NCBI RefSeq assembly: GCF_024199925.1
Contig: NZ_JANADR010000001.1
Span: 8,807,501 to 8,871,500 of the forward strand
Reading direction: 5' to 3'
From: Bradyrhizobium sp. CCGUVB1N3
Lineage (GTDB): Bacteria > Pseudomonadota > Alphaproteobacteria > Rhizobiales > Xanthobacteraceae
Length of the DNA stretch: 64,000 nucleotides
Shown: positions 1 through 64,000 of the stretch, in pieces
Numbering within the stretch: the first letter of the stretch is position 1
Layout: every line of letters starts with the position of its first letter
Made by a program: the position numbers and the translations under genes
The notes under the pieces: model-generated
Databases searched by the model: none
What the model saw: the letters and a program-made list of their open reading frames with translations, nothing else
Told to the model about the DNA's origin: nothing

Positions 1-496
1 ACGTAGAGCTGACCGACTGGGGAGCGTCGAAGCTGTCGTCTACGGGGCGCCCACTCGCTGAACGCGGAGCGAGCCTGGGAAGCCTCCCGCCGTCGCACTC
101 CGCGCGCTGCTTCTGCTTCCTGGCGGATCGACACACGCAATTCCGATTCGGTGTACCCGGGCGCGAAGTGTGTGTTTGTTGCGGTTCTATTGGCGAAAAT
201 AGAAGTCGATTGACCCGCGCAATTCTCGTGGCAGTCTCGTCGTGAAGGCAGAGAAAGCCTGCCTTCGGGGTGTGAGAACCTCTCGGTTAGCGTAACGGTG
301 TCACGTCACGATGCCGCCTTTCGACCCTATGGGCCGGGAGGCGGCGGCGGAGTCTATGCTTAGCATGGGCTCTGGATGTCAAAGCCTTGCGGCCAAAGGC
401 CGTCGCAGTCGTCTAACCGCGACTTCTCAACTCCCTGCTCGCCAGCGGAAGGTTCTCTTCCCGGTGTCTTTCCGAGCTTTCCGAAAGGAAGTTTCT
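1..496. other. Stretch without a supported gene
   Basis: No reading frame here has a convincing start, ribosome binding site or recognisable product, and I saw no RNA gene or clear repeat. It is the upstream region of the secreted protein genes that start at 497 and 814, so their promoter should lie here, but I cannot point to a specific -35/-10 pair. Confidence 0.5.
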
Positions 497-817
497 GTGA
501 AGCGTTGCGTTTGTGTCCTCTGTCTTGTCTTGGCCTTCGCTACTTCTAGCGCGGCCGCCGATCAGCCGAAGACCGTTTCGCCGAAGAGCGACTCGCTTGG
601 AGGCATGATCTTCTCCGGCGCCAACCATTGCTGCGTCGGCATTGGCACCGCAACTCCCGCGGCGCACCTCGACGTTTATCAGGGCGAGCTCAAGGTCGGC
701 TCGTCCGGCATTGGCTGCGCGGACAAGAACGCGGGCTCTCTGCGCTACGCCGATAAACACCTGCAACTGTGCGACGGAACGAGCTGGCGAAATGTCAGCC
801 TCGATAAGGCTGAATGA
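497..817 (+). CDS. Small secreted protein with one tail-fibre/head-type motif
   Basis: About 106 residues, started at GTG 497 because an AAAGGAAG ribosome binding site lies about 6 bases upstream and the product then opens with a Sec signal peptide (VKRCVCVLCLVLAFATSSAAA). A longer frame back to 311 would bury this signal, so I rejected it. The mature part holds one VGIGTATPAAHLDV unit, the same motif repeated many times in the next protein, followed by a short Cys-containing tail (CADK, LQLCDG). Its stop overlaps the start of the next gene as ATGA, so the two are translationally coupled. Such head units are known from phage tail fibres and trimeric autotransporter passengers. A role as a surface fibre partner is inference. 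Confidence 0.65.
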   Translation: MKRCVCVLCLVLAFATSSAAADQPKTVSPKSDSLGGMIFSGANHCCVGIGTATPAAHLDVYQGELKVGSSGIGCADKNAGSLRYADKHLQLCDGTSWRNVSLDKAE

Positions 818-3800
818 ATTCGCGCGACGCGCTGCGCGCCGCAGTGGTTCTGACGACCTTGGCGGGAACACTTTGCCCGACCACGGCATCGTCACAGTTC
901 GCCAGCCGCCCGGGCTACTCTGTCGGAACGGCGGGCGCCGTATGTGACGGCAGCAATATGCTGTACGGCTGGCCAGATGCCAACGGCCAACTACTGAAAT
1001 GCTCCTCGAACGTCTGGAGTATCGTTACCCAGACCGCAGGCGCAGCAGGCTCAAACGCCCAGGTTCAATTCAACAGCGGAGGCGCGCTGGCGGGCGATAG
1101 TGGCCTGACCTACGTCAATCCGAACCTGACGATTGGTTACGGGAGCCTGTACATCGGGACGAGCGTCGCGACGGCCGGCGCACTGTTCATCGGCGGCATG
1201 AACAGAGTCAGTTACCCGAGCGCCGATACCTACGCTCAAGGCTCGTCGATCGCCATCGGTCCCTCGGCGCTTGCGAACATGCCTGCGATGACGGGTGGGT
1301 CATCCATTTACGGTAACATCGCCATCGGCTCGCAGGCGCTCAGCAGTGCCAGCATGACAACGGCAGCCGTTTCTAATACAGCGGTGGGGTTTCAGGCTTT
1401 AAGGGCGAACACGTCCGGAAATTCCAACACAGCTTTCGGCACAAGCGTTCTTGCTGCAAATACGACAGGTACATCGAACACGTCTGTTGGCGCAGCCGCT
1501 CTTAACCTAAATACGACGGGCGCTTCAAATACCGCTGTCGGCGGTGGAGCGTTAAAAGGCAATACAGGTGGTGGAAGCAATACCGCGATCGGCGCTCTGT
1601 CGATGCGCAATACAGGAGCCAGCGGGAACACCGCAGTTGGCGCCACATCGCTCTATACGAATTCCAGCGGAGCCAACAATACCGTAATTGGCAGCGGCGC
1701 GTTATATAACGGCTATAGCGGATCGAATAATACGGTTCTTGGCTACAGTGGCGCTAGTGCGACACTGACCGCCGGCTCGAATAACATTCTGATCGGCACA
1801 AACAATTCGGTTGATACGCCAGCATCGGGTACCAACAATTTCCTCAATATCGGAAACCTGATCTACGGCACCAGTATCGGTACTGCGGCAACCGCAGGTA
1901 ACGTCGGCATTGGGACGACAAGTCCGATGTCCTCTTTCCACGTCATGAACAGTGGCAGTGCGACCAGCATTTCGATTGGTAACCCAGGCACAGGGCATAC
2001 GTGGGGGAATCTTGGCACGTCTGCCGATGCCGGGGGATATTTTCTCGTTCAGAGCGTAGGCAATCAAGGCACGAGCTATGGCAACCTTGTGTTGGAAGGC
2101 AACGGTGGCAATGTCGGTATCGGGACGACGGCGCCACAGACGACACTTCATATACTTAATGGAGGTAGTAGCGGCCAGTCATTCTCCAATAACGCGGGAC
2201 TGATCGTTGAAGACAATGGCTCCCTCAATAATTATTATGTGTTTCAAGTGGCGACTGCGGGGGGAGGTAAGTTTTTTAATCTCACAAATGCAGGCAATGT
2301 CGGCATCGGCACGACTGTGCCGCTCAACAAGCTCGATGTTGCAGGTGGTCATGTCATCGGTGCTGGTTATGTCGGCACCACCACCGCGCCCGCCAACGGC
2401 CTCATTGTGCAGGGGAACGTCGGGATTGGCACGCAGACAGCGCTGAATGCGCTGGATGTTAATGGCGGCAACATAAGCGTGAATAACGGGGGAATGTATT
2501 TCGGTTACGCCAATAGTGGTTCTTATCCGCTTCGTATCGTGGCTCCAAGTTCGGCCTCGGTAAGACTGCAGATCGGCGGCCCGGGCGGCAGCATTCTTTT
2601 TGCCAGTAACACTGCATCTACGACTGGGGTTTATGCAAACTCCGGCGCTTTGTCATTGTATAACGGACCTCTTGCTGTCGGCACAACAACAGCTTTGAAT
2701 ATGCTCGACGTCTCTGGCGGTTCAGTCGTTGGTGCGGGCTATATCGGCACCACCACCGCGCCCTCCAACGGCCTTATCGTGCAGGGGAATGTGGGGATCG
2801 GCACGACAAAGCCACTCAACATGCTCGACGTTGCAGGCGGTCATGTCATCGGTGCGGGATATGTCGGCACGACTACTGCTCCGACGAATGGCTTAGCCGT
2901 ACAGGGAAACATCGCTTTAGGTACGTCAGCGGCGGGAGCTGCCCTGACCATTGCCTCAGCTCCGGCAATGGCCTTGAGCGTCGTGAACAGCGCCGCAGCT
3001 TCACTGGGCGGTATTACCAACAATGCGGTTTTTCGTGCTCAATCGGGCGGCGCAGGCAGCCAGGGCTACGTGTTCACCAGCGACCTGAATTCCGGCATCG
3101 GTAATCCGGCAACCGGCAATGTCGTCGTAGTTACGGGCAGCGCCGAACGCGTGCGTGTCGATTCATCCGGCAATGTCGGAGTCGGCACCAACGTTCCGCT
3201 CGCCTCGCTCGATCTCAGCCGCAAAACTGACGCAGCACTTCTTCCCGTCGGCACTACAGGACAACAACCAACCTGCAACAGCAACACGACAGGAGGCATA
3301 CGCTACAATTCCTCGACCGGCTATCCGGAATACTGTTCGGGGTCAGCGTGGATCCCTTTTAAGGTTACCGGCGCGCCGCCGGGCTCGGGATACTTTGTCT
3401 TGAGTGTCGGCACCTATAACGGCAATCTTGGCGGTTACTCGGCCGCTGGCGGCAATACCGGCCTTGCTGCTGCAAATGCAATCTGTCTCAGCGAACTGAC
3501 AACAAATACGAGCTGGTGGGGATATACGACAGCAAATGCCGCCGGCATTTTGACGTCATCGCATGTGTTTGCGTTCTTGTGCGACGGCACGTCATGCAAC
3601 ACCCCTGCGGCCAGCACGACCTATTATTATGGAAATGCAAATGACGTGTCCGCCGGCGGTGGAACGTTCACGACGGATGCAAGTGGACTCGGGCCCAACG
3701 ACAGCGCTGCCTGGACATTGGGTTACCGTTGGGGAGGTGCAGGAACCACCGGCGGCATTGCGTGGACAGGACGAGGTACCAGCACAAATACAGCATGGCC

Positions 3801-3960
3801 AAGTACTAGCAGCGCAAGTGCATGTACTGCTTGGACATCCTCTTCAAGCGGGGTCAGCGGTGTGATTGCGCAGCCCGGCTTTACAGATTATCACCGCTGG
3901 GGTAGCGCAACAGCCACGTGTGACCAAAGCCGGCGCCTTATTTGCTACGTCAATCCGTAG
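814..3960 (+). CDS. Large secreted repeat protein with tail-fibre/YadA-like head repeats and DUF1554-like C-terminus
   Basis: 1048 residues. A signal peptide (about residues 1-28) is followed by a Gly/Asn/Thr-rich region. Residues about 170-320 carry YadA-like head units of the form NTAVG..AL..NT.G, and about 360-830 carry repeated NVGIGTT.PLN.LDV units alternating with GYVGTTTAP.NGL.VQGN units. The last 190 residues (Y.G.LGG..AA...C, AWTGR, CTAWTSSSSGVSG, RRLICYVNP) resemble the DUF1554 domain, a Cys-rich fold found at the ends of surface proteins. There is no membrane anchor or autotransporter barrel, so it is either released or attached through a partner. The ATG overlaps the stop of the preceding small secreted gene. 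The repeats suggest a trimeric fibre, but the function is not known from sequence. Confidence 0.8.
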   Translation: MNSRDALRAAVVLTTLAGTLCPTTASSQFASRPGYSVGTAGAVCDGSNMLYGWPDANGQLLKCSSNVWSIVTQTAGAAGSNAQVQFNSGGALAGDSGLTYVNPNLTIGYGSLYIGTSVATAGALFIGGMNRVSYPSADTYAQGSSIAIGPSALANMPAMTGGSSIYGNIAIGSQALSSASMTTAAVSNTAVGFQALRANTSGNSNTAFGTSVLAANTTGTSNTSVGAAALNLNTTGASNTAVGGGALKGNTGGGSNTAIGALSMRNTGASGNTAVGATSLYTNSSGANNTVIGSGALYNGYSGSNNTVLGYSGASATLTAGSNNILIGTNNSVDTPASGTNNFLNIGNLIYGTSIGTAATAGNVGIGTTSPMSSFHVMNSGSATSISIGNPGTGHTWGNLGTSADAGGYFLVQSVGNQGTSYGNLVLEGNGGNVGIGTTAPQTTLHILNGGSSGQSFSNNAGLIVEDNGSLNNYYVFQVATAGGGKFFNLTNAGNVGIGTTVPLNKLDVAGGHVIGAGYVGTTTAPANGLIVQGNVGIGTQTALNALDVNGGNISVNNGGMYFGYANSGSYPLRIVAPSSASVRLQIGGPGGSILFASNTASTTGVYANSGALSLYNGPLAVGTTTALNMLDVSGGSVVGAGYIGTTTAPSNGLIVQGNVGIGTTKPLNMLDVAGGHVIGAGYVGTTTAPTNGLAVQGNIALGTSAAGAALTIASAPAMALSVVNSAAASLGGITNNAVFRAQSGGAGSQGYVFTSDLNSGIGNPATGNVVVVTGSAERVRVDSSGNVGVGTNVPLASLDLSRKTDAALLPVGTTGQQPTCNSNTTGGIRYNSSTGYPEYCSGSAWIPFKVTGAPPGSGYFVLSVGTYNGNLGGYSAAGGNTGLAAANAICLSELTTNTSWWGYTTANAAGILTSSHVFAFLCDGTSCNTPAASTTYYYGNANDVSAGGGTFTTDASGLGPNDSAAWTLGYRWGGAGTTGGIAWTGRGTSTNTAWPSTSSASACTAWTSSSSGVSGVIAQPGFTDYHRWGSATATCDQSRRLICYVNP

Positions 3961-4029
3961 TGAACAAAAGGCGGCGTCTTGATGTGAATTGCTCGAGACA
4001 TCGGACCCGCTCCCAATCTTGTTCGGGCG

Positions 4030-4230
4030 CGCCGCCGGCTCGACGAACGCTTGGTCAACCTCAAGTGCAGCAAGTACGTTGCAGCGGCTGGACGGATGCG
4101 ACCGTAGGCAACCCAGGACAAACCGGAGGGTTCACCAGCAGCGGCACTGGGCGTTGGAGTAGTGGTGCCAATTCATGCGGCACAGGCTACTATCTCATCT
4201 GCTACGTCAATCCGTTGTCGTCTTGTCTGA
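4030..4230 (+). pseudogene. Broken duplicate of the DUF1554-like C-terminus
   Basis: The translation contains CSGWTDATVGNPGQTGG and, at 4192-4212, LICYVNP, repeating the end of the preceding 1048-residue protein. A preceding NAWSTSSAAS piece is in another frame, so there is a frameshift near 4077, and the stop codon found after LICYVNP in the intact gene is replaced by TTG. No start or upstream domain is present. I read it as the 3' end of a second, deleted paralogue rather than an expressed gene. Confidence 0.65.
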
Positions 4231-4340
4231 GAATAAAGAGCGATCCGCGCCGCGAGCCAATCCGGCGAATCCGCAGCCGCCAGCATCACCTGCGCAGGCG
4301 TCCCACCTGCCCCAGCGCTAGTGTCGTAACGAGTCGGCCG

Positions 4341-4830
4341 TTAACAAGCCGGATTGAGCTGGGCCTGGCAAGCGAGCGTTCGCGATGGCAATCCCAGGAA
4401 CAGGCGCAATAAGTCCCTGAGCCAGGCGAGGATGCGGCGCAAGTTGTGGCCAACTGCTGAGAGGACGACGTTGGCGGCATCGCCGGCGCGACCTTTAAGG
4501 TAGCAGCGACCGAGGTGGCCTTCGGCCTTGAGGTGTCCGATGATGGGCTCGATGGCGGAGCGGCGGCGCAGCTCACGCTTGATGACACCGAAGACGCCGC
4601 GCTTCTGGCCGGAGATGAAGACGCGGCGGGGATTTTGCGCGTCGTGCCCGCGGTATCCTTGTCGACATAGGCCCGCTCGATCGCACAGCCGGTGAGTGTC
4701 TCTGTGCGGTCGATGACATCGCGCAAGGTGTGACCGTCGTAGGGGGTATTGGGCAGCGACTTGGCGTGCAGCACGAACAGGCCCCCGGGAGCACGGCGAT
4801 TGTTGGTGACGATGGAGGCCTTCACCCCGA
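4341..4830 (-). pseudogene. IS5-family transposase, C-terminal part with a frameshift
   Basis: It encodes VKASIVTNNRRAPGGLFV, PYDGHTLRDVI and then RRRSAIEPIIGHLKAEGHLG, the latter carrying the catalytic Glu region of DDE transposases. Near 4660 the frame changes between YVDK and YRGHDAQNP: one G seems to be missing from the run in AAGGATACC. The upstream end abuts the end of the IS110-family element at 4831. Confidence 0.8.
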
Positions 4831-6222
4831 TCTATGGACCACGCCCGCGTTGCAAGAGGAATCGACAAAGGGATGAAGCGGTTTGCGCCAATCTATCCGG
4901 CTTCAATTTGGGGCTGTTGCCCCGAGCCATCATGGATATCCGCCCACTTCTGTCCTCAATAACTCGCCGGCCTCAAGAAGGGCCATGGAGTCGAACCAGG
5001 CTTCAGAAGTGTCGGTGGAACCGTTTCTCCATTCGTCCTTTCCGTCTCGCAAACCTCGGCGGGTTATTGTGCCTTCTGATCGGACCTTGGATCTTCCTTT
5101 CCGGCCCTGTTTCTTATGCGGTGCGGCCCAAGAGGTTGGCGTCGTAGTCACGGCCCTTTGCGAGCATGCTCCAGGCTATGCGCGCGAGTTGTGCGGCCAG
5201 GGCAACAACCAAGACATTGGAGTGGAGCCGCTTGGACGCTGCCTCCAACCAGGCTCCGAAGCCATGCCGAGGCCAACTCTGACGCTGCAGAAGTACGGCT
5301 CTGGCGCCCTGAATGAACAGCGTTCGCAGGTACCGATTACCGCGCCTCGATATGCGCCCGAGAATGGTTCGATCGCCGGTCGAGATTTGCTTCGGTACCA
5401 GACCAAGCCATGCTGCAAAGTCCCGGCCCTTATGGAAGGCATCACCGGTTCCGATGGCGGCGACCATCGCGCTTGAGATGATCGGCCCGACGCCGGGCGC
5501 ACTCATTAGGCGGCGACAGTGTGGATCTTGATCAGCGAGTTCGTCGATTTCTTTCGTCATTGACGCGACCCGTCGGTCGAGATGGCGCCAGTCCTCGGCC
5601 AAGTCTTGAATGAGCTGGATCACTCGAGGCGATAAGTTGTCCTTTGGCGCTGAGAGAATCTGAGGAAGTGCCAGTCGGAGCGCTGCCGCTCCCTGCCGGA
5701 CTGGCAGCCCTCGCTCAAGCAAAAAGCCTCGGATTTGATTGATGACCGCGGTTCTTTGCGTCACCAATCGACTGCGAACTCTGTGCAGTGCCTGCAAGTC
5801 AAGTTGCTCGGCCGACTTCAACGGGACAAAGCGCATGGTCGGGCGCTGCGTCGCCTCTGCGATGGCTTCGGCATCACGGAAGTCATTCTTGTGGCCCTTG
5901 AGGTATGGCTTCACATACTGTGCCGGCAAGAGCCGTACTTGATGGCCTAATTTCTCCAGCTTGCGCCCCAGGTGGTGTGCTCCTGAACAAGCCTCCATTC
6001 CGATCAGGCAGGCGGGAACATTAGCCAACGACTGCTCAAGCTGATTTCTCGATCGCTTCTTGCGCAGGATGATTGCACCCGTGGCATCGAATCCCACCAC
6101 ATGGAATGTGTTCTTGCCTAGGTCGATACCGATCGTGACAATGTTCGTATGGGACATGGCTCGTGCTCCTTCTCTTGCCGGGGCTTAACGTTGCCGCTGA
6201 GAGCGGGCGTGGTCCATGCCAT
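4831..6222 (-). mobile_element. IS110-family (IS1111-group) element A
   Basis: About 1.39 kb. Perfect 15-bp subterminal inverted repeats ATGGACCACGCCCGC lie at 4834-4848 and (inverted) 6203-6217, with a few extra bases outside each, as is usual for the IS1111 group. Removing it joins CCCCGA to ACTCGTAAGG and restores the IS5 transposase frame (APYE-FGVK). One transposase gene is on the minus strand; about 265 bp of non-coding sequence lie downstream of it (4849-5113), where this group encodes its guide RNA. That stretch is GC-rich and structured, but I could not assign guide loops with confidence. Confidence 0.85.
5114..6157 (-). CDS. IS110-family transposase (element A)
   Basis: 347 residues, full length. 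The N-terminal DEDD RuvC-like domain shows GIDLGKNTFH (first Asp), MEACSGAH (Glu) and KNDFRDAEAI (Asp pair). The C-terminal transposase_20 domain shows APGVGPIISSAMVAAIG, which includes the conserved Ser region. The enzyme recombines donor and target DNA guided by an RNA made from the element. AAGGAG lies upstream of the ATG. The gene appears intact, so this copy could be active. Confidence 0.92.
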   Translation of the reverse strand: MSHTNIVTIGIDLGKNTFHVVGFDATGAIILRKKRSRNQLEQSLANVPACLIGMEACSGAHHLGRKLEKLGHQVRLLPAQYVKPYLKGHKNDFRDAEAIAEATQRPTMRFVPLKSAEQLDLQALHRVRSRLVTQRTAVINQIRGFLLERGLPVRQGAAALRLALPQILSAPKDNLSPRVIQLIQDLAEDWRHLDRRVASMTKEIDELADQDPHCRRLMSAPGVGPIISSAMVAAIGTGDAFHKGRDFAAWLGLVPKQISTGDRTILGRISRRGNRYLRTLFIQGARAVLLQRQSWPRHGFGAWLEAASKRLHSNVLVVALAAQLARIAWSMLAKGRDYDANLLGRTA

Positions 6223-6223
6223 T

Positions 6224-6283
6224 AACTCGTAAGGCGCAGCGGCCTTGCCTTTGCCGATGCACTCCACCTCCGGGGCATGAAAG
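6224..6283 (-). pseudogene. IS5-family transposase, 60-bp middle fragment
   Basis: This piece, trapped between the two IS110-family elements, encodes HAPEVECIGKGKAAAPYE, which belongs between WKLYSF (end of the 7682-8478 piece) and FGVKASIVTNN (start of the 4341-4830 piece). Joining the pieces restores a single open frame across both junctions. Confidence 0.85.
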
Positions 6284-6368
6284 ATGGGATGGTTGCCGTC
6301 CATCCCTGACGGCATCGCAATGTGCCAAAAGGGTGGTTCACAGCCACTGAGCGGAAAGGACGACAACC

Positions 6369-7400
6369 GTGACGAAGGATACGATGATCGGCGTGGATCT
6401 GGCAAAAAATGTTTTCCAACTGCATGGCGCGTCGATGACGGGGCACGTGAAGTTTCGCAAGAAGCTCTCGCGAGCTCAATTCCACAAATTCATGGCTGAG
6501 CAGGCGCCGAGCGTGGTGGTGATGGAGGCTTGCGGCGGGGCCCATTTTTGGGCTCGGCAGATGATCAAGCTGGGACACGACGTGAAATTGATCTCGCCGC
6601 GCTACGTCAAGCCGTTCTTGAAGCGTCAGAAGAATGACGCGGCCGACGCCGAGGCGATCGTTGACGCGGCGCAGCGTCCGGAAATGCGTTTTGTCGAAAT
6701 CAAGACCGAGTCTCAGCAGACGCGGGCGGTTCTGTTTCGAAACCGGGAGCAGTTGGTTCGTCAGCGCACCGAATTGACGAATGCCTTGCGCGCGTATCTC
6801 TATGAATACGGCTACATCGCTCCGCAAGGAAGCCCAGGCATAAAACAGATTCACGACATACTCGACCAGGAGCGGGGTGATTTGCCGAAGCTCGTGCGTG
6901 ACCTCTGCCGCGATATGTTGCAGCAGATCGCTGAAAAGACCGCACGGATCCAGGCCATGCTGGTGCGACTTAAGGAGCTAGCTACGGAGACCGAGACGGC
7001 AAAGCGCCTGCAGACGATGCCCGGCGTGGGCCCGATCACCGCGCTGGCGATTGAGGCCTTCGCGCCGCCGATGGAGACATTCAGATCCGGCCGAGATTTC
7101 GCCGCGTGGCTGGGGCTTGTGCCACGGCAACATTCATCGGGTGGTAAGCAACGGCTTGGCCGGGCGTCGAAGGCCGGCCAAGTGGACATACGTAAACTCC
7201 TGATCATTGGCGCGATGTCCCGCCTGAGCTGGTTGGGACGCAAATCCATAAGCGAGAAAACCTGGCTGGGTCGCATACTGCTCAGAAAGCCGCGTTTGCT
7301 CGTGGCGGTCGCACTCGCGAACAAGATGGCGCGCGCCATCTGGGCGATGCTGACGAAAAAGGAGAACTATCGAGATCCGGCGCTAGGGGCCGCTGCATGA
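6369..7400 (+). CDS. IS110-family transposase (element B)
   Basis: 343 residues from GTG 6369, with AAAGGA about 8 bases upstream. The DEDD domain has GVDLAKNVFQ, MEACGGAHFW and KNDAADAEAI. The C-terminal domain has MPGVGPITALAIEAF. The reaction and family are as for element A, but the two proteins are clearly different sequences, so these are two independent element types. The open frame is complete and the ends are intact, so it is potentially active. Confidence 0.92.
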   Translation: MTKDTMIGVDLAKNVFQLHGASMTGHVKFRKKLSRAQFHKFMAEQAPSVVVMEACGGAHFWARQMIKLGHDVKLISPRYVKPFLKRQKNDAADAEAIVDAAQRPEMRFVEIKTESQQTRAVLFRNREQLVRQRTELTNALRAYLYEYGYIAPQGSPGIKQIHDILDQERGDLPKLVRDLCRDMLQQIAEKTARIQAMLVRLKELATETETAKRLQTMPGVGPITALAIEAFAPPMETFRSGRDFAAWLGLVPRQHSSGGKQRLGRASKAGQVDIRKLLIIGAMSRLSWLGRKSISEKTWLGRILLRKPRLLVAVALANKMARAIWAMLTKKENYRDPALGAAA

Positions 7401-7479
7401 CGATCAGTCCGCAGCGGGCCTCAATCTAACGCCGGTACGTTGGGGAGTGTGAGAAGACGACGACTTGCATGGGCAAATG

Positions 7480-7660
7480 ATCGAAAGATCTGGATCAGGA
7501 AACCAGCTGTATTCCTGGAGCTTCGAGCTCGAATGAAAGATTTGGACTTGATCCGCAGATCACCATCCCGGCCGGCGGCATCTGAAGGGCCGCACATGAA
7601 GGCCTCACAGAAGCGCGCACTCGATCACATGCTTGCAGGTCAAAAATCTTCTTGCATCAC
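7480..7660 (+). ncRNA. Candidate bridge RNA/seekRNA of element B
   Basis: This lies in the 3' non-coding end of the element, where IS1111-group guide RNAs are encoded. TATTCCT (7510-7516) equals the bottom strand of the right half of the real target with its core, and ATGAAAG (7533-7539) equals the top strand of the left half with its core. They flank a perfect hairpin, GAGCT-TCG-AGCTC (7518-7530). Two more segments match the element ends and could be the donor loop: CCATCCC (7563-7569, complement of 6286-6292) and CACAGAAG (7606-7613, same as 7671-7678). RNA ends are approximate. Confidence 0.6.
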
Positions 7661-7681
7661 GGACGGCAACCACAGAAGAAG

Positions 7682-8478
7682 GAATAGAGCTTCCAGCCGC
7701 GCTGGCGCTGCTGTTGTGAGCGGATCTGGCTGGCTCGTCCAAGGGGGAGTGCGAACGCCTCTTCCAGTGTTGGTTGGTCCTCGATCTTGCGACGGATGTC
7801 GCGGATGATCCGGCCCAGCCGGCTGCGCAAGATACGCAACTGCCGCTGATGCCGCCCGAATTGTTTGGCATGAGCGTAGCGACCCGCCATCATCGCGGCT
7901 GCCTTGGCCACGCGAGAATAGGATTGCCGCAGCCTGACGCCGTGCTGTCTCGCCAGGCGGTTGAGACCCCTGATGGCCGCATGCAAGAGCTTGGCATCAG
8001 TCGGAAAGGTGATGGCCTTCGGTTGCACCGTGGTGTCGACCGTGACGCGCTTGAGGTCCTGGCCGCGTAACGCGCCGGCCGCGTGCGCCACCCGCAGGCT
8101 CTCGGCCAGCAGCAACTCCAGCTTGTCGCCGAGCCGCTTGCGCCAATGGCTCAGGTCCGAGCGCTCGTGCGGGAAGGTGTGCTGGAAGAACTCTTCGCCG
8201 GTGAAGAACTGGAAATACGGATCGTGGACCCAGCGCTCGCACACCCCCTCATCGGACAGCCCGTAAATGTGCTTGAGCAGCAAAAGCCCGATCATGAAGC
8301 GGGTCTCGATCCCGGGCCGGCCGTTCTCGCTGTAGAGCGGAGCGATCTCGCCGTCGATCCAGTCCCAATCGACCTTGCCGGCGAGCAGAACCAGCTCGTG
8401 CTTCATGTTGATGATCTGGTCCAGCCGCGCCCGGAACAGGTCATTCGATCCCGTGGTCTTGTGCTTCTTCGGCCGCAT
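7682..8478 (-). pseudogene. IS5-family transposase, N-terminal part
   Basis: About 266 residues, from MRPKKHKTTGSNDLF to RGWKLYSF. It contains the DUF772-type N-terminal region (ETRFMIGLLLLKHIYGLSDE, ERWVHDPYFQFFTG) and the first catalytic Asp region (VTVDTTVQPKAI). The reading frame then runs into the right end of the inserted IS110-family element and stops after a few foreign residues (FCGCRP). The missing remainder continues at 6283 and 4830 on the same strand. Confidence 0.85.
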
Positions 8479-8680
8479 CGTCTTCTCCGATGCACCACAG
8501 AAACATGGCCCGCAGCAAAAGGAAATCCAAAAACCAATTTGCAGGGTTTGGAAGCCTCAAGCCCCAAATCCCTGCAATATCCAACGCCACCCAAACCCAA
8601 AAACAGAGTCCAGCTCAATCGCTTAGAGCCTTGTTCACGGGCGACTAACGAAGTGCCGCAACTGCGAACGTCCAACAATG

Positions 8681-8989
8681 TCACTCAAACAGATGTGCGG
8701 CATCCATGCGCGTCGTTGCAATAAGTTGATCAATCCTCCTGGACTGCGCCTCCAGTCGCTTTCGAGTTGTCTCGCTTTCGGTCCGGCCAATGAGAAGCCG
8801 AATGCATGCGTTTGCGCGTTCAAGGAAGACAATGACGTCACGCAGATCGTTCGCCGTACGAATTCCTTCACTGTGGATCTTCGAAAGCAAGGATGCCGCA
8901 AGGCTCATGAGTTCGGAAGCTTCCGAATGCGACCGGTCTTGTTCGGACCTGCCTGGGTCGGGGTAAGGAAAGTTCAGGATCGTAGCCAT
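8681..8989 (-). CDS. Small protein of unknown function
   Basis: 102 residues, mostly helical by composition, with a Leu/Ala-rich middle (LMSLAASLLSKI) and a basic helix (SETTRKRLEAQSRRID). It has no signal peptide and no motif I recognise. It lies just outside the right end of the IS5 element, and the ribosome binding site is weak, so both the start and the reality of the gene are uncertain. Confidence 0.45.
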   Translation of the reverse strand: MATILNFPYPDPGRSEQDRSHSEASELMSLAASLLSKIHSEGIRTANDLRDVIVFLERANACIRLLIGRTESETTRKRLEAQSRRIDQLIATTRMDAAHLFE

Positions 8990-9150
8990 CTAATCATTAA
9001 ATCTGAATAGGTGATCCCGCGCTCATGGTTACCTTGTCGAAGGAATCAAAACAAGAGTGGATGAAAAATGACAACAGCCGCAGAGCGAGCGCAAGCAAAA
9101 ACGTCGGGCTGGCACATGCGCAATGACCTCTCGCTATGAGAGTGCCGGTC

Positions 9151-9432
9151 CTAAACGCGCTTGGCTCTGACGGACGGCTCGACCGTAAGGCGGTAGGCGA
9201 TTAGCCGGGTGCCGTCGAAAACCTCCAGCGTGCTATTGCAGACCGGGCAGCAGTACTCGCCTTTCTCTCCAGGCTCGGACCATAGTTCGAGACGACGGAA
9301 ACCCGCGCCGCACGCAGAACACGTCACGTCACTTTTTCTTATGACCGCGTCTCGCGCTCCAAAATTGTCACGAATCTTTAACGCGCGTTTAGTCGCCACA
9401 CGAACTGATTTTGAGGACGCCGGCCGGTCCAT
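9151..9432 (-). CDS. Small zinc-ribbon-like protein
   Basis: 93 residues with two Cys pairs, CSAC and CPVC, about 28 residues apart, the spacing of a zinc ribbon. The N-terminal part is basic (RVATKRALKIRDNFG) and could contact nucleic acid. The start may be further in (MDRP or a later codon); no strong ribosome binding site decides it. The function is unknown. Confidence 0.5.
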   Translation of the reverse strand: MDRPASSKSVRVATKRALKIRDNFGARDAVIRKSDVTCSACGAGFRRLELWSEPGEKGEYCCPVCNSTLEVFDGTRLIAYRLTVEPSVRAKRV

Positions 9433-10069
9433 GGCATTTCATGCAGCTTGGAATACGCTCAAGCTCGATTTAGTCTGCGCGACCGCTGCAATCCTGCGTG
9501 ACGGCCCGAAAACGCGCGATATCAGCGCGTCTGAAATTCCTCAGGACAATGCTCGTAAGATGCGTCCTCCGCTACGCCAGTCAACGTAAGGTGTTGCTCT
9601 CGACGCGGCGAGAACTAGGCGTCCGGCTCCACTCCGTTATTGGCCATTCCGCAATCCGAGCTATTGGGCCACAGATACAAAATCCGCGGCGGAGCAAAGC
9701 TGTCGCCGACCACCGGTCACTCGACGAATTGCAGACTCTTCGCTGGCATGGCTGCCGCATGCGCCCAAAAGTATTGCTTGCCAGCGTGGCGCTATCGACG
9801 GTTGAGCAAGTCATTGATTTTCTGCCGGCTTTCCTGCTTTTGATAGTGAAGTTAACGTCTTTTTTGCCTCCACCGCCCAAAATATCGGCGTTTGCTTATT
9901 TTGAGTACGAGCAGGGTCGGAGAGCTAAATCTCCAAGTCGCGCAAGACGACAATTCAAGCAGAGTATCCCCGGAATCTCGCCAGTCGGTAGTTTTGATCA
10001 TCCCGCCCGTTGAAGCGTGGCCTGTTGGCGTGCGCTTCCGATAAGTCATCTTTATTTGGGGGAAAGCCG
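9433..10069. other. Stretch without a supported gene
   Basis: Open frames here have no credible starts or recognisable products. The 3' end holds the GGGGGAAAG ribosome binding site of the chemotaxis receptor gene at 10070. Confidence 0.5.
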
Positions 10070-11746
10070 ATGTTCGGTCGAAAAGTTCATGGTTACGCTC
10101 GGGCGCAGCTCGACGCCTTCAGCCGTTCGCAGGCCATGATCGAGTTCAAACCGGACGGGACGATCGTCACGGCCAATAAAAATTTCCTCGACGCTCTCGG
10201 GTACCGGCTGGACGAAATCCAAGGTAAGCACCACTCCATGTTCGTACCGGCGGACCAGCGCGACACCGCCGAGTACCGCGCGTTCTGGACGGCGCTGGCC
10301 CGCGGCGAGTTCCAGGCGGCGGAGTTCAAGAGGATCGCAAAGGACGGCCGCGAGGTCTGGATCGAAGCATCCTACAATCCGGTGCTCGGCGGTGACGGTA
10401 AGACGGTGATGGTCGCTAAGATCGCGACCGAGATCACCGCGAAGAAGATCCGCAGCATGACGGACGCCTCGAAAATTGCCGCGATCGGCCGCGCGCAAGC
10501 CGTCATTGAATTCCGGCTCGATGGCACGGTCGTCACCGCCAACGACAATTTCTGCAAGGCACTCGGCTATTCGCTCGCCGAGATCGAGGGCAAGCATCAC
10601 AGCCTGTTCATGCCGCCGGCCGAGCGTGACAGCGCGGCCTATCGCGAGTTCTGGGCCAAGCTCAACCGCGGCGAATACCAAGCCGGTGAGTTCCAGCGCA
10701 TCGGCAAGGGCGGCCGCGACGTCTGGATCCTCGCCTCCTACAATCCGCTGCTCGACGACAACGGCAAGCCGTTCGGCGTGGTCAAGTTCGCGACTGATGT
10801 CACCGCGGAAAAACTAAAGAATGTCGACCTTGCCGGCCAGCTTGCCGCGATCGACAAGGCTCAGGCGGTGATTGAATTCAACATGGACGGCACGATCATC
10901 ACCGCAAACGAGAACTTTCTGCACACGGTTGGCTACTCTCTTGCCGAGATCAAGGGCAAGCATCACAGCATGTTCGTTGAGCCTACGGAGCGCGACGGCG
11001 CGGCCTATCGCGAGTTCTGGGCCAAGCTCAACCGTGGCCAGTACCAGGCGGCCGAGTACAAGCGCATCGGTAAGGGCGGCAAGGAGGTCTACATCCAGGC
11101 CTCCTACAATCCGATCCTCGATCTCAACGGCAAGCCGTTCAAGGTCGTCAAATATGCGACCGACACCACCAAACAGGTGCTGGTCCGCCTGGGCAATGAA
11201 CGGGTCCGCGGCATGATGGAGTCGGTTGCCGCAGGTTCCGAGGAGCTCAATGCATCGGTGCGTGAGATCTCGGAGGCCATGACCAAGTCACGCGAGACCG
11301 CGATGAGTGCGGTGGATCAGGTCGCCGCCGCCGATGCACAGGCCCAGCGCCTCACTGAGGCCGCGCAGGCGATGAGCGGTATTGTCGAGATGATCAACAA
11401 CATCACCGGACAGATCAACCTGCTCGCGCTCAACGCCACGATCGAGTCCGCGCGCGCGGGCGAAGCAGGCCGGGGCTTTGCGGTGGTCGCCTCCGAGGTC
11501 AAGAGCCTCGCCAACCAAGCCAAGCAGGCGACCGACAAGATCGCCGCTGAGATTGGTAGTCTCAACGGTATCTCGGGGGACGTTGTCGGTGCGCTGAATT
11601 CGATCAAGCAGGCCATCAACAATGTCAGTGAGTATGTGACGTCGACTGCCGCTGCCATCGAGGAGCAGAGCACAGTGACGAACGAGATGTCGACCAGCAT
11701 GCAGCGCGCCGCTGCAGAAGCCGCTGCGATGGCGAACCAAGCTTGA
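10070..11746 (+). CDS. Soluble methyl-accepting chemotaxis protein with three PAS domains
   Basis: 558 residues, started at ATG 10070 because GGGGGAAAG lies just upstream. Three successive PAS domains (about residues 15-125, 135-250, 255-370) share the pattern AVIEF..DGT..TAN.NF...GY and GKHHS.F. They are close repeats of each other, so they arose by internal duplication. The C-terminal signalling domain has the MCP hairpin core [20 protein letters not shown] and [13 protein letters not shown]. No transmembrane segment is visible, so it should sense a cytoplasmic signal (often redox through PAS-bound haem or flavin, which is inference) and pass it to CheA/CheW. The gene stands alone, without che genes nearby. 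Confidence 0.92.
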
Positions 11747-11833
11747 TCGTGAAGGATCGCCAGACCGGCAACATCATCCCCTTCATTCAGCGAAAGCTGC
11801 CAAACTCCGCAATCAAATGCGTTTTGCGAGCTT

Positions 11834-11951
11834 CACACCCACGCGCGCAGGACCGACCATTTCTTCGCGATCCTGAGATGCGAATTTGCAGCTTCGTAAA
11901 GGGCGTGACGCATCATTTTGTCGCCGCACTTGCTGGTATCAGGCAGATCGC
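11834..11951 (-). pseudogene. IS110-family transposase remnant (C-terminal end)
   Basis: The minus strand encodes SKCGDKMMRHALYEAAN followed by KKWSVLRAWV and a stop, matching the typical C-terminal end of IS110-family transposases (RCGD.MMR..LYEAA..ML). Nothing of the catalytic N-terminus remains. It directly abuts an IS5-type fragment. Confidence 0.65.
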
Positions 11952-11952
11952 G

Positions 11953-12090
11953 CTATGGCGCCCCGGATCGTAAGATCCAGAAGATGCCGTTAAGTACACG
12001 GCGGTCATTCACCCGCGGTGCGCCCCGCGACTTGTTCGGCAACATTGGCTTGATGGCAGCCCACTCGCAGTCGGTTAGTTCGTAGCGCAT
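11953..12090 (-). pseudogene. IS5-family transposase remnant (N-terminal end)
   Basis: It starts at ATG (minus, 12090) and encodes MRYELTDCEWAAIKPMLPNK, then VLNGIFWILRSGAP and a stop. This is the conserved N-terminus of a different IS5-family transposase from the one at 4.3-8.6 kb. The rest is deleted and replaced by the IS110 fragment. Confidence 0.75.
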
Positions 12091-12337
12091 GATTCGAGCC
12101 CCAGTTTGGGAGTTTGAATCACGGCTCGGACGGCAAGCTCAACGTGAGCTCGCCAAGCAGGCGCTTTCCGCCCGAAAGCAGACGTACTATCTCACCTTGA
12201 GCTTTGTCACGTGACCCATTGCAGACGTCAGGGCCTCAGTCGCGCTTCGTTTTCTATCCTGAACGACCTCCGCAGTCGGCACTCGCGACGTTGTTGGCTG
12301 GGGCGCGCAAACGGGCAAGCCCCAGCGAGCGGATGGT

Positions 12338-13567
12338 TCAACGTGCGCTGGAAACGTTTGTAGGCTGCATGACGCGCTTGACGACGTATTGGCCGATACT
12401 GCGCCCCATGTCCTCACCGACCTTCGTTGAGAACCGATAGTGGAAGCCTGCCGAGATGCGGGCCTGCGACACCTCGTCGGTCAGCGCCCACATATTGGTC
12501 CAGCTGTGCCTGACGCCCGGGGCAGTCGGACTCGTCAAAGTGACTTCCGGTACGTCGGCGGTGCCAAACAGCTGTTCGACGACCGACGCGATCGTCCCCG
12601 ACATGATGCAATGTGCACACGGATATTCCGGATGCATCGGCGTGTTATCGAAAGGCTGCCAGGCAGCGTCTCTCTCGGTGTTGGGATTGTCGTCGATATC
12701 GCCATTCCTGATGGCGGTGATTGGGCGCCAAAATTCGTAGTGATACTTGGCGTCGAACACAGCCACAAAGGCATCGTTTCTCGCGATCGCCACGAGCGCC
12801 ATGAACCGTGCGCCGTCGACGAGATCGAGGTTCTTCGCCGCGGCCAGTTGGCGCACCACGGGATAATAGATGACCGGCCCGGGCGTGAGCCAGAAGCGGG
12901 CATCCTCGGTTTGCCGGGCGGAGCGCAGGGTGCTGGTGCGCCCACCGAGCAGTTTGATCTCGTTATAGTCGGCAGCCCATTGCTCGCTGCCGAGCGGCAC
13001 CGGTGGCTTCGGTCGGAACTGCGAGGCGCTCGTCAGGGCAAATGGCTTCAAATTTGGCCACGTGAACCCGACCACGGGCGCTGTCGGGACATAGCCGCCG
13101 GCTACCGTCTTGGAGCGATACGTGTCCGTGGCCTGCGAGCCGTCGTTCGCTCGCGCCTCAAGGACCTGCGCCGCCACCGCCTCGCCGAGGCGGACACCCG
13201 CCGACTTTGCATCACCGCTCGGCATGGCAGCGAGATAAGCGGCCAAGCTAGCCTTTGGCTCTGCGGCCTCGGGATAGAGACCAACCAGCACCATGCCGGC
13301 CGCCGTCGCCGCGGCGGCCTCCTTCGAGGCTGGTCCGGGCAACGGCATCTGCACTATACATGGCTGATAGCGGCGCTCGATTGCGTTCACCGCATCGAAC
13401 ATCGCCACGTGCACCATCGCCATTGTCCGCTCGGCCTGTGGCGGCGGAACCTGCTTGGCCGTCACGAGTGACACAGCTGTTTCGTTCCAATCGCTGATCA
13501 CGTCTGCACAGACCGAAGTCGATATACATGACGCTGCGATTGCCAGAAGAACTGCCCTTTTGTGCAT
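12338..13567 (-). CDS. Secreted vanadium-dependent haloperoxidase/PAP2-type protein
   Basis: About 409 residues, started at ATG 13567 because GTGGAGGATGCG gives a good ribosome binding site and MHKRAVLLAIAASCISTSVCA is a clean signal peptide. The PAP2/vanadium haloperoxidase signature is present in order: KYHYEFWRPITAIR, then HPEYPCAHCIMSG (equivalent of the PSGH box), then ARISAGFHYRFSTKVGEDMG (with His and the following acidic residue). Members act as phosphatases or haloperoxidases on periplasmic or extracellular substrates; which applies here cannot be decided. In the second box a Cys (CAHC) follows the His where Ser or Thr is more usual. It is divergent from the HxlR regulator gene at 13702, which may share its promoter region. 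Confidence 0.85.
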   Translation of the reverse strand: MHKRAVLLAIAASCISTSVCADVISDWNETAVSLVTAKQVPPPQAERTMAMVHVAMFDAVNAIERRYQPCIVQMPLPGPASKEAAAATAAGMVLVGLYPEAAEPKASLAAYLAAMPSGDAKSAGVRLGEAVAAQVLEARANDGSQATDTYRSKTVAGGYVPTAPVVGFTWPNLKPFALTSASQFRPKPPVPLGSEQWAADYNEIKLLGGRTSTLRSARQTEDARFWLTPGPVIYYPVVRQLAAAKNLDLVDGARFMALVAIARNDAFVAVFDAKYHYEFWRPITAIRNGDIDDNPNTERDAAWQPFDNTPMHPEYPCAHCIMSGTIASVVEQLFGTADVPEVTLTSPTAPGVRHSWTNMWALTDEVSQARISAGFHYRFSTKVGEDMGRSIGQYVVKRVMQPTNVSSAR

Positions 13568-13701
13568 CGCATCCTCCACTCGCTTCATGGTCAGCGGGCG
13601 GCATGCCCGTCAACGCGGGCGGACTATGGCCGGGGACGATGAGCCCCGTTAGTCCAAAAACTGGAGCAGCACGCCCGCGCCACCTGGAGTATGATGCCGC
13701 C

Positions 13702-14466
13702 ATGATGCGCTATGGCCAGTTCTGCCCGATCGCCAAAGCCGCCGAGATCGTCGCCGAGCGGTGGACTCCGCTCGTCGTGGCAGAGATGCTTTCCGGCAGC
13801 ACGCATTTTAGCGATATCCGGCGCGGCGTTCCGCTGATGTCGCAGACGCTGCTATCGAAGCGGCTCAAGGAATTGGAACGCGTCGGCGTCGTCGAGCGCC
13901 GCGGCACCAACCCGCGGCGACCCGAATGGCATCTCACACAGGCCGGCCGCGCACTTGCGCCGGTCATTCAACATCTGGGCGAGTGGGGTCTTTGCTACGC
14001 GCAGGACCCACTTCAGGACGGCGACCTCGACGTAACCATTCTCACGTGGAATATCAGGCGGCGCGTCGATCCGAGCGTGTTCGGAGTGCGCCGCGTGACG
14101 GTTCAATTCGACTTCACCGACGCTCCGAAGGCAAAGCGCCGCTGGTGGATCGTCAACGATCGAGGGACTGTGGATCTCTGTCCGACTGACCCCGGCTTTC
14201 CGGTTGACGTTTACATCACAACGGATATCCGGACGATGGTCCACGTCTGGGTAGGCAAGCTCGCGCTCGGGAGGGCCATCAGCTCCGAACGGATGGAAGT
14301 TATCGGGCCGCGGAAGCTTCGCGAGCGATTAGGGGCGTGGTTCCTGTACAGCCCGATCAACATGAATGGGCTCTCAAATCCGCTCCTGACATCACCGCCA
14401 GGCAACGAGCAGGAGCGAGGCAAGCTGGTTCAAAAAACGAACGCAAGTGAGCCACGAATATCATGA
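13702..14466 (+). CDS. HxlR-family winged-helix regulator with SCP2-like C-terminus
   Basis: About 254 residues, started at ATG 13702 with CTGGAG upstream. A longer frame exists but would place low-complexity residues before the conserved start. Residues 1-100 form the HxlR winged helix (CPIAKAAEIVAERWTPLVVAEM, FSDIRRGVPLMSQTLLSKRL, RVGVVERRG). The C-terminal half (TVQFDFTDAPKAKRRWW, DVYITTDIRTMVHVWVG) resembles the sterol carrier/SCP2-type domain often attached to such regulators, which may bind a hydrophobic ligand. Its stop overlaps the next start (ATGA), so it is co-translated with the acyl-CoA dehydrogenase and probably controls it. Confidence 0.85.
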   Translation: MMRYGQFCPIAKAAEIVAERWTPLVVAEMLSGSTHFSDIRRGVPLMSQTLLSKRLKELERVGVVERRGTNPRRPEWHLTQAGRALAPVIQHLGEWGLCYAQDPLQDGDLDVTILTWNIRRRVDPSVFGVRRVTVQFDFTDAPKAKRRWWIVNDRGTVDLCPTDPGFPVDVYITTDIRTMVHVWVGKLALGRAISSERMEVIGPRKLRERLGAWFLYSPINMNGLSNPLLTSPPGNEQERGKLVQKTNASEPRIS

Positions 14467-15620
14467 GCGCAAACGCTGCTGGAGACGCGCGAGCCGCGGA
14501 GACTCGCACCGCGGTTGACGTCGCGCGCGAACTTGGGCCAATCTTGGCGCAACGCGCCAACGAAACGACAGATGAAGACCGGTTCATCGCCGACAATTTC
14601 ACGCTGTTGAGATCAGCCGGCCTGGTCGAGGCTGGTGTCCCTGCCGAATTAGGCGGTGGTGGCGCCAGTATCGACGAGCTGGCGGAAATGTTGCGGACGT
14701 TGGGCTATCACTGCGGTTCGACGGCGCTCGCACTTTCTATGCATACCCATCCGGTCGCCACTGCCGCCTGGCGGTGGAAGCACCAAAAGGTCACCACGGT
14801 CGAAGCGCTGCTCAAGCGAATTGCAACAGAGCACATCCTGCTGGTTACCAGCGGCGGATCCGACTGGATCGCGGGTTCCGGCAAAGCTGAAAGGGTAGAC
14901 GGAGGCTATCGCATAACAGGGCGTAAGGCGTTTGCGTCTTGCGTGCCGGTCGGCGACCTTTTCATGACCAGTGCCATCCTGGAAAATGAGGGCGAGCCAC
15001 CAACGGTTCTTCACTTCGGTATCCCATTGAATTCTCCGCAGGTGAGGGTCCTCGACACTTGGCGTGCGCTAGGCATGCGCGGAACGGGCTCGCATGACCT
15101 GGTCATCGAGGGTCACATTGTCCCGGATTCTGCTATTGCCGCGCGGCGGAAGGCCGGCGAATGGGATCCGTTATTCGAAGTCATCGCGACAATCTCCATG
15201 CCGCTTATTTATTCTGTCTACCTTGGTGTCGCCGAAAGTGCGCGCGATATTGCGCTTTCTCTGGCAAAGCAGAAGCAAGTGACTCGTTACGTTCTCGAAC
15301 GTGCCGGCCGCATGGACACGGAGCTGGCTGCCGCTCGTCTTGCGCACGAGTCGATGCTTGGAGCCGTCCGGCTCAATGCTCCGTCTGCCGACACGGTCAA
15401 CAGAGTGATGATCGGCAAGCAACTTGTGACGCGACATGCGATAGGAGCCGTGGATTTTGCCATGGAGCTCGCCGGTGGTGTTGGGTTCTATCGCTTGGCG
15501 GGATTGGAGAGACGGTTTCGCGATATCCAGGCGGCACGCTATCATCCGCTAAAATCTGAGCCACAGATGGAATACGCCGGCGCGATCGCGCTAGGGCTGC
15601 CGGTCGACCGAATTTTCTGA
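14463..15620 (+). CDS. Acyl-CoA dehydrogenase family protein
   Basis: 385 residues. N-terminal helical domain (LGPILAQRANETTDEDRFI, LLRSAGLVEAGVPAELGGGG), a middle beta domain (GGYRITGRKAFASCVP, RALGMRGTGSHDLVIEG) and a C-terminal four-helix domain (GVAESARDIALSLA, DFAMELAGGVGFYR) follow the acyl-CoA dehydrogenase/FAD monooxygenase-like order. The usual catalytic Glu position could not be placed with confidence, so it may be a dehydrogenase or a flavin-dependent monooxygenase of the DszC/HpaH type. It is coupled to the preceding HxlR regulator gene. The substrate is unknown. Confidence 0.85.
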   Translation: MSANAAGDARAAETRTAVDVARELGPILAQRANETTDEDRFIADNFTLLRSAGLVEAGVPAELGGGGASIDELAEMLRTLGYHCGSTALALSMHTHPVATAAWRWKHQKVTTVEALLKRIATEHILLVTSGGSDWIAGSGKAERVDGGYRITGRKAFASCVPVGDLFMTSAILENEGEPPTVLHFGIPLNSPQVRVLDTWRALGMRGTGSHDLVIEGHIVPDSAIAARRKAGEWDPLFEVIATISMPLIYSVYLGVAESARDIALSLAKQKQVTRYVLERAGRMDTELAAARLAHESMLGAVRLNAPSADTVNRVMIGKQLVTRHAIGAVDFAMELAGGVGFYRLAGLERRFRDIQAARYHPLKSEPQMEYAGAIALGLPVDRIF

Positions 15621-15967
15621 GACGCTCGCGCCAGCATGATCTGATTTTGACGGTAGCTGTTCTTCTGTTCACGCGAGAGTCGAAGTCTGCTTCTGGGCCC
15701 TTCAGCGACCTCGGGAGATGTCCGCTTTTCCGCCGCTGTTGGGGGGGGACATCAGGCGGCCAGCCGCTTGATGAGTACGCGGCCTAGCAAAGCTAACAGT
15801 TGAGTGGAACTCCAGCCTTAAGCTGCTCCTTCACTACGACCGATGATCGGTTTGTGCAGGAAATGTCGCTCCGCGTTGAGATTTACAACAGGCTCTGTAG
15901 TCCAAAGGGACTCACTTTATCGCTCAACAACTTCGAGCCTAAGAGGCTGTTGGTGCGTGATCTGAGG
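15621..15967. other. Stretch without a gene, left flank of IS3 copy 1
   Basis: No supported reading frame. It contains a run of nine G (around 15740) and ends in GAGG (15964-15967), the left half of the target duplication of the IS3 element. Confidence 0.5.
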
Positions 15968-16017
15968 TGAACCGCCACGGGTTTGCCGGAGGCTCCAACT
16001 CCTGAGAGGATGGAGCC

Positions 16018-16347
16018 ATGACAAGCAAGACGACGAACAAGTTTTCACCCGAGGTCCGGGCTCGTGCGGTTCGGATGGTTCTGGATCATGCGAGCGAGCA
16101 CCCGTCGCGGTGGGCGGCCGTGACCTCGATTGCGGCCAAGATCGGCTGCACACCGCAGACGCTGCACGACTGGGTCAAGAGGGACGAAGTCGATAGCGGA
16201 CACCGGGCCGGCGTTCCGACCGACATGGCCGAGAAGCTGAAGGCGCTGGAGCGGGAGAACCGTGAGCTTCGGCAGGCGAATGAGATCCTGCGCAAGGCGA
16301 GCGCGTATTTTGCGATGGCGGAGCTCGACCGCCGGTCCAAGCCATGA
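16018..16347 (+). CDS. IS3-family transposase OrfA, copy 1
   Basis: 109 residues. A helix-turn-helix ([40 protein letters not shown]) is followed by a leucine-zipper segment ([20 protein letters not shown]) that multimerises with OrfAB. The stop overlaps the orfB start region by 4 bases, and a -1 ribosomal frameshift near there normally yields the fused active transposase. Its protein sequence is identical to OrfA of copy 2. Confidence 0.95.
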
Positions 16348-17249
16348 TCGCCTTCATCGACGATCATCGTGGGGCGCATGGGGTCGAGCCGATCTGCAAG
16401 GTCTTGCCGATCGCCCCTTCGACCTACCACGCCCATGTGGCCAGGCGGCGCGATCCTGCCAGGCTGTCGGCGCGCGCCAGGCAGGACGCTACCCTGAAGA
16501 TCGAGGTTCGGCGGGTGTTCGATGAGAACTTCCGGGTCTATGGCGTGCGCAAGGTCTGGCGGCAGCTCGAGCGGGAAGGCTTCGATGTTGCCCGCTGCAC
16601 GGTGGCGCGACTGATGCGGGACATGGGTTTGCAAGGAGTCATCCGCGGCAAACCCGTCAAGACCACGATCAGCGACAAGGCCGCGCCATGCCCGCTGGAT
16701 CACGTCAACCGCCAGTTCAGGGCGCCAAGGCCGAACGTTCTTTGGCTCTCCGACTTCACCTATGTCGCGACCTGGACCGGCTTCGTCTACGTCGCCTTCG
16801 TCATCGATGCCTACGCCCGCAGGATCGTGGGGTGGCGGGTCTCGCGCACGGCGCATGCGGGCTTCGTGCTCGATGCGCTGGAACAGGCCCTGCACGATCG
16901 CCGGCCGGTCCATCGCGGCGGGCTCGTGCACCACAGCGACAGGGGCAGCCAATACGTCTCGATCAAATACACCGAGCGTCTGGCTGAAGCTGGTATCGAA
17001 CCTTCTGTCGGCAGCGTCGGGGACTCCTATGACAACGCTCTCGCCGAAACCATCAACGGCCTCTACAAGGCCGAGGTGATCCATCGGCGCGGGCCATGGC
17101 GCAGCTTCGAGTCCGTCGAGTTCGCGACGCTGGAATGGGTGGACTGGTTCAACAACCGAAGGCTCCTCGAGCCCATCGGCAACATCCCGCCGGCCGAAGC
17201 CGAGCAACGCTACTACGCCATGCTGGAACAACCCGCCATGGCGGCATAA
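16344..17249 (+). CDS. IS3-family transposase OrfB, copy 1
   Basis: 301 residues with an N-terminal HTH_21-type segment ([19 protein letters not shown]) and a complete rve integrase core. The DDE residues lie in [12 protein letters not shown] (D), [10 protein letters not shown] (D) and [20 protein letters not shown] (E). It catalyses cut-and-copy of the element when fused to OrfA. Protein identical to copy 2. By the [22 protein letters not shown] type it looks like the IS51 group, but the subgroup is not certain. Confidence 0.95.
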
Positions 17250-17375
17250 CTTAAACCAAATTGCCTCCGGCAAACCCGGGGCGGTTCAGAGGCCAGCAAA
17301 CTGGACCATTTTTGGCTAGAGTTTTCGCTGCCGAATCCCCTCGGCTGGGAGGAGCGTAACGACGATGAAGGCCTC

Positions 17376-17524
17376 AGATCAAAATCGGCGAGAGCAAGGA
17401 CGAGGATTTCCGACTACGCTTTCTCGCCCTCGTCGAATTCGACGCTCGCGAGGCCGACGAGGCGGAGCCATGTGATGATGAAGTCGAGGACGTTGCCGAT
17501 GTGGCAGAAGAAACGGCGGCATGA
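17376..17524 (+). pseudogene. C-terminal remnant of a gene coupled to an Argonaute-like gene
   Basis: A frame without start encodes KIGESKDEDFRLRFLALVEF followed by an acidic tail and stops at a TGA that overlaps the next ATG (ATGA at 17521). In short prokaryotic Argonaute operons the upstream partner is a SIR2-, TIR- or nuclease-APAZ protein translated just ahead of the Argonaute, and this piece sits exactly there. I cannot identify an APAZ motif in the few residues left, so the assignment rests on position. Confidence 0.35.
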
Positions 17525-17760
17525 AACTCACGACGCTTGCCGAGCCACAGCTGGAATTCGGCACGGATACACACATTTGTCCCCGCACCGGGATCGAGCA
17601 CTTGGGCGTCTACGACCAGCCGGACGAGTTGCGTCGGACTGAGCTGCGGATCGGGTGGTTGGTCGCGGAGAGGGCATAGACCTGCTCGACGAGTGGCTCG
17701 AGAAGTGTCGAAATGGGATCGAGCGCGAGCAAGGAGTCCAAGCTTCCACCCAACCCGATG
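17521..17760 (+). pseudogene. Probable short prokaryotic Argonaute, N-terminal remnant
   Basis: From ATG 17521 the frame reads MKLTTLAEPQLEFGTDTHIC, then PRTGIEHLGVYDQ and ELRIGWLV, and stops at TAG 17677. The pattern continues in the next frame as DLLDEWLEKCRNGIERE. This order (EP.LEFG, H...PR.GI...G, R.G..., W...C...I) is the N-terminal part of short pAgo MID-PIWI proteins as I remember them. No MID or PIWI catalytic region follows before other debris. It is at least frameshifted once and truncated. It could be another family with the same opening; a profile search would decide. Confidence 0.5.
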
Positions 17761-18221
17761 GGGATGGAGGTCAGTGAACCGCACGCAAGGGCTGCTGCCG
17801 TCGCGAGGCGGGGTCTGAACGAAGCGTGGATCAAAGGTGCGAGCCGATGAATAAAAACCGGATATGAGGCGCAAGCGTCGGACGAGCGGGCGACACATTG
17901 CGAAGTCCAAATTCATCAAGGATGCGAAGCGTAGATCTTGCCCGAGGCGAATTGGTTGGCGATGAGATTGAGAATACGCCGTCGAGAAACACGCGGCTCC
18001 CCTTCTTGAGAACTGAACGTAGTCCCAGTTGGTCCAACTGTGAGATCTTCTGACCTCGTCAGCTTCTCGCAAGCTTGCCCTGCCAAGGTGCGAGCCTAGA
18101 ACTTTGGATTGCGAGACAGTTGAGTGAGCGCCTTACGAAATGAACAGTCACTCAAAGCTCGATCTCGTTACGAGGGAGAAGGCGCGAGAGCGTTTGCCTT
18201 CCTATTACCCGGAATCAGGGC

Positions 18222-18362
18222 TAAGTGATACGGCGGCCGTTTGAAACGGCGTTGACGGACCTTTTTCTTGGTCCAGACGAAGGGCTCGGCTTGTCGTGGT
18301 ACGCGCTGACGTAGGCATCTATGTGTTCGTGAAGCTGCTTGAGGCTTGTGAAGGAGGTGCCG
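18222..18362 (-). pseudogene. IS630-family transposase remnant (C-terminal end)
   Basis: The minus strand encodes FTSLKQLHEHIDAYVSAYHD and, after a frameshift, PFVWTKKKVRQRRFK, the usual C-terminal end of a rhizobial IS630-type transposase. Only this end remains. Confidence 0.6.
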
Positions 18363-19182
18363 CTATCGCTGCAGCATTGGCGGCGAAGAACCTCCGTCGA
18401 ACCTCCTCCAGACCAACCGGTTCAAAATGAGCGCGATCTCCTCAAAGACGCTTCCTCGCAGTCGGCCAACGTATTCCGTGGCCAATGCTGATGATCGTCG
18501 CGCCCGCTCTCGTTTACCCTTTGTCACGGTAATCGCATCGGCGCTCACCCTGTTCAGTCCCGTTCTTGCTGCCCCTAAGACCAAATTCTGCGCTTCATTA
18601 GACGAGACGACAGCATCCTCATCTTTAGACTGCGTCCGGTGGTATTTCGCCTGCCACATGGGAGTGCCGTCTCCGAACCCAAAGCCCCCGTACGACCAAT
18701 TGCCGTACCTCGAGCGCGCAAGGCTGCTCGCCGCCGCTACATTTCTGGTCGCCGAGACAACATGCGAACACTTCAGCTACGCCGAAGCCTGGTCTGCCCT
18801 GCAAGCTCACATGCAAGATCCGCCCGAGCCGTCACGCTGACCTCAGCCGCATCCTCAGGCGCTAACCTCGTCGGGTGTTGCCGCGAGGGCGATCGCGTTG
18901 CCCTGCGGCTTGCTCATTTTCGCCTTGCCATCAACGCCCGGAAGGCGGCCCATGCGCGGGATCAGCGCCTGGCGCCTCGGGTAGTACTTCGCGATCAGCC
19001 AGGCGATTGATGCGCCGGACAACTTCATTGGTCTGCTCGATCAACGGCGCCTGATCTTGGCCGACCGGTACGGTGCTCTCTCGCTGGATGGCTGGGACAG
19101 CCGCATAACCTACTTCCTGGTGCGTCAGCCGGACGCGAGCCTGCCGGATGACACGCGGTGAATTGAGGAATGGGCTAGAGCC
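18363..19182. other. Debris region with uncertain reading frames
   Basis: Competing frames exist: 18427-18840 (+) and 18363-18659 (-), neither with a decisive start or a product I recognise. A stretch from 18985 to 19161 (+), starting directly after a stop codon without ATG and ending in TGA, has coding-like codon use ([20 protein letters not shown]) and is probably the 3' remnant of a lost gene. I do not call any of these as genes. Confidence 0.4.
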
Positions 19183-19362
19183 CTAATAGTACAGACCGCG
19201 CCAGACCATCGCGCGGCGGATGTTTGCGAGCGACGTAAGTACGGCGTCTCTCTCGCACGTGCCGGCCTCGAATTCCGCCAGAGCGTGCCGCATGTTGCCG
19301 TCCAGATTGCACAGCTCGTCACGCGTCAGATGCATCAGTTCGGTTATCGTCCAGAGCAGCAT
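19183..19362 (-). CDS. Conserved-type small ORF of ICE regions
   Basis: 59 residues beginning MLLWTITELMHLTRDELCNL. ATG 19362 is chosen over upstream starts because TGGAGGAAACG gives a near-ideal ribosome binding site. It is a short helical protein that I recall as common in rhizobial integrative elements, without known function. Its neighbours (DUF2285 protein, ParB-like protein) fit that setting. Confidence 0.6.
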   Translation of the reverse strand: MLLWTITELMHLTRDELCNLDGNMRHALAEFEAGTCERDAVLTSLANIRRAMVWRGLYY

Positions 19363-19482
19363 CGTTTCCTCCATCGCTGGACCGCGCCAATCGCGGCCGT
19401 CTGACGGAGGCCATTGCGACGGACGAGGCGGGCGCACCTTGGGCGGGAGCGAAGCGGACGAGCGCAACGCGCTTGCGCCCAT

Positions 19483-20046
19483 CAGCCGAGGCCGGTGCGA
19501 AAAGGCCGGAGAAGCACGCGTGGCGTGGTCAATGGATGGAACTGACGCGCTCGGGACGGCTCAACAATTGATATAACCTAACGTCTGAACGGACGGCGGA
19601 GGGTCACCGAGACGGAAATGCGAGCGGATAGCGAGATATCCGGCTCCAAGTTGATGATCCGTGACGTCGCAAGCCCAGACAACATTTCATGGGCGCGCCG
19701 GCTGCGCCGGGCAGGTTCTATGCCGCCCGCTTTCGCGGGCGGCATAGAGCCCCCGAAGGAAGCCGGGGTCTCGGCCTTTCAGGTAACGCCCCTTCGCGCA
19801 AGACCTGATGAGCTCCGCGCCGGAGGCACTCGCTGAAAGGGCTCGCCTTCCTCCTACGCCAAGGCTTCGGAGGACAGGTCGGCGAACGCTATCACTGCCC
19901 ATCCAGACGGGTGCCTTTTTAAACCGGTCGCGTCGCACCACTCGTCCCGCGTGCCGCCTGCGGCGTCGCTATGCTCACGCGGTCCGGGTGCCATTTCAGG
20001 TGGGCGATGCGCCTCTGGCGCACGCCGGTCGGCACTTCGTGCCGCA
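19483..20046. other. Non-coding stretch with a strong hairpin
   Basis: No supported gene. It contains the 13-bp perfect hairpin at 19718-19747, listed separately. The remaining open frames are low-complexity shadows. Confidence 0.45.
19718..19747. repeat. Perfect 13-bp inverted repeat with TTTC loop
   Basis: CTATGCCGCCCGC and its exact complement GCGGGCGGCATAG are separated by TTTC. There is no T-run on either side, so it is not a typical intrinsic terminator. It may be a structured RNA element, a single-strand origin-like hairpin or a protein site in the ICE region; the sequence does not decide. Confidence 0.5.
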
Positions 20047-20331
20047 TCAATTCAGGCTTGATCCGTCACTGCGCAGGAGATGACGGTAGCCATGCTCGCT
20101 CATCCACCGGGCGCGGGCCAGATGGCTGTCATAGGCCAGCCTTGCACGATCAGGTTCACGGTCCGGATCGATGCGCAGGACGACCTTTGTGACCTCCTGC
20201 CAGTCGGCACCTTCTCTATTGGCGTCGAGGAGGCGCCAGTAGGTGACCAGATGTTCCCAGTCGTAGGGTGTCAGGATTGATTCCGTTGGCGCCGTATCGG
20301 CGATATTTGGATCGGGGGCCAGCCTTTTCAT
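20047..20331 (-). CDS. DUF2285-like ICE-associated protein
   Basis: 94 residues. LTPYDWEHLVTYWRLLDANR, EGADWQEVTKVVLRIDPDRE and HLARARWMSEHGYRHLLR match the DUF2285-type segment that is widespread in alphaproteobacterial conjugative islands. The ATG is preceded by GAGGTACT. Function unknown; a DNA-binding accessory role has been proposed for longer relatives. It is preceded by a gap of 180 bp from the next minus-strand gene. Confidence 0.7.
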   Translation of the reverse strand: MKRLAPDPNIADTAPTESILTPYDWEHLVTYWRLLDANREGADWQEVTKVVLRIDPDREPDRARLAYDSHLARARWMSEHGYRHLLRSDGSSLN

Positions 20332-20514
20332 AGTACCTCACGCCAATTCAGATGATCATCTATCGTCGAAGTCATCGCACAACCGGCGGACAGTACCGAT
20401 GTCATGGCTCCCGTCTAGTCTCCCAGAAACGTGTATAATGTGATGCGCCCGGTGCATCAAAACCTTTGTATTTCCTGCGTCGCATGAGTGCACCTTAAGC
20501 ATCCGCCAGTGCGG

Positions 20515-20784
20515 CTAATGCTGACGAGCCTCAACGGTTGCGCCCATGTCTTCGACCTGGTCGAGAAGCCTTAAATAATTTCGCAAGGTCGCGGTCACCT
20601 CTTGGATGAACTCTTCGCGATCATCGTCGTCCGTAATCAGATAGAGAACTTGAGCGAGCGTGCCGACCGCTTTCAGGAAAGCATCGCCACCATCCTCACC
20701 AGACGATCGCAGAATTTCGTCGGCAAGATCGAATGTATAACGCAAATTCCTGGTTATGCGTTGCTCGACTTCATCATCAGTCAT
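20515..20784 (-). CDS. Small acidic protein of unknown function
   Basis: 89 residues from MTDDEVEQRITRNLRYTFDL. The frame extends upstream to 20928 but that part is Cys/Arg-rich and unlike the acidic, helical body (AVGTLAQVLYLITDDDDREE), so I start at 20784. The ribosome binding site is weak (AAAGGGCAGTG). No motif recognised. It sits between the DUF2285 gene and the parB-like gene of the ICE-like region. Confidence 0.5.
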   Translation of the reverse strand: MTDDEVEQRITRNLRYTFDLADEILRSSGEDGGDAFLKAVGTLAQVLYLITDDDDREEFIQEVTATLRNYLRLLDQVEDMGATVEARQH

Positions 20785-21277
20785 CACTGCCCTTTGTCTC
20801 AGGACCTGGAATTGTGGGCGGGCGATCGAATCTCGGCAACATCGATAATCGGGAGGCGCATCGCTCTTCCGTGAACAGGCGACTTCTTCCCGGTCGCACG
20901 TGATTGGGGCGGGCTGATGGCGTTGCAACCTGCGCGGTTATGCATCGCGTGATGCATGGGGCGCATCACGGAAGCCGGCGGAGAAGATGAATCTATCCGA
21001 GGTGCGCTACGCGCGCTTTTTCTTTTCCCCAAGCATTCTTTCGCCGCTGCCGCGGCCAGCACTTAGGGCTCCGCCCTCGGCGCGGCGCAAGGGCAGGCCC
21101 TGAAGGGTTTTGGCTCCCCCGCGTGCATTTTTGAAGACTTTTGCGGCGCGGCGCCCCCAAAAAAGTTGCTGCGCAACTTCCTTCACCCTTGCGCCTTGCA
21201 CACCCGCTGCTCGCCGCGAGGCAGGGGTTTTGGCGGCTCTTTGCCGCGCACAACCCCAGCCACGAAGGAAAAACACC
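20785..21277. other. Upstream region of the ParB-like gene
   Basis: No gene is supported. The 21000-21270 part is rich in GC tracts. The promoter of the ParB-like gene should be here but is not evident. AAGGA precedes its ATG at 21278. Confidence 0.45.
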
Positions 21278-23176
21278 ATGAGCAGCAGAAAGACCGTTCC
21301 CGCCGAAGCCCGCAACATCGTGATGGTGCCGCTCGGCAAATTGAAGAAGTCGCCGAAGAATGTGCGGAAAGTCCCGCATACCGATGGTGAGATCGCGGCG
21401 CTGGCCGCCAGCATCGCATCCGTCGGCATGCTGCAATTTCCGGTGATCGAGCCGGAGCTTGGCCCGAAGCACAAGCCGACCGGCAATTTTCTGGTCAATG
21501 CCGGTGAGGGCCGACGCCTTGCGCAGTTACTGCGGGCCAAGCGCAAGGAAATCGCGAAGGACGAGCCGATCCCCTGCGTGATCGATACCGAGCACAGCGC
21601 GACCGAGATAAGCCTCGCCGAAAACACCATCCGCAGCAACATGCATCCGGCCGACGAGTTCGAAGCCTTTGCCGAGCTGAACCAGAAGGAAGGCATGAGC
21701 CCCGAGGACATCGCGGGCCGCTATGGCGTCACCGCTGCCGTCGTCAAGCAGCGGTTGAAGTTGGGAGCCGTCAGCCCCTCCCTGCTCACGCTCTACCGCG
21801 AAGGCGAAATGAACCTCGATCAATTGACGGCCTTCGCCATCACCGACGATCATGTGCGGCAGGAACAGGTCTGGGCCGAACTCGGCTGGGACAAGAGCCG
21901 TCAGGCCATCCTGTGGGCACTGACCGAGGGACAGGTCGCGGCGGACGATCGGCGCGTAAGCTTTATCGGTCTTGAAGCTTATGAGGCAGCGGGTGGCACC
22001 GTCATCCGCGATCTGTTCGATGAGGACGATGGTGGGTACCTCACCGATGCGCCCCTGCTCACCCGCCTTGTGCGCGAGAAGCTTCAGCGCCTCGCCGAAA
22101 CCGTCATGGCTGAAGGCTGGAAGTGGGTTCAGGTGGATGTCGAGTATGACTATCAGCGTACGGCCAGCATGGCGACCATCGATACCGTGCCAAGGCCGCT
22201 CAGCGACGAGGAACAGCAGCAGTTCACCGCCTTGCAGGAGGAGCTTGAGCGGATCAGCAATGAAGCCGAAGAAAACGGCGAGGCGGAAGACACCTACGCC
22301 GAAATCGAGCGGCTGGAGGCCGAGATCGCCAAGTTCTCCGAGGAAACGTTCCTTCCCGAGGGCATCGCCCGCGCCGGTGCGTTCGTCGCCTTGGGCAATA
22401 ACGGCGAGGCCCGTATCGAACGCGGCTATCTGCGACCGGAGGACGTCAAGATCAAGGAAGGTGAGGGCGGCGCGGACGGTAAGCCCGCCTCGCAGACCGC
22501 CAAGGAGGCGGATGGTCTGTCGGCGGCGCTCACGGCCGAGCTGACCGCGCACCGCACGGCGGCCCTGCAAAACGATCTGGCGCAGGCTCCCGACCTCGCG
22601 CTGATCGCGGTCACGCACGCGCTAACGGCCAAGGCCTTCTATCGCTTTGCGGACGTATCGTGCCTTGGGCTTTCGCTGAACGAAGCTTCGCTCTCAGGCG
22701 CGGCATCGGATATCGCGGACAGCATCGCGGGTAAGGCCATTGCCGAGCGCCACGCTGCATGGGAAGCGCGGATGCCGGAGAGTGGCGAGGCGCTCTGGGC
22801 GTTTGTCGCTTCCCTCGCCATGAACGAGTTGCTGGCCCTGCTCGCTCATTGCGCCTCGCTGTCGCTCGATGCGGTGCAGCGGCCCGGTTCGCATTCGCGT
22901 GGGGCCGCGCTAACCCATGCGGACACGCTGGCAAAGGCCATGCCGCATGACATGACGCGCTACTGGCAGCCGACCGTCGCCAATTATCTCGGCCGCGTCA
23001 GCAAGGAGCGCATCCTTGAAGCCGTTCGCGAGGCCAGGGGAGAGGACGAGGCCCGGCACATCGCCGGTCTCAAGAAGCAGGCGATGGCCGAACTTGCCGA
23101 GCAGAGTCTGAGCGGCGAGAACTGGCTGCCGCCCCTGCTCAGACCAGCACCGAGCGCCGAGCAGGCCGATGCCTGA
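21278..23176 (+). CDS. parB: ParB/RepB-like partition protein of an integrative element
   Basis: 632 residues, started at ATG 21278 with GAAGGAAAAACACC upstream. The N-terminal ParB/Srx-type domain has IVMVPLGKLKKSPKNVRK, LAASIASVGMLQFPVI and NAGEGRRLAQLL, followed by the conserved ENTIRSNMHPADEFEAF and the HTH segment SPEDIAGRYGVTAAVVKQRL. A long C-terminal extension (Glu-rich coiled coil around residues 310-360, then alanine-rich helices) is typical of the ICE/plasmid versions and not of chromosomal ParB. It probably helps maintain or regulate the island; the role is inference. No ParA partner is in the window. A strong terminator follows at once. Confidence 0.88.
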   Translation: MSSRKTVPAEARNIVMVPLGKLKKSPKNVRKVPHTDGEIAALAASIASVGMLQFPVIEPELGPKHKPTGNFLVNAGEGRRLAQLLRAKRKEIAKDEPIPCVIDTEHSATEISLAENTIRSNMHPADEFEAFAELNQKEGMSPEDIAGRYGVTAAVVKQRLKLGAVSPSLLTLYREGEMNLDQLTAFAITDDHVRQEQVWAELGWDKSRQAILWALTEGQVAADDRRVSFIGLEAYEAAGGTVIRDLFDEDDGGYLTDAPLLTRLVREKLQRLAETVMAEGWKWVQVDVEYDYQRTASMATIDTVPRPLSDEEQQQFTALQEELERISNEAEENGEAEDTYAEIERLEAEIAKFSEETFLPEGIARAGAFVALGNNGEARIERGYLRPEDVKIKEGEGGADGKPASQTAKEADGLSAALTAELTAHRTAALQNDLAQAPDLALIAVTHALTAKAFYRFADVSCLGLSLNEASLSGAASDIADSIAGKAIAERHAAWEARMPESGEALWAFVASLAMNELLALLAHCASLSLDAVQRPGSHSRGAALTHADTLAKAMPHDMTRYWQPTVANYLGRVSKERILEAVREARGEDEARHIAGLKKQAMAELAEQSLSGENWLPPLLRPAPSAEQADA

Positions 23177-23183
23177 TCGCAAG

Positions 23184-23214
23184 GGAGAGCCGCCGTTCGC
23201 GGCTCTCCTTCTTC
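23184..23214 (+). terminator. Intrinsic terminator after the parB-like gene
   Basis: GGAGAGCCGC and GCGGCTCTCC form a perfect 10-bp stem with loop CGTTC, followed by TTCTTC. It starts 8 bases after the parB-like stop codon. Confidence 0.7.
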
Positions 23215-23271
23215 GCGGCTCAATATTCAAGCCATTGATTTTGCTTGAGTAATCACAATATCGTTGTCTTT

Positions 23272-23300
23272 TGTCAGAAATCGCTGTATGTTATCTGACA
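23272..23300 (+). promoter_or_regulatory. Inverted repeat in the abiE promoter region
   Basis: TGTCAGA (23272-23278) and TCTGACA (23294-23300) form a perfect 7-bp inverted repeat immediately ahead of AGGAG and the antitoxin ATG. AbiEi antitoxins are known to repress their own operon by binding inverted repeats at the promoter, so this is a likely operator; binding itself is inferred. Confidence 0.55.
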
Positions 23301-23311
23301 GGAGAATTGCC

Positions 23312-23911
23312 ATGCAAACCGTTGCTGCGCGCGTCATCGAACACGCCAACTCACAGCCGGAAGGTGCCTTGATCAGCGCCAAAGAACTTCTGCATCTTGG
23401 CAGCCGGGCGGCCATCGATCAGGCTCTCAAGCGGCTCGAATACGAAAAGGAGCTCATGCGCCTGGGCCGGGGCCTTTATGTGCTGCCCGTCAAGACGCGG
23501 TTCGGCACGCGTGCGCCTGCGCCGGAAAAGGTGGTTGAGCGCCTTGCCGCAAGCCGTGCGGAAACCATCGTTCCGCACGGAGCGGCTGCCGCTAACCGCC
23601 TCGGTCTTACAACCCAGGTGCCGACCAAACTGGTCTATTTGACCTCGGGCCGAAACCGTCACTTCAAACTGGGTGCGCAAACGGTCGAGCTTCAGCACGC
23701 GCCGCAATGGATGCTGTTGCCGACGCAGCCGTCAGCCGGGCAGGCCGTGCGAGCGCTTGCGTGGCTGGGACAAAAACGTGCGGCCGAGGCCCTCACTGTG
23801 CTGAAACAGAAATTACCCGAAAGCACCTTGCAGGAGCTGGTCGCCCTGCGACCCGCTCTGCCCGGCTGGATGTCGAGATCGATCAGCCAGAAGTTGGTGG
23901 CCAATGGCTGA
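23312..23911 (+). CDS. abiEi: AbiEi-type antitoxin (DUF6088 family)
   Basis: 199 residues from ATG 23312, preceded by AGGAG. N-terminal winged helix (LISAKELLHLGSRAAIDQAL, LMRLGRGLYVLPVKTRFG) with a C-terminal antitoxin domain (ETIVPHGAAAANRLGLTTQV, KLVYLTSGRNRHFKLG). It represses the operon and neutralises the nucleotidyltransferase toxin of the type IV AbiE system, which acts in phage defence and island stability. Its last codons overlap the toxin start by 8 bases (ATGGCTGA). Confidence 0.85.
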   Translation: MQTVAARVIEHANSQPEGALISAKELLHLGSRAAIDQALKRLEYEKELMRLGRGLYVLPVKTRFGTRAPAPEKVVERLAASRAETIVPHGAAAANRLGLTTQVPTKLVYLTSGRNRHFKLGAQTVELQHAPQWMLLPTQPSAGQAVRALAWLGQKRAAEALTVLKQKLPESTLQELVALRPALPGWMSRSISQKLVANG

Positions 23912-24758
23912 CCAGCAGCACGAATCCTATCTGGCGCTCTCGCGCGATGATCGTCTTGCAGCGCTGGGTGTCGCCTCGACCGCCTCAGGACGACCGGCCC
24001 ATCTGCTCGAAAAAGATATCTGGGTGGTCTGGGCGATCGAGGCGCTGTTTGGATCGCCGCTGGGTGGGCACCTCGTCTTCAAGGGCGGTACGTCCCTTTC
24101 CAAAGGCTATGGTATCATTCAGCGATTCTCGGAGGATATCGATCTCACCTACGATGTACGGCAAATCATTCCCGATCTGGCGACCGGTAACCCGCCCATC
24201 CCGGCGAATAACAGCCAGGCCAACAAGTGGACCAAGCTGGCGCGCGAGCGCCTGAAAGTCTGGGTCAAGGATAGTGCGCTTCCCGTCTTGCAAGACCATG
24301 CGAAGGCAACGGGCGCCAATGTCACCTTTCGGGTCGAGGACGATGTCATCTTTATCGATTATGACCAGCTCGCCCAAGGCACCGGCTACGTTGCACCCCA
24401 TGTGAAACTCGAATTCGGGGCGCGCTCGACCGGCGAACCGGCCGAAAGCCGCGCCATCACCTGTGATGCCGGGAATTTCGTGTCGGGCGTTATCTTTCCG
24501 AAAGCGACGCCGCGCATCATGCTACCCAAGCGCACCTTTTGGGAAAAGGCCACCGCCGTCCATGTCTTCTGCCTGCAAGGCATTGAAGGTGATCGGCTCT
24601 CGCGTCATTGGCACGATCTTGTCCGGCTCGATGATGCCGGTATCGCCGAAGAAGCGCTCAAGGATACGGCCATGGCCAGAGAAGTCGCCGACTGGAAGGC
24701 CAAATTCTTTCGCGCGCGTGACCGCGACGGCAAATGCCGTTTGCCGCCGCCTTCGTGA
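23904..24758 (+). CDS. abiEii: AbiEii nucleotidyltransferase toxin, 3' end lost
   Basis: 284 residues as read. The nucleotidyltransferase signature is intact: FKGGTSLSKGYGIIQRFSED with IDLTYD, followed by YDQLAQGTGYVAPHVKLEFG and the C-terminal helical part (KRTFWEKATAVHVFCLQG, SRHWHDLVRL). AbiEii transfers nucleotides to a target and halts growth when the antitoxin is lost. After WKAKFFRARDRDGK (about 24731) the family sequence should continue, but the frame runs into the opposite-strand Sel1 gene and ends in CRLPPPS. The gene is therefore truncated by a rearrangement at about 24731-24737; activity of the product is uncertain. Confidence 0.85.
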   Translation: MADQQHESYLALSRDDRLAALGVASTASGRPAHLLEKDIWVVWAIEALFGSPLGGHLVFKGGTSLSKGYGIIQRFSEDIDLTYDVRQIIPDLATGNPPIPANNSQANKWTKLARERLKVWVKDSALPVLQDHAKATGANVTFRVEDDVIFIDYDQLAQGTGYVAPHVKLEFGARSTGEPAESRAITCDAGNFVSGVIFPKATPRIMLPKRTFWEKATAVHVFCLQGIEGDRLSRHWHDLVRLDDAGIAEEALKDTAMAREVADWKAKFFRARDRDGKCRLPPPS

Positions 24759-25623
24759 ACCACGCACGCGCCTTGTCCATGTCTTTAGGCACGCCAAGGC
24801 CGGCCGCATACATCAGACCAACTCCGTATTGGGCATTGCCGTAGCCAGCGTTCGCCGCCGCCATAGACCACCGCATTGCCTCTGCGTAGTCCTTTTTTGT
24901 GCCGATGCCATTCATATACATGGTCCCGATCATGTATTGCGCCTCAGGAACACTTTGTTCGGCCGCCTTCTGAAACCAGGGAAAGGCCGCAGCCTCGTCT
25001 TTCGCGACACCGCGCCCATTCAGGTACATAAGACCCAGGGCCATCTCAGCGTACTTGTCATTATGTGCGGCGGATTTCAGGTACCATTGCTGCGCCTTGG
25101 CGTAATCGACGGCGGTACCCTGGCCACGCTCGTACATATGGCCGAGCTGATATTCAGCATCGCTATTGTCCTGCTCCGCCGCCTTTGCGAACCAGCTCAT
25201 GGCTTGCGCGTTATCGGCAGCAACTCCTTGTCCGTTCAGGTATAGATTGCCAATGCTCGCCTGCGCGCCGGCATGGCCCTGTGCTGCGGCGCGCTGATAC
25301 CAATCTATGGCCTGCCTGTAGTCCTGGGGAACGCCGATGCCGTTCTCATAGCAAGCGGCAACGAATGCTTGAGCCCACGGCATCCCGCGCTCCGCCAACG
25401 GACGCAAGTACTTCTGTGCCTGCGCGTAATCATGCCGGGCTAGCGCGTCCTGGCCTTTTCTGGCTAGCTCCCGGAGTTGCGGATCTTCCTGAGCGCTGAC
25501 CGATTGAGCCTGTGCCAAGGGTGGGCCCGATAGTGCAAGCCCGCTCATCAACAACAAAACGGCGCAAAACCGGTTACGTTGACGCGCCAAGCGCGACTTG
25601 CCTAGCGATACTTGTTTCAGCAT
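24658..25623 (-). CDS. Secreted Sel1-repeat protein, C-terminus lost
   Basis: 321 residues as read. A signal peptide (FCAVLLLMSGLALSGPPLAQA) is followed by about seven 36-residue Sel1-like repeats of the form A...LG.MY..G.GV..D...A..W..KAA. Such solenoids bind proteins in the periplasm. The last repeat breaks off after ARAWFTKAAANG, and the remaining residues are translated from the complement of the abiEii gene. The two truncated genes thus face each other across one junction with a short GGCAAA-type overlap. It is probably co-transcribed with the small membrane protein gene 37 bp upstream. Confidence 0.8.
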   Translation of the reverse strand: MLKQVSLGKSRLARQRNRFCAVLLLMSGLALSGPPLAQAQSVSAQEDPQLRELARKGQDALARHDYAQAQKYLRPLAERGMPWAQAFVAACYENGIGVPQDYRQAIDWYQRAAAQGHAGAQASIGNLYLNGQGVAADNAQAMSWFAKAAEQDNSDAEYQLGHMYERGQGTAVDYAKAQQWYLKSAAHNDKYAEMALGLMYLNGRGVAKDEAAAFPWFQKAAEQSVPEAQYMIGTMYMNGIGTKKDYAEAMRWSMAAANAGYGNAQYGVGLMYAAGLGVPKDMDKARAWFTKAAANGICRRGHARERIWPSSRRLLWPWPYP

Positions 25624-25659
25624 TTGAGTTTTCCAAAATGAGAGCGCAGCTTCATGACG

Positions 25660-26151
25660 TCACCGGCATTCCGCACGGCCACTTTTCTCGTCCAGATCCG
25701 TCTTGATGACCCAGCCCTGCGTGGCGTGCGCGGCATCGCCTTGCGTGCGCGCCTTCTGCCAGCTGGTGCCGCTGTTCGTCTTCACGATGTCGGGTAATAC
25801 GATAAGAGACTTGAATAGGACGGCCGTGCGCGCGTCCTCCACGCCGTCGGTTTTGAATCGAACAAGGTCCACCACACAATGCGGATTGGATGCCACCACT
25901 TGGTCACCCGTCGCATTGAATGCGGCAGCTGTGACGTGCTTCGTGAGCTTCCAAACTGCGCCGTAGAAGGATTCGAGCGGATCGAGCCAGGCCGGTCGCT
26001 GCGCTCCGGAGAAAGCGAGATACATCTCGGCGCACATCACGACGGTAAGGCCGAAGCCAAACCAAAAGCCGATTAACCGCCCGAAAAAATAGAGATCGGT
26101 AAACGAGAACGACGGACGCGTGCGTTCGGTCTCTGAATCCCCCTTCGACAT
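25660..26151 (-). CDS. Single-pass membrane protein of unknown function
   Basis: 163 residues from ATG 26151 (a TTG one codon upstream is less likely). One transmembrane helix at about residues 22-45 (LYFFGRLIGFWFGFGLTVVM) and a C-terminal domain with HCVVDLVRFKTDGVEDARTA. No family recognised. It lies 37 bp upstream of the Sel1-repeat gene on the same strand, so the pair may form an operon working at the inner membrane. Confidence 0.65.
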   Translation of the reverse strand: MSKGDSETERTRPSFSFTDLYFFGRLIGFWFGFGLTVVMCAEMYLAFSGAQRPAWLDPLESFYGAVWKLTKHVTAAAFNATGDQVVASNPHCVVDLVRFKTDGVEDARTAVLFKSLIVLPDIVKTNSGTSWQKARTQGDAAHATQGWVIKTDLDEKSGRAECR

Positions 26152-26387
26152 CAACCCACTCCGTCAATCTGCGTGCGCGATAAGACGGGATAAATGTCGA
26201 ATTGCTGGGCCTTCGATGAAACAGAATGGCCGATAGTGTTTCAGTCTGACGGAAAAGCCTTGAAATTGACTGAGAAGAACCGCTAGACTCTACGGCGAAT
26301 TTTCTGCCGATTGCACGTTCTTCGCAGATTTACAGGGGACTCTCGTGCTGCACCTCTATCGGCCATTTTGTTGCAGCCGAGGCGACC

Positions 26388-26993
26388 ATGCACCACTCCC
26401 CCCATCAAAGTGGCAGTCTGTTCGGTCCAGGCGGTAGCCGGAAATACCTGAACGTTTTTGAGCTTCGCCGCTTCGTCGCGGCGGCCCTTCGGGCGCCGCC
26501 CAAAATACGCCTCTTTTGCCTCCTGCTGCGCTGGACCGGTGCCCGCATATCCGAGGTGCTGGCGCTGGTGCCGAGGTCAATCGACTACGAGGCCGGCGTT
26601 GTAAGCATCGTCACTCTGAAGCGACGGAAACCCGGCATTGTCCGGCAGGTCCCCATCCCGCCCTGGCTCGTCACTGAGCTGACGTCCGTTTTCAAACTGA
26701 AGTCGGCGCAGCGCGACCCCCATCTTGCCGCCAGGCGGCTTTGGCGATGGAGTCGCACGACGGCCTGGCGCTACGTGAAGGCGATCATGATCCAGGCCGG
26801 TATCGTCGGAATGCAGGCAATGCCGAAAGGCCTGCGGCATGGTTTCGGTGTCGGCGCTATCCGGGCAAAAGTGCCATTGACCCTTCTCCAGCGCTGGCTT
26901 GGCCACGCCTCGCTCCGCAGTACGGCTGTCTATCTCGACGTGTCCGGCGCCGAAGAGCAAGAAATCGCGCGCCGCATGTGGCGAGGCTTGTAG
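26388..26993 (+). CDS. Short tyrosine recombinase (catalytic domain only)
   Basis: 201 residues, lacking the SAM-like core-binding domain of full-length integrases. Catalytic positions are visible: R53 in TGARISEVL, a Lys in the beta hairpin (TLKRRKPG), R150 in PKGLRHGFG, H173 in RWLGHASLRS and Y182 in TAVYLDV. The first box-II residue, usually His, is Lys147 or Gly here. GAGGCGACC precedes the ATG. It could be an accessory recombinase of the island or a decayed integrase. It is far from the tRNA-Gly fragment at 41.9 kb. Confidence 0.8.
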   Translation: MHHSPHQSGSLFGPGGSRKYLNVFELRRFVAAALRAPPKIRLFCLLLRWTGARISEVLALVPRSIDYEAGVVSIVTLKRRKPGIVRQVPIPPWLVTELTSVFKLKSAQRDPHLAARRLWRWSRTTAWRYVKAIMIQAGIVGMQAMPKGLRHGFGVGAIRAKVPLTLLQRWLGHASLRSTAVYLDVSGAEEQEIARRMWRGL

Positions 26994-27088
26994 GGACGAG
27001 AAAGCCTTGAATTGAGCCGGCTTTTACGAAACGTTTCGCCCTCCATCTCGCTTCAAAAGGATACTCTTGATGCGGAAGGAGCACAAAC

Positions 27089-27274
27089 ATGCGCAACGAT
27101 CCCCAACACGAAATCTGGAATCCGTTCTGCGAACTGGTTGATGGACTTTCATCCAAGGAGCGTGCTGACAGTGAAAGGTCTCGCGCCTGGGCTTACTATC
27201 TCAACGGAGGTGGAGGCGAACCTCGATACTTTGACTATGAGGGCTGGCTTAAGATGCAGGAGCGCTCGCGGTGA
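27089..27274 (+). CDS. Small protein of unknown function
   Basis: 61 residues beginning MRNDPQHEIWNPFCELVDGL, with a very good ribosome binding site (GGAAGGAG, 7 bases before ATG) that supports it despite its size. Trp/Tyr-rich, no signal peptide, no known motif. A 9-bp hairpin follows 32 bases after the stop. Confidence 0.55.
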   Translation: MRNDPQHEIWNPFCELVDGLSSKERADSERSRAWAYYLNGGGGEPRYFDYEGWLKMQERSR

Positions 27275-27306
27275 ACGCGTGGCGGCCCTTCGTAGTCAAA
27301 GGAAAA

Positions 27307-27334
27307 CCGAGCGCGGCCATAAGGTCGCGCTCGG
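27307..27334 (+). terminator. Hairpin after the 61-residue gene
   Basis: CCGAGCGCG and CGCGCTCGG form a perfect 9-bp stem with a 10-base loop. The T-run is poor, so it may be a weak or bidirectional terminator between this gene and the convergent gene ending at 27366. Confidence 0.45.
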
Positions 27335-27365
27335 AGTCCTTCGGTCATACTACAGCTCCTAGAAC

Positions 27366-28292
27366 TCAAGGAGCCGTTCGATGGTCTCGGTAGCTTCCAT
27401 CATCAATCCCAGGAACTGGACTTGGTCTCGATGCAAGCGCGCGAACTCGCTCTGCTGGGTTGGTATCCTGCGCCTTCTTGTCGGCCGCCGCAGCCTTCAT
27501 CTCGTAATCTTGCAAGGCGGCCGACGTCTTCGAGTAAGCAGTCTCGACACTAGCCTTCTGCGGACCCCGGCTCTGACGAATTGCTGTCCGCACATTAGCG
27601 ACCTCTTGGGTCCGCGAAGACTCGGCATTCTTTCTGATGGAGTCTGCGTCGTCAGAGGCGCGCTTGGCCGCATCGCGATCGGATCGTAAACCTTGGTCAA
27701 AGGTGGACGTATGCTCCGCGACGATGGCAGCGTTCTTCTCGGCAGAAAGTGCCGTCAGACGTGCGGAAACCTCGGGTGCAAACAACGTCTGACCGGCGAT
27801 CGTTCCGAGCACGACCGCAACCGTCAGGCCGACAATCGCGCGGAACGTAATCGCCACGAACCACGCGATGTCTTCCATGCCAAAACTTAGCTGCGCGCCG
27901 GCCTTGATGACTTCCTGCTTGCCGGCGTAGTAGAGGCCGCGAACATGCAGGAATGCGTCGATCCTTTGGAACAGGAAGGTGAGGCCGCCGCCCAGCATGA
28001 CATGGACCGGACTTACGGCCCCCGCTTCGCCGAACACAGTATGCAGGGCGATCGTGAAAATGCCGAACAGGTAGAGCAGCAGCGCAAGCTCCGCCAGTCC
28101 GCGATTGCACTGGGTCGTAACATCGCTTTCGTCGGCGAAGCGTTCAAGCAAGGCCGGCCGCAAGCCGACGATGCCGGTTTGAAACTTCTCCTTCCGCCCC
28201 AGCCTGATGGGCTTCGAAGGTTGAGAGCGAAGAGAACTGTTCTGCAATGAGCCCATTCCGCTAGGGGGAGGGCCGAAGGGATCGTAAGTCAT
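27366..28292 (-). CDS. DUF4407-like membrane protein with coiled-coil domain
   Basis: 308 residues, ATG preceded by GGAGAACC. Hydrophobic segments at about 66-90 (LAELALLLYLFGIFTIALHT), 95-112 and 140-170 (FRAIVGLTVAVVLGTIAGQT) resemble the N-terminal membrane part of DUF4407 proteins. They are followed by a charged helical region (residues about 180-285) rich in Ala, Glu and Lys. The final residues (SRPSPVPGIDDGSYRDHRTAP) look unlike the rest and may come from a shortened end. Function unknown. Confidence 0.65.
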   Translation of the reverse strand: MTYDPFGPPPSGMGSLQNSSLRSQPSKPIRLGRKEKFQTGIVGLRPALLERFADESDVTTQCNRGLAELALLLYLFGIFTIALHTVFGEAGAVSPVHVMLGGGLTFLFQRIDAFLHVRGLYYAGKQEVIKAGAQLSFGMEDIAWFVAITFRAIVGLTVAVVLGTIAGQTLFAPEVSARLTALSAEKNAAIVAEHTSTFDQGLRSDRDAAKRASDDADSIRKNAESSRTQEVANVRTAIRQSRGPQKASVETAYSKTSAALQDYEMKAAAADKKAQDTNPAERVRALASRPSPVPGIDDGSYRDHRTAP

Positions 28293-29014
28293 GTATGGTT
28301 CTCCAGATTAGATGCGAAAGACACGAGGGGTTCCTTCCGGCGTCCGAAGGCGGACGTCGGCAGATCTCGTTGAAGGGCCTGTTGGGGCCCGGCTTACAGA
28401 AGAGGTCGCTTACTTGGCGGGCGGTGGCACACGGGCAGCACTGCCGCCGGGCCAGGCCAGGACTGGGTAGGAGTGGATCAGCCGCAGGGTGCGGAATTCC
28501 CGGCACGCATTCAGGTGACCGGCGTAACCGTTCGGACGGAAAGAATGCCGGAGGACGCCAGAGCGGATGGGGCGGTTCAGTACACGTGCTGCACGGTCGG
28601 TAATCCGACCAAAGAACGCCAGAAGCGTGTCGTTACGGCTGGTTTGTCGGAGCATTTCGTCCTCGTCTGAAAAATCTCAGAGGACGATCATGCGCACGAC
28701 GAAGCGCGGAATTCGCGCCGTAAGGGGCGCGGAGCTGCACAAGCGCAGCGCGGAAGCGAGCGGCTTTGACGGCGCCGCGCGCGTCGGCAGAACCGGGCGG
28801 AGAGAGGACGCACCCGGGCGGCGATGAAGGATCGAAGCGAAACAGGACACGCCAACCAGACGGTTCGCCGCGTTAACCAGGGATTACTCACGGGACTTCA
28901 GACGCAGTAATCACCGCTGTGGAATCACTCGTAAGGATCGGGCATTGCCGAACATTCCAAACACCGTGCGGCTCGCACACGCTATCGAAAGCCTTCTCAG
29001 CACAGGAGGTAGCG
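28293..29014. other. Mostly non-coding stretch before the VirD4-like gene
   Basis: One weak candidate, 28410-28655 on the minus strand (81 residues, MLRQTSRNDTLLAFFGRITD), has a plausible ribosome binding site but no recognisable family. Other frames are Arg-rich shadows. AGGAGGT at 29004-29010 belongs to the VirD4-like gene. Confidence 0.4.
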
Positions 29015-30562
29015 ATGATCGACTTCTTCAAGAGCGAACGGCAGAAGTATCGAACGAGGCTAAGTGATGCGCAGCTTGGCAGATACCCGTCGCTTTCGGG
29101 CTTTGATGCGCGCAGCGCCGAGCTTTACGGACAGGCCTTGCCGCGCGGCGTATTGCTCCCGCGGCTCGAGCGGGACCGCGAGCGCATGACCTTCTGGATG
29201 TCGCCCTCACAGTTGCTCGGCTATCGTTTTCGATTAGGACAGATCATACTTGGCAAGCTTGCCAGCACGTATCTCGGACATCTCGACGATCGGCCCATCG
29301 TGACCATCGGGGGAGCGCGTGCCGGCAAGACCTCGACGGTGCTGGAGCCAAATCTCTATCTCTATCCCGGCTCGATGCTGGTGCTCGATCCCAAGGGCGA
29401 GCTCGCACGCACGGCGCGCTTCCGCCGGGCGATGGGACATAATGTGTATGTGCTTGACCCGTTCGGTCAGTCAGGCGAGCCGAGCGCCTGCTTCAACCCC
29501 CTTGCGGAACTCGATCCGCATGATCTCAATTTGGTGGATGACGTCATCTCGATCGCCAATGCGCTGGTGCCGGATGATGGCGATGCCCGGGCGAAGCACT
29601 GGAACGACAGTGCCCGCATGCTGCTGGTAGGCCTCATTCTATGCACGCTGACGCTTCCGCGAAGCGAACGCAACCTCGTGACGGTGCGCGAGCTTCTGTG
29701 TCTGACGTATGCGCCGCTGCTGCGGGCGGCAACCGCTGCCGCTGACCGCGCTTTTGCCGAGGCATCGCTTCAAGGAAAGCAGCAGTATTTCGATCGGAAC
29801 AGCTTTGCGATCAAAGAATTGCTGGATCGAATGGCCGGGATGGGCGGCCGGTTCGGCGGCATCCCTGCCGCGATCGGTCAGCGCTTCAAACAAACGCCGC
29901 AGCAAGAGCGAGGCTCCATATTCAGCACGGCGGCGACTCACACGGATTTCCTCGACAGCCTGCCCTTGCGGGCCACCCTGGGGCGATCTGACTTCCGGCT
30001 CTCCACATTGCGCGGCGACCGGCCGGCGACGATCTTTATGTGCTTGCCGGTCGGCCGAATGGAGCGCCACGCGCGCTGGATGCGGATCATTGTTCAACTC
30101 ACTTGCACCGTGCTTGAAAGCTTTGGCTCGTACCCGCGTGATCTGCTGCCGATTCTGTTTCTGATGGAAGAGTTCGCTGTGCTTGGCCACATGGACTTCA
30201 TGGAACGCGCGGCGGCGTACTTCCCGGGCTTTGGCGTCAAGTTATGGGTGGTGCTGCAGGACATCACACAGTTACAGCGCCACTACAACAAAGGATGGGA
30301 GACCTTTCTTGGCAACTCTGGATTGGTTCAGCTTTTCGCGAACGGCGACCAGGAGACGCTACGCTATGCGGCAGACCGGCTTGAAAAGCTGATCGAACCG
30401 TCCGAGCTGCGTTCTGCTTTCATGCGCGAGCGGTTCAGCCAGCTACTGCTGATGCAGGGCATGCCCCCGGCGGCTGCACTTCGGCTCGGGCACGAGGACG
30501 TAGATATGATCCGCGCTCGGGCCGAGGCCGCAATCAGGCCCTCTATTGCCAGTGCATCATAA
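29015..30562 (+). CDS. VirD4/TraG-type coupling ATPase without membrane anchor
   Basis: 515 residues from ATG 29015, set by a consensus AGGAGGT 4 bases upstream. Walker A is GGARAGKTS (residues 99-107), the adjacent motif MLVLDPKGELARTA follows, and Walker B is PILFLMEEFAVLGHM (about 375-390). LWVVLQDITQLQRHY and the C-terminal IIANGDQ-like FANGDQETL are also typical. The protein couples DNA or protein substrates to a type IV secretion system. Unlike classical VirD4, no N-terminal transmembrane helices are visible. No relaxase or VirB genes are present in the window, so the conjugation system here is either elsewhere or lost. Confidence 0.88.
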   Translation: MIDFFKSERQKYRTRLSDAQLGRYPSLSGFDARSAELYGQALPRGVLLPRLERDRERMTFWMSPSQLLGYRFRLGQIILGKLASTYLGHLDDRPIVTIGGARAGKTSTVLEPNLYLYPGSMLVLDPKGELARTARFRRAMGHNVYVLDPFGQSGEPSACFNPLAELDPHDLNLVDDVISIANALVPDDGDARAKHWNDSARMLLVGLILCTLTLPRSERNLVTVRELLCLTYAPLLRAATAAADRAFAEASLQGKQQYFDRNSFAIKELLDRMAGMGGRFGGIPAAIGQRFKQTPQQERGSIFSTAATHTDFLDSLPLRATLGRSDFRLSTLRGDRPATIFMCLPVGRMERHARWMRIIVQLTCTVLESFGSYPRDLLPILFLMEEFAVLGHMDFMERAAAYFPGFGVKLWVVLQDITQLQRHYNKGWETFLGNSGLVQLFANGDQETLRYAADRLEKLIEPSELRSAFMRERFSQLLLMQGMPPAAALRLGHEDVDMIRARAEAAIRPSIASAS

Positions 30563-30565
30563 CGG

Positions 30566-31213
30566 CTAATAGGCCGCCGGGGACATGACTTCCCGGCGGT
30601 CCCAAAGCTGCTCGATGGCAACCGTCAGATCCGCGATCAGTATCTCGGGCGTGTGGTCATTCACATCAAGCCGGTTTGCGGTCATTAGTTCGACAAAGCG
30701 CGTTCCGACGACCGCGCAGATATTCATCTGATCGGCCGTATCCGGCACTTCGAGAAGCTCCGGATGATTCTCGCCGAATTCTTCCGCGAAGAACACATCC
30801 TGCCCGTCGATAATCATGCAATCAGGCCGGATTTCGACGCTATGGCGAGCCTTGATCTTGAAGCAAAGCACAAGCCAGTTGGTCAGACCGATTGCTGTAA
30901 GCCCCAAAAGACCGGGGCCAGAGAAGAGCGCATCGACCGAAGAAACTTGCCAGCTGGCTGCGGCCGTCACTGCACTGCAGATGGCGACGCGCCATAATCT
31001 CAAGGGCACACCGAGATTGAGATCGCTGTACTGGATAAGGACCCCGCCCTCCGGCGTCAGCATGCGGGTATAGCCGTTGAAAGGGCTACGCCGCACACCT
31101 GAGTGCGCGTTCACCCAAAACGGGGCCGGGGCCGCCGCGCCGTAGCGTTCAATGTCATTCGCCAGCTGCGGATCAAATTCGACGGATCGCGGCGTAAAAC
31201 CTACCTTGGTCAT
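30566..31213 (-). CDS. Two-helix membrane protein of unknown function
   Basis: 215 residues. Two hydrophobic segments at about 70-110 (LWRVAICSAVTAAASWQ; LLGLTAIGLTNWLVLCF) separate a short N-terminal part from a C-terminal soluble domain (FFAEEFGENHPELLEV). No family recognised. It is convergent with the VirD4-like gene, with only 3 bases between the two stops, and could be an associated inner-membrane component. Confidence 0.6.
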   Translation of the reverse strand: MTKVGFTPRSVEFDPQLANDIERYGAAAPAPFWVNAHSGVRRSPFNGYTRMLTPEGGVLIQYSDLNLGVPLRLWRVAICSAVTAAASWQVSSVDALFSGPGLLGLTAIGLTNWLVLCFKIKARHSVEIRPDCMIIDGQDVFFAEEFGENHPELLEVPDTADQMNICAVVGTRFVELMTANRLDVNDHTPEILIADLTVAIEQLWDRREVMSPAAY

Positions 31214-31325
31214 GCTCTAAGATAGCATCGCGACGCGCGTTTTCGAACAAGGGTATCGCCGGTTTCCCAGACATTCCCGCGCAAGACGATGGCTTTCAGA
31301 AGGTAGGCTCTCCTGGCACCAATTC

Positions 31326-34300
31326 CTACTGCTGGAGATGCGCCAGCGCGATCCTGATATCGAAGTAGCCCATATCGGCTTTGTCCGCATCGTCCAGCGC
31401 GCGTACGAGCATCGCCTTACATTGATCTTTTCCGCCCTGCAACAGCATCCATCGAGCCAAAAAATACCACGGTCCCCACGGGTCCGGGTCGGTCCGTTGC
31501 AGCGCTTCGCCAGGCGTCAACTGGCCGGCAAACAGCGAAACGACAGGACCGAATTCGTCCGATACTTTGGTGCGCTTAATATTCTTCTTAAGTTCTTCCT
31601 GTGCCCCCGCAGCATCCGCGACCGCTCGCAACAAGAATAGTCGCAGGGCAACATCGGGGGATTTTATGCCCCGCTCTAGGGCCAGCCGGTAATCACTTAG
31701 AGCGAGGTCGGCGTTTCCAAGTTCTTCGCGCGCTTTGCCTCGCTGTTGCAGAACCAAGCTGGCAAACGGATCAACCTTGAGCGCCTCATCATAATCTGCG
31801 ATCGCCCGCACATAGTCGCCGGAAGCGTAGAAAGTATCGCCGCGGTCGCTCCAAGCTATGGCGCTGCGTTGATCCCGCCGAATGAGGCTCGAAAAGTCGG
31901 AGCTAGCATTGGTGAAGTCTCCGAGCGCCCGATATGCGATGGCGCGCTTTCGAATTAGGTCCGTTGGAGGATCAGACCTGTCTCCAACGATAGCGTTGTA
32001 TTCCCTTACTTCGTTCGCATAGTCGCGCTTGTCGGCGAATATGCCCGCTCGCATCATATGCGCTTGCCAGCTTGAGATGCCGTCGTATTCTGGCAGCACC
32101 TTTGCAAGATCTTCGATGGCTTGGTCGGGCTCATCCCGGACGTGAAGTCGTCCGATCTCTAGCAGCGCAGTTGCGAGTGGCCAGCCGCGTGGATGGAGCG
32201 CAAGTGCAGACTTGAAGTCAGCAAGAGCCTTGGATGGGTCGTTCATCTCATAATATCTGCCGCGCCCCAGATAGGCCGCGATCAGGTCGTCACCACAATT
32301 AATCGCCCTGTTGTAGTCGACCAACGCCGCTTGCGCATCCCGGCGCTCTTCGAGGAGTCGCGCGCGATCGAGAAAGATTCGCGTGCGGCATCCTGCGCTT
32401 TCTAAAGCCTCTTGATATCTTTCGAGAGCCTCGTTTGATTGACCGATGGCAGCGGAAATCTGAGCGCCCAGCCAATAAATTTGGGCCAAAGCGAAACGAT
32501 CGAGCTTCTCTTTGACGCTCGCGACTGGGTACAACGCCTCTCGCAAACACTCGCTTTTCGCGATGGCCAAACATTTCCAAAGTCTCGCCGTACTAATATC
32601 GATGGCGTCTTCGCCTAGCTGTTCTGACTGATCAAGATCGTCCTTGGCACCGCGATCCCCAAGCGCCAGCCGGGCCAGCCCTCGGCCCAGATAACCCTGT
32701 GGCTTCCGGGGTCGTTGCCGTACGGCCTCGTTGAAGTCTGCGACCGCAGCAGCGAATTCTCCCTTACTGAGATATGCAGTCCCTCGGGCCAGGGATATCA
32801 ACGGAAGGGCCTGATCGACTCGAGAAGCCTCTTGGATCTGCCCTAGAGCATCATCGGCTCTCGCCAGGGAGATATACGACACACCAATGCCAGCGTAGGC
32901 CGTCGCAGTCTGCCTATTCGTTCGCAGCGTTGTTTCAAACTCGGCAACCGCAGCATCGAATTGATACGCGGCCATGTGCGCCACGGCGAGAAAATATCGA
33001 ATGCTTGATCGGTTGATTTGATCACTACCATCGTTTTCGATGGCACTTTTGAAGTCACTGAGCGCTTCTTCGACCCTGTTTAGTTGGAGGTGGACGATGC
33101 CGCGATTAACCCAAGCTGGCGTGAATTTCGAGTCGGCTTTGATAGCTTCGCTAAAGTAGGTCTGGGCGCGCTCGTATTCACCTTGATCGGCGGCGATCAC
33201 GCCGAGGCCATTGAACGGATAGGCTCGTCTTATTGCGGACTTAAGGGCCAGATTGTAGTCAATCGTTGCAAGATCAGTTTTGCCTTGAAGAGAGAACGCG
33301 TACCCGCGGTTAAACAAGGCGGCCGCGAAATTTGGGGCAGCCTCGATGGCTCGGCTAAAATTCGCAATCGCACGGTCAAGGTCCGGGTGTTCTCGCTGGA
33401 AGTAGATGACGCCAAGATTGTTTGAGGGAATGGGAGAGCTTTTGTCTGCCGCGATCGCCCTCTCGTAGTAGGAAATAGCTTCAGCCGACTCGCCCTGTTG
33501 CTCCAATGCATAACCCAGGTCGCTGTAATCCAAGGCCGTCGGGTCGTTCGCGATCACCTGCTGGAATTCGGTGCTGGCTCGGGTGAAGTCGCCGTTCTGG
33601 TTTGCGAGTCGACCGAGCTGGCGGTGAACGTCGGCTGCAGCTTTGCCTGCGCTGAAACCATTCTTGACCCTGTCTTCAATGATCGACTGGATCATTTGAC
33701 CGGCATCGGCTGTCTTTGCATCAAGCCTCAGTTTATCTACCTGCATCAAGCGCGGATCGATGGCTATGCTCACTGGGGCAACCACCCCGTACCAGGTATA
33801 GTTCGGCGTCAAATCGCGCCACATCTTGGGATCGGTGACCGCGGCATATGGTTTAGCGTACGACAAGCTCTTCAGGAAGTCCGTTACCCGCGAGGTCGTT
33901 GCTTGGGCTTGCGGCGTGGGCAGCTGGCGGCGCCGTTCGGAAAGTAGATAGGCTGTAACCGGGATCACAATGACGAGAACGACGCTCGTCAAAAGGACGG
34001 CTGATATAGCGATCAGGTACGGCTTCAGACGAGACCCGTGAGCAGGGCTCTTCGCAACTGGACCACCCGGTGCCGCAACTTCCGCAGCCAAAATGGTCTG
34101 GCTCGGAATCGGAGGTGGGGCTGGAGTAAACCCTATCGGGGCAGAAGCAGCCTCCGCATCCACTGCTGCTGGGGAAGCAAGCTGATCGGGAGGAAGCCTA
34201 TCAACCTCGTTGGCTTGTTCGACATCGCTCCGACTTGATTCCGAGTCGGCGGGCTTTAGCGGGGCGGATTCCGCGGCCGACGCCGCGTTGTCGGTGGCCG

Positions 34301-34772
34301 GCTCGTCGGATTCATTTCGAATTCGCTTTTGTGCGGCCTCGAGAAAGGGGACCCAGGTGGTGATATCCTCCTTGAAAGGCGCGGGATCCCGATAGATTTC
34401 GAGATCCTTCAGAAATGTATGGATATGGCCAATGTGTTTGAGATCGATCGCGATACGGGGCGCGTTGCCAAGGTAAGCATTGCCGTTCCCACCGAAGCCG
34501 AAGAGATAGTAGTATGGTCCCACTTTATGCGGGTTCATAATTTTCGGTCGGCTTCCCGGGAGATCTTTTCGAGTTTCCGCGTATTCGAGAAGCCGCTTCT
34601 TCGTAAGGGAGGAATCTATGGCTGCGCGAAAGTTGAGGGCTTCAATGGTACGGTTGACCTCATCGCGCACGTCGCTCATGGGTTTCGAATTCAGGTCGAC
34701 TTTTTTGGTCACCTCAGCCTTGGCGGCCGTTTGAAACGCGCTTGACCCTTCGTCAGCGGAATTCTCGCCCAT
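31326..34772 (-). CDS. Giant membrane-anchored TPR protein
   Basis: About 1148 residues. A cytoplasmic N-terminal region of about 250 residues ends in a Pro/Ala-rich linker and one transmembrane helix (LIAISAVLLTSVVLVIVIPV). The remainder is a solenoid of some twenty TPR units with the usual W.N.G......A......A....P pattern (for example AIADYDEALKVDPFASLVLQ). Conserved Trp/Tyr in AYFNRG-like positions are clear. A long intergenic region precedes it. It may scaffold a complex on the periplasmic side. No catalytic domain is visible. The start is ATG 34772; the GTG just before is less likely. Confidence 0.75.
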   Translation of the reverse strand: MGENSADEGSSAFQTAAKAEVTKKVDLNSKPMSDVRDEVNRTIEALNFRAAIDSSLTKKRLLEYAETRKDLPGSRPKIMNPHKVGPYYYLFGFGGNGNAYLGNAPRIAIDLKHIGHIHTFLKDLEIYRDPAPFKEDITTWVPFLEAAQKRIRNESDEPATDNAASAAESAPLKPADSESSRSDVEQANEVDRLPPDQLASPAAVDAEAASAPIGFTPAPPPIPSQTILAAEVAAPGGPVAKSPAHGSRLKPYLIAISAVLLTSVVLVIVIPVTAYLLSERRRQLPTPQAQATTSRVTDFLKSLSYAKPYAAVTDPKMWRDLTPNYTWYGVVAPVSIAIDPRLMQVDKLRLDAKTADAGQMIQSIIEDRVKNGFSAGKAAADVHRQLGRLANQNGDFTRASTEFQQVIANDPTALDYSDLGYALEQQGESAEAISYYERAIAADKSSPIPSNNLGVIYFQREHPDLDRAIANFSRAIEAAPNFAAALFNRGYAFSLQGKTDLATIDYNLALKSAIRRAYPFNGLGVIAADQGEYERAQTYFSEAIKADSKFTPAWVNRGIVHLQLNRVEEALSDFKSAIENDGSDQINRSSIRYFLAVAHMAAYQFDAAVAEFETTLRTNRQTATAYAGIGVSYISLARADDALGQIQEASRVDQALPLISLARGTAYLSKGEFAAAVADFNEAVRQRPRKPQGYLGRGLARLALGDRGAKDDLDQSEQLGEDAIDISTARLWKCLAIAKSECLREALYPVASVKEKLDRFALAQIYWLGAQISAAIGQSNEALERYQEALESAGCRTRIFLDRARLLEERRDAQAALVDYNRAINCGDDLIAAYLGRGRYYEMNDPSKALADFKSALALHPRGWPLATALLEIGRLHVRDEPDQAIEDLAKVLPEYDGISSWQAHMMRAGIFADKRDYANEVREYNAIVGDRSDPPTDLIRKRAIAYRALGDFTNASSDFSSLIRRDQRSAIAWSDRGDTFYASGDYVRAIADYDEALKVDPFASLVLQQRGKAREELGNADLALSDYRLALERGIKSPDVALRLFLLRAVADAAGAQEELKKNIKRTKVSDEFGPVVSLFAGQLTPGEALQRTDPDPWGPWYFLARWMLLQGGKDQCKAMLVRALDDADKADMGYFDIRIALAHLQQ

Positions 34773-34775
34773 CAC

Positions 34776-34971
34776 GAATCCTAAGCCTTACCTTGCGCGG
34801 GTCTTTTACAGGCAAAAGTGGTGCCGGGGGATAGCCACACGTTTTTAAGCCTACAAACCCTTCCAGCCGTCGCTCCGTAACCAATTGAAAATATTATGAA
34901 AGTAATTTCAATAGTTGTGATAACTATAATTACACGTTTAAATTGTAAATTGGCATTGAAAGAGGTTTGGC
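34776..34971. promoter_or_regulatory. AT-rich divergent promoter region
   Basis: Between the divergent TPR and HR..GPA repeat genes lies a markedly AT-rich stretch (about 34890-34960) unlike the surrounding DNA, suited to promoters and to xenogeneic silencing. No specific boxes are assigned. Confidence 0.4.
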
Positions 34972-35406
34972 GTGAAAACGGACAGAATTGAGCAAACGAC
35001 AGAGTTAGCGACTGGCGTCGTCGTCTACGAAAATTACTTCCGTGAGAGAGAACGGCATCGTCTGGCGACCGAAGGTCCGGCTCTCATTCACCGCGATCCT
35101 AGAACCGGAGCCGTGCTTGCCGAAGCATATCTCGAGGAAGGCAAGAGACACCGCACAGACGGACCGGCAGTAATCGAGCGAAATGCGAGTGGCGCGATCA
35201 TTCGTGAAGTCTATTGTGTCAAAGGCGTGCTCCACCGAGATCCTCTTGAAGGACCGGCGCTGATCGAACGCAAGAGCCCGCACAATCCCGACCAGATTAC
35301 CAGAGCGGAATACTATGTTATACTAATCCGCTGAGGTGGTGACTCACGGTGGGGCTTTCCAAATCAGCGGGTCGATGATTCAACATGGCAATTGGAGGGA
35401 GTTGCC

Positions 35407-35955
35407 ATGGGCCAGCCGATTGCGGTTCGGACGGATTTGACGGCGGTTGAGGTGCGCCGGTTAGCGCGGCGGGCGAAGGACAGCGATCAGGTTCGGCGGC
35501 TTCTGGCGATTGCTGCGGTGCTCGATGGCGCCTCGCGCACGGAGGCCGCCAAGGTCGGCGGGATGGACCGGCAGACGCTACGCGACTGGGTGATCCGGTT
35601 CAACGAGCAAGGGCCGGATGGTTTGATCAATGTCCCCGCGCCAGGTGCGCCGGCGAAGCTCAACGAGGAGCATCGGGCGTTTCTGGCGCAGATCGTGGAC
35701 GAAGGGCCGATCCCGGCCATCCATGGCGTGGTGCGCTGGCGGGCGTGTGACCTGATCATGCGGCTGCACGAGGAGTTTGGCATCTCGGTATCAGACGACA
35801 CGGTCTATCGCGCCCTCAAGGACCTCGGCTTCTCACACGTCAGCGCCCGGCCGAGAGCTTACAAGCAGGATCCCGATGCGATCGAGGCATATAAAAAAAC
35901 TTCCACTCCAGCGTGGAGGACATCCGCAGCAGCCTTGCGCCGGACACGCCGGTAG
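35407..35955 (+). CDS. IS630-family transposase, first frame
   Basis: About 182 residues from ATG 35407 (GGAGGGAG upstream). It holds the HTH domain (SDQVRRLLAIAAVLDGASRT, MDRQTLRDWVIRFNEQG) and a winged-helix part (SDDTVYRALKDLGFSHVSAR). After EAYKK the sequence passes a run of seven A followed by C (35894-35901). A -1 shift there joins it to the second frame, giving the normal continuation KKNFHSSVEDI. A programmed shift is likely, as in other IS630 elements. Confidence 0.85.
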   Translation: MGQPIAVRTDLTAVEVRRLARRAKDSDQVRRLLAIAAVLDGASRTEAAKVGGMDRQTLRDWVIRFNEQGPDGLINVPAPGAPAKLNEEHRAFLAQIVDEGPIPAIHGVVRWRACDLIMRLHEEFGISVSDDTVYRALKDLGFSHVSARPRAYKQDPDAIEAYKKTSTPAWRTSAAALRRTRR

Positions 35956-36476
35956 AGGTGTGGTTCCAGGATGAGATGCGGGTGGGCCAGAAGAATAAGC
36001 TCACCTATCGCTGGGCCAGAAAGGGATCGCGGCCGCGGGCAGCCCATGACCAGCGTACGCAATCGACGTACCTGTTCGGTGCCGTATGTCCTGAACTCGG
36101 AACTGGCGCCGCTCTGGTACTACCTTTCTGCAACACCGAAGCAATGCAGCTTCATCTCGATGAGATATCCACCAAGGTCAGCCATGGTGCCCACGCCATC
36201 ATCATCCTCGATCAGGCTGGATGGCACGGAGCGAAGCAGCTGAGCGTTCCGCACAACATCTCGCTGCTGCCATTGCCGCCGCGTTCGCCCGAGCTGAACA
36301 GCCAGGAGAACATCTGGCAGTTCATGCGCCAAAATTGGCTGTCAAACCGCGTCTTCAAATCCTACGACGACATCGTCGACCACTGCTGTTACGCCTGGAA
36401 CACCCTCATCGCGCAGCCGTGGAAGATCATGTCGATCGGGCTCCGCGATTGGGCTTACATCGGTCGATCATTATGA
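35913..36476 (+). CDS. IS630-family transposase, second frame (DDE domain)
   Basis: Residues VEVWFQDEMRVGQKNKL (first Asp, with Glu) , AIIILDQAGWHGAKQL (second Asp) and LPPRSPELNSQENIWQFM (final Glu) form the DDE catalytic domain. It is produced as a fusion with the first frame through the A-run slip site. The annotated start is the first ATG in frame and probably not used alone. Confidence 0.85.
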   Translation: MEDIRSSLAPDTPVEVWFQDEMRVGQKNKLTYRWARKGSRPRAAHDQRTQSTYLFGAVCPELGTGAALVLPFCNTEAMQLHLDEISTKVSHGAHAIIILDQAGWHGAKQLSVPHNISLLPLPPRSPELNSQENIWQFMRQNWLSNRVFKSYDDIVDHCCYAWNTLIAQPWKIMSIGLRDWAYIGRSL

Positions 36477-37502
36477 GGATTGGTATTAATGGGCGGCCGC
36501 ACCGACGTCCCAGTGCCGGTCCATGGCGCGTGATTTACAACAGTGCGGGCGAGGTTGAGTTGCAGGAGTTCTGCACCACGGAGGCTTTGACGGCGCCGAG
36601 CGCGCGAGTGCGGGGAGCTAGAAACCTGATTATTCGGGCAACAGCGAAGCTCGCACCCTTGCCGAAGATGAGTAACAAGAAGGTCTGGACGGACGTCTTG
36701 GGCAAAGGTCGTTCGACTCAGGTCACCGAACGAAGCACTGGCATCATCCTTTATGAGGCCTATCGACTGAATGGCGTGCTGCACCGCTCCGAAAATGAAG
36801 GACCGGCGCTCACAACATACGATCAGTTCGGCAAGAAGGAATACTATTATTTGAAAGGCCAACTGCACCGGGATTCGGGACCGGCATTCCAAGACGAGTG
36901 GAATGAAGCCTATTATCAAAATGGGCAACTCCACCGGGACTCGAAGGAGGGGCCGGCCCGCAAAGACGAATTGACTGAGGAGTACTATGAGAATGACCAA
37001 CTCCACCGGGATCCTAAAGAGGGGCCCGCTTTCATAGAGCGCGGCGATGTGTCGGAGTACCTCGAATACTGTTGGGAGGGCGAGCTCCATCGCGACCCGC
37101 AAGACGGCCCGGCCAAAGTCTTCAAATCGTCTGGACTCACGTTGGTCGAATACCGCGTCCACGGCAAGCCGTCACGCGATCCGCGAGTTGGTCCCTGGCT
37201 CCTCGTCACTGAGTCGGAAAGATCCTGAGACAAGAATTTTGCGAAGGCGACAGGCAGCCGACTGCCCTCGTCGAAGCGAAACCGGTCGTCGCGCAGCCGC
37301 TGGTGGTCGCTACAACGGCGGAAAAGGCAGTCACCGAACATCCCGAGCCCGAGATTGCGAGTTTGTACCGCAAAAGTGCGCTCTGTACGTGCCTTTCGGG
37401 GAAGCCTGCGGCTCGCTTGTGACAACCCCGCTTGAGCGCCTCGGCCTGGAAACGGGCATCGAGGCCGCCATCGGGGCGGGCTCAAAACCGAAAGGAAATA
37501 TC

Positions 37503-37712
37503 ATGAGCAACAAGCAACCAACACTGATCGCCTACAGCGTCAAGCAACGCGAGGGCAAACAAGACTTCTTCCGCCGGATCGGCGCTGCGTTCCCGCACGA
37601 GAAGGGCCAGGGTCTGACGATCGACCTCGACGCCCTGCCGCTCGGTGGGCGCATCGTTCTTCTCGAACCGAAGGACGACAAGGCTGAAGCCAAAGCGGAA
37701 GGAGAGGCTTAA
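37503..37712 (+). CDS. Conserved small protein of rhizobial islands
   Basis: 69 residues, MSNKQPTLIAYSVKQREGKQ through LPLGGRIVLLEPK, with AAAGGAAATATC before the ATG. I recall this short family (LIAYSV..., FW/FF.RIGAAF.H..G.G) as frequent next to ICE and plasmid genes in Rhizobiales; function unknown. A longer upstream frame is a shadow of the preceding region. A 10-bp hairpin follows 43 bases after the stop. Confidence 0.65.
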   Translation: MSNKQPTLIAYSVKQREGKQDFFRRIGAAFPHEKGQGLTIDLDALPLGGRIVLLEPKDDKAEAKAEGEA

Positions 37713-37754
37713 TCAAGCGTCTTAGCTTCAGCCGATTGCGCGAAGCTTCTCGAC

Positions 37755-37778
37755 AACGGCCGCCGCCAGGCGGCCGTT
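37755..37778 (+). terminator. Hairpin after the small island gene
   Basis: AACGGCCGCC and GGCGGCCGTT form a perfect 10-bp stem with loop GCCA. No T-run follows; the 74-bp direct repeat begins at its right edge. Confidence 0.45.
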
Positions 37779-37851
37779 TAGGGAACGCCGGCGCCCTCCG
37801 ACAAGCGGGTCAACGTCATCGTGCGCTTTCGTCATGACCGCCTAGGACTAG
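37778..37851 (+). repeat. 74-bp direct repeat, left copy
   Basis: Begins TTAGGGAACGCCGGC and ends CGCCTAGGACTAG. The copy at 40324-40397 differs at only about four positions. The pair brackets the NEL effector gene and a regulator remnant. No terminal inverted repeats are evident, so it is not a complete IS. Confidence 0.85.
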
Positions 37852-37892
37852 TGGCTCTGCAAAGTGATTTTGACGGGTTGCGTCCCGGGCGG

Positions 37893-38132
37893 TCAGATTA
37901 GTTCGGGCAGGCTTTTGGGATCAACGAGGACCTCGATGCTGCGAGGTGTTCTTGGCTGCCTTCTGATGAGGCCAGCTCGCTCCAGCGTCAGCACCATTTG
38001 GTGAACCGACGGCGGGCTGACGCGAAAATATTCTTGCATGTCGGTTTCCTGGGCGGCGGCGATCAGGATGAGAACACGCGTTCTCAGGCTGTTTGTCGCT
38101 CCATAATCCCCCGCAAACGGAGCGCATTTCAT
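37893..38132 (-). pseudogene. LexA/MarR-type winged-helix regulator, damaged N-terminus
   Basis: 79 residues. The part from ETDMQEYFRVSPPSVHQMVL to RRQPRTPRSIEVLVDPK is a conserved winged helix of a rhizobial HTH family; the N-terminal 30 residues are unlike that family and a frame change is likely there. Its ATG overlaps the TGA of the upstream NEL gene (ATGA), so it would be read with it. It may be a chance fusion at a deletion joint. Confidence 0.5.
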
Positions 38133-39823
38133 AACTCGAGGCCGCGGTCCCCGAGCACCTTGCGCATCAACGCGCCCTTGATCTCGCGGGTGATTTCTTT
38201 GAGGAGATCGGGTCCGAGCGCCTCCGCGGCTGCGGCTCTGAGCTCCGGTGCGGCATCGGTCAGGTGATGATCGGCGAGCCGTTGCTGCAGGCGCGTCTCG
38301 AACTCCTCGCCCATCGCATCGGCGAGCCGTTCCTGCATCGCTGCATAAGCCTCGGGTGCAATGCGGCTCACCACGGTTTCCAAGGGTTGCCAGCGGGTTA
38401 CCAGATAGTCGGCGAATCCTGCCGCCTCTTCGTCTCGCACGCGCGTCTCGGCCGCAATGAGGTCGTCCTCGGTGACGTAGGAGACGGTGAAGAAGCGCAT
38501 GTCCGGAGCGATATGCTGCAGCTTGAGCCGCTCGCGCAGCTTGATCTGATAGGCGAGATAGACCTCGATCTCGTCGACAAAGCGGAGCGAGCTGACTTTC
38601 TGCCGGGCGATCTTCTCGAGCTGGTCCAAGCGGAACAGCACGCGGGCTTGCTCGATGAGCTCGTTGAGCCGCTCGTCATAGGCTCCGTCCTCGACATCAG
38701 CGTTTAGACGTGCGCTCTGCATGCCATTCCAGGTCAAAGTGATGCGATCCTCGCAGGTCTCGCTCGCCCCGAAGGCCAGTTGGAAGTACTGCTCGCGCAA
38801 CCGCGGCCTGATTGCCGCCTGCCGCAAATCCTCGGCCACCGCCTGCCGGAACTCGGGGTTGCCATAGTTCACGGTGTGCCGCAGCCGGTCGAGGAAGAGG
38901 GCGTACTGCTGGGCGCCTAGTTCATCAGTGACGGTCTGCCAGGCGGCCACCACCTGCGGCTCGCCCTCCAGCCAGTCCGCGACGACCTCGGGCAGAGGCC
39001 GCGGCGGCGCTTGCTCCGATCCTTCGTCTCTCGAGAAGTAGAGGTTTGGGCCGGCATAGCCCGGGACATTGCAGGCTGCCGCCAGATTGGTCCGTACCCG
39101 CTCGGATAGCGGGTTACCCACCAGATCAACGACGCACTCAGGGCCGAGCCGCGTCAGCAGCGTCTCGGGCAGGCTGGTCAGCTGGTTGTTGCTCGCGCCG
39201 AGAAATTCGAGCCCGGGCGGGAGGCGGGCCGGCAGATTGGTCAGCCGGTTGTAGCTAGCGTTCAGCTCCAGAAGCGTGGCCGGAAGGTTATCGGGCAAAG
39301 TAGTCAGCTGATTGTCGTAAACGTTGAGGCGCAAGAGCCCGGCCGGGAAGGCGGCCGGCAGGTTGTTCAGCTGGTTGCGCATGGCGTAGAGCACACGGAG
39401 ATCGGTCGGAAGGGGGTTGGGCAAGCTGGTCAGCTGATTGCCCCAGATTGTCAGACGCTGGAGCGCGGCGGGAAAGGCGGCGGGCAAGGCTGTCAGGGAT
39501 AGCAACGAAAGGTCCAGCAGCGCATGGGCCGCGGCGGCATCAAGCCAGGCTCGCGTTCGTCTTACGGCCTCTTGCCGATTCTCCTGTTCACCCTGTCCGT
39601 CGTCGGCAGCCCAGCCCTCCAGAACCTGGTCCTGCGCCGTTTCGCGCGAAGCCCGAGCCTCGCGGTTCGTCGGATCGCCAGCGGCAGAGATGCGCGCCCT
39701 GGTCAAGGATCCAACCCACTGCGTTGCGGCCCGGGTGAGCGTGCATAGGCAGCCTGGCTGTTGGTCTCGTTCGGAAGAGACAGTCGTAACGCCGTCCCCC
39801 GGTTGGTCCTGTCCTGGGTTCAT
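38129..39823 (-). CDS. nopM: NopM-type type III effector, LRR/NEL E3 ubiquitin ligase
   Basis: About 564 residues, start taken at ATG 39823 (GGAGAGA upstream). Residues about 105-235 carry some six LPX-type leucine-rich repeats of 20 residues (LPAAFPAGLLRLNVYDNQLTT). The rest is an IpaH-type NEL domain with the catalytic Cys at about 357 in FGASETCEDRITLTWNG and the downstream DEIEVYLAYQIKLRERL helix. Such enzymes are injected into host cells and ubiquitinate host proteins; in rhizobia this class is NopM. No tts box was found in about 250 bp upstream, and no T3SS genes are in the window. It is flanked by 74-bp direct repeats. Confidence 0.9.
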   Translation of the reverse strand: MNPGQDQPGDGVTTVSSERDQQPGCLCTLTRAATQWVGSLTRARISAAGDPTNREARASRETAQDQVLEGWAADDGQGEQENRQEAVRRTRAWLDAAAAHALLDLSLLSLTALPAAFPAALQRLTIWGNQLTSLPNPLPTDLRVLYAMRNQLNNLPAAFPAGLLRLNVYDNQLTTLPDNLPATLLELNASYNRLTNLPARLPPGLEFLGASNNQLTSLPETLLTRLGPECVVDLVGNPLSERVRTNLAAACNVPGYAGPNLYFSRDEGSEQAPPRPLPEVVADWLEGEPQVVAAWQTVTDELGAQQYALFLDRLRHTVNYGNPEFRQAVAEDLRQAAIRPRLREQYFQLAFGASETCEDRITLTWNGMQSARLNADVEDGAYDERLNELIEQARVLFRLDQLEKIARQKVSSLRFVDEIEVYLAYQIKLRERLKLQHIAPDMRFFTVSYVTEDDLIAAETRVRDEEAAGFADYLVTRWQPLETVVSRIAPEAYAAMQERLADAMGEEFETRLQQRLADHHLTDAAPELRAAAAEALGPDLLKEITREIKGALMRKVLGDRGLEL

Positions 39824-40323
39824 CGATGCGTCTCTCCGGTCGCCAAAACAAGGGGAATGCAAGGGAGCGGCGCTTCTCGAGGCCCGTAGCCCACAATTTT
39901 ACAGCTTCAACCTCGCATTGATCAGGATCAATCGAGCAAGTCTCTTTGTGTACTCGTGAGCCGGTGACGCGTGCGACGTCCTTCAATTGCTGGTTATTTT
40001 GTTCCTGCAATCGGCGTGCCGCTCGCGAAAGCGTTGCTGCCGTGTCGAGACCAAAAAACAGCGGTTTTGCCGCCACAGCAGCGGAACGATCAGGTTGCTT
40101 GGTTCGGTTTGTCGCATCGACGTTTCAAATCAGACAGAATGGTACGCGAGAATGGGAGCTATCGACGAATCTTGGTGACGGAAGGGGTGCGCGCGATCAG
40201 GCCCGCCGTTTTTGTGGGTTCGAGCCAAAAGGACCTCAGGGCCTTCCCTGCGGCCGTCCGGAGCGAGATCGGCCAATCCCTTTTTGAAGCGCAACTCGGT
40301 GAACGCCCACGTAACGCAAAGCC

Positions 40324-40397
40324 TTAGGGAACGCCGGCACCCTCCGACAAGCGGGTCAACGTCATCGTACGCTCTCGTCGTGACCGCCTAGGACTAG
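40324..40397 (+). repeat. 74-bp direct repeat, right copy
   Basis: Partner of the repeat at 37778-37851, about 2.5 kb away, same orientation, about four mismatches. Both copies end in CCTAGGACTAG and then diverge at once. Confidence 0.85.
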
Positions 40398-40443
40398 GGG
40401 AGGCCGCCGCTTCGGAACGTTTGGCAATCTCTAGCAGCACGGA

Positions 40444-40689
40444 TTGCCGCCGAGGCTGGTCGAGGAACGACGTCGTAAAGACGCAGCGACGGAGGCATTC
40501 TTCAAGGAGTGTGAAGCCAAAATTGCAAGGTCGGAAGAGCAACGCATCGATCAGATGTACGATGAAATGATCGAAGGCTGCGCCATGCAGGCCCATTCGC
40601 TAGGAATGATGGCTTGGGCTGTGGTGATCATCGGTGCGATCGTTCTTTTCGTGAACGTGTACGTTTCGCTTCATGGTAGCGCGCCATGA
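40444..40689 (+). CDS. Small tail-anchored membrane protein (start uncertain)
   Basis: Up to 81 residues. Charged N-terminal helix (VEERRRKDAATEAFFKECEA) and a single C-terminal transmembrane helix (GMMAWAVVIIGAIVLFVNVY). The first possible start is a TTG and the sequence begins close to the end of the right 74-bp repeat, so the true N-terminus may have been removed. No family recognised. Confidence 0.45.
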   Translation: MPPRLVEERRRKDAATEAFFKECEAKIARSEEQRIDQMYDEMIEGCAMQAHSLGMMAWAVVIIGAIVLFVNVYVSLHGSAP

Positions 40690-40898
40690 GACCTGTAGCC
40701 GCTACGCCTTCGCCGCAGTCGGATATGTTCGCTCAAGTTGCGACACGAGCATAAATCTCCTTGGCATTGTTTTATTGCTTGACATACGACGAGTATTTCT
40801 AATGCTGTCCAATTCGAAATGTCGATTCTCTCCGGTCATCCGCAAAGTAAGTTTGGCGGATTTTCTGCCGGTGAGCCGAAGCGCCTTGGGGGGTAACG

Positions 40899-41675
40899 GT
40901 GGCTAGCGCGGAAAAATTCTTTAGCGACATTAAAGACCATCCGGACCGTTTCTATATCATCCACTATTCGTCTCAGTCCTTATTCGACGCCGAAGCGGGC
41001 GCGTTGTCGCCTCGAATCACTTCCATCGTGGTGCGGCACTACACCTCGGGGCAGACTGTTAGTTTTTCAACGCACACAACCGCAGAATATCTCCACATCC
41101 CACCCGATGAGGTGGAAGGGAAATACGACGAGATCGAGCGGGAATTGCTTACGCATTTCTACAACTTCGTGCGCGATCGGCGCGAGAAGTACTGGGTCCA
41201 TTGGAATATGCGGAATGTTACCTTTGGCTTTGAGCATATTGAACATCGATATCGGGTGCTTACAGGTCAAGAACCGCCGAGCATTCCGATAGAAGTGCGG
41301 ATCAACCTGAATGACGTTTTGAAAAACCGTTATGGCGGCGACTACGCTCCAGATCCAAAAATGCTGTCGTTGATGGAGCTAAACGGCAGCAAGGTACAAG
41401 GCTTCCTGTCCGGCAAAGAGGAATCTGAGGCCTTCAAGGCCAAAGACTTCATCAGAATGAATACGTCCACCATTGCTAAGGTTGGTTTCTTTAGTTTCGT
41501 TATTACACAGGCCGTCAAGGGAAAGCTCAAAACAGCCGGCCATGGTCTCTTGAACTTCATCGACAGATTGCTCGAAAGTCGGAAGGCGCGGCTGGTCGCG
41601 GGTATCAGCGCATGTGTTGGCTTGCTTGTTGGTCTTGTCCAGCTCGTGATTTGGTTGCTGCCTACGCATAGTTGA
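40899..41675 (+). CDS. Unknown protein with C-terminal transmembrane helix
   Basis: 258 residues from GTG 40899. The soluble part opens FFSDIKDHPDRFYIIHYSSQ, followed by SPRITSIVVRHYTSGQTVSF and YWVHWNMRNVTFGFEHIEHRYR, then NDVLKNRYGGDYAPDPKMLS, all with the density of conserved-looking aromatic and acidic residues seen in a folded, possibly RNase-H-like domain. One transmembrane helix (SACVGLLVGLVQLVIWLLP) ends the protein. I recall similar proteins of unknown function in diverse bacteria. The architecture, soluble sensor or nuclease-like domain plus membrane tail, occurs in defence effectors, but that is inference. A strong terminator follows. Confidence 0.7.
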   Translation: MASAEKFFSDIKDHPDRFYIIHYSSQSLFDAEAGALSPRITSIVVRHYTSGQTVSFSTHTTAEYLHIPPDEVEGKYDEIERELLTHFYNFVRDRREKYWVHWNMRNVTFGFEHIEHRYRVLTGQEPPSIPIEVRINLNDVLKNRYGGDYAPDPKMLSLMELNGSKVQGFLSGKEESEAFKAKDFIRMNTSTIAKVGFFSFVITQAVKGKLKTAGHGLLNFIDRLLESRKARLVAGISACVGLLVGLVQLVIWLLPTHS

Positions 41676-41734
41676 AGGTTGACGGGAGGATTCAGCATCG
41701 CTTGCCGCTTACGGTCGGAAAAGGGTGATAAAGA

Positions 41735-41764
41735 GAGCGCCGTGGGTTGACACGGCGCTTTTTT
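41735..41764 (+). terminator. Intrinsic terminator
   Basis: AGCGCCGTG and CACGGCGCT form a perfect 9-bp stem around GGTTGA, followed directly by six T. It ends transcription of the preceding C-terminally anchored protein gene. Confidence 0.85.
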
Positions 41765-41934
41765 GTTGCCGCGCCGACGCCCAAAGTTCCATTTTTCAGG
41801 GCGCTCCTCGGGCGCAATCGCCAATGATTTGACCGCCTTTGGGTGATTGGGCGTGAAGTCGGAAACTCGGGAAAGTGCTTGTTTTACGCTGTTTAGTGAA
41901 TGTCAGTGATGTCGCGGGAGGGATATGATTTCGA

Positions 41935-41978
41935 CTTCCAAGCTGAATACGACGGTTCGATTCCCTTCACCCGCTCCA
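41935..41978 (+). other. tRNA-Gly(TCC) 3' fragment, probable attachment-site scar
   Basis: The 44 bases run from the anticodon loop (CTTCCAAG; anticodon TCC 41937-41939) through GCTGAATACGAC, the T-loop TTCGATTCC and the acceptor end CACCCGCTCCA. They match the 3' half of an alphaproteobacterial tRNA-Gly except for a lost G and a G-to-T change in the T stem. No 5' half is present. The 13-base motif TTCACCCGCTCC recurs just downstream (41988-42000 region). Integrative elements use tRNA 3' ends as att sites, so this marks an element boundary. Confidence 0.75.
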
Positions 41979-42024
41979 ACGTCCCTCTTCACCCGCTCCG
42001 CTCGGGGTCTTCAATACTCGGGCC

Positions 42025-42279
42025 TCATGGATTAGGCTTGCGCGGAACGGCTCGTTCTTCCTGACTGGTGATGAATTTCAAAAGCTCCGATCTGCGCGCG
42101 TGGAGCACCGAGCCGAGCCGAAAAATTGGCAAGTTACTTTTTTGCGCCAGGTAATAGACCTTGCGAAGCCTGCGCTGGGTTACCTTCTTGTACAGGAATT
42201 TTGTGATAGCGCGCGCTCCCTCCAGCATGTCATCACCGAGTTCGTCTTCAGGGTTCTGCGGGACCGCGTTCGGCTCCAT
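42025..42279 (-). CDS. Excisionase-like small DNA-binding protein
   Basis: 84 residues, ATG preceded by AGGAGGACAT, a consensus ribosome binding site. The core GARAITKFLYKKVTQRRLRK with VYYLAQKSNLPIFRLGSVLH and ARRSELLKFI has the shape of an HTH_17/MerR-like wing, as in AlpA and excisionases (helix, helix, then FR.G..L.AR...L..WI). It sits 47 bases from the tRNA-Gly fragment and near a serine recombinase gene, so control of excision is a reasonable guess. Confidence 0.65.
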   Translation of the reverse strand: MEPNAVPQNPEDELGDDMLEGARAITKFLYKKVTQRRLRKVYYLAQKSNLPIFRLGSVLHARRSELLKFITSQEERAVPRKPNP

Positions 42280-42719
42280 ATGTCCTCCTAAATGCTGTTG
42301 GTGGGACCCTCGCGATTGCGTGGGACATTCCCGGTCAGCAGACAGGAGTATTAGCCCTTAACCGATACTGATTTGGTTGGTCAGCCGGAGCTGCCAAAAA
42401 CCGGTAAGTCCATCATCTCCGTTGCACGCATTCCTTTCAGAGGGCGCCATGGGAACGCACGCATTGTCTTTTTTTGGTAGCTCTCACGTCAATTCGCAAT
42501 TCACTGCTTTGCCAAACATTCCCAGCCGCTACGCTCGCCTGCATACGATTGTAATCAGAATCCGTTACCTGCCACACGTTCGTGTGTGGAGTCCGGCGAA
42601 GTGAATCAGAGCGTGATGCATAGGATCGAGCGTCAGATTTTGTAACCTTTGGTATTCCCAGAGTTTTCGAAAGCGCGATGCGCTTACGTGCGGCCTAATG
42701 ATGTCGGATGAGGGACATC
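42280..42719. other. Stretch without a supported gene
   Basis: No reading frame with a credible start or product. The left end contains the promoter side of the excisionase-like gene and the right end that of the gene at 42720. Confidence 0.45.
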
Positions 42720-43043
42720 ATGACAATGGACCGCAAGCATCAAGCAGACCGTGGCCGCAGAAGGAGCGACGCGGCTTCCGCTTCCGTTGAGGGCTCGGAG
42801 TTCGTCAATCGGATCGTTGACCGTGCGGCCGGTGGCGATTTCCTGGACCAGACCATTGCAGTCTGGCAGCCCTATGCGGACCACGCCCTAACGCGCGAGG
42901 ATGCGCGGGAGATGGTGCACAACGTCGTTGGCTTCTTTCGCGTATTGCGCGAATGGGCCGAAGAAGAACGTCGTGACGCGGCAGCGGCAGAATCATCGCC
43001 ACCATCTATCCAGCTCGGTGACGCTGAGTCGAATGGGGCGTAA
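42720..43043 (+). CDS. Small protein of unknown function upstream of a serine recombinase
   Basis: About 107 residues from MTMDRKHQADRGRRRSD; GAGGGACATC precedes ATG 42720. Core: SEFVNRIVDRAAGGDFLDQT and HALTREDAREMVHNVVGFFR. Helical, no membrane segment, no family named. It lies 122 bp ahead of the large serine recombinase gene on the same strand and is probably part of the same unit. Confidence 0.6.
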   Translation: MTMDRKHQADRGRRRSDAASASVEGSEFVNRIVDRAAGGDFLDQTIAVWQPYADHALTREDAREMVHNVVGFFRVLREWAEEERRDAAAAESSPPSIQLGDAESNGA

Positions 43044-43165
43044 TCCTCTCGTAGCAAGCGACGCTGCAAGACTTCCAGACGTGCCGGAAGCTGATGTTGG
43101 GAATCTTATTGCGCTTGCATCGGCTTCCTGATTCAATTGCTTGAACTCTCGCCGTCAGGAAGCCT

Positions 43166-44419
43166 ATGAAAAGGAAAAAGGAATTGAATGGTGCGCTGGC
43201 CGCGAAGAAGGCGGTCGCCTATGCGCGTGTCTCGACCAAGGAGCAAGAAAAGGAAGGTTTCTCGATCGACGCTCAAAAGAAGCTGTTGGCCGGTTACGCG
43301 CAGGCGAATGCGCTGGTCGTCGCGAAGGAGTTTGTGGATGTCGAGACCGCAAAACTGAGCGGCCGAACCAACTTTGGCGAGATGATCCGGTACCTTAAGA
43401 AACATCCGGACGTCCGCGTCATCCTTGTCGAAAAGACGGACCGGCTCTACCGCAATCTCAAGGATTGGGTGACGCTCGACGAGGTCGATATTGAAATCCA
43501 TCTGGTCAAAGAGGGCGTGGTGCTGTCGCGCGAATCTCGGTCTTCCGAGAAGTTCATGCACGGCATCAAGGTACTCATGGCCAAGAACTACATCGACAAC
43601 CTTTCGGAAGAAGCCCGCAAGGGCATGGCCGAGAAAGCCCAGCAAGGCTATTGGCCCACCAGCGCGCCAATCGGCTATCTCAATACACGCAATCCCGAAG
43701 GCAAGAAGATCATCGAGATCGACGCGAAACTTGGGCCAGCCGTCAAGAAGCTCTTCGAATGGTACGTCACCGGCGATTATTCGATTGGGCAACTCGCGCA
43801 AAAGGCGCGCGCCGATGGCCTCGCCTCGCGCGTTACGGGAGGTCCGGTTGGTACCGCGCAGATACATAACATTCTTCGCAATCGGCTCTACACCGGCGAA
43901 TATGAGTGGCATGGCAGCGTCATAAAGGGCCGACATCAGCCTTTGATCTCGTACGATCTTTGGGAGCGCGTGCAGCTTCGGCTTGAGGATCGCGGCAACC
44001 GCAAGCTGCGGCGTGGACCGAGAGAGTTCGCCTTCTCGGGCCTTATGAACTGTGGCCACTGTGGCTGCGCCCTTGTCGGAGAGATTCAGAAGGGCAAGTA
44101 CATCTACTATCATTGCACCGGTTACAAAGGGAAATGCGGCGAGCCCTACGTTCGCGAGGAAATCATCGCCGGCAAGTTCGCCGAACTGATGGGCCGGCTA
44201 CACTTTTCAGAGAAGGTCCATGAATGGATCGTAACCGGGCTACATCAAAGCCACGTCGATGAAAGAAAGGAACACGACGCGGCGGTGAAGCGGCTTCAGG
44301 CCGAATACGATCGTCTGACCCAGCGCCTCGGCGCCATGTATGTTGAACCGCCCCGGGTTTGCCGGAGGCAATTTGGTTTAAGTTATGCCGCCATGGCGGG
44401 TTGTTCCAGCATGGCGTAG
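43166..44419 (+). pseudogene. Large serine recombinase truncated by IS3 copy 2
   Basis: The N-terminal resolvase domain is intact (AYARVSTKEQEKEGFSIDAQ with catalytic Ser), followed by the recombinase domain (YWPTSAPIGYLNTRNPEGKK, IHNILRNRLYTGEYEWHG) and zinc beta ribbon (NCGHCGCALV … KGKCGEPYV) . The coiled-coil start EHDAAVKRLQAEYDRLTQRL is cut after RLGAMYV at 44343, where IS3 sequence begins; the last 26 residues of the frame come from the IS. The usual protein would continue for about 100 or more residues. Such enzymes integrate and excise mobile elements; this one has probably lost full function. Confidence 0.9.
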
Positions 44420-45288
44420 TAGCGTTGCTCGGCTTCGGCCGGCGGGATGTTGCCGATGGGCTCGAGGAGCCTTCGGTTGTTGAACCAGTCCACCCATTCC
44501 AGCGTCGCGAACTCGACGGACTCGAAGCTGCGCCATGGCCCGCGCCGATGGATCACCTCGGCCTTGTAGAGGCCGTTGATGGTTTCGGCGAGAGCGTTGT
44601 CATAGGAGTCCCCGACGCTGCCGACAGAAGGTTCGATACCAGCTTCAGCCAGACGCTCGGTGTATTTGATCGAGACGTATTGGCTGCCCCTGTCGCTGTG
44701 GTGCACGAGCCCGCCGCGATGGACCGGCCGGCGATCGTGCAGGGCCTGTTCCAGCGCATCGAGCACGAAGCCCGCATGCGCCGTGCGCGAGACCCGCCAC
44801 CCCACGATCCTGCGGGCGTAGGCATCGATGACGAAGGCGACGTAGACGAAGCCGGTCCAGGTCGCGACATAGGTGAAGTCGGAGAGCCAAAGAACGTTCG
44901 GCCTTGGCGCCCTGAACTGGCGGTTGACGTGATCCAGCGGGCATGGCGCGGCCTTGTCGCTGATCGTGGTCTTGACGGGTTTGCCGCGGATGACTCCTTG
45001 CAAACCCATGTCCCGCATCAGTCGCGCCACCGTGCAGCGGGCAACATCGAAGCCTTCCCGCTCGAGCTGCCGCCAGACCTTGCGCACGCCATAGACCCGG
45101 AAGTTCTCATCGAACACCCGCCGAACCTCGATCTTCAGGGTAGCGTCCTGCCTGGCGCGCGCCGACAGCCTGGCAGGATCGCGCCGCCTGGCCACATGGG
45201 CGTGGTAGGTCGAAGGGGCGATCGGCAAGACCTTGCAGATCGGCTCGACCCCATGCGCCCCACGATGATCGTCGATGAAGGCGATCAT
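44383..45288 (-). CDS. IS3-family transposase OrfB, copy 2
   Basis: 301 residues, identical in sequence to OrfB of copy 1, with the complete rve DDE core ([39 protein letters not shown]). Expressed as a frameshift fusion with OrfA. Confidence 0.95.
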
Positions 45289-45614
45289 GGCTTGGACCGG
45301 CGGTCGAGCTCCGCCATCGCAAAATACGCGCTCGCCTTGCGCAGGATCTCATTCGCCTGCCGAAGCTCACGGTTCTCCCGCTCCAGCGCCTTCAGCTTCT
45401 CGGCCATGTCGGTCGGAACGCCGGCCCGGTGTCCGCTATCGACTTCGTCCCTCTTGACCCAGTCGTGCAGCGTCTGCGGTGTGCAGCCGATCTTGGCCGC
45501 AATCGAGGTCACGGCCGCCCACCGCGACGGGTGCTCGCTCGCATGATCCAGAACCATCCGAACCGCACGAGCCCGGACCTCGGGTGAAAACTTGTTCGTC
45601 GTCTTGCTTGTCAT
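45285..45614 (-). CDS. IS3-family transposase OrfA, copy 2
   Basis: 109 residues, identical to OrfA of copy 1: helix-turn-helix plus leucine zipper. Overlaps OrfB by 4 bases. Confidence 0.95.
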
Positions 45615-45626
45615 GGCTCCATCCTC

Positions 45627-46301
45627 TCAGGAGTTGGAGCCTCCGGCAAACCCGTGGCGGTTCAATAGCATCCATAGGTGCGCTTCATGTCTGCGCCAGA
45701 GAGTCGGCAAGCCTTCCCTCAGCCAAGTCTCTAGTGCCGCAAGGTAGAACGCACCAAAAACGAACATCGCGGCCCCAAAGTAGACATCGAAGACTGGGGG
45801 TTTATCCGCAGCGAACTGGCCAATTGCAATCCCCATTGTTACCCCACCAAAGCCTGCACCGAATTTGATGAGGCTCCAGACAGCAAATTGCTCGATATGC
45901 CACACGAACATCGGCTTCGAGGCTGATCCCGACAAGCCGCTCAAAAAGTAAGTCAACAGCTGCGGGATGATGCCAATAGCGAGAAGACCGCTGACCAACG
46001 TCAGTTCTTCCTGTACGTTCACGAGGTAACTGAGCAAGGTCTTGCACGTGCTGGCGTACTCGCCGCAAACCGAAGTTACCTGAATTTGCTTTATCGTTGC
46101 GACATAGGACAGCCCCGAAAAAATGACGAAGAACAAGGAGAAGACGTACCAAATTGCATAGATTTCGCGAGGGTGATTATCTTTTAGCTGCCAGAGCGCA
46201 CGGTAGAGAGCGAAAGTTAAGGCGGAGACAGCAAACATCCTTCCAAGCAGCTGCTCGTGCGAGACGACGAAGTCTCCGACGCTAGAAATAATTTCTGACA
46301 T
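45627..46301 (-). CDS. Multi-pass membrane protein, 3' end cut by IS3
   Basis: About 224 residues from [20 protein letters not shown]; an upstream extension to 46382 lacks support. Some five transmembrane segments are visible, for example [20 protein letters not shown] and [20 protein letters not shown]. The native sequence ends at [16 protein letters not shown] and the stop come from the IS3 end. No family recognised. Confidence 0.65.
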
Positions 46302-46966
46302 GGATGAAAGGCCCCGCAGATCCCCGAAGCGACAATATTGTGCTGGCCTCTGATGTATACGACTTCTCTCCGTGCGATTCACTTGAGGCGGTAGGCAAGA
46401 ATCCTTGCTCCGTGCATTTCCTGGCGGTGCATTGGTCGAACGACAGAGAGATTACGTGCACTCTCTCTCGGTCCATAACTGGACCAAATTCCAGCACCAT
46501 TAAAGATTGACGCCGCCCCGGATAAAGCTCTACTACGGGCTGCTCACGTGCCCTGATTGGGTCATGATAGATGATGCTAGCAAGCCGTTGCATGTTGGTC
46601 GCATCGCGCATGAAGGGGCGCGTTCCCAACAATCCGGCCTAATGCAACCGACCGCAAAATGGCGGTCTGATCCCGAACGAAGACTACGCGGCCGGGCTCA
46701 TCTCGGCAGTGGTGGGAATACTTGCTTGCCGCGCGGGACCAAATGATCCCAGAATTCCACAGCGATTTTTGTTGGCTTGCATAGTCGTGCCCGCCTAATA
46801 AGCCGGTCCGGCGACAAATTTGGTGCTGATATTTCCGCTATCGTTGCGTTGGTGCCAATAACCTTCCTACCTATGAGCACTACAATCTCACACTCGCGAT
46901 CCAAGCACCTCCGGGACGTTTGTCGATCTTCGTGCAATTTACTTCAGTTAGTGCTCGTCTAAACCG
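46302..46966. other. Stretch without a supported gene
   Basis: A minus-strand frame at 46282-46632 (MLGTRPFMRDATNMQRLASI) overlaps the start of the membrane protein gene but has no ribosome binding site or known family, so it is not called. Nothing else is supported. Confidence 0.4.
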
Positions 46967-47275
46967 TCAGTGTTGGGCTCTTGGTGGCTTCGTCTCTTTG
47001 GCCTTCTCGCCGACCTCATCATTATCATCAGAACTCTTGAGGTCAGCTTCTGATGGCGCTTCTTCTTGCGGCCGGACTAATTTCCGCACCGCGGCGTCAC
47101 ATTCCATCTCGTAGCAAGTTCCGATTACGACCCCACCAGCGATGATATTGAAGAGCGCTCTGCCGTTTTTGGAAGCCGCTTTGGAAAGAGTGACTGCTGC
47201 GCCCTGTGAGTAGGCGGCAGTCGTGAATAGACAGGCGATACCCAGCAAGGATGCCATCAAAGCAAATCTGCGCAT
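46967..47275 (-). CDS. Small exported protein of unknown function
   Basis: 102 residues from MRRFALMASLLGIACLFTTA, a clear signal peptide (GGAGCC upstream). The mature part has a paired CYEMEC motif (GVVIGTCYEMECDAAVRKLV) likely to form a disulphide, then an acidic/basic low-complexity tail. No family recognised. Confidence 0.55.
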   Translation of the reverse strand: MRRFALMASLLGIACLFTTAAYSQGAAVTLSKAASKNGRALFNIIAGGVVIGTCYEMECDAAVRKLVRPQEEAPSEADLKSSDDNDEVGEKAKETKPPRAQH

Positions 47276-48548
47276 GGGGTGGCTCCGCGAATGACTCAAT
47301 AAACTCGCCTACAATTGACGAAAAGCAGTGCGAATGGAAGTGCTGCGCGCCCTCCGTCCGCCCGTTCTTTCGTGCACATGCTGCCGATCCGAATTGTTGA
47401 GGCGGGTCAACCGCCCTTTGTCATGGCCGCGATGGCAGAGCCGAAGTCGTTCAAAAGGTTTTCGCGTTTCCGGACGACTCCGGGACTCGCTCCTGAAAGT
47501 GACCGAACGCAAGAAGCCGCGACGCGAATCCGTGACCCGCAAGTCCTTGAAGTGCATAAGATTGTCCCCTCCGCTCGTCGCGTTTACATTCGATTGCACC
47601 GCGTGGCATGGAATCCCTCTACCGCGCTAATCGGCTGAGCTTAGTGGTATCCCAAGCCGAATGCATCTGCCGCTGGCCTGCGCTTCTCCGGCTTGATGGC
47701 ACCCTGGTTACTCGATGGGCGATCAGCCGCGATGCCTTCCAAGCCTATATCGACCACGTGCTGGCGCCCGAGCTCAAATTTGCAGATATCATTGTTATGG
47801 ACGACCACCTCTCGGGCGATCAGGGAGCAAAGGTTCGCGAGTCAGCCGAGCGGGCACATCCTGCTCTGCGTGGTGCCTTCAGTCCAAAACCGTAGCCCGC
47901 GAAGGCGTGTTCCCAAACTCAAAGGCGCACCTGGCCGCTAGGCGTACCGTCGACTGCCTTTGGGCTGCGGTCGCGCGTCATCGATCTCTTCACCCCGCAC
48001 GAAAGCTCAACTGCTTCTCGGCCCCCCGGGCCACGATCCAGGACTCATCGGAAAAGGTTCTGACCGCGCTAGGAACGTTCCGGTTTCCCGACGAGCGCGT
48101 GGCTGCCTTTCCTCGATCGCGCTCGAATAAAACTGCGCCGAGGAAATGCTCAGGTTACCCGAGGGCGCGACTCACGAGCGAATGTTGCGCGCCTCAAGAG
48201 AGTCTTTGAGGGGCACGGCGAACGAAGTGGAGAGCAGGTTATTGCCTTGGAACCTAAGATCATCGTGCTCTATGTCATTAGATTAGGGCCAATTGCGCGC
48301 CGTATGCGGGGCTAGACAGAACTTCCTTTACAATCAATGAGATGACTTGGAATGGGGCGAGAAGTGAAATTTTATTGAATCCGGCCCGAGACTATGATTG
48401 TAGTAGTTCAAATGCTCCAATTTGCACCAGTTGTTATGTGTCAATCGCTCAAGGCGAGAGCGGGGAAGATTGCCGGCATCTCTATGCGGATTCTTGCCTT
48501 AGCGCGGCGGACCTCGGGGCAACTCAGCGTGGACAAGGAGATACTCGG
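47276..48548. other. Mostly non-coding stretch with one IS630 remnant
   Basis: Apart from the IS630 fragment at 47686-47895 no gene is supported. The right end contains AAGGAG ahead of the dehydrogenase ATG at 48549. Confidence 0.5.
47686..47895 (+). pseudogene. IS630-family transposase remnant (catalytic middle)
   Basis: It encodes LRLDGTLVTRWAISRDAFQA then YIDHVLAPELKFADIIVMDD, which matches the region around the second catalytic Asp of IS630 transposases (AY...VLAPEL..GDIVVMDN). Both ends are missing and the following frame is shifted. Confidence 0.65.
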
Positions 48549-49784
48549 ATGGCTGAACAACGTGCCGTCGTCGTTATTGGCGGGGGCGTAGTTGGCGTGA
48601 GTTGCGCGCTCATGCTGGCGCGGGAAGGGCACAGCGTCACCGTGGTCGAGGAGGGGCGCGTCGGCCATGGTTGCTCTTGGGGCAACGGTGCCCAATACAA
48701 TGCGGGATCGGCACTTCCCATGGCTCATCCCGGTGTCATGTGGCGTGCACTGCGCTGGTTCGCTGATGCTAATGGCCCGGTGCGCCTCGCCCCGCGTGAG
48801 TTGCCCTGTACCCTCCCATGGCTGGTCCGCTTCCTGCGTACTGGGCGTCCGCAAGCCTGGGAGGCGGCGTATGCGGCGCTGCACGCTCTCAACCGGCCGT
48901 GTGCCGCTCTGTATCGCGACATGCTCGGAGACACCGACTGGAATCGATTGTTCCGGCCGAACGGTGCCCTCCATGTATGGCGCGACGAATCGCCGAGCGC
49001 GCTGGAAGAACTGGTGAGCAGCCTACGGACGCAGCATGGCGTGGCTTTTGAGAAGCTCAGCGCCGAGCAACTGCGCGAGTTGGAGCCGGCTCTGTCCCGC
49101 GACTACCGGCGTGGAATCTACTTTCCCAACAGTGGTCATGTGACTTCACCCCCTGCGCTGGTGGAGGGGCTGATGGCGCGAGCCGCTGCGCTTGGCGTTT
49201 CAATTCGGGCTGCGCGTGTCGAGGCGATAGAGCCGGGCACGGAACGGGTAACGCTACGGACGAGTACCGGGCCTCACAGCTGCGACACAGTGGTTGTCGC
49301 GGCGGGGATCGCTAGCCGCGATCTGGCGCGCTCCCTGGGAATTTCTCTGTCGCTGGCCAGCGAGCGCGGCTATCACATCACAATGTCCGGCATTTCCGGA
49401 GCCATCAGCCGTCCCGTGACCGATGCGGCTTCGGCCTTCGTTGCCACGCCACTGGATGAGGGGCTGCGCATCGTGGGAATCGCCGAGTTCAATGCTCCCG
49501 ATGCGCCGCGCGATGCGAAGCAGAGTCTCAAACTGCAGGCGTATGCGCGCGCAATGCTGCCTGCCATATCGATCAATCAGGCAACTGACTGGATGGGCGT
49601 ACGACCGTCGACGCCTGACAGTTTGCCGATCATCGGTCCCCATCCCCAGCATCCCGCGATCCTGTTCGCCACCGGCCATGGCCATATGGGCATTAGCGGT
49701 GCCCCGATGACGGCCGCCATTATCTGCGACCTCGTCGCCGGCCGCGCGCCGCGGCTCTCCTGCGCTCCCTATCGCGTTCGATAA
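48549..49784 (+). CDS. FAD-dependent D-amino acid/D-hydroxyproline dehydrogenase
   Basis: 411 residues from MAEQRAVVVIGGGVVGVSCA (AAGGAG upstream of ATG 48549). The Rossmann GxGxxG motif is GGGVVG, and the DAO-family C-terminal FAD contact is WMGVRPSTPDSLPIIGPHP with ATGHGHMGISGAP. In this operon it should oxidise cis-4-hydroxy-D-proline, the epimerase product, to pyrroline-4-hydroxy-2-carboxylate. The closest general class is DadA; substrate is inferred from the neighbours. Confidence 0.85.
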   Translation: MAEQRAVVVIGGGVVGVSCALMLAREGHSVTVVEEGRVGHGCSWGNGAQYNAGSALPMAHPGVMWRALRWFADANGPVRLAPRELPCTLPWLVRFLRTGRPQAWEAAYAALHALNRPCAALYRDMLGDTDWNRLFRPNGALHVWRDESPSALEELVSSLRTQHGVAFEKLSAEQLRELEPALSRDYRRGIYFPNSGHVTSPPALVEGLMARAAALGVSIRAARVEAIEPGTERVTLRTSTGPHSCDTVVVAAGIASRDLARSLGISLSLASERGYHITMSGISGAISRPVTDAASAFVATPLDEGLRIVGIAEFNAPDAPRDAKQSLKLQAYARAMLPAISINQATDWMGVRPSTPDSLPIIGPHPQHPAILFATGHGHMGISGAPMTAAIICDLVAGRAPRLSCAPYRVR

Positions 49785-49826
49785 CGACAAAGCAGCGCAA
49801 GATTGCGCTTGCATTGTGCTGTGTCA

Positions 49827-49860
49827 TTGATATGATACATTTATAAATTGACATAATACA
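49827..49860 (+). promoter_or_regulatory. Direct-repeat operator candidate
   Basis: TTGATATGATACA (49827-49839) and TTGACATAATACA (49848-49860) match at 11 of 13 positions and start 21 bases apart, two helical turns. They lie just ahead of the binding-protein gene (ATG 49882). MocR-type regulators often bind spaced direct repeats, and such a regulator is encoded at the end of this operon. The second repeat also carries a TTGACA. Confidence 0.45.
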
Positions 49861-49881
49861 AATAAAACAGAGGAGACCTCA

Positions 49882-50724
49882 ATGAACCGCTTGGTGCGTG
49901 CGATTGCCGCTGCCGCCATTGGCGTGGCTGCCATTCTCGGAACGACCTCTGCGCCGGCGCGGGCCGAAAATCCGTCTCTTGTGCTCGATCGCATCAAGGC
50001 GAGCGGGAAGCTCAAATTCCCGGTGATGGTCGCGGAGGAGCCCGGCTACATCAAGGATCCGCGTACCGGCGAATGGTCGGGATTCTTCGTCGACTGGGGC
50101 AAGGATATCGCCAGTCTGCTTGGCGTTCAGATCGAATATTACGAGACGACCTGGGGCAACCTCGCTGCCGATTTCCAGGCCGGCAAGGTGGATCTTGCGG
50201 TGGCTCTCAACCCCAATCCTCGCCGCGGCCTCGTCATCGACTATGTGCCAGGCGCCATCGTCGAGGGCATTTGGGCTCTTGTCGCGCGTCCTGGCTTTAC
50301 GCCCAAGACCTGGCGCGAGATGGACAAGAAGGAAGTGCGCGTCGCCGTGCAGAAAGGCGGCACGATGCAGGTGATCGCCGAATCCGTGATCCCGAACTCA
50401 ACCATTGTCGTAGTGCCCACGCGCGACCAGGCGGTACTGGAATTGCAGTCAGGCAAGGTCGACGCGATGATCGTCGCCGACCAGGACGCCGCGCTTCTCG
50501 ACTCAAAAGGGGTCGGCAAGGCCGTTGTGCCCATGCCGGTGCTGCGCAACCCCGCGACGATCGGCATCCGCCGCGAAGCCGGAAATGAGGGGTTCTCCAA
50601 CTTCCTGGCCAACTGGATGTCGCAGCAGAATTCACTTGGTCTCGCCTGCTCGCGCATCACTCACTACATGCTCGAGCGCGGCATCGACATGAAGGTAGTT
50701 CCCCAGTCCGGCAAGTATTGCTGA
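49882..50724 (+). CDS. Amino-acid ABC transporter, periplasmic binding protein
   Basis: 280 residues; GAGGAG before the ATG. Signal peptide MNRLVRAIAAAAIGVAAILG…APARA, then a SBP_bac_3 domain (GEWSGFFVDWGKDIASLLGV, WGNLAADFQAGKVDLAVALN, GTMQVIAESVIPNSTIVVVP). It should bind hydroxyproline or a related amino acid for the permease and ATPase encoded downstream. It is the first gene after the repeat pair. Confidence 0.88.
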   Translation: MNRLVRAIAAAAIGVAAILGTTSAPARAENPSLVLDRIKASGKLKFPVMVAEEPGYIKDPRTGEWSGFFVDWGKDIASLLGVQIEYYETTWGNLAADFQAGKVDLAVALNPNPRRGLVIDYVPGAIVEGIWALVARPGFTPKTWREMDKKEVRVAVQKGGTMQVIAESVIPNSTIVVVPTRDQAVLELQSGKVDAMIVADQDAALLDSKGVGKAVVPMPVLRNPATIGIRREAGNEGFSNFLANWMSQQNSLGLACSRITHYMLERGIDMKVVPQSGKYC

Positions 50725-50728
50725 CGCC

Positions 50729-51700
50729 ATGCGTACGAGCCGCCTCTTTACTGTCATCGACAGCCACACCGCAGGGCATCCCACCCGAACGGTCATGTCG
50801 GGCATCCCTCCGTTGCGCGGGCAGAGCGTCCGCGAGCAGCGGGATGATTTCCGCAACAACCATGACGGCTTGAGAACGCTGCTGCTCCATGAACCGCGCG
50901 GGCATGCCGCCATGGCGGCGGCGGTGCCCGTGCCCTCCCGCGACGCGGACCAGGGGCTGTTCTTCATCTTCTCCTACGTCTACGCCGACATGTGCGGTCA
51001 TGCCACGATCGGTTACATCGCCAGTCTCGCTGCTACGGGAGCCCTTCCGCAAGGCTTTGAGCAAAACGGGATGTCCATCGAGACCCCGGCGGGCATCGTT
51101 CATGTGACCGGCACGTTCGACGCCGGACGGCTCACTTCGGTCCTGTTGCGCAATGTACCCTCCTACGTTCTTGCCTCCGACGTCGTTTCGGAGGTCAAAG
51201 GCCTTGGCAAGGTGACCTGTGACGTCGCTTATAGCGGTATCACGTATGCACTGGTCGCCGCTGACCAAGTCGATCTTCCCTTCGACATCGACCATGCCAG
51301 CGGATGGTGCCGCGCGGGCATGGCGATCAAGGAAACGCTCAATGCCCGCAGCGGGGTGCCGCAGGTTGGCAGCATTCTCTTTCATCATCCCATCGAGGAG
51401 GGTGCCCGGCACCTGGTCGTTTTGGCCGGCAACAAGTTTGACCGTTCACCGTGCGGCACTGGCACTTCCGCCCGGTTGGCCCAACTTCACGCCCGCGGGC
51501 AATTGGCGGTAGGCGCCTCATATCGGGCCGAGAACATTCTCGGTGTGCCCTTCGAAGCGAAAATAGCGGAGTTGGCTAAGGCCAGCGACGGCAGGCCGGC
51601 CGTCATTCTGGAGGTGCGCGGCATGGCTCATGTCACCGCATTTTCCACTCTCGTTCTGGAAACAGACGATCCGCTGCCTGCCGGCTTCCTTCCCAACTGA
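50729..51700 (+). CDS. 4-Hydroxyproline 2-epimerase (proline racemase family)
   Basis: 323 residues. Both catalytic cysteines are present: C89 in YADMCGHATIGYIAS and C242 in DRSPCGTGTSARLAQL. This fits epimerase/racemase members and excludes the dehydratase subclass, in which one Cys is Thr. It converts trans-4-hydroxy-L-proline to cis-4-hydroxy-D-proline. DHTAG-type start (VIDSHTAGHPTRTVMSG) is also conserved. The start is 4 bases after the binding-protein stop. Confidence 0.92.
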   Translation: MRTSRLFTVIDSHTAGHPTRTVMSGIPPLRGQSVREQRDDFRNNHDGLRTLLLHEPRGHAAMAAAVPVPSRDADQGLFFIFSYVYADMCGHATIGYIASLAATGALPQGFEQNGMSIETPAGIVHVTGTFDAGRLTSVLLRNVPSYVLASDVVSEVKGLGKVTCDVAYSGITYALVAADQVDLPFDIDHASGWCRAGMAIKETLNARSGVPQVGSILFHHPIEEGARHLVVLAGNKFDRSPCGTGTSARLAQLHARGQLAVGASYRAENILGVPFEAKIAELAKASDGRPAVILEVRGMAHVTAFSTLVLETDDPLPAGFLPN

Positions 51701-51711
51701 CGGAGAGTGCC

Positions 51712-52365
51712 ATGAAATTCGATCCGTCCATCGTCTTCGCGAATTGGGACATCCTTGCCTACGGCCTGCTCGTCACTCTGAAATACACGATCTACACCTG
51801 CGCCATCGGACTCGCGATCGGCCTCCTCGTGGCGCTGCTTCAGCTCACTCCATGGCCACTCGTGCGATGGACCGGCCGAGTCTGGGTCGAGTTCTTCCGC
51901 AACATCCCGCTGCTGGTGTTGCTGATGTGGACCTATTACGCGCTGCCGATCTTCCTTCAGATCCAGATCGGTAAGGAAACGGCCGGTGTTCTGGGTCTCG
52001 GGTTCTACGCCAGCGGCTTCTATGCCGAGATCCTGCGCGCCGGCGTCCAATCGATCGACCGTGGCCAGACCGACGCCGCCATCGCTTTGGGCATGGGGTA
52101 CGTGCAGCGCATGAAGCGCATCATCCTGCCGCAGGCGCTCCGTCGCATGGTGCCGCCGCTGATGGGCCAGACCATCATGCAGCTCAAGAACACGACGCTT
52201 CTGTCGGTGCTGACCATCCCCGATCTGCTTTATCAGGCGGGCTACATCGCCAGTTTCACCTACCGGCCGATGGAGGTCTATACCGTCATCGGCGCCGTCT
52301 TCATCCTCTTGCTGTTCCCCCTCAGCGCTCTTTCTCGCCGATTCGAACGCAAGGAGGCCGCGTGA
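51712..52365 (+). CDS. Amino-acid ABC transporter permease
   Basis: 217 residues, HisM/GlnP type, with about five transmembrane helices. The EAA loop is DAAIALGMGYVQRMKRIILP with QALRRMVPPLMGQT. It is the only permease in the operon, so it probably forms a homodimer. The stop overlaps the next gene's ATG by one base (TGATG). Confidence 0.9.
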   Translation: MKFDPSIVFANWDILAYGLLVTLKYTIYTCAIGLAIGLLVALLQLTPWPLVRWTGRVWVEFFRNIPLLVLLMWTYYALPIFLQIQIGKETAGVLGLGFYASGFYAEILRAGVQSIDRGQTDAAIALGMGYVQRMKRIILPQALRRMVPPLMGQTIMQLKNTTLLSVLTIPDLLYQAGYIASFTYRPMEVYTVIGAVFILLLFPLSALSRRFERKEAA

Positions 52366-53210
52366 TGACGGTCACATCCACCGAAGTCGTACTGAGCGTA
52401 CGCGGCATCGAGAAGTCCTACGGGAAGAATCATGTACTGCGTGGCGTGGATCTCGACGTCCATCGCGGAGAGGTGGTCTGCCTGATCGGCGCGAGCGGCT
52501 CGGGCAAGACCTCGCTGCTGCGCTGCATGAACCTGTTGATGGAGCCGGACCAAGGCGAGATTGTCATCGAGGGGGCGCCTCTGTTCCGCAGCACCGGTGA
52601 CGAGCGGCTGAAGCTCTCCGGCAGACAGGTCAGTGCCGTGCGCACCAAGACCGGCATGGTGTTCCAGAGCTTCAACCTGTTCCCCCATCGAACCGCACTG
52701 GAGAACATCATCGAAGCGCCGCTAGTGGTGAAGAAGGTGCCGCGCGCCGAAGCCGAAGCTCGAGCACGCGAGCTCCTCGCGCGCATGGGCCTTCCCGACG
52801 CCGGGCACAAATACCCTTCGCAATTGTCGGGCGGCCAACAGCAGCGCGTCGCCATCGCCAGGGCGCTCGCTATGCAGCCCACCATCATGCTTTTCGACGA
52901 GCCGACCTCGGCGCTGGATCCGGAACTGGTGGGCGAAGTGCTCGCCGCTATCCGCCAGCTGGCCGCCGAAGGAATGACCATGGTCATCGTCACCCACGAG
53001 ATCGGCTTCGCCTATGAGCTGGCAGACCGTGTGGTCTTCATGGACCAAGGAGTCGTCGCAGCCAGCGGGGCTCCGCGCGAACTCCTGCTGTCGAACGCAA
53101 ACCCGAGGCTCGCGGCCTTCGTCGGACGGTTTACCGAACAGGCCCGTCTTCTCGGCCCCCTCACTTCGCCGGCGGCTGCACCTTCAACCGCATCTTCCAA
53201 CAAAGGATAG
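52365..53210 (+). CDS. Amino-acid ABC transporter ATP-binding protein
   Basis: 281 residues from ATG 52365, with AAGGAGG upstream; a GTG one codon earlier is less likely. Walker A GASGSGKTSLLRC, signature LSGGQQQRVAIARAL, Walker B IMLFDEPTSALD and the H-loop VTHEIGFAYEL are all intact. It drives uptake together with the permease and binding protein of this operon. Confidence 0.93.
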   Translation: MTVTSTEVVLSVRGIEKSYGKNHVLRGVDLDVHRGEVVCLIGASGSGKTSLLRCMNLLMEPDQGEIVIEGAPLFRSTGDERLKLSGRQVSAVRTKTGMVFQSFNLFPHRTALENIIEAPLVVKKVPRAEAEARARELLARMGLPDAGHKYPSQLSGGQQQRVAIARALAMQPTIMLFDEPTSALDPELVGEVLAAIRQLAAEGMTMVIVTHEIGFAYELADRVVFMDQGVVAASGAPRELLLSNANPRLAAFVGRFTEQARLLGPLTSPAAAPSTASSNKG

Positions 53211-53216
53211 TAGATC

Positions 53217-54116
53217 ATGACCAATGTGAACTGGGGCGGCATCTTCCCCGTGCTCGTCACTCCCTTCGGAGCCGACGGCTCCATCAACGAGGCCCGATAC
53301 AAGGCACTCATCGACGACGCGATCGCCAACGGCGCGCAGGGCGTCGTAGCGGCCGGCAGCACCGGAGAATTCTATGCGCTTACCAAGACCGAGCGCGCGC
53401 GCCTCTACAAGTTGACCGTCGACCACGTGGGCGGCCGCGTTCCCGTCCTGGCAGGCGTTGCCGACTTGCGTGTCGAGGATGTGCTGGAAGCATGCCAGTC
53501 GGCCGTGGCGGCGGGCTGCGCGGGCGGCATGATCCTGCCGCCGATCTACGCCATGCCGAGCCCGCGCGAGATCGTGGCCTTCTTCGAGTACATCTCCCGG
53601 AACACGTCGCTGCCGCTGATGCTCTATAACAGCCCGCGTCGCGCCGGCATCGATATCACCCCGGCCCTCGTGGAGCAGCTTTCGGCGCTGCCGACCGTCG
53701 TCGCTATCAAGGATAGCTCCGGCGTGATCACTCAGGTGTCAGAGCTCGTGCAGCGCGTGGGGAACAGACTTCGTGTCTTCGTCGGCTACGAGACAATGAT
53801 CGTGCCGGCTCGCGCCGTTGGTGCTCACGGAGTGGTCGCTATGGCGCATCAAATCGCCGGGCCTTTGATCCGCGACTACTGGGACAAGGCTCTGAGTGGC
53901 GACAAGGCATTGGATGATCTCGGCCGTGACGTCTTCGCCTTCTATCGTTGCTTCCAGTCCGGATCCTATTACGCGGCCATCAAAGAGACCATGAGCCAGC
54001 TTGGCCGGGGCGCGGGTGGTCCGCGCCTGCCGCTGCTGCCGCTGGCCGACGAACAGAAGGCGGCCATCGCGAAGATCATCTCCGATGCCGGTCTTACTCG
54101 CTGGGGGAAGACTTAA
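53217..54116 (+). CDS. DHDPS-family deaminase of the hydroxyproline pathway
   Basis: 299 residues of the class I aldolase (NAL/DHDPS) fold. The GSTGEF loop (AAGSTGEFYALT), catalytic Tyr (LMLYNSPRRAGIDI) and Schiff-base Lys (VVAIKDSSGVI, about K165) are present. By context it is a 1-pyrroline-4-hydroxy-2-carboxylate deaminase giving 2-oxoglutarate semialdehyde. It starts 6 bases after the ATPase gene. Confidence 0.88.
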   Translation: MTNVNWGGIFPVLVTPFGADGSINEARYKALIDDAIANGAQGVVAAGSTGEFYALTKTERARLYKLTVDHVGGRVPVLAGVADLRVEDVLEACQSAVAAGCAGGMILPPIYAMPSPREIVAFFEYISRNTSLPLMLYNSPRRAGIDITPALVEQLSALPTVVAIKDSSGVITQVSELVQRVGNRLRVFVGYETMIVPARAVGAHGVVAMAHQIAGPLIRDYWDKALSGDKALDDLGRDVFAFYRCFQSGSYYAAIKETMSQLGRGAGGPRLPLLPLADEQKAAIAKIISDAGLTRWGKT

Positions 54117-54275
54117 GGGGCAATCAGTCATCCGCCATCAGAATCGGTAGCGGCCCCCACCAACTGCGCGAGCAAGAACGATTCGCATCGGAGCCGCATC
54201 GACACAGGAAGTCGATCCAATCGGGCTCTCGTCCACTCGCGTCTGAGCTCATCATATCCGTCTAAGGAATAGAAT

Positions 54276-55709
54276 ATGTACACGAAACTGGCACTCCTCA
54301 TCGATGGCGAATGGATCGAGGAAACCAATGCTGGAAGCGAAACCGTTCTCAACCCGGCCACGGAGCAGCCTCTCGGCAAGCTGCCGCACGCCGGAACGGC
54401 AGAACTCGACCGCGCACTTGCAGCGGCAAGCCGGTCCTTCGAGAGCTGGAAGCGCACCTCGCCTTATGAGCGTGGGCAGATTTTGCGCCGCGCGGCTGGC
54501 CTGATGCGAGAGCGTTTAGACCACATCGCGACGGTACTGACCCTGGAGGAAGGTAAGACCCTCGCGGAAGCAAAGGGCGAGATCACCGCCGCAGCAGAGT
54601 TCTTCGACTGGTTCGCGGAAGAGGGGCGGCGCAGCTATGGGCGTGTCATCCCGGCGCGCCTGCCCGATATGCGCCAGACGGTCACGCAGGAGCCGGTCGG
54701 GCCCGTCGCTTGCTTCACGCCCTGGAACTTCCCAGCAGTAACGCCCGCGCGCAAAATCGCCCCCGCTCTTGCCGCCGGATGTACTTGCATCATCAAGCCG
54801 GCTGAGGAAACGCCGGGTACCACGCTGGAAATAGCGCGGGCGCTCACCGACGCAGGGCTCCCCAAAGGCGTGCTGAACGTGGTCTTCGGCGTACCGGCGA
54901 AAGTCTCCGAATATCTGCTGCGCTCCCCCATCATCCGCAAAATCTCGTTCACGGGATCAACACCAGTGGGACGACACCTCGCTCGGCTCGCTGGAGAGAC
55001 CCTGACCCTCGCCACCATGGAGCTCGGCGGTCATGCACCGGTGATCGTCGCAAAAGACGCCGACGTGCAGCGCGCCGCGGAGCTCTCCATGGCCATCAAG
55101 CTGCGCAACACCGGCCAGGTCTGCACATCGCCGACACGCTTTTTCGTGGAGCAGCCGGTTTACGAAGAGTACCTCGAACACGCGCGTGCCTACGTCGAGA
55201 AGCAGGTCGTGGGCGACGGCCTGCAAGCGGGCACCACGGTGGGTCCCGTCGCCAACACACGCCGCGTCGCAGCGATGGACGACCTGATCTCCGATGCCTT
55301 GTCCCATTCGGCGCGCCTTGTGGTCGGAGGTGAACGACTGAAGGGAACAGGTCTGATGTATCGGCCCACGATCCTGGCGGATATGCCCGACCGGGCGAGG
55401 GCTATGAGCGAGGAGCCGTTCGGCCCCCTTGCGCTGGTACAACCTGTTGATGATCTAGAACAGGCCATCGCACGGGCGAATGCATTGCCTTACGGTCTGG
55501 CCGGATATGCCTTCACCCGCTCTGCCGCAACGGCGAACCGGATAGCGGAGGAGATGGAGGTCGGCGTTATCGGCATCAACCAGATGGTGGTGACGATACC
55601 CGAAACGCCGTTCGGTGGAATCGGCGACAGTGGCTGGGGCCGCGAAGGCGGCATCGAGGGTCTGGAGTCCTACACTGTTAGAAAGTATGTCGGCCATCTT
55701 CATGTCTAG
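54276..55709 (+). CDS. 2-Oxoglutarate semialdehyde dehydrogenase (ALDH family)
   Basis: 477 residues. FTPWNFPAVTPARKIAPALA, the NAD-binding GSTPVG, catalytic E249 (MELGGHAPVIV) and nucleophile C283 (NTGQVCTSPTRFF) identify an NAD(P)-dependent aldehyde dehydrogenase of the succinate/2-oxoglutarate-semialdehyde type. It completes hydroxyproline breakdown to 2-oxoglutarate. A 160-bp gap separates it from the deaminase gene; no obvious terminator lies there. Confidence 0.92.
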   Translation: MYTKLALLIDGEWIEETNAGSETVLNPATEQPLGKLPHAGTAELDRALAAASRSFESWKRTSPYERGQILRRAAGLMRERLDHIATVLTLEEGKTLAEAKGEITAAAEFFDWFAEEGRRSYGRVIPARLPDMRQTVTQEPVGPVACFTPWNFPAVTPARKIAPALAAGCTCIIKPAEETPGTTLEIARALTDAGLPKGVLNVVFGVPAKVSEYLLRSPIIRKISFTGSTPVGRHLARLAGETLTLATMELGGHAPVIVAKDADVQRAAELSMAIKLRNTGQVCTSPTRFFVEQPVYEEYLEHARAYVEKQVVGDGLQAGTTVGPVANTRRVAAMDDLISDALSHSARLVVGGERLKGTGLMYRPTILADMPDRARAMSEEPFGPLALVQPVDDLEQAIARANALPYGLAGYAFTRSAATANRIAEEMEVGVIGINQMVVTIPETPFGGIGDSGWGREGGIEGLESYTVRKYVGHLHV

Positions 55710-55745
55710 CAGGCGATGAGCCCGAAAGAAAAAGGAGCGCGGGAC

Positions 55746-57134
55746 ATGAGCCTGGATGGACCAATTTCGAGCTGGCGACCTCGGCAACTCGCCTCTGAGG
55801 GGCCGCGCTACCTCGCCCTGGTCAATGCTCTGGAGCAGGACATTGCCGATGGCCGGCTGTCGGACGGTGATCGCCTGCCGCCGCACCGCGACCTGGCACG
55901 GGAGCTTAGTCTGTCCGTCGGGACCGTGAGCAAAGCCTATCAGGAGGCCGAACAGCGCGGCATTGTCAGCGGCCATGTCGGGCAGGGCACCTTCGTCCGG
56001 CGCCGCTCCGCCACCCGAGTCGAGCCGACGGCAAGACATGAACCGGTCAATTTGGCGTTGAACGTACCCGTCGAGGCAGGCGAAACGCAAATCCTGTCCG
56101 CGATGTTCAGTGAGGTGGTGCGCGAGCCTGATCTTGCGCCGTTGATGCGCTACCACCCCCATGGCGGCATCTGGAAGCACCGCGAAATCATCGCTGCTTC
56201 GCTGTCCGACAACAGCTTCACCGTCGAACCGGCAAGGCTGTTTCTTTGCAACGGCGCCCAGCACGCCTTAGACATCGCCCTGCGCCTGGTGGCAAAGCCC
56301 GGCGACAGCATCTTAGTCGATACCTTCACCTATTCCGGCTTCAAAGCCATCGCCGCTGCCAGCCATCTAAACTTGGTGCCCGTGGAGATGGACGGCGAGG
56401 GAATAAATCCGGAAGCGCTAAGACAGGCGTGTCACGCGTCCGGGGCGCGGGTGCTCTATTGCATGCCGACCTTGCAGAGCCCAACGGCCCGTACCATGAG
56501 CCTCCCCCGCCGGCGGCGCATCGCTGAACTGGCCGAGGAGCTCGATCTCGCCGTCGTTGAGGATGACGTTTACAGCTTCTTCTTCTCCGAGCGTCCGGCG
56601 CCAATCGCCTCGTTGGCGCCAAGCCGCACCTTCTACGTCACGTCCTACTCCAAATGCCTTGCGCCAGCCTTCCGACTCGGCACGCTGTCGGTACCGACAG
56701 ACTACATTGCTCAAGCCGAGCTCCTCCTGCACGCTTCCGCCTGGTTCGTGGCTCCGATACTAAGCGAGGTGGTGGTGCGGCTGATCGAGAGCGGCAAACT
56801 GGAAGAACTTCTGCGTGAGCGGCGCCTGCAGGCGCTCGAGCGTTACCGGGTGTTCCTGGACGTCTTTCCCAAGGCCGCAAAGCTTCAGTCCCCGGCCTTC
56901 TACGGATGGTTGCCATTGCCGCAAGGGTGGTCCGCAGATCAATTTGCCGCCGCCGCCCGAGGTCGCGGCATACTTGTGACCCCACGCATCGCGTCCGCGG
57001 TTGGCGAGGAGGATCCCCGCGCAACCCGCATCTGCCTTGGCGCGCCAAGAGATATTGCCGCACTTTCTGATGCGCTCCAGACTCTGCGCGATATCCTGGC
57101 TCGCCATCCAATAAACGTGGTTTCTGTCGCCTAG
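55746..57134 (+). CDS. MocR-type (GntR/aminotransferase) regulator
   Basis: 462 residues from ATG 55746, chosen because AAAGGAG lies about 9 bases upstream; an ATG at 55716 is possible. A GntR winged helix (GRLSDGDRLPPHRDLARELS with LSVGTVSKAYQEAEQRGIVS) is followed by an aminotransferase-like domain with the PLP lysine in TSYSKCLAPAFRLG (about K303). Such regulators sense amino acids or PLP compounds. It closes the hydroxyproline operon and probably controls it through the repeats at 49827-49860. Confidence 0.9.
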   Translation: MSLDGPISSWRPRQLASEGPRYLALVNALEQDIADGRLSDGDRLPPHRDLARELSLSVGTVSKAYQEAEQRGIVSGHVGQGTFVRRRSATRVEPTARHEPVNLALNVPVEAGETQILSAMFSEVVREPDLAPLMRYHPHGGIWKHREIIAASLSDNSFTVEPARLFLCNGAQHALDIALRLVAKPGDSILVDTFTYSGFKAIAAASHLNLVPVEMDGEGINPEALRQACHASGARVLYCMPTLQSPTARTMSLPRRRRIAELAEELDLAVVEDDVYSFFFSERPAPIASLAPSRTFYVTSYSKCLAPAFRLGTLSVPTDYIAQAELLLHASAWFVAPILSEVVVRLIESGKLEELLRERRLQALERYRVFLDVFPKAAKLQSPAFYGWLPLPQGWSADQFAAAARGRGILVTPRIASAVGEEDPRATRICLGAPRDIAALSDALQTLRDILARHPINVVSVA

Positions 57135-57569
57135 CCTTCGCTCGCTCAGCTTTCGGTCCGTTCCGGCCCGGTCATCGCAATGTGGTCAAACGGAGCGAAT
57201 GCGAGCCAGCTTCGTGGAAAGGGCAACGATGACGATGGCACGAAAGCCGTTCTCGCCCCCATGATGGCAAGTCTCTTGAGGAGATCCAAAGATGCCGAGC
57301 ACACGGATCACAACGGGCAGGTGGGCTCGTGGCAGCGAGCAAAAGGTTATCGAAACGGTCCAATCGGCGCTGCTCTCCGCGCTGAAGATACCTGACTACG
57401 ATCGCGATGTAGTCCTCGACATCTACGATGCCAACGTCCGGATCATTCCCACCGGCCGATCGGACCACTACACGCGTGTCGAAGTCGTGATGTTCTCCGG
57501 CCGATCGCTTGAAGCAAAGCGTGCACTCTACAAGGCTTTAGTCACAAACCTATCCGCGCTCGGGGTGCC

Positions 57570-58966
57570 GAGCTATGCGGGAAACTGGGTGATGACGGAC
57601 TGAGATAGGCGGCGTATCGAGGCGGGTGTCGAGCCTGCCAGAACCTCTCAAGGAGAGCGATACGCCATGAACGAGACTAGCAATATTGTTGCCCTTCGTC
57701 AGCCCGACGATATCGACGATCCACTGACCAATATTCTGCGAGCTGGTGCTCGGCAACTTCTGGCGCAGGCCGTGGAGGTCGAAGTCGAGACGTTTCTTGC
57801 CACGGTGAAGGATTTGAAGCTGGCCGACGGGCGCGCCCGTGTCGTGCGACATGGTTACGGCCCGGCGCGGACGATTGCGACCGGCATCGGCCCGGTCGAA
57901 GTGGCGCGGGCAAAGATTCGCGACCGTGGAGCGGCCAGCGATGGCGAGCGGATCCGGTTCAGCTCGGCGATCCTGCCGCTGTGGGCGCGGCGCACCCGGA
58001 GCCTGGATGCGCTGTTGCCGGTGCTGTATCTGCGCGGCATCTCGACCGGCGATTTCCGGGAGGCACTGACGGCCCTGCTGGGCAAGGACGCGCCAAACCT
58101 GTCGCCTGCGGTGGTTTCTCGGCTGACGGCCGAGTGGCAGGGCGAGTACGAGCGCTGGCAGAAGCGCGATCTGTCGGCGCGACGCTACGTGTATGTGTGG
58201 GCCGATGGCGTCTTCCTGCAGGCGCGCATGGAAGACCACGGCGAATGCATGCTGGTGCTGATCGGCGCGACGCCGGAAGGCAAGAAGGAGCTGATCGGCT
58301 TTCAGGTCGGCGTCCGCGAGAGCGCGCAGAGCTGGCGTGAGCTCCTGATCGACGTGAAGCAGCGCGGGTTGCAAATCGCCCCTGAAATTGCCGTTGGTGA
58401 CGGCGCGCTCGGCTTCTGGAAGGCGCTTGACGAGATCTGTCCCGGCACGCGGCACCAGCGCTGCTGGGTGCACAAGACCGTCAACGTCCTGGACAAGGTC
58501 CCGCTCTCGGTGCAGGCCAACATGAAGAAGGACCTGCGCGAGGTCTATTGGGCGCCGAACCGGGCGGCCGCCGAAGCGGCGATCGACATCTTCGCCCAGA
58601 AATATCGCGCCAAGTACGGCCGGGCGGTCGAATGCCTCGCCAAGGACCGCGACGCACTGCTGGCCTTCTACGACTTCCCTGCCGAGCATTGGGATCACTT
58701 GCGCACGACCAACCCCATCGAAAGCGTGTTCGCGACCGTGCGGCACAGAACCGTGCGGACGAAAGGATCGCTGTCGGCAACGACCGCCAGGCTGATGGTG
58801 TTCAAGCTGGTTATCGCCGCATCAAAAACCTGGCGGCGGCTCAAAGGCACAAATCAGTTGCCGAAGATCATCGCAGGTGTCAGATTCAACGACGGCATCG
58901 AGGTCATCCAAATGCCGGCAACCCACGCCGCCTGATCACCTCGTCACCCAAAATTCTGCATAGCTC
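57570..58966 (+). mobile_element. IS256-family element (1397 bp)
   Basis: Ends begin GAGCTATGC (57570) and finish GCATAGCTC (58966), with imperfect inverted repeats of about 26 bp. The perfect 9-bp duplication CGGGGTGCC (57561-57569 and 58967-58975) flanks it, so it is a simple recent insertion in the tautomerase gene. Confidence 0.95.
57667..58935 (+). CDS. IS256-family (mutator) transposase
   Basis: 422 residues, complete. Conserved blocks include LYLRGISTGDFREALTALLG, YVYVWADGVFLQARMEDHGE (first Asp), the second Asp region FWKALDEICPGTRHQRCWVH and the downstream TTNPIESVFATVRHRTVRTK (Glu). CAAGGAGAG precedes the ATG. It appears functional. Confidence 0.95.
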   Translation: MNETSNIVALRQPDDIDDPLTNILRAGARQLLAQAVEVEVETFLATVKDLKLADGRARVVRHGYGPARTIATGIGPVEVARAKIRDRGAASDGERIRFSSAILPLWARRTRSLDALLPVLYLRGISTGDFREALTALLGKDAPNLSPAVVSRLTAEWQGEYERWQKRDLSARRYVYVWADGVFLQARMEDHGECMLVLIGATPEGKKELIGFQVGVRESAQSWRELLIDVKQRGLQIAPEIAVGDGALGFWKALDEICPGTRHQRCWVHKTVNVLDKVPLSVQANMKKDLREVYWAPNRAAAEAAIDIFAQKYRAKYGRAVECLAKDRDALLAFYDFPAEHWDHLRTTNPIESVFATVRHRTVRTKGSLSATTARLMVFKLVIAASKTWRRLKGTNQLPKIIAGVRFNDGIEVIQMPATHAA

Positions 58967-59204
58967 CGGGGTGCCAGCCACAGAGATCAAGATCATCTTG
59001 CTTGAAGTGCCAGCGGAGAATTGGGGACTCAGAGGTGGCTACCCTGCATCGGAGATTGATCTGGGCTTCAAGGTTGACGTCTAGTCGAACCGGCAACTCA
59101 GCGACTAGGGGACGTGAAGATAATGGACGTGCAGGCGGCTAGCCTGGGAATCTGCTGTTCTACCAATCGCAGCAATCGGGTGTTGCGCGTCCCCGCAACC
59201 AAAT

Positions 59205-59230
59205 AAACCTCTGATTTTGTGAGGTTTTTA
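59205..59230 (+). terminator. Intrinsic terminator 1
   Basis: AAACCTC and GAGGTTT form a 7-bp stem around TGATTTTGT, followed by further T. It lies 120 bp after the tautomerase stop. Confidence 0.55.
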
Positions 59231-59233
59231 GAG

Positions 59234-59263
59234 AGCCGCCCTTCGGGGCGGCTTTCTTGTTTT
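59234..59263 (+). terminator. Intrinsic terminator 2
   Basis: AGCCGCCC-TTCG-GGGCGGCT, an 8-bp stem with a stable tetraloop, followed by TTCTTGTTTTC. Directly after terminator 1. Confidence 0.75.
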
Positions 59264-59427
59264 CAGGCCGTGTCGCCACCGTGTCGCCACGGGTTGCTTT
59301 GTGTTCGACCCACCGCAACGCCAAACACGTCCTCGCCCAGAAGGCACAACTCTTGATATTCTTCCTGCGCTGAAGCGTGCAGGGGGTGGTTACGTGAATC
59401 TATCGTCACCTTGGGACGTATTGAAAC

Positions 59428-60080
59428 CTATTGCGGCAAGGATGCCGTCTGTCGTGCGCGAGCACGAAGTCGCTGCAGAATGAGATTCCTATCCTTTTTT
59501 CCATTTCCGATAGTCCATCCCGTCACGAGGAAACCATCTTCAAGCTCTTGAATTCGCGTAACCTCGCTTGCCTCTTGAGCCGGAGCTAGGCCAATCGGAA
59601 AAGTATACGAATTTTCGCCTGTGCTTGCATCCACAGCGTAGACCCAAGGCTTGTTCGGGCCTTTTTCGAAGTACGATCCGACCAACAGGAGCAAGTCGTA
59701 CTTAGGCCAATACATGATAGACCGCGGTTCATGACGAAAGATCGATTTCGCCGCCGCGTATTTGCGGGTCCAAAGTATTCGCTCCTTATCGTCAAACACG
59801 ATAATCCGCGCGCTGGACTCTCCCTTATCTTTCTGAACCACCAGGGCCGCCCATCGCTGAACGACACCCTCTTTAGTGATGCGGGAAAAACGTAGAAGGT
59901 ACCGTCCTTCCGAGGTAGCTTAAAGAAAAGGCGTTGTGGATCTATATCAACTTCGGCAAATTGATCTAATCGCCATAGACGCGCATGCCATTCATCATCT
60001 GGTCCGATTGCATTGCCGAGGGCATATCGTTTCTCACCTAGAGTTTGCTTACGACGTGCGCGGCTGTTTGCTTTGAGACG
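59428..60080 (-). pseudogene. Frameshifted gene of unknown function
   Basis: The 5' part reads LGEKRYALGNAIGPDDEWHA … LPRKDGTFYVF in one frame; after about 59888 the coding pattern continues in another frame as WAALVVQKDKGESSARIIVF … GFLVTGWTIGNGKKDRN. A one-base change in the GTTTTTCCCGC stretch explains it. The repeated short beta-rich units hint at a propeller, but the family is not recognised. The start is not clear. Confidence 0.55.
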
Positions 60081-60104
60081 CGCCGCGCAGCCGCGTGGAC
60101 CTTG

Positions 60105-60479
60105 ATCACTGCAGAAGAATTGGCGCGCGAAAAGATGACGCCGCAACTCGCGGCGTCTCCAATTGAAGCTCAATCAGGCGCACCAACGATTGAAGTGGAG
60201 CAGCCGGATGCCACCAAGCCGATCAAGTCTCCCGTTAGCGTCCATATTCGCTTTAAGCCCCATGAGGGCGCTACTATCGTTCCGGAAAGCTTTCGAGCCA
60301 AGTACGGTTGGCTCGGCATTGATGTGACGGATCGAATAACTGCAAATGCGAAAATTGATTCGTCAGGACTGGTCGCCAACAACGCCGAGGTTCCGGCTGG
60401 AAAATACAAACTGACGCTCCAAATAGAAGACAGCTTGCACAGAGTCGGTACGCGCGTCCTAGAATTCAGCGTGCTTTAG
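60105..60479 (+). CDS. Ig-like domain protein, N-terminus missing
   Basis: About 125 residues from LITAEELAREKMTPQLAA. The conserved part (IEVEQPDATKPIKSPVSVHI, YGWLGIDVTDRITANAKIDS, VPAGKYKLTLQIEDSLHR) is a beta-sandwich domain that I recall in exported rhizobial proteins of unknown function. No signal peptide or proper start remains: the upstream bases belong to the opposite-strand broken gene. Probably a truncated remnant. Confidence 0.5.
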   Translation: MTAEELAREKMTPQLAASPIEAQSGAPTIEVEQPDATKPIKSPVSVHIRFKPHEGATIVPESFRAKYGWLGIDVTDRITANAKIDSSGLVANNAEVPAGKYKLTLQIEDSLHRVGTRVLEFSVL

Positions 60480-60586
60480 CTGGCCGTCCCAATATTTTCT
60501 CAAGTCATTTCATAGACTGAATGGTTAGTTCAGGAAGAAGCGAGCCGTTAGGCGGTCTCGTGTCTCATTGCAGGGGAGCCCGGACG

Positions 60587-61277
60587 ATGATTGACCAGAA
60601 ACTCAAGTTGGCTTGCGGTAAGGGCATATGCTTAGCCAGTATTTCATTTGCTTTAATCTGGAGTAGCGTCGCGTTCGCGGATGTTAACCCAGGCACTCAG
60701 CGAGTCTTAGACCGTCTCACCGATACGTCACAAGCGATTGTCGTCGAGGGTCGAAAGGGCGTCCAAGCGGAACTCCGCGCCTTTGAAAAAATCGGAAGCA
60801 CGTGGACGGAGAAGTTTCACGCACCTGCTGTCATCGGTAAAAAGGGCTTCGCTCCCGAGGGCGAAAAAAAACGAGGGCGACCTCCGTACCCCTGCGGGGA
60901 TCTACACGGTAGGAACGGCGTTCGGCTACGGACCCAACATGAAAACGACCGTCCCCTACCGCCAAGCCACGGCCGAAGATAAATTCGTCGATGACGTGGC
61001 GTCCGACCAATACAACACTTGGGTGCATGGAGGCACGAGCGCCAAAAGTTACGAGCAAATGAAAAGGGCGGATGGACTCTACGAGTTCGGTTTAGTCGTG
61101 AACTACAACATGAATCCAATAGTCAAAGGCAAAGGAAGTGCAATCTTCATTCACGTCTGGAGATCGAGCACAGATGGTACGGCGGGCTGTGTCGCACTTG
61201 AACGCACAAATATCGTTCGCTTGCTTGAATGGCTAAAGCCTCAGGCCCGAGTCGTCCTTGATCCGGATTCGCTTTGA
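60587..61277 (+). pseudogene. L,D-transpeptidase-family gene, frameshift in an A-run
   Basis: ATG 60587 (GGGGAG upstream) opens with a signal peptide (GICLASISFALIWSSVAFA). After GFAPEGE the frame breaks at a run of eight A (60863-60870) and continues one frame over as NEGDLRTPAGIYTVGTAFGY … AIFIHVWRSSTDGTAGCVAL. The latter has the YkuD-type catalytic His and Cys (H..W...TDGTAGC). Seven A would restore the frame. A run of this kind can slip, so phase variation or a sequencing error should be kept in mind. Confidence 0.75.
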
Positions 61278-61619
61278 CAAAAAGCCCGCACCTGCACTTC
61301 AGCGAGCCCTGACTTGTAATGCACAACGCGAGATCGAGCGCTTCGACCTGGCCGTCTAGGTAGGATAAGTCTTCGTCGTTCGTTGTCGTCCAACTGCACA
61401 ATCGAGCCAGATAGCGCGTTCTTGAAGAGGATAACCAAATATAGAGTAGGCGTTGTCGATCTGGTGAGCAGCTTGTTGTCTGCCTGCCTAGCATAAACGT
61501 CACTTATTGATCCAACACCGAGTCTACTCACAATGCGTGGCCGCGCGAGCAAGATTTGCCGGAACAGATCGGATCGAAGACTTTAGCCATATGGTGAGAA
61601 GTGTATCGAGTGAACCTTT
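61278..61619. other. Stretch without a supported gene
   Basis: Open frames on both strands have no convincing start or family. Nothing identified. Confidence 0.45.
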
Positions 61620-62358
61620 TCAGCGCACCTGGCTTTTGGGGCTTCGCATTCTTGTGGGCTCGGATCTCGGCTCAAACTTCAAGCCGTCGCTGTTGACAAA
61701 GAACAGCGGGCCTGACTGAACCGAACTAAAAGCCGCTGCCGTGAGAGGCCCCCCGAAGCAAGCTCCTGTATCAATGTTGACGCGAGTGGCTTGAACGTCG
61801 GGAGCACGCGTCGCCGTTGGCGTATGGCCGTGCACCACGAGAGCGCCGTGCCAGAGCCTTGAGGACAGGAACGGTTCACGTATCCACAACATGTCGTCCT
61901 TGGATTGGGCCTCCAAGGGAACGCCGGGTCTTACTCCGGCATGAACGAACAACCTGTGCTCGTCGCGAACTTGAAGAGGCAGCGTTCTCATCCACGCGAG
62001 GTGCTCTGCCGGGAGATCGGAGGGGTCGTCGATGCCGTAAGCATCCAGCGTTTCCTCCCCGCCGTTCGCCCACCATTGAATGAGGTCGGCATCGGAGCGG
62101 CTCCGATCCGCCGCGAGGCAAAGCATTATGGTCGTGATTGCCCAGGAGGCAGCGGAATCGCGACGGGGCGCTGGCCTGTTCTCGCATTAGGCAGGCAATC
62201 ACTTCGTCGGAGGCGGGCCCTCTATCGACATAGTCGCCCAGGAAGAGGAAATTGTGTTCGATGTCGCCCGCGCTGCTTCGGCAGGCGTCGAGCAGAGACC
62301 TGAGTTCCTCGAAGCATCCGTGGATGTCTCCAACCGCGAAGGTCAGGCGTTCGTTCAT
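61620..62358 (-). pseudogene. PPP-type metallophosphatase, frameshifted
   Basis: ATG 62358 follows GGGAGG. The first part holds FAVGDIHGCFEELRSLLDA, FLFLGDYVDRGPASDEVIA and CLLGNHD; near 62125 the frame shifts and continues as MLCLAADRSRSDADLIQWWA … LFVHAGVRPGVP and ALVVHGHTPTA. All metal-binding blocks of a serine/threonine-protein-phosphatase/ApaH-type enzyme are thus present but in two frames. A one-base change around CACGACCATAATG accounts for it. Confidence 0.8.
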
Positions 62359-62508
62359 ATTGACCTCCCATTGCAAATCAATCTAGTTGACATCAACAGG
62401 GAAGCTTCGCCACGCAAATATTTTTTGCAAATGTTCCATAATGTGTAAATTTCTCGGGGCCTCAATTGAATATAGGGAGATTGGAATGAGCGGGGGCGAG
62501 GTCGCGTA

Positions 62509-63762
62509 GTGAGATTGCGAATCCATCGGGGGACGCGCGAGATTGGTGGCACCTGTATCGAGCTGGAGAATGAGGGGGCCCGAATCCTGCTCGATCTCGG
62601 CCTTCCGTTGAACGCCAGCGATTTTGCTTCCACGCCGCTGCCCAACGTCGATGGGCTTTCCACCGTCGGCACCAGCCTCCTCGGTATCGTCCTGTCTCAT
62701 GGTCACCGGGACCATTGGGGTTTGGTGCCGAAGGTAAACCCCGCGATTCCGCTAATCATGGGGAACGCGACCGAGAGCATTATTCGGGCCGCCGCCGATT
62801 TTGTCCCTGACGCCGTCGCCTTGAACGCAAGTCAATACCTTGAGCATCGCAAGCCAATTCAAATCGGCCCTTTCACTATCACGCCGCGCCTCGTGGATCA
62901 TTCGGGCTTTGATGCCTACGCCATGGAAATCACGTCCGGCGGCAAACGCGTATTCTATTCCGGTGATCTTCGCGCTCACGGCCGGAAACGTAAGCTGTTC
63001 GACGCGCTGATCAGCGACGCGCCTCGCAACATCGACCTCATGTTGATGGAAGGATCGAGCCTCGGCCGTTTGTCTGACGACGAGACGTTTCCGTCCGAGG
63101 AGGACCTTGAGGAGACGTTCGTCACGCGCTTCGAGCAGACCGAAGGCATCGCCCTAGTCGCCTGCTCGGCCCAGAACATCGACCGGGTGGTCACGATCTA
63201 TCGCGCGGCGAAGCGAACGGGCCGCAGTCTCATCATCGATGCCTATGCCGCCGAGGTGCTGAAGGCCACAGGGCGCGACAGCATTCCCCAGCCCGCGCCG
63301 GGCTGGTCGAATCTCACAGTCTACATCCCGCAAAGACAGCGAGTTCAATTGAAAGCTAAGGGGATCGCGTCCCTGGTCGATGGCTATCGCGGCTTTCGGA
63401 TCTGGCCCGGGCAACTCGCCGGGAGCGCCCCGCGCTCAGTCATGCTGTTTAGGGGCTGGATGATCTCCGAACTCGATCAGGCCGACGCGCTTGCGGGCGC
63501 AAGGGTGTTCTGGTCGCAATGGGACGGCTATCTGGCCGAAGGCCATGCGGGGGCAGCCTTGAGGGCCGATTGCGAACGCCGCGGCATTCCGTTCGAAACG
63601 ATACATACCTCTGGACACGCTGGTCCATCCGACCTGAAGCGCCTGGCCGCTGCGGTGGCAGCGAAGCGCCTGATCCCGATACATACGTTTGAACGGCTTC
63701 GGTTTCCGAAACTTTTCAGCAACGTGGAATTGGCAAACGATGGTGAATGGATTGAAGTCTGA
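62509..63762 (+). CDS. MBL-fold metallohydrolase (RNase J/CPSF-like)
   Basis: 417 residues from GTG 62509; homologue-like start (MRLRIHRGTREIGGTCIELE) supports it. The metal site is LSHGHRDHWGL (HxHxDH), a later His in RLVDHSGFDAYAME, and YSGDLRAHGRK (Asp). The C-terminal HTSGHAGPSDLKRL supplies a further His. A 7-codon open frame (ATG 62486 to TAG 62507-62509) overlaps the GTG and may couple its translation. It overlaps the next gene by 23 bases, so the two are one unit; RNA processing is a likely role by family, unproven here. Confidence 0.85.
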   Translation: MRLRIHRGTREIGGTCIELENEGARILLDLGLPLNASDFASTPLPNVDGLSTVGTSLLGIVLSHGHRDHWGLVPKVNPAIPLIMGNATESIIRAAADFVPDAVALNASQYLEHRKPIQIGPFTITPRLVDHSGFDAYAMEITSGGKRVFYSGDLRAHGRKRKLFDALISDAPRNIDLMLMEGSSLGRLSDDETFPSEEDLEETFVTRFEQTEGIALVACSAQNIDRVVTIYRAAKRTGRSLIIDAYAAEVLKATGRDSIPQPAPGWSNLTVYIPQRQRVQLKAKGIASLVDGYRGFRIWPGQLAGSAPRSVMLFRGWMISELDQADALAGARVFWSQWDGYLAEGHAGAALRADCERRGIPFETIHTSGHAGPSDLKRLAAAVAAKRLIPIHTFERLRFPKLFSNVELANDGEWIEV

Positions 63763-64000
63763 ACTGAACTTCCTCAAGCGCGGTCTGTCCGACTCTCAGA
63801 TCGCAGGTTTGAAAGCGCTCGCGCATAGCCCGGCTGACAATTGGTGGAAGGAGGTGCTGGAGAGCAAGGATCTGCTGCTCGCAGTCCGAAATGGATACTT
63901 GAACGCTTATGTCAAAGGTCAGAGCGTCTTCAAAATTGCTTTCGAGAAAAGCAGCAGCGCTGGTAGCCAGCCCCGCCTTGCCATCCACTACAAGTATCTG
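63740..64000 (+). CDS. Unidentified gene, runs off the window
   Basis: From ATG 63740 the frame is open to the edge: MVNGLKSELNFLKRGLSDSQ, DNWWKEVLESKDLLLAVRNG, YLNAYVKGQSVFKIAFEK. It overlaps the MBL-fold gene by 23 bases and is certainly co-translated with it. I do not recognise the family from these 87 residues. Confidence 0.65.
   Translation, partial: MVNGLKSELNFLKRGLSDSQIAGLKALAHSPADNWWKEVLESKDLLLAVRNGYLNAYVKGQSVFKIAFEKSSSAGSQPRLAIHYKYL

Follow-up and report, generated by a model that had tools for sequence, protein, structure and literature searches.

A Bradyrhizobium IS1111-group element predicted to carry the guides to its own insertion site in its 3' non-coding end

The window, the whole 64,000-nucleotide stretch of DNA analysed here, contains an IS1111-group insertion sequence within an IS5-type transposase gene, which raises the question of how the element came to that site. 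On the strength of sequence comparison, we hypothesize with a probability of roughly 0.94 that the element picks its insertion site via an RNA that its 3' non-coding end encodes. The RNA-guided mechanism was published in 2024, for seekRNA (PMC11187229) and for bridge RNA (PMC11208160); comparisons below refer to the available portions of these two papers. The element and its parts were placed as follows.

6282..7676, plus strand: IS1111-group element, set by its relatives' conserved ends and the subterminal inverted repeat (sTIR) pairs, with the core AG counted at the left
6290..6301, plus strand: left sTIR, TGGTTGCCGTCC
6369..7400, plus strand: DEDD transposase of 343 aa (NF033542, IS110 family RNA-guided transposase, 305.6 bits against a cut-off of 140)
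7661..7672, plus strand: right sTIR, GGACGGCAACCA
7679..7681, plus strand: extra AAG of the window copy, between the second core AG and GAATAG at its right junction

Membership of the IS1111 group, proposed by the first-pass annotation, was upheld by the sTIRs (12 of 12 positions complementary), the DEDD transposase and a non-coding region that is longer downstream of the transposase gene (276 nt, 7401–7676) than upstream (87 nt). Each sTIR pair was complementary in 56 to 63 of 63 copies, and several were formed by different types of pair in different copies. In 48 of the 63 non-redundant relatives the sTIR extends outwards by a 13th pair (6289/7673), which is broken in the window copy. With 13 sTIR pairs, the terminal extensions fit those of IS1111 (AGATGGG, 7 bp, left; AGA, 3 bp, right); the window's own 12 pairs give 8 and 4. 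ISEc11, ISKpn4, ISPa11 and ISPst6 likewise have an sTIR of 11–13 bp with 7- and 3-bp extensions (occasionally 6 and 3 bp in IS1111 elements), and IS1111 seekRNA elements carry the non-coding region downstream of a DEDD transposase of 330–350 aa (PMC11187229). Residues D10, E53, D90 and D93 and the SG motif were invariant among eight compared proteins, the C-terminal S(T)G motif reading GLVPRQHSSG in the window. Only the ISCro4 and IS621 transposases matched at E ≤ 0.01 among sequences with solved structures. Rfam at gathering thresholds gave no match within the element.

The conserved ends of the relatives extend from AG at 6282 to CAGAAG ending at 7678, and the flanks diverge beyond. The element limits follow the convention of a 7-bp left and a 3-bp right extension, which makes 7677–7678 the second core AG. 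Among relatives with a readable right end, similarity mostly stopped after 7678 (L024 stops earlier); L052 has a small deletion just inside its left end. The right end was originally placed at 7681, with AAG 7679–7681 taken into element and core. That limit was moved to 7676 (7678 with the core): the AAG is absent from the junctions of the sister copies L023 and L052, and from the IS5 copies L012 and L017, which are uninterrupted here. It was probably added after insertion, by later slippage in an AAG repeat or a small duplication.

These features bear on whether the window copy is degenerate and immobile, with guides that once worked in an element that can no longer move. We consider this rather unlikely. 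The copy is the sole full-length one in its 10.4 Mb genome, where the other 12 matches are partial with 65–83% identity; it has the extra AAG and the broken outer sTIR pair; and circle formation of ISEc11 stopped when flanking target bases were replaced (PMC11187229). However, the transposase is open over all 343 aa, and the ends and guides are intact. Immobility of this copy does not conflict with an RNA-guided mechanism.

The first element separates the 5' part of the interrupted gene from its remainder.

7682..8478, minus strand: 5' portion of the IS5-type transposase gene (NF033578) that the element interrupts

The NF033578 model matched protein 3 (7657–8478, minus strand) with 298 bits and protein 4 (4286–4825, minus strand) with 31.5 bits; the remainder of the gene lies at 6225–6281 and then to the left of a second element. 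In our own reading, the codons across the empty site are L-Y-S-F-H-A-P-E, with the insertion in S-F-H. The target could indeed be rebuilt from the interrupted gene: GCATGAAAGGAATAG is as long as the corresponding stretch in L012 (GCATGAAAAGAATAG) and L017 (GCATGGAAGGAACAG), IS5 copies from this genome with no interruption at the insertion point. Of 257 genomes of the genus that were searched, 67 had an unoccupied IS5 site with at most one mismatch, and A rather than G stood at target position −2 in 15 of 139 cases among the places listed (counted by hand). No exact unoccupied IS5 site was found in the element's own genome, which has the site with one mismatch once (L012) and with two mismatches at 11 places.

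The candidate target guides lie in the 3' non-coding end, on either side of a hairpin.

7510..7516, plus strand: right target guide (RTG) TATTCCT, pairing with top strand AGGAATA
7518..7530, plus strand: guide-separating hairpin GAGC-loop-GCTC (helix 5)
7533..7539, plus strand: left target guide (LTG) ATGAAAG, including core AG, pairing with the bottom strand

All strings quoted in the first-pass annotation were recovered at their positions, CACAGAAG (7606–7613) included. The GAGCT/AGCTC hairpin that it had described between the guides was 98.4% paired across relatives, with double changes at three of its four pairs. The RTG sits in an internal loop closed by CCAG (7503–7506) and mismatches its own target at +6. 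The top-strand guide stands 5' of the bottom-strand guide and both match the actual target, a trait of IS1111-type seekRNAs.

The family was sampled to follow guides and targets across relatives. Scanning with five aligned transposases yielded 79 genome loci (from the best 80 of 429 relatives) and 18 viral-contig loci. Together with loci collected earlier, these were screened with profiles of the element ends, made from eight left ends and 14 non-coding ends. Of the 135 non-coding matches returned, 14 ended prematurely and were discarded; 100 of the remaining 121 had a left end. An unbiased scan tested all combinations of non-coding column and target position under 100 permutations; it covered the 93 copies with no fewer than 14 nt of flank on each side (76 non-redundant by target-loop sequence). 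On the same strand, the top five cells paired LTG columns 7533–7537 with target positions −5 to −1. These cells agreed in 62, 63, 64, 65 and 68 of the 76 copies (z 10.7–13.0), and the next best same-strand cell had z 4.2. The complementary strand gave the antiparallel signal expected of the RTG: the strongest cells formed two adjacent diagonals through 7508–7516, with z up to 9.3; an off-diagonal cell in the RTG scan (7432 against −3) reached z 5.8. The family thus covaries at exactly the columns that had been proposed as target guides, 7510–7516 and 7533–7539.

A second analysis parsed 114 of the 121 copies (seven were not parsed), of which 91 had both flanks and 69 were non-redundant by their guides. 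Targets were permuted 2000 times, with three registers permitted for own and permuted targets alike. Over the 69 guide pairs, the LTG matched its own target at 4.26 of 5 positions vs 2.11 for permuted targets (maximum 2.53), and the RTG at 5.04 of 6 vs 2.43 (maximum 2.82). In 55 of 69 cases no other target scored better than the own one, and in 65 the own target was within the top three. It ranked below third in four: L084 and L057 look like mis-parsed hairpins, and the left end of L083 and L044 is mis-set or mismatched.

The register of the RTG varied. An 11-nt segment of the right guide was available for 68 copies; 21 of these were clearly in one register and 29 clearly in another, one base apart. 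A full complement of the core AG was present in the RTG of 22 of the 29 copies in the second register vs 5 of the 21 in the first. The two registers may reflect tolerance of the enzyme. Guide matching itself is tolerant, since L079, L080, L090 and L095 carry identical guides at imperfect sites.

Seven close copies or left-end remnants were compared at the same IS5 codons: the window copy, L023, L052 (AP014688), L053 and L056 (Bradyrhizobium japonicum plasmids), and L221 and L222 (left-end remnants). The listed remnant H7 was left out. Among named genomes, the nearest copies of the element lie in Bradyrhizobium. None of the seven fetched copies lay at an unrelated site. GCATG[A/G]A precedes AG in all seven, and GAATA follows the right end in the three that have one (window, L023 and L052; in the window behind the extra AAG). 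The right ends of L053, L056, L221 and L222 are lost. At position −2, a synonymous wobble base, guide and target both carry A in the window copy and G in L023 and L052. A second change in L023, TTTATTCCT, agrees with the AATAA of its target; the window and L052 keep a mismatch there. These co-changed bases represent few events and serve as an illustration.

The guides that would recognize the element's own ends were examined in the same way, in 63 non-redundant of 98 copies.

7563..7569, plus strand: proposed right donor guide CCATCCC, matching GGGATGG of the left end in the window
7608..7613, plus strand: left donor guide with core, CAGAAG, covarying with the element's right end

The core base at 6282 equalled that at 7538 in 63 of 63 copies (50.2 expected) and that at 7612 in 62. 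A left core other than AG (GA, GG, TG, AC or GC) occurred in 16 listed copies. The core within the LTG was the same as the left core in 12 of these (GA, GG and TG) and differed in four (L075, L083 and L091, AC; L044, GC). Right-end positions matched the putative left donor guide in 61 of 63 copies (7673/7608, 55.4 expected), 62 of 63 (7675/7610, 40.8 expected) and 60 of 63 (7677/7612, 49.3 expected). The cells of 7608, 7610 and 7612 were the three best right-end cells and all fell on one diagonal, which supports CAGAAG (7608–7613) as the left donor guide with core. Unrelated cells in the donor scan had z 6.8 to 8.2, many at sTIR positions; this high background, as in the RTG scan, is due to shared ancestry. 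For CCATCCC, no convincing covariation with the left end was found in the 63 copies: column 7567 was A in 45 and C in 18 without a matching left-end change, and left-end bases 6284–6287 were nearly invariant. The best mutual-information partner of 6288 was 7557 (z 8.5, vs z 1.6 for 7567), with letters at 6288/7557 that are not simply complementary. Of the two donor guides initially suggested to match the element's own ends, CACAGAAG (7606–7613) thus gained support from covariation and CCATCCC (7563–7569) did not.

RNA structure was assessed by alignment, consensus fold and pair counts, in 46 of 49 non-redundant sequences (three members with a TG core were left out).

7463..7640, plus strand: predicted seekRNA/bridge RNA region (34 consensus pairs in 46 sequences)
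7479–7484 with 7621–7626, plus strand: closing helix of the consensus fold
7570..7604, plus strand: donor stem-loop, GGCC 7570–7573/7601–7604 (helix 6) and GCGGC 7575–7579/7589–7593 (helix 7)

The consensus fold had 34 pairs in seven helices, with a target arm ending in CCAG/TTGG and the donor segments flanking the stem-loop at 7570–7604. Consensus pairing held in 97.5% of cells, and double changes occurred at 14 pairs vs 2.8 in shuffles. Helix 6 never varied and therefore falls outside the covariation. Pairing dropped to 19–49% when the partner was slid by 1–3 bases, a control that leans towards the consensus, as the latter was derived from the same alignment. The single RNA of the window folded with z −3.43. 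The predicted structure is thus conserved in homologues, and together with the family-wide guide–target covariation it sustains the target-loop layout of a bridge RNA/seekRNA that had been read from the window alone.

We also considered that the matches are flanking target DNA, copied into the non-coding end after insertion by gene conversion or capture. Guide–target agreement, including the co-changed wobble base, would be equally expected from copying. However, the two halves match opposite strands, one the top and one the bottom, at fixed positions in a conserved fold, and the donor segment agrees likewise with the right end of the element. Several sites with one guide set, as in L079, L080, L090 and L095, are expected if the guide precedes the site, and changed guides and flanks change the site in other members (PMC11187229). 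Copying is therefore very improbable. It is barely credible that the 7-mers resemble guides by chance and that the site is recognized by the transposase itself: neither 7-mer alone is rare (left in 1949 and right in 322 of 20,000 dinucleotide shuffles of 7401–7660), but both occurred in the right order at similar spacing in only 2 of 20,000 under a lenient rule, and covariation at these columns was far beyond that with permuted targets.

Under the RNA-guided reading, an RNA with a conserved predicted fold would derive from the element's 3' non-coding end, with guides that change together with targets across relatives. A further guide, beside the second stem-loop, corresponds to the element's own right end plus core. 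If it behaves like the members studied in the literature, its DEDD transposase would bind the processed RNA and excise the element in circular form, with the two ends abutted. The circle would then be pasted at the core, here into the S-F-H codons of the IS5-type transposase gene. IS1111-type seekRNAs are RNAs of 70–100 nt bound to the transposase (PMC11187229).

The window element is a well-supported member of this already described seekRNA/bridge RNA mechanism. It shares with the IS1111 seekRNA elements of PMC11187229 the top-strand guide before the bottom-strand guide, one fold and natural re-targeting among relatives, and differs from them in its target, IS5 codons. The available text of that paper treats single elements with few natural re-targetings, whereas agreement here extends across 69–76 non-redundant relatives of one lineage; covariation of the left donor guide and core goes beyond it. 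The two-loop logic of IS621 (IS110 group, bridge RNA; PMC11208160), with target and donor guides that both include the core dinucleotide, recurs here for the target guides and the left donor guide. In contrast, the IS621 RNA is in the left end, and the RNA here is in the right end with the RTG first; the features of IS621-type elements (left-end RNA, bottom-strand guide first, no long sTIR) were not those of this element. Covariation in the available part of PMC11208160 concerns IS621-type pairs, with three IS1111 elements inspected by eye. ISEc21 (IS110 group) is likewise aimed at conserved codons in the catalytic region of a different transposase family (IS3), yet has the opposite guide order, the non-coding region on the other side and a different host transposase (PMC11187229). 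No title or abstract opening on the element or its IS5 targets was found in the literature searched (preprints and most subscription journals lay outside its scope).

A second element interrupts the same IS5 gene.

4831..6224, minus strand: second IS1111-group element, with its transposase at 5114–6157 (minus strand)

Its sTIR was complementary at 15 of 15 positions (4834–4848/6203–6217), and its transposase is 41% identical to that of the first element. It is inserted at the P-Y-E|F-G codons, 57 bp from the first element. Among the copies listed, with 30 loci fetched out of a larger number of matches, T[C/T]GG stands directly 3' of the right end in 25 of 32 distinct copies, and TA[C/T]GAGT precedes the left end in 17 of 20 with a left flank (our own count). 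A simple guide search matched only CGAGT (5 nt) beside the junction. Covariation was of no help for its guides, as most copies occupy the same codons. Elsewhere, the window contained two ALIL pseudoknots (RF01497) of equal score (16302–16418, plus strand; 45214–45330, minus strand), which we take to be typical of IS3-family frameshift signals, and a Group II intron D1-D4-3 match (RF02001, 81.4 bits; 17797–17962, plus strand).

Other relatives of the first element also lie in transposase genes. In L069 (3001–4680), L070 and L072, a family member with guides GCAGA-AG/AACGATG interrupts the KRQK-NDAADAEAI catalytic codons of another IS1111-group transposase; L072 carries an extra partial tandem copy of the right end. 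By our reading of the flanks, L030 lies in IS5 at AKQF and L025–L029 in IS21 istA, the IS21 model being matched by two flank frames. The flanks were scanned with NCBIfam and Pfam in 143 of 151 frames; the eight frames left out were one over-long (L091) and seven of L042, L044, L045, L046, L048 and L049. Among the first 25 families listed, transposase matches included IS110 (8), IS5_1 (7), IS66 (3), IS21 (2) and IS6 (2), where members can match several models, and ordinary genes were also matched.

We tentatively propose, at slightly less than even odds, that this alphaproteobacterial IS1111 lineage comprises RNA-guided hyper-transposons repeatedly re-programmed onto conserved codons of other transposases (IS5 S-F-H, IS5 AKQF, IS21 istA and IS1111-group KRQK-NDAAD), with guides that track single synonymous bases and an RTG that can slide by one base, which could ease retargeting. 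The presence of two different IS1111-group elements 57 bp apart at conserved IS5 codons fits the use of mobile elements as dispersed landing pads. In this IS1111 subgroup, most parts are legible in the DNA: both target guides, the core, the left donor guide and real targets. Its dozens of natural guide/target pairs could teach the rules of mismatch tolerance, register and re-targeting of RNA-guided recombinases.
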